Both the position numbers and the translations under genes were made by a program. The notes under the pieces were generated by a model. That model was given only the letters and a program-made list of their open reading frames with translations, did not search any database and was not told the origin of the DNA. This document shows, in pieces, positions 1-12,801 of a stretch of 12,801 nucleotides of DNA. This DNA is from Chloroflexota bacterium (GTDB taxonomy: Bacteria > Chloroflexota > Dehalococcoidia > DSTF01 > JACRBR01), in assembly GCA_021813085.1 (NCBI GenBank), contig JAKAMA010000026.1, forward strand, positions 1-12,801, written 5' to 3'. Numbering within the stretch: the stretch's first letter is position 1; each line of letters starts with the position of its first letter.

Positions 1-2656
1 GGCCGACTGCATCGCCGCCTGCACGCTCAACCTCTTCGTCAAGGACGGCATCGTCTGGCGCGAGGAGCAGAACACCATCTACGAGGCCTCCGGCGACCAC
101 CTGCCCGACTTCAACCCGCGCGGCTGCCAGAAGGGCATGATCTACTCCGACCTGATGTACGACGCCACGCGCATCAAGTACCCGCTGCGCCGCGTCGGCC
201 CCCGCGGCTCCGGCAAGTGGGAGCGCATCTCCTGGGAGGACGCCCTCACCGCGATCGCCGATAAGGTGCTCGACGTCGCCGCCACCGACGGCCCCGAATC
301 CATCGTCTACGACATGGGCACCACCAACATCGACTTCGGCCCCGGCACCCCGGCGCAGTTCCGCCTGATGGACCTCATCGGCACGACCTCGCTCGACGAA
401 TGGGCGAGCGTCGGCGACCTGCCGATGGGCGCCATCCAGACCTGGGGGCTGTTCAACACCGACGGCACATCCGACGACTACTGCAACTCCGACTACATCA
501 TGATCTGGCTCGGCAACCCCGCCTACACGCGCATCCCCGACGTGCACTTCATGCTCGAGGCGCGCTACAAGGGCGCACAGGTCGTGCTCGTCGCGCCCGA
601 CTACAGCCCGACCGCCATGCACGCCGACCTCTGGCTCAACCTGCGCGTCGCCACCGACGCCGCCCTCGCCCTCGGCATGGCGAAGGTGATGGTCGACGAG
701 GACCTCTACAAGCCCGACTACGTCAAGGAGCAGACCGACCTGCCGCTGCTCGTGCGCGAGGACGACGGCCGCTTCCTGCGCCAGTCCGACGTCACCGCGG
801 GCGGCAGCGACGCGATCTTCTACTTCTGGGACGAGGCCACGCGCGCCATCGTCGAAGCGCCCGGCAGCATGGGTCACGCCACGGCGTCCATCGCCCTCGG
901 CGGCCTGCGCCCCGCCCTCGAAGGCCGCTACGACGTGACGCTACACGACGGCCGCGGCGTCAGCGTGCGCCCGCTCTGGGAGCGGCTCTGCGACGAGCTG
1001 CGTGACTACACACCCGACCAGGTCGCGCGCATCACCGGCCTCCACGCCGACACTGTGCGCAAGGTGGCGCGCGACTTCGCGCGGGCGAACGCCGCGACCA
1101 TCTTCGCCTCCTGGGGCGCCTGCAAGCACTATCACATGGACCTCTTCCAGCGCTCGATGATCCTGATCTCCGCGCTCGCCGGCCACACGGGCAAGCAGGG
1201 CGGCGGCCTGCGCATCGGCGCCTGGTGGAACCTGCCGCTGAACTACGACAAAGGCCAGCTTGCCTTCATCGGCCAGGCGCCGGCCGACGGACAGCGCCCA
1301 AAGGTGCGCGACATCGAGAACATCATGAAGACGATGTCCGCCACGATGTCGAGCAGCGCGCCTACGATGGCCTGGCTCTACGCACACGACGCCGGCTACC
1401 GCGACGTCGTCAACAACCAGGCGTTCCACGACCCGGCCCTGCCGCACCCCGTCGCCGACTACGCGAAGGAGGCGTTCGACAACAACTGGATGCCCGTCGG
1501 CCCCAAGCCGAGGATGATGCTCTACACGAGCATGAACCCGCTCCGCCGCTGGCCGGCGCCCCACATCATCCGCCAGAACCTCTGGGAAAGCCTGGAGATG
1601 ATCGCGACGTGGGAGTTCCGCATGTCCAGCTCCGCCATGCAGGCGGACATCATCTTGCCCGCCGCCGGCTGGCACGAGAAGGCCGGCGTCAAGTTCTGCC
1701 AGTCGCTCGTCCCCTACATCTGCGTCGGCGACGAGGCGGTCGAGCCCCTCTACGAATCGCTGAGCGAGTTCGATATCATGGCGCGGCTCGCTCAGACGCT
1801 GCAGACGCGCGCCCGCCAGCGCGAGGAGGGGACGTACGTCGACGCCCGCGGCCAGGCACACGACCCGGCGCACTTCTACGACAACTGGAGCATGAACGGC
1901 GAGTTCAACGAAGGCGACAGCACGAAGGCGCTCGACGTGTCGATCAGCATGTCGCAGCCGCTGAGCGGCACGCCCTGGTCCGAGATCGCGGCGAAGGGCG
2001 CCGTACGCGTCAAGACCCCCGGCAGCTACGGCCCGATCACCGCTATCTGCTCCGACTTCGAGGATGGCCAGGCCCTTGCGCCGCTCAAGTGGTTCGTCGA
2101 GAAGAAGGAGCCGTGGCCCACCCTCACCGGCCGCCAGCAGTTCTACCTCGATCACCCCTGGTACCTCGACGCCGGCGAGGGCCTCCCCGTCCACAAGGAG
2201 AACCCCAAGACCGGCGGCGACTACCCGATCGAGGTGACGGGCGGCCACACACGCCACAGCATCCACGCGATCTTCCGCGCCAACAAGACGCTGCTCAACC
2301 TCCAGCGCGGCGAACCCGTGCTCTACATGAGCGACCGCGACGCCCTCGAGCGCGACATCCGCGACCACGACCTGGTCTGGGTCCACAACGACGTCGGCGG
2401 CTACCAGGTGCACGCCAAGCCCACGCCCGCCGTGCAGCCCGGCCAGGCGATCATCTACCATGCGTGGGAGCCCTACCAGTTCGCGGGCTGGAACAGCAGC
2501 CAGACCATCGTCGCCGGCGCCTTCAAGCCGCTGCACATGCTCGGCGGCTACGGCCACCTCAGCTTCCGGCCGATCCATGGCCAGCCCAGCCACACGCCCC
2601 GCGCCCAGAAGGTCGAGATCGAAAAGGTCGCCGCACCCGGCGCGGCGGGAGGATGA
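1..2656 (+). CDS. Type II DMSO reductase-family molybdopterin oxidoreductase, alpha subunit 1 (5' truncated)
   Basis: Catalytic Mo-bisMGD subunit of a nitrate/selenate/dimethylsulfide/ethylbenzene-type oxidoreductase. The frame is open from base 2 to the TGA, giving 884 residues; the N-terminus lies before the window. The Fe-S (FS0) motif is visible: Cys codons at 8-10 and 20-22 (CIAAC), then 34 residues, then Cys at 125-127 (RGCQKG). This matches the HxxxCxxxC...C pattern of type II enzymes; the His would lie just upstream. The likely Mo-ligand aspartate is encoded at 416-418, in GDLPMGAIQTWG, a context like the NarG DLP..QTWG segment. The length fits the 900-residue SerA/DdhA/EbdA clade rather than the 1200-residue NarG. 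The C-terminus carries the family's GGYGHL segment. An SCP2-like gene follows within 2 bases. Family is certain; substrate, direction of catalysis and cellular side are unknown because no beta subunit or signal peptide is in view. Confidence 0.95.
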   Translation, partial: ADCIAACTLNLFVKDGIVWREEQNTIYEASGDHLPDFNPRGCQKGMIYSDLMYDATRIKYPLRRVGPRGSGKWERISWEDALTAIADKVLDVAATDGPESIVYDMGTTNIDFGPGTPAQFRLMDLIGTTSLDEWASVGDLPMGAIQTWGLFNTDGTSDDYCNSDYIMIWLGNPAYTRIPDVHFMLEARYKGAQVVLVAPDYSPTAMHADLWLNLRVATDAALALGMAKVMVDEDLYKPDYVKEQTDLPLLVREDDGRFLRQSDVTAGGSDAIFYFWDEATRAIVEAPGSMGHATASIALGGLRPALEGRYDVTLHDGRGVSVRPLWERLCDELRDYTPDQVARITGLHADTVRKVARDFARANAATIFASWGACKHYHMDLFQRSMILISALAGHTGKQGGGLRIGAWWNLPLNYDKGQLAFIGQAPADGQRPKVRDIENIMKTMSATMSSSAPTMAWLYAHDAGYRDVVNNQAFHDPALPHPVADYAKEAFDNNWMPVGPKPRMMLYTSMNPLRRWPAPHIIRQNLWESLEMIATWEFRMSSSAMQADIILPAAGWHEKAGVKFCQSLVPYICVGDEAVEPLYESLSEFDIMARLAQTLQTRARQREEGTYVDARGQAHDPAHFYDNWSMNGEFNEGDSTKALDVSISMSQPLSGTPWSEIAAKGAVRVKTPGSYGPITAICSDFEDGQALAPLKWFVEKKEPWPTLTGRQQFYLDHPWYLDAGEGLPVHKENPKTGGDYPIEVTGGHTRHSIHAIFRANKTLLNLQRGEPVLYMSDRDALERDIRDHDLVWVHNDVGGYQVHAKPTPAVQPGQAIIYHAWEPYQFAGWNSSQTIVAGAFKPLHMLGGYGHLSFRPIHGQPSHTPRAQKVEIEKVAAPGAAGG

Positions 2657-2658
2657 CG

Positions 2659-3105
2659 ATGGACGACACCACGACCCCGGCGGCGGCCGCGGTCCCAGCC
2701 ACGCCCTTCGCGGTCACGCTCGGCGAGGGCACCGACGGCAACGTCCTCGCGACGCTGCTCAAGCAGCACATCGAGGCCGTCGTCGCCGCCGAGCCGCGCA
2801 AGGCCGGTGCGGCCGCCCGCATCCACGGCCGGCTCGGCATCCGCTCGACGGAGCCCGTCGCCGACGTCACCCTGGTCTTCGCGCCCGGCGGCGTCACCAT
2901 CCGCGGCGGCATCGAGCCGGGCGTCGACGGCACGATCACCGGCCCGCTCAAGCTCCAGACGGAGACGCTCGTCGCGAAGGCGAACCCCTACACGGCGATG
3001 CTGCGCCGCCAGCTCAAGGTGCGCATCCGCCTCTCCCGTCCCCTCTTCACCGCGCAGGCCTACGGGTTCCTGAAAGTGCCGCCGTCCCTCCGCCCGAAGG
3101 ACTGA
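2659..3105 (+). CDS. Small SCP2 sterol-transfer-like domain protein
   Basis: Protein of 148 residues resembling the SCP2 lipid-binding domain. A low-complexity Thr/Ala/Pro start (residues 1-15) precedes a helix and then the SCP2-like core: VTLVFAPGGVTIRGG (70-84), the DGTITGP strand-turn (90-96), the AKANPYTAMLRRQLKVRIRL helix region, and a C-terminal FLKVPPSL. Two ATGs are possible. ATG 2653 overlaps the upstream stop as ATGA but has GGAGG directly against it. ATG 2659 has GGAGG (2648-2652) at a 6-base spacing and is preferred. The gene is almost certainly co-transcribed with the truncated alpha subunit. SCP2 domains bind lipids or other hydrophobic ligands, so it might present a hydrophobic substrate or cofactor to the molybdoenzyme, but that is inference. 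SCP2 assignment is from pattern only and moderately sure; the gene itself is well supported. Confidence 0.7.
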   Translation: MDDTTTPAAAAVPATPFAVTLGEGTDGNVLATLLKQHIEAVVAAEPRKAGAAARIHGRLGIRSTEPVADVTLVFAPGGVTIRGGIEPGVDGTITGPLKLQTETLVAKANPYTAMLRRQLKVRIRLSRPLFTAQAYGFLKVPPSLRPKD

Positions 3106-3132
3106 GAGGCAGCACGCACGGCGCACGTCACG

Positions 3133-3156
3133 TAGGGGCACAACGCCTTGTGCCCC
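3133..3156. repeat. GTAGGGGC-type palindrome between convergent genes
   Basis: A perfect 9-bp inverted repeat (GGGGCACAA 3135-3143, loop CGCC, TTGTGCCCC 3148-3156) sits in the 93-base gap between two convergent genes. No T-run follows on either strand, so it is not a classic intrinsic terminator. It may act as a bidirectional 3'-end or mRNA-stabilising hairpin. Its GTAGGGGC...GCCCC form resembles dispersed palindromes I recall from Chloroflexota and cyanobacterial intergenic regions; that comparison is from memory and unverified. Confidence 0.6.
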
Positions 3157-3198
3157 AACATCGCCCGCCCGAAGGACGTGAGCGTCCGCGCGCGCGGC

Positions 3199-3849
3199 CT
3201 ACGCCGCCAGCAGCGTCTTGACGTACGCCAGGTCCGCCGCCAGCACACTGTCGATCAGCGATGCCAGCGCCGCGTAAAACGGCGACGGCGTGCACGACGC
3301 GAGCTTGCGCCGAAGCTGCGGCCACCAGCGCCCCGGGTGCCGCGCGAGGAAGTCGCGCTCGGCGCGCAGGAACGGCGCCGCGTCGCCGCCGCGCGCCCGC
3401 GCCAGCCCCTCCGTGAACACCATCACCTGCAGGAACTCCAGCTCCACCGTGATGTGGTCGGGCAGCTCGCGCGCCGCCTCGTCGACCTTCATGCCGAAGA
3501 AGCGATAGAACCGCAGCGTCTCCTCCATCGCCTGCTTGCGCGCGCCGGACCACTCGCCCCCGTACAGCGGGCACGGCGGCCGCACGGTGCCGACGTCGAA
3601 CAGGCGGATGTACTCCGCCTGGAAGTCGACGTAGCCACCGTCGTCCACCAGCGCCCTGTAGTCCGGCGGCTGCGCCAGCGCGTACGGCAGCGCACCGACG
3701 AGCGGCTCGACCCGCACGGCGAACGCACCCGTGCTGACGTCGGCGTGAAACTCCGCGCTCGGGAACTCGATCGCATCCGCGAGCGTCGCGTACACCTCGC
3801 TGCGCGCCGCCTCCGCGTCGCCGATCTCCTCGATGGTCTCCGCGGTCAT
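3199..3849 (-). CDS. TorD/DmsD-like molybdoenzyme maturation chaperone
   Basis: Cytoplasmic all-helical chaperone of 216 residues, the usual size for the TorD family, which helps insert the Mo cofactor and protects the apo-catalytic subunit before assembly. Visible family landmarks are YIRLFDVG (80-87), PPCPLYGGEW (91-100), LPDHITVELEFL (129-140) and the FLARHPGRWWPQ segment (167-178), all typical of TorD proteins from type II enzyme operons (the delta subunit). ATG at 3849 is chosen because it overlaps the stop of the upstream haem b subunit gene as ATGA and has GGAG (3858-3861) eight bases upstream. It is the last gene of a three-gene operon running leftwards. Likely clients are one or both alpha subunits flanking the operon. 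Which one it serves cannot be told from the sequence. Confidence 0.9.
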   Translation of the reverse strand: MTAETIEEIGDAEAARSEVYATLADAIEFPSAEFHADVSTGAFAVRVEPLVGALPYALAQPPDYRALVDDGGYVDFQAEYIRLFDVGTVRPPCPLYGGEWSGARKQAMEETLRFYRFFGMKVDEAARELPDHITVELEFLQVMVFTEGLARARGGDAAPFLRAERDFLARHPGRWWPQLRRKLASCTPSPFYAALASLIDSVLAADLAYVKTLLAA

Positions 3850-4499
3850 GCGTCGATCTCCAGCGGCTCCCACACCGCATGATACGCCTTCAGTCCCCCG
3901 CGCTCCTTGTTCGACCCCTGCCAGACCGCGAAGGTGCACTTGTGCGTCATCCCGGGCGCCAGCGGCACGACGTACTCCGCCGGCAGGTTGACGTGGAACG
4001 GCCGCGCGATGACGACGCGCCACGTTCCGTTGCCCCACGACCCGTGCCCCGAGAGCGGCGTCTCGGCGTGGCGCACCGTCGTGCCGCGGCCCGTCGCCGT
4101 CACATAGAACGGCGTCTCGATGTCCGCGCGCCACAGCCACATATTCACCGGCTGTGCTGGCAACCCCATCTCCGCGATCGGCGCGTCGTCCTTGATCGGC
4201 AGCATCACGCCCGCCTGATCCGGGAAGTTCGCCATGTCGTCCGGGTCACTGTCGTCCGTCGCGTCGTCCCACTCCAGGCGGAAGAAGATCACCTCGCCGT
4301 TGTGTGCCGCCCGCACTCGCACGTCGGGCGTCAGTCCATGCTGCAACGACTTCCACTTGTTCTGGATGTACTCCGAAGGCTGGAGCACGAGCGGTGTCGA
4401 TGACAGCGGCATGCGCTGCGGCCCGACCGCCGCCCACGTGCCCGCGTCCGGGTCGAGCAGCGACGCTGTGTCCGCCGTCAGCCGCACCGCCTTCACCAT
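3846..4499 (-). CDS. Ethylbenzene dehydrogenase-type haem b (gamma) subunit
   Basis: A 217-residue protein of the type II DMSO reductase gamma family (EbdC/DdhC/SerC-like), which passes electrons between the Fe-S beta subunit and an external carrier through one haem b. Visible motifs include HNGEVIFFRLEWDDAT (66-81), MGLPAQPVNMWLWRAD (111-126) and FAVWQGSNKERGGLKAYHAVW (190-210). By analogy with EbdC, whose haem ligands are a Met and a Lys about 90 residues apart, Met111 and Lys204 are the likely ligands. The length matches EbdC (just over 210). The N-terminus has no signal peptide, whereas characterised members are periplasmic. ATG 4499 is chosen; it overlaps the upstream MobB-FmdE gene by 7 bases and has no clear ribosome binding site, suggesting translational coupling. 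The downstream chaperone gene overlaps by 4 bases. Confidence 0.9.
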   Translation of the reverse strand: MVKAVRLTADTASLLDPDAGTWAAVGPQRMPLSSTPLVLQPSEYIQNKWKSLQHGLTPDVRVRAAHNGEVIFFRLEWDDATDDSDPDDMANFPDQAGVMLPIKDDAPIAEMGLPAQPVNMWLWRADIETPFYVTATGRGTTVRHAETPLSGHGSWGNGTWRVVIARPFHVNLPAEYVVPLAPGMTHKCTFAVWQGSNKERGGLKAYHAVWEPLEIDA

Positions 4500-5584
4500 G
4501 GCGCACGCACCCGGTCGTCTTCGCCGACGGGGCGATAGTACGCGCCGCCGGCGCAGGCGCGGCACATCGGCCCGTCATCGCCCGCGACCTGGCGGTGGTC
4601 GTTCACCTCTTCGCCGCACACCACACAGACCACCCGCTCGACGGGCTTGCCTGGCCGGTCGTACGCGCCCACCTCGACGCTGACCTCCTGCACCGTGAAC
4701 AGCGCCTCGTCCGGCAGCGAGCGATATGCCGCCATCTGCGCCTCTCGCCGGTCGAGGTGCGGGTACAGCGCCGCCGCCCGCTCGCGCGAGTCCGCGCGCG
4801 CCACGACGCGCACGGCGTAGCCCGTCTCCGTGTTGAGGAACGTCGCGGCGAGCTTGCCGTAATCCACCAGTTTCAGCGTGCGCTTCCCCGGCCGGCAGCC
4901 CGTCACCGTCTGCACCGCGTCCGCGCCGCAGCGGTCCACCTCCACCCAGGCGATCAGTTGCTTCGACCGCTTCGGCTGCTCGATCCCCACCGCGCGGCAA
5001 CCCAGCAGCGCCAGCCGCACGCCGAGCACCTGACCCGGGCAGATGTGCCCGTGGAACGCCTCCGCCTCGCGCATCGCGCGGTCGAGGGCGTCCTGCGCCG
5101 GGTCGCGCGCCGCGAGCCAGTCCATGATGTAGCGCGCGACTTCCGCCGGGTTGTCCCGCTCCAGCGGCGTCGCCTCGCCGTCCGTCGAGATCACGCCCAA
5201 CAGCTCGCCCGCGTCCTCGCGCGGCGACCGCGCATCGCCCGGGCCCAGCAGCAGCAGGTACGGCGTCGCGACGCCCTGGAACCCCTCGGCGAGGATCAGG
5301 TCGACGTTGTCGCCGAGCCGCGCCGCAAGCTCGAGCAGCCCCGGCTCCCGCGCCGGCGCCTCGAACGTCGCGACCTTCCCCGGCGCCACCACCGTCACCG
5401 AGAGCGCGCCCGCGTCCGCGTAGCGGAACGAGTCCTTCCCGCGGCGGTCGAGATCGACCCGGTGGTGCGCGTGCTTGAGCACCGCGACGCGCACGCCGCG
5501 CGCCAGCAACAGCCGCACGACTTCGGTCAGTAGTGTCGTCTTCCCCGAACCCGACCGGCCCAGCATGCGGATGATCGGCGCCAT
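4493..5584 (-). CDS. MobB-FmdE fusion: molybdopterin-guanine dinucleotide protein B with FmdE/zinc-ribbon domain
   Basis: Two-domain cytoplasmic protein of 363 residues. Residues 1 to about 158 are MobB-like, with a P-loop GRSGSGKT (9-16) near the N-terminus, the LKHAHH segment (37-42) and DLILAEGFQG (95-104). MobB is a GTPase linked to formation or delivery of the MGD form of the Mo cofactor. Residues 163 to about 345 are FmdE-like: HGHICPGQVLGVRLA (178-192), VEVDRCGADAVQTVTGC (214-230) and KLVDYGKLA (238-246). They end in a zinc ribbon, CVVC (320-323) and CRAC (341-344). FmdE domains occur with tungsten/molybdenum formylmethanofuran dehydrogenases, but no such enzyme is here, so a metal or cofactor handling role for the neighbouring oxidoreductases is more likely (inference). 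It is first in the leftward operon. ATG 5584 puts the P-loop at the expected position. Confidence 0.9.
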   Translation of the reverse strand: MAPIIRMLGRSGSGKTTLLTEVVRLLLARGVRVAVLKHAHHRVDLDRRGKDSFRYADAGALSVTVVAPGKVATFEAPAREPGLLELAARLGDNVDLILAEGFQGVATPYLLLLGPGDARSPREDAGELLGVISTDGEATPLERDNPAEVARYIMDWLAARDPAQDALDRAMREAEAFHGHICPGQVLGVRLALLGCRAVGIEQPKRSKQLIAWVEVDRCGADAVQTVTGCRPGKRTLKLVDYGKLAATFLNTETGYAVRVVARADSRERAAALYPHLDRREAQMAAYRSLPDEALFTVQEVSVEVGAYDRPGKPVERVVCVVCGEEVNDHRQVAGDDGPMCRACAGGAYYRPVGEDDRVRAPW

Positions 5585-5617
5585 ACTCCGACGCTACGGC
5601 CCGCGGCATGTGGGCTG

Positions 5618-5648
5618 GTAGGGCCGTTCGTCACGAACCGCGCGCCCC
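5618..5648. repeat. Degenerate GTAGGG-type palindrome with GTTCGT/ACGAAC core
   Basis: The core is a 6-bp inverted repeat, GTTCGT (5626-5631) and ACGAAC (5633-5638), around a single C. The outer arms GGGC (5621-5624) and GCCC (5644-5647) are separated from the core by an uneven internal loop. It begins GGTAGGGC, echoing the perfect palindrome at 3133-3156. It could be a decayed dispersed repeat or a regulator site; the sequence alone does not decide. Confidence 0.45.
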
Positions 5649-5677
5649 GCGCCATCCGACCCCGTGCCATTTGGCCC

Positions 5678-5706
5678 CTTGCCGATGGTATCCGGCACTT
5701 GCCGAT
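5678..5706. repeat. 9-base direct repeat CTTGCCGAT, 20-base period
   Basis: CTTGCCGAT occurs at 5678-5686 and again at 5698-5706, exactly 20 bases apart, or about two helical turns. Both copies lie 50-80 bases before the alpha subunit 2 start. Same-face direct repeats in a promoter region are typical of tandem binding sites for response regulators or activators, but no such protein is identified here. Confidence 0.4.
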
Positions 5707-5756
5707 CGCCTGCCTCCCGGCGACGATGCAGGTGCCCGGCTGACGACGGAGGGATG

Positions 5757-8567
5757 ATGCCCATCGAGACGCGCCGCCCGCACGCGGCGAAGGACGAAAC
5801 CACCGAAGCCACCTACCGCGACCGCTTCACGTTTGACCGCGTCGCCTGGGGCAGCCACTGCATCGACTGCTACCCCGGCAACTGCCCCTACCGCGTCTAC
5901 CTCCGCGATGGCAAGATCGCCTTCGAAGAGCAGGCCGGCGTCCTGCCCGTCATCGAGCAGGGCGTGCCCGACATGAACCCCATGGGTTGCCAGAAGGGCG
6001 CCCAGTGGAGCCGCACTCTCGCCGGCGGCGAACGCGTGCACTTCCCGCTCAAGCGCACGGGCGAGCGCGGCCGCGGCGGCTGGCAGCGCATCTCGTGGGA
6101 CCAGGCCTGCGACGAGATCGCCGACGGTATCATCGACGCCATCGAGGACCAGGGTCCGGAGTCGATGATCGCGCTCTCGGGCTGCAACATGAGCACCTGG
6201 GGCGTCACCGGCCGCACCCGCTTCTACGGCCTCGTCGGCGGCATCACCACCGACCTCAACTCCGAGATGAACGACTTCTCGCCGGGCCACTACCTGACCT
6301 ACGGCAAGTTCGACCCCGTCAGCAGCATCGACGACTGGTTCCACGCCGACGTCTTCTTCATCTGGTTCTCGAACCCCGCCTTCACCCGCATCCCCCACCA
6401 GCACTACATCACCGAGGCACGCTACCGCGGCGCCACCATCGTGACGGTCGCCCCGGACTACTCTCCCTCGGCCATGCACGCCGACTACTACCTCGCCGTG
6501 CGCCCTGGCACCGATGCCGCGCTCGCGCTCGGCATGGCGGCGGCCGTCGTCGAAGAGGGCCTCGTGCACGAGCGCTTCGTGCAGGAGCAGACCGACCTGC
6601 CGCTCCTCGTGCGCGACGACACGCAGCGCTTCCTCGTTGAGGCGGACCTGACCGAGGGCGGCCACCCCGAGCAGTTCTTCTGGCTCGACCGCAAGACCCG
6701 CAAGCTCGCCCCGGCGCCGCGCGGCACCCTCGCGCTGGGCCGCGTCGACCCGGCGCTCAGCGGCAGCATCACCGTGACGCTCAAGGACGGCACGAAGACG
6801 ACAGCGCGGCCCGTGTACGAGCGCGTCGTCGCGCGCCTCCGCGACTACACCCCGGAGAAGGCAGCGCAGATCTGCGGCGTCGACGCGGCGACGATCCGCG
6901 AGATCGCGCGCAAGGTCGCGAAGGGCCGCACGAAGACGCTTGGCAGCCTGAACAACGCCGGCAAGTACTACCACGGCGACCTCATCGAGCGCTCACAACT
7001 CCTGCTCCTCGCGTTCACCGGCAACTGGGGCCGCAAGGGCACCGGCGTCGAGGCCTGGATCGCCGCGCTCTTCGACGGCTGGCTCCTCTCGGCGGCTAAG
7101 CCCCAGCGTGGACCTGAGATGGCGCGCGCCCTGCACGGCGCCTACCAGCAGTTCGTCTCGAACATCAACGCCGAAGACCCCACCATGACCCGCGAGCTGG
7201 CGACGATCGAGTTCACCAAACGCTCCGCCAACGACGGCGGTGGCGGCTGGGTGCCCCCCATCTTCCTCTGGTACAACCACGCCGGCTTCGGCGACAACTG
7301 GAACCGCGCCGACTGGAACGACGAGACGATGCCCCGCCCCTTCGAGGACTACTACAACGAGGCCCTCGACCGCGGCTGGTGGGCCGGCACCCCGAAGAAG
7401 GCCGTCGAGCCGCGTGTCTTCATCGAGTGCGGCGGCAACGCCCTGCGCCGTACCCGCGGCGGCCGGCGCATGCTGGTCAAGCACCTCTGGCCCAAGCTCA
7501 AGACGATCGTCACCATGGACATCCGCATGTCCGCGACCGCCCTCGAGTCCGACTACGTCCTGCCCATCGCCAGCCAGTACGAGAAGATCAGTTTCGGCAT
7601 CCCGAGCACGCACACCATGAACCTCACCTTCTGCGACCGCATCGTCGATCCGATCGACGAGGCGAAGCCGGAGATCGAGATCTTCGGCCTGCTCGCGAAG
7701 GCCCTGGCGCGCCGGGCGAAGGCGCGCGGCTTCACGACGTACAAGGACGGCGAAGGCGCAGAACGCCGGCTCGACGACATCTTCGAGCGCTACTCCTGCG
7801 GCGGCCTCCTCGAGGACGAGGACGCGCTCGCCGACGAGATGATCCAGGACACCACCATCACCGGCGCCCTGCCCGAGGGATCGACGCTGGCGACCGTGCG
7901 CGAGAAGGGCTTCATCCGCTTCAGCGGGCTCGGCATGAATGCCCGCGCGCTCGGCCAGGCGACCGAGATCGAGCCCGACAGCACCTTCGCACCCTTCCGC
8001 AACCACACCGAGAAGAAGTACCCGTATCCGACGCTGACGCGCCGCGCCCAGTTCTACATCGACCACGACTGGTTCCTCGAGGCAGACGAGCAGCTCCCGC
8101 GCCACAAGGATCCGCCGAAGGCCGGCGGCGACTACGCGCTGCTGATCACCAGCGGCCACAACCGCTGGAGCATCCACTCCACGAACATCGCCAACCGGCT
8201 GATGCTCCAGACGCACCGCGGCGAGCCGCACCTGCTCATGAACCCGGCCGACGCCGCCAGCCGCGACCTCGCCGACAACGACATGGCGGAGGTGTTCAAC
8301 GACCTCGGCGCGTTCCAGACGCCGGTGAAGACCTCACCCTCGGTGCGCCCCGGGCAGATCATCATGTACAACGGCTGGGAGCCCTACCAGTTCCCGAACT
8401 GGGACGGCCCCTCGGACATCGAGCCCGGCATGATCAAATGGCTGCACCTCGCCGGCGGCTACGGGCACCTGAAGTTCTGGCCGACGCAGTGGCAGCCCGC
8501 GCCCGCCTGCCGCGGCACGCGCGCCGAGGTGCGCCGGCCGGCGTCCCATACGGGCCGCACGCCCTGA
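5757..8567 (+). CDS. Type II DMSO reductase-family molybdopterin oxidoreductase, alpha subunit 2
   Basis: Complete catalytic subunit of 936 residues, the size of SerA/PcrA/EbdA/DdhA. The FS0 motif is H34-C35..C38....C43, 34 residues, then C78 (MGCQKG), so His plus three Cys can bind the cluster. The likely Mo-ligand aspartate is D173 in NSEMNDFSPGHYLTYG, an EbdA/PcrA-like context. Further family blocks are FNDLGAFQTPVKTSPSVRPG and GGYGHLKFW near the C-terminus. The N-terminus (MPIETRRPHAAKDE) has no twin-arginine hydrophobic signal, so export is not expected. ATG 5757 is preferred, with GGAGGG (5748-5753) three bases away; ATG 5754 is one codon earlier and abuts it. It is a diverged paralogue of the first alpha, sharing EQTDLPLLVR and VAPDYSP.AMHAD. 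It stands alone on its strand, divergent from the mobB-fmdE/gamma/chaperone operon. Substrate is unknown. Confidence 0.95.
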   Translation: MPIETRRPHAAKDETTEATYRDRFTFDRVAWGSHCIDCYPGNCPYRVYLRDGKIAFEEQAGVLPVIEQGVPDMNPMGCQKGAQWSRTLAGGERVHFPLKRTGERGRGGWQRISWDQACDEIADGIIDAIEDQGPESMIALSGCNMSTWGVTGRTRFYGLVGGITTDLNSEMNDFSPGHYLTYGKFDPVSSIDDWFHADVFFIWFSNPAFTRIPHQHYITEARYRGATIVTVAPDYSPSAMHADYYLAVRPGTDAALALGMAAAVVEEGLVHERFVQEQTDLPLLVRDDTQRFLVEADLTEGGHPEQFFWLDRKTRKLAPAPRGTLALGRVDPALSGSITVTLKDGTKTTARPVYERVVARLRDYTPEKAAQICGVDAATIREIARKVAKGRTKTLGSLNNAGKYYHGDLIERSQLLLLAFTGNWGRKGTGVEAWIAALFDGWLLSAAKPQRGPEMARALHGAYQQFVSNINAEDPTMTRELATIEFTKRSANDGGGGWVPPIFLWYNHAGFGDNWNRADWNDETMPRPFEDYYNEALDRGWWAGTPKKAVEPRVFIECGGNALRRTRGGRRMLVKHLWPKLKTIVTMDIRMSATALESDYVLPIASQYEKISFGIPSTHTMNLTFCDRIVDPIDEAKPEIEIFGLLAKALARRAKARGFTTYKDGEGAERRLDDIFERYSCGGLLEDEDALADEMIQDTTITGALPEGSTLATVREKGFIRFSGLGMNARALGQATEIEPDSTFAPFRNHTEKKYPYPTLTRRAQFYIDHDWFLEADEQLPRHKDPPKAGGDYALLITSGHNRWSIHSTNIANRLMLQTHRGEPHLLMNPADAASRDLADNDMAEVFNDLGAFQTPVKTSPSVRPGQIIMYNGWEPYQFPNWDGPSDIEPGMIKWLHLAGGYGHLKFWPTQWQPAPACRGTRAEVRRPASHTGRTP

Positions 8568-8576
8568 GCCACGCCT

Positions 8577-8608
8577 GCGCGCCGTCCGTCAGGCGGGGGA
8601 CGGCGGCG
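8577..8608. terminator. GC-rich hairpin between convergent genes
   Basis: A 7-bp stem, GCCGTCC (8581-8587) and GGACGGC (8598-8604), with a 10-base loop lies ten bases after the alpha subunit 2 stop. GCGC on the left arm can extend the pairing across a small bulge on the right arm. There is no T-run on either strand, so it is a weak or factor-dependent terminator candidate only. Confidence 0.35.
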
Positions 8609-8624
8609 CGCATCCATGATCCGC

Positions 8625-10850
8625 CTAGGCGGCGCTCCAGCCGAGCGCCGCCCGGGCGGCTGCCGACATCCGCGCCGGCGACCACGCCGGCTCCTCGACG
8701 ATGTCGACGTCCACCGTCTCGACGCCGGGCACGGACTCCAGCGCCGCGCGCACGTCCGCCTCCACCTGGTCCGCCACCGGGCAGCCCGGTGCCGTCAGCG
8801 TCATCGTCAGGTGCGCGTACGCGTCGCGCACCACGATCCCGTACACCAGCCCGAGGTCGACGATGTTCACGGGGATCTCCGGGTCGTACACCCGCCGCAG
8901 CGCGTCCAGCACCTGCTCGCGCGTCACCGTCGTCTCGATCAGCGTGCACTCCACCGGCGCCACGCCGTCCGCGCGCCGGCCCGGGTCGGCAGCCACCGCC
9001 GCGTTCAGCGTGTCGACGAGCACATCGGCCTTGGCGCCGACGAACGCCGCCGCGCGCGCGACCGTGATCGTCGGCGCCATGCGCGCGCGCATCTCCGGGT
9101 CCGCCAGCGGCCCGAAGCCGAAGTCCAGCAGCACCTGCAGGACGATCGGCCCCAGCCGGAGCGCCTCCGCCACCGTCATGTCGGCGTACACCGGGCCGTC
9201 GCCACGTGCCGGCTCCGGCGCCGCGCCGACCGGCGCTGGCGTCTCCTCCGCGGCGCCCGCCTCGGGCGCGGCTGCCTCGACCGGCTCGACCACGACTGCC
9301 GCCGGTGCCGCGAAGCGCGCGTACATCGCCGTCGCCAGCTCCGCCGCGAAGACCGCCAGCCCAAAGAACAGCAGCACGCCGGCCGCCGTCAGCAGCTTGA
9401 AGTCGAGAGGCGACGGCGCCAGCGTCAGCGCCACCGGCGCCACGCGCAGCACCGCCGCCGCGCCGACGAGCCCGAACGACGCCGGCACCAGCCCCGGCCA
9501 GCGGAGCGCCCGCCCCGAGAACACCGGCACCACCCGGTACGCCATCGCCATGATCATCAGCGTCGCGAAGCCGAGCAGGAACGCGTGCCGGATCGCGCCC
9601 GCCGCGTACATCGGCGTGTAGCCGCCGTCCAGCTCGCGCAGCCGCCAGTACACGTCGAGCGACACCCCGACGAGCAGCCAGGCGTACGCCACCTGCACCA
9701 TCGGCCGGTACGCGGGCGGCGCCTCGACCGGCGGCGCCTCTCCGTCCGCCGGCTCGAACACCCGCAGCGCTACCACCGCCGCGACGACAGCGAGCGCCAA
9801 CGCGAACGTGCTCGCGTACATCGCGTCGCGCGGCCATGCCGCCGCCGTGAACTGCGGCGCCCACGTCGCCGCCACGCGCAGCGGCGCCGCCAAGAGCAGC
9901 ACCCAGAAGGCCGCGTCGCGCAGCCGCGTGTGTACCGGCCGCAGCGAGAGGAAGAACGGCAGCGCCCGGAACGACACCCCCAGCACGAAGAACACCACGA
10001 ACCCGTACACCACGGCCTCGAGCAGCGCGGCGTCACCCGCCGCGGGCAGCAGCCGCTCGCCGCGCACCGCCGCGCGGACCACGAGATACGCGTTCATCGC
10101 CAGCGCGATCACGAACCACCCCGCGCCCACGAGCACGTAACGGTCGAACCCCTCACGCTTGTCGCGCGCCCGCCAGAACACGCGGGCGACGTACCAGGCG
10201 AACACCGCCGCGCCGACGAGCTCCAGCGGCGCCGACGCACCGAGCATCCAGCGCAGGAACCCTTGCCCGTGCGGCTGCGCCAGCATCCGCAGCGTCACGC
10301 CCGACAGCATCAGCGCGTACGACCCCAGCACGATGCGGCGTCCAGGCGGCGGCTGCCCCTTGAAGCGCGGCAACACGTGGTACGCGATGCCCATGACGAA
10401 CAGCCCCAGGTAGCCGAACACCTGCACGTGCCCGTGCGTCTGCACGAGCGCCAGCCACGACGCCCCGCGCAGGGCGCCCCAGCCGCCGCCCGTCATCGCC
10501 GCCGCGATGCCGCTCGTCACGCCGACGACCAGCGCGATCGCCAGCGACGTCATCAGGAAGAGCGGGTAGTGTGCGCCGGCGCCGCCGTCCATCCGCGCCG
10601 TCTCGCGCGCCTCGCCGCCCGGCTCGCCGGCCGCCGCACGGCCCGTCTGGGACGCCGCGTACGCGTCCAGCTCGGCGATGAGCTGCTGGGGATCGACGTG
10701 GTGCACGGCGGCGAAGAAGCCCACAGGCTCGACCGGCCCGTCGGGCCCGCCGCAGCCGGTCAGGCCGTACTTGTCGAAGATCTTCTCCGCCCCCGGGTAG
10801 CGCGTGACGGCCTCGCGCACCGTCGTGCGGCCCGTGATCAGTCCAGGCAT
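8625..10850 (-). CDS. NnrS-like 12-helix membrane protein fused to ScdA/DUF1858-like and DUF59 (Fe-S maturation) domains
   Basis: Protein of 741 residues with four parts. Residues 1-65 look like a ScdA_N/DUF1858-type small helical domain (TTVREAVTRYPGAEKIFDKYG, single Cys33). Residues about 96-515 are a polytopic membrane core with about 12 hydrophobic helices and NnrS-like signatures: QTHGHVQVFGYLGLF (137-151), YHVLPRF (157-163), RHAFLLGFATLMIMAMAYRV (421-440) with H139, H141 and H422 as possible haem or metal ligands. An Ala/Pro/Glu linker (516-555) leads to a second DUF1858-like domain (556-620). Last is a DUF59 domain (643-720) with DPEIP (656-660), TAPGCP with Cys690, and the EPAWSPARMS tail of PaaD/SufT-like proteins. 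NnrS relates to NO stress and ScdA/DUF59 to Fe-S repair, so a nitrosative-damage role is inferred. ATG 10850 has AGGAGG (10858-10863) at 7 bases. Confidence 0.85.
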   Translation of the reverse strand: MPGLITGRTTVREAVTRYPGAEKIFDKYGLTGCGGPDGPVEPVGFFAAVHHVDPQQLIAELDAYAASQTGRAAAGEPGGEARETARMDGGAGAHYPLFLMTSLAIALVVGVTSGIAAAMTGGGWGALRGASWLALVQTHGHVQVFGYLGLFVMGIAYHVLPRFKGQPPPGRRIVLGSYALMLSGVTLRMLAQPHGQGFLRWMLGASAPLELVGAAVFAWYVARVFWRARDKREGFDRYVLVGAGWFVIALAMNAYLVVRAAVRGERLLPAAGDAALLEAVVYGFVVFFVLGVSFRALPFFLSLRPVHTRLRDAAFWVLLLAAPLRVAATWAPQFTAAAWPRDAMYASTFALALAVVAAVVALRVFEPADGEAPPVEAPPAYRPMVQVAYAWLLVGVSLDVYWRLRELDGGYTPMYAAGAIRHAFLLGFATLMIMAMAYRVVPVFSGRALRWPGLVPASFGLVGAAAVLRVAPVALTLAPSPLDFKLLTAAGVLLFFGLAVFAAELATAMYARFAAPAAVVVEPVEAAAPEAGAAEETPAPVGAAPEPARGDGPVYADMTVAEALRLGPIVLQVLLDFGFGPLADPEMRARMAPTITVARAAAFVGAKADVLVDTLNAAVAADPGRRADGVAPVECTLIETTVTREQVLDALRRVYDPEIPVNIVDLGLVYGIVVRDAYAHLTMTLTAPGCPVADQVEADVRAALESVPGVETVDVDIVEEPAWSPARMSAAARAALGWSAA

Positions 10851-10911
10851 GGTGACGCCTCCTGGGCCGAGCGTATCGACGCGCGCCCGCCGGCGCTGTA
10901 ACTTTGGTCGC
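10851..10911. promoter_or_regulatory. 61-base divergent promoter region: membrane fusion protein / Crp-family regulator
   Basis: The starts of the two genes are only 61 bases apart on opposite strands, so the promoters must overlap or one must lie inside the other gene. On the - strand AGGAGG (10858-10863) is a strong ribosome binding site. On the + strand TGTAAC (10897-10902) is a possible -10 element; it would put transcription start at about 10909, nearly at the ATG, so the regulator mRNA may be leaderless. No convincing -35 was found for either side. Confidence 0.5.
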
Positions 10912-11598
10912 ATGGAGCAGCCGACACGCCCCGCAGGGCCCTTCGCCTCCGTCCCCTACTTCTCCGGGCTCACGGACGATGAGCGCGCGCGCGTCGCCGC
11001 CCGCGCGCGCCGGCGCAGCGTGCGGCCGGGCGATGTGCTCTTCGTCGAGGGCGAGGAGTGTGCTGGCCTCTTCGTCGTCGTCAGCGGCCTTGTCAAGCTC
11101 TACAAGACCTCCCCCGACGGCAAGGAGCAGGTCGTGCGCCACATGGGCGCGGGCGACTCGTTCAACGAGGTGCCGGTCTTCGACGGCGGCCCCAACCCCG
11201 TCACCGCCGCCGCCGTCGAGCCCGGCGAAGTGCTGATCTTCTCGCGGCCCGCCGTGCTCGAACTGCTGCGCGACTACCCCGCGTTCGGCGCCGCCGTCGT
11301 GCAGGTGTTCGCGTCGCGCCTGCGCCACCTTGTCGCGCTGGTCGAGGACCTGTCGTTCCGCCAGGTCACCGCGCGCGTCGCCCGCATCCTCCTGCAGTCC
11401 CTCGACCCCCACGAAGGCATCGGCGCCGGCGCCGGCGTGCGCGCGCGCGTCACCCAGCGCGAGATCGCCGAGATGGCCGGCACGAGCCGCGAGGTCGTCG
11501 CCCGCGCCCTGAAGGCGCTCGAGGGCGCCCACGCCGTGGAGGTCCGCGCCGGCCGCATCCGCATCAGCGACCCCGCCGTCCTGCCGGCCCTCTCCTGA
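10912..11598 (+). CDS. Crp/Fnr-family transcriptional regulator with CRP-like recognition helix
   Basis: A 228-residue regulator. An N-terminal cyclic-nucleotide-binding-type beta-roll (about 13-120) is followed by a long dimerisation helix (about 122-150) and a winged helix-turn-helix (about 179-220). The recognition helix reads TSREVVARALKALE; R193, E194 and R198 match the DNA-contacting R180, E181 and R185 of E. coli CRP, so GTGA half-sites are predicted. The effector pocket differs: the CRP Arg-Ser cAMP anchor is replaced by NPVTAAA (95-101), so cAMP binding is unlikely. There is no FNR-type cysteine cluster (only Cys50), so no 4Fe-4S sensor of that kind. Another ligand or haem is possible. 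ATG 10912 has no Shine-Dalgarno sequence and may be leaderless. It is divergent from the NnrS-like fusion and followed by DUF2249 genes, both plausible targets. Confidence 0.92.
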   Translation: MEQPTRPAGPFASVPYFSGLTDDERARVAARARRRSVRPGDVLFVEGEECAGLFVVVSGLVKLYKTSPDGKEQVVRHMGAGDSFNEVPVFDGGPNPVTAAAVEPGEVLIFSRPAVLELLRDYPAFGAAVVQVFASRLRHLVALVEDLSFRQVTARVARILLQSLDPHEGIGAGAGVRARVTQREIAEMAGTSREVVARALKALEGAHAVEVRAGRIRISDPAVLPALS

Positions 11599-11603
11599 GA
11601 CGG

Positions 11604-11619
11604 CGTGACGAAAGTCACA
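11604..11619. promoter_or_regulatory. Predicted CRP-type operator
   Basis: CGTGA-N6-TCACA (11604-11608 and 11615-11619) matches the CRP consensus TGTGA-N6-TCACA at nine of ten positions. Its core GTGAC-GAAA-GTCAC is a perfect 5-bp palindrome. It lies six bases after the regulator stop codon and 80 bases before the first DUF2249 start, well placed to control the DUF2249 pair. The regulator's CRP-like recognition residues predict this kind of half-site. Binding itself is inference. Confidence 0.65.
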
Positions 11620-11698
11620 GCGGCGCCCGCCGCCGTTGTGTCAGGATCGACGACGGAGCGCGGGACCAGCCCGCGCAGGAGCCACGAAAGGTACGGCC

Positions 11699-11938
11699 AT
11701 GAGCACCATCACCACCACCATCGACGTCCGCGCGATGCACCCGCGTGACCGCCACCCGCGCATCTTCTCCACCTTCGACGCGCTGCCCGTCGGCGACGCG
11801 ATCGTGCTGATCAACGACCACGACCCGAAGCCGCTCTTCTACCAGCTCCAGGCGGAGCGCCCCGGACAGGTCGGCTGGACGCCCGAGGAGCAGGGACCCG
11901 AGCGCTGGGTGATCCGCATCGAGAAGCTGGCCGCGTGA
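11699..11938 (+). CDS. DUF2249 domain protein 1
   Basis: Small cytoplasmic protein of 79 residues, made up almost entirely of one DUF2249 domain (TusA/SirA-like fold). Recognisable family segments are TIDVRAMHPRDRHPRIF (7-23), the FDALPVGDAIVLINDHDPKP turn (26-45) and PLFYQLQAERPG (45-56), ending in RWVIRIEKL (69-77). The biochemical function of DUF2249 is not established. The family is often found beside NO-related regulators, hemerythrins and denitrification genes, which fits the NnrS-like protein and Crp-type regulator here. There are no cysteines, so it cannot be a TusA-type sulfur carrier. ATG 11699 has AAAGG (11687-11691) seven bases upstream. Its stop overlaps the next start by one base (TGATG). 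Confidence 0.85.
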   Translation: MSTITTTIDVRAMHPRDRHPRIFSTFDALPVGDAIVLINDHDPKPLFYQLQAERPGQVGWTPEEQGPERWVIRIEKLAA

Positions 11939-12189
11939 TGGGCGGCGAGGAGACGCTGACCGTCGACGTACGCGAGGACATCCGCGCCGGCCGCGAGCCC
12001 TTTGGCCGCATCATGGCCGCGGTCGCCTCGCTCCGCGACGGCCAGTCGCTGACGCTGATCAACGTCTTCGAACCGGTGCCGCTCTACGACGTGATGGCTG
12101 AACGAGGATTCGCCCACGACACGCAGCGCACCCCCGGCGGCGACTGGCAGATCCGCTTCTACCGCGCCTCCGAGGCCGCGCACCCGTAA
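11938..12189 (+). CDS. DUF2249 domain protein 2
   Basis: A second, diverged DUF2249 protein of 83 residues. It has VDVREDIRAGREPFGRIMAA (9-28), a SLRDGQSLTLINVF strand pair (31-44), the EPVPLYDVMAERGF block (45-58) that parallels DPKPLFYQL in the first copy, and the closing GDWQIRFYR (68-76). There are no cysteines. ATG 11938 shares its A with the upstream stop (TGATG); GTG 11935 one codon earlier is an alternative. There is no ribosome binding site, so translation is probably coupled to the first DUF2249 gene. The two copies differ enough to suggest distinct roles, perhaps a heteromeric pair (inference). Function is unknown. Confidence 0.85.
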   Translation: MGGEETLTVDVREDIRAGREPFGRIMAAVASLRDGQSLTLINVFEPVPLYDVMAERGFAHDTQRTPGGDWQIRFYRASEAAHP

Positions 12190-12413
12190 GCCGCAGCGCT
12201 TCAGCTCCCGGCACGCGCCGGAGCGCCGCCGCCGCCGGCTGCGCCCTGGGGCCGTGGCGAAGGAGCTTCAGCTCCCGTCCCCCGCACGCGCACCAGCCAC
12301 GGGAGCCCGCGCAGGCGCCGTAAGGACCCGTCCGGGTCCGCCCCGTCACCAGCCTCCAGTTGCAACAAAGGGAGCTGCGCCGCCGCTGGCGCTTCGGCCG
12401 GCGATCTTCTGCA
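12190..12413. other. Non-coding gap with 13-base direct repeat and small hairpins
   Basis: No credible gene fits these 224 bases between the convergent DUF2249 pair and the sugar kinase. GCTTCAGCTCCCG occurs at 12198-12210 and 12265-12277. The second copy sits in a GGAGC-TTCA-GCTCC hairpin (12262-12275). GGGAGCTG at 12370-12377 can pair with CAGCTCCC of either copy. A GGACCC-GTCC-GGGTCC hairpin (12324-12339) is a possible terminator but lacks a T-run. No tRNA pattern was found. Confidence 0.45.
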
Positions 12414-12801
12414 TCACCCGGCCGATAGCTCCCCCACCAGCTCCGCCAGCCGCAGCCGCGGCCGCGCGCCGACGTGGCCGATCACCTCCGCCGCGCACAC
12501 GCTGGCGATGCGCCCGCACGCCGCCAGGCCGCGCCCGTGCGTCAGCCCGTACAGAAACCCCGCCGCGTAGAGGTCGCCCGCGCCCGTCGTATCGACGACC
12601 TCGGCCACGGGCGCCGCGTCGATCACGTGCACCTCGCCGTCCGAAGCCACGACCGACCCCTTCTCGCTGCGCGTCAGCGCCACCACCTCGCAGTGCCCGC
12701 GCACCCGCTGCAGCGCCGCGTCGAAGCCGTCGGCCTCGTACAGCGCGATGATCTCCCGCTCGTTCGCGAACAGCACGTCGACGTGGTCCGCCACCAGCTC
12801 C
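12414..12801 (-). CDS. PfkB-family carbohydrate/adenosine kinase, C-terminal part (5' end outside window)
   Basis: The open frame runs off the right edge; the C-terminal 128 residues are visible. The segment LFANEREIIALY, then ALTRSEKGSVV, and the PfkB signature VVDTTGAGDLYAAGFLYGL are characteristic. The DTTGAGD motif forms the anion hole and holds the catalytic Asp for phosphoryl transfer from ATP. The closing AAEVIGHVGARPRLRLAELV resembles bacterial proteins annotated as adenosine kinase, so a nucleoside such as adenosine is the likelier substrate, but the sugar-binding N-terminus is not in view. It is convergent with the DUF2249 genes across a 224-base gap and probably unrelated to the module to its left. 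Confidence 0.9.
   Translation of the reverse strand, partial: ELVADHVDVLFANEREIIALYEADGFDAALQRVRGHCEVVALTRSEKGSVVASDGEVHVIDAAPVAEVVDTTGAGDLYAAGFLYGLTHGRGLAACGRIASVCAAEVIGHVGARPRLRLAELVGELSAG

Follow-up and report, generated by a model that had tools for sequence, protein, structure and literature searches.

A fusion of an NnrS membrane core with DUF1858 and DUF59 domains beside a Crp/FNR-family gene in a Chloroflexota bacterium

We analysed a 12,801-nucleotide stretch of DNA from a Chloroflexota bacterium (hereafter the window), which is one whole contig (G000:C351) of a 2.52-Mb MAG (G000; 399 contigs, 76.8% complete). The gene of interest is a single frame of 741 codons followed by a stop, divergent from a gene for a Crp/FNR-family regulator that is followed by two genes for DUF2249 proteins:

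8625..10850, minus strand: gene of the four-domain NnrS fusion (741 aa), starting with the ATG at 10850
10858..10863, minus strand: AGGAGG, a likely ribosome-binding site for the fusion, 7 nt ahead of its ATG
10659..10829, minus strand: ScdA_N/DUF1858-type N-terminal domain, residues 8-64, with C33 (profile matches below cut-offs)
9324..10574, minus strand: NnrS core, residues 93-509, 12 helices, haem-copper oxidase fold (Pfam, topology, model)
9018..9182, minus strand: DUF1858 domain, residues 557-611, without cysteine (Pfam)
8706..8921, minus strand: DUF59/SufT-like domain, residues 644-715, with C690 (Pfam, alignment)
10912..11598, plus strand: Crp/FNR-family regulator, divergent from the fusion (profile)
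11699..11938, plus strand: first DUF2249 protein (profile)
11935..12189, plus strand: second DUF2249 protein, 4-bp overlap with the first (profile)

The original prediction, which left the strand unstated, had described one unbroken 741-residue frame with a good start, and this holds. A further in-frame ATG at 10913 makes a longer version of the frame possible. The fusion is real and not an assembly artefact, because the gene order is identical across the window in another MAG (locus L033, 94% identity) and because the same four domains are found in 52 further homologues among the matches listed.

Pfam recovered the NnrS-like core (PF05940; 74.6 bits, cut-off 28), the second DUF1858-like domain (PF08984; 61.6 bits, cut-off 32.2) and the DUF59 domain (DUF59/FeS_assembly_P; 84.4 bits, cut-off 23.5), all as predicted. 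The fusion stays below the cut-off of the NCBIfam SufT family TIGR02945 (109.7 versus 143.4 bits), and the cysteine at C690 is conserved in all 57 DUF59 domains among the matches listed. At the N-terminus, a domain of the predicted ScdA/DUF1858-like kind is present, but it has one cysteine and lies below the cut-offs of both ScdA_N (Pfam; 17.7 versus 32.5 bits) and TIGR03980 (34.4 versus 44.95 bits). In profile comparison this domain resembles the DUF1858-type structure 2k53 and shows a weak likeness to the ScdA chain 9r7j_A (E 0.011, profile A4), and one scanned relative (L038) passes the ScdA_N cut-off with 36.2 bits. A cysteine occupies the C33 position in 155/163 N-terminal-type domains among the matches listed; in P0058, P0061 and P0062 a tryptophan replaces it. 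ScdA/YtfE (RIC) proteins carry a hemerythrin-like di-iron domain, for which Pfam gave no match in the fusion at E 0.1, and their CC pair is replaced by one cysteine. With no more of ScdA than this weakly similar domain, the step from ScdA to a repair of NO-damaged Fe-S centres, which had been part of the prediction, is not supported. The sensing or handling of NO that was also predicted remains conjectural.

The absence of any described protein with this domain order, as the prediction had it, fits our literature searches: among CC-licensed papers, the scope searched, seven mention at least two of NnrS, DUF59, DUF2249, DUF1858, ScdA and DUF542, and none was found that treats NnrS together with DUF59. 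The order is, however, conserved and widespread and not unique. A protein search of about 5.8 billion sequences gave at least 64 relatives, many of which are full-length and share the fusion's domains, and a second search, seeded with the NnrS of L045, gave 612 matches, 120 of them listed. Both listings contributed to a compared set of 182 proteins, the window's own included. Among the matches listed, the N-terminal domain, NnrS, DUF1858 and DUF59 occur together in 53/182 proteins and DUF59 in 57/182, while 71/182 have the first three domains without DUF59, a count that incomplete proteins may inflate. Source names among the matches listed include Dehalococcoidia, Chloroflexi, Poribacteria, Armatimonadota and Candidatus Scalindua, the members from the last two lacking DUF59. 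One protein, P0060, consists by Pfam of DUF2249, a ScdA_N/DUF1858-type domain and NnrS. Within the phylum, a search that scored at most about two candidates per genome gave a full-length match in 2 of 400 genomes (our own and G235) and a match to roughly residues 5-626 in five more (G209, G241, G383, G270, G153); NnrS is found in 24 of 251 genomes, 16 of them over the cut-off. Five MAG loci (L033, L034, L035, L036, L046) hold a complete four-domain gene. The four-domain combination is common to many uncultured bacteria and seems to be previously undescribed.

Hydrophobicity, the structural model and the profile alignment agree on the predicted 12 helices with HGH and RH motifs. Both termini lie on the more positive side of the 12 hydrophobic helices, the short loops carrying a family mean of about 14.8 K+R on the termini side versus 7.4 on the other, and the predicted structure has 12 long helices (mean pLDDT 89.9, pTM 0.74). 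By this computed topology the N-terminal, DUF1858 and DUF59 domains are cytoplasmic, in line with the inner-face placement originally proposed. The cytoplasm is the site of Fe-S assembly.

The core matches CcoN and NorB (haem-copper oxidase superfamily subunit I) in its fold and in both low-spin haem histidines, conserved in all cores among the relatives listed:

10434..10436, minus strand: codon of H139, aligned with the CcoN helix II haem ligand (profile alignment; 179/179 cores)
9585..9587, minus strand: codon of H422, the His of the RH motif, whose counterpart in CcoN is the second His of HxH on helix X (179/179 cores)

Judged by profile alignment, H139 and H422 correspond to the bis-His low-spin haem ligand pair of helices II and X. 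The CuB and high-spin haem histidines of CcoN and NorB are not conserved in the fusion. The CuB/FeB histidines of helices VI and VII align with E278, T329 and W330, and the fusion protein has no His in residues 274-300 or 308-334, where 128/179 and 22/179 of the relatives listed, respectively, do have one. The proximal His of the high-spin haem was not found, the aligned residue being M414, or I420 if a gap is omitted; position 414 is His in 117/179 relatives listed. These helix-level positions come from sequence alignment, and HHalign also gave two shifted alignments (prob 94.0 and 84.3), as expected from a pseudo-symmetric helix bundle. HHalign against eight aa3-type COX1 frames gave no alignment, a weak test since the frames were the longest stop-to-stop ones, and in alternative matches HGH falls on helix X, either that of NorB or that of CcoN; the helix register is therefore not beyond doubt. 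Taken together, the NnrS core has a haem-copper oxidase fold with a conserved bis-His pair and without oxidase-type copper ligands. No link of NnrS to “heme-copper oxidase” appears in the available text of the three CC-licensed papers mentioning both.

Without conserved copper ligands of the oxidase type, the fusion is unlikely to reduce NO directly, and its identification as an NO reductase was rejected because the CuB ligands are missing. More broadly, we regard it as highly improbable that the fusion is an enzyme that reduces gases in the manner of haem-copper oxidases: its fold and low-spin haem ligands match such an enzyme, and L087 has another COX1-like membrane protein (447 aa) beside DUF59 and NnrS, but the residues at the CuB positions argue against it, as does the report that Vibrio NnrS does not remove NO but shields the iron pool from DNICs (PMC9246220, citing earlier work). 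Rhodobacter NnrS has been described as haem-copper-containing (PMC1274295) and NnrS is listed as a cuproprotein (PMC6769254), a description at odds with the CuB positions of the fusion.

The further COX1-like protein has an HAH motif and sits between the DUF2249 and DUF59 genes of the NnrS clusters in both L086 (4285-5709; 31.5 bits, below the cut-off) and L087 (4339-5682; 37.4 bits, above it); it may represent an atypical NO reductase-like protein. Our own genome encodes a second, unfused NnrS (G000:C139, L101) with HGQ instead of HGH and without H158, on a contig that also carries a weak NirK-like match.

DUF59 also accompanies NnrS in other forms. A separate DUF59 gene lies directly behind an N-domain/NnrS/DUF1858 gene in L037, L038, L042, L044 and L099, with 4-bp overlaps in the first three, and a DUF59 gene neighbours NnrS in L086, L087, L089 and the cultured Thermogemmatispora (L052-L055), which has the same module split into separate genes. 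In L045, DUF59 forms the N-terminus of a NUBPL/Mrp-type ATPase adjoining NnrS, and L088, L090 and L091 have similar-sized proteins whose DUF59 groups with that of L045 in a tree. Among 20 other NnrS regions, without the fusion and fetched by place, a DUF59 gene is present in six (five genomes, three of one genus) and a DUF2249 gene in three, the home-made DUF2249 profile also having taken in two long NnrS fusions; none of 19 control regions, each 13 kb long, had either gene. In the DUF59 tree (44 rows, deep branches weak) the fused domains lie among SufT-like ones, and separate starred clades are formed by the L037 group, by the pair L086/L087, by L089 with Thermogemmatispora and by the ATPases. 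Mapped on the NnrS tree, the presence of DUF59 requires 9 changes, or at least 7 judged by starred branches. We read this pattern as repeated recruitment of DUF59. Our own genome has two more DUF59 frames (401 and 129 aa), and in L053 a cupin gene precedes NnrS.

The fused domain resembles SufT, and Mrp-type ATPases with N-terminal DUF59, in its above-cut-off score, conserved Cys and SufT-like place in the tree, and differs in being joined to a membrane protein. Nine modular forms of DUF59 have been distinguished, one with DUF1858 and none named with NnrS (PMC4982691, section 6). The domains of the fusion might share a regulon and nothing else, being fused without mechanistic coupling, as DUF1858, DUF2249 and NnrS do occur as separate NO-regulon genes (PMC6710368, PMC1274295). 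We consider this very unlikely, given an architecture retained over 38% identity and a DUF59 recruited repeatedly in different forms.

The upstream sequences of relatives have in common an element GYGAC-N4-GTYAC, which is found twice in the window as a candidate operator:

10898..10911, unstranded: candidate operator GTAACTTTGGTCGC (GCGACCAAAGTTAC on the other strand), between the fusion and Crp genes, abutting the Crp ATG
11605..11618, unstranded: candidate operator GTGACGAAAGTCAC, before the DUF2249 pair

The element was first spotted in the window, L033, L034, L035, L043 and L044, and then found in loci outside this discovery set (L037, L045, L047, L089 twice, L099). A relaxed pattern has two occurrences in each of L052-L055, one set between DUF2249 and DUF59 and the other between DUF2249 and Crp, and also precedes the NnrS of L056. 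Within the window alone the operator is not beyond chance (2 relaxed matches found versus 0.70 expected; 24/200 shuffles reach 2). Across loci, the relaxed pattern is mildly enriched, with 29 matches in 549,081 bases of test loci versus 8 in 247,019 control bases, and the strict pattern gave 16 versus 0 in the same sequences, 11 of the 16 no more than 150 bp from where an NnrS, Crp, DUF2249 or DUF1858 frame starts. A stricter form has 2, 2 and 3 sites in the complete sequences of genomes G000, G400 and G401, of which 2, 2 and 1 lie at the fusion locus, and its reversed pattern is absent from all three; these sites had served to fit the strict motif, and G000 matches by construction. E. coli CRP has RE...R in its recognition helix, and the TSREVVAR of the window's Crp, being alike, fits GTGA half-sites. 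The classic FNR/NnrR box (TTG-N8-CAA) has its sole window match at 10360, inside the gene and away from the promoter. The single Crp match among the control regions is probably an artefact, the home-made Crp profile having picked up an ORF of another kind.

We take COG4309 to be DUF2249. The regulons of NnrR, DNR, NsrR and NorR all include NnrS genes, and COG4309 often accompanies norB (PMC1274295). In Bradyrhizobium, nnrS and nnrR are divergent, as are the fusion and its Crp/FNR gene, and the NnrR regulon includes a DUF1858 gene (PMC6710368). This regulon membership (PMC1274295, PMC6710368, PMC9246220) bears out the predicted tie of NnrS to NO stress. In Sphingopyxis, a cupin-norB-nnrS2 operon, ytfE and SUF genes share one expression-change table (PMC6472365). 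The fusion likewise has a 12-helix core over the Pfam cut-off, as NnrS of Rhodobacter, Bradyrhizobium and Vibrio (PF05940), and differs from NnrS by three extra cytoplasmic domains.

A regulatory role would be suggested by analogy with Thermus thermophilus, where DrpB (DUF1858 plus two DUF2249) alters dnr/nar expression (PMC6282519): the haem core might be an NO or redox sensor, with the DUF1858/DUF59 tail and the two DUF2249 proteins signalling to Crp/FNR, a scheme like that proposed for DrpA/DrpB. The divergent Crp gene with the candidate operator, and the near-restriction of the strict motif to the fusion locus in three genomes, would suit such a sensor, and the Drp locus, which serves nitrate respiration, shares DUF1858, DUF2249 and a Crp-type regulator. 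DrpA/DrpB, however, have no NnrS or DUF59, DUF59 is a biogenesis and not a signalling domain, the motif was fitted as noted, and the L036 fusion has no Crp or DUF2249 match within the fetched 22 kb. We consider this role unlikely, if still to be reckoned with.

The presence of NnrS and DUF59 in one chain suggests a direct link of NO defence to Fe-S upkeep. Our preferred reading, to which we give a probability of about one half, is that the fusion is a haem protein of the membrane that responds to NO and is coupled to Fe-S maintenance. The fusion, its Crp/FNR regulator and the two DUF2249 proteins would be induced under NO or nitrogen-oxide stress; one low-spin haem b may be held between H139 and H422, and the core may lower NO-iron chemistry close to the membrane, in the way that Vibrio NnrS is reported to prevent the formation of dinitrosyl iron complexes (DNICs). 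DUF59 with C690 might dock the SUF machinery or pass clusters or iron to clients, and the fusion would so protect or restore Fe-S enzymes where the membrane faces the cytoplasm. SufT itself comes into play when Fe-S demand is high (PMC4982691). Counting against this reading, no DUF59 gene was seen in 14 of the 20 other NnrS regions, some of them on short contigs. The narrow origin of the six regions that have one, the doubt over the helix register and the haem-copper description of Rhodobacter NnrS weigh against it too. A bolder version, which we hold to be a long shot, makes NnrS a haem-copper oxidase branch that lost its copper site and became a quinol-fed single-haem donor, powering the reductive rebuilding of nitrosylated clusters by the fusion's cytoplasmic DUF1858/DUF59 tail; if true, the fusion would be a station for Fe-S repair that draws on the respiratory chain and has its own GTGAC-N4-GTCAC Crp regulon. 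The fusion, the repeated coupling and the oxidase-like core without its active site yield testable hypotheses on the mechanism of NnrS, concerning the haem-holding residues, docking partners at the inner face and a promoter sequence to assay.

Likely clients of the fusion would be the Fe-S-rich EbdA-family molybdoenzymes, numerous in its own genome. Alternatively, the fusion might serve its neighbouring EbdA-family molybdoenzymes only, as electron carrier or assembly partner. Several EbdA-type genes do lie near it in the window, L033, L034 and L036, but fusion and molybdoenzyme gene are convergent in the window, Thermogemmatispora has the same module without a molybdoenzyme, and such genes are absent or only remote matches at L035, L037, L038, L042, L043 and L045; we regard this exclusive service as quite unlikely. 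The convergent genes, and the lack of a molybdoenzyme gene at L035, L037 and L038, also make the link to such clients weak. As a direct partner of molybdoenzymes the fusion was rejected on gene orientation and the loci lacking them.

The window's EbdA-type (ethylbenzene dehydrogenase-like) alpha subunits, at 2-2656 and 5754-8567, are part of an expansion, with 7 long and 3 half-length matches in our own MAG, 12 full and 2 partial in G400, 13 and 1 in G401 and 8 full in G403. No beta-subunit (Fe-S) gene is among the window genes scanned; beta-type matches lie elsewhere in these genomes. At 4493-5584 on the minus strand, MobB, FmdE and dksA/traR zinc-finger domains are joined in one 363-aa protein. 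The chaperone gene and the first EbdA-like gene flank a gene for an SCP-2-type sterol-transfer-like protein, at 2653-3105 on the plus strand (21.6 bits, cut-off 21.3).
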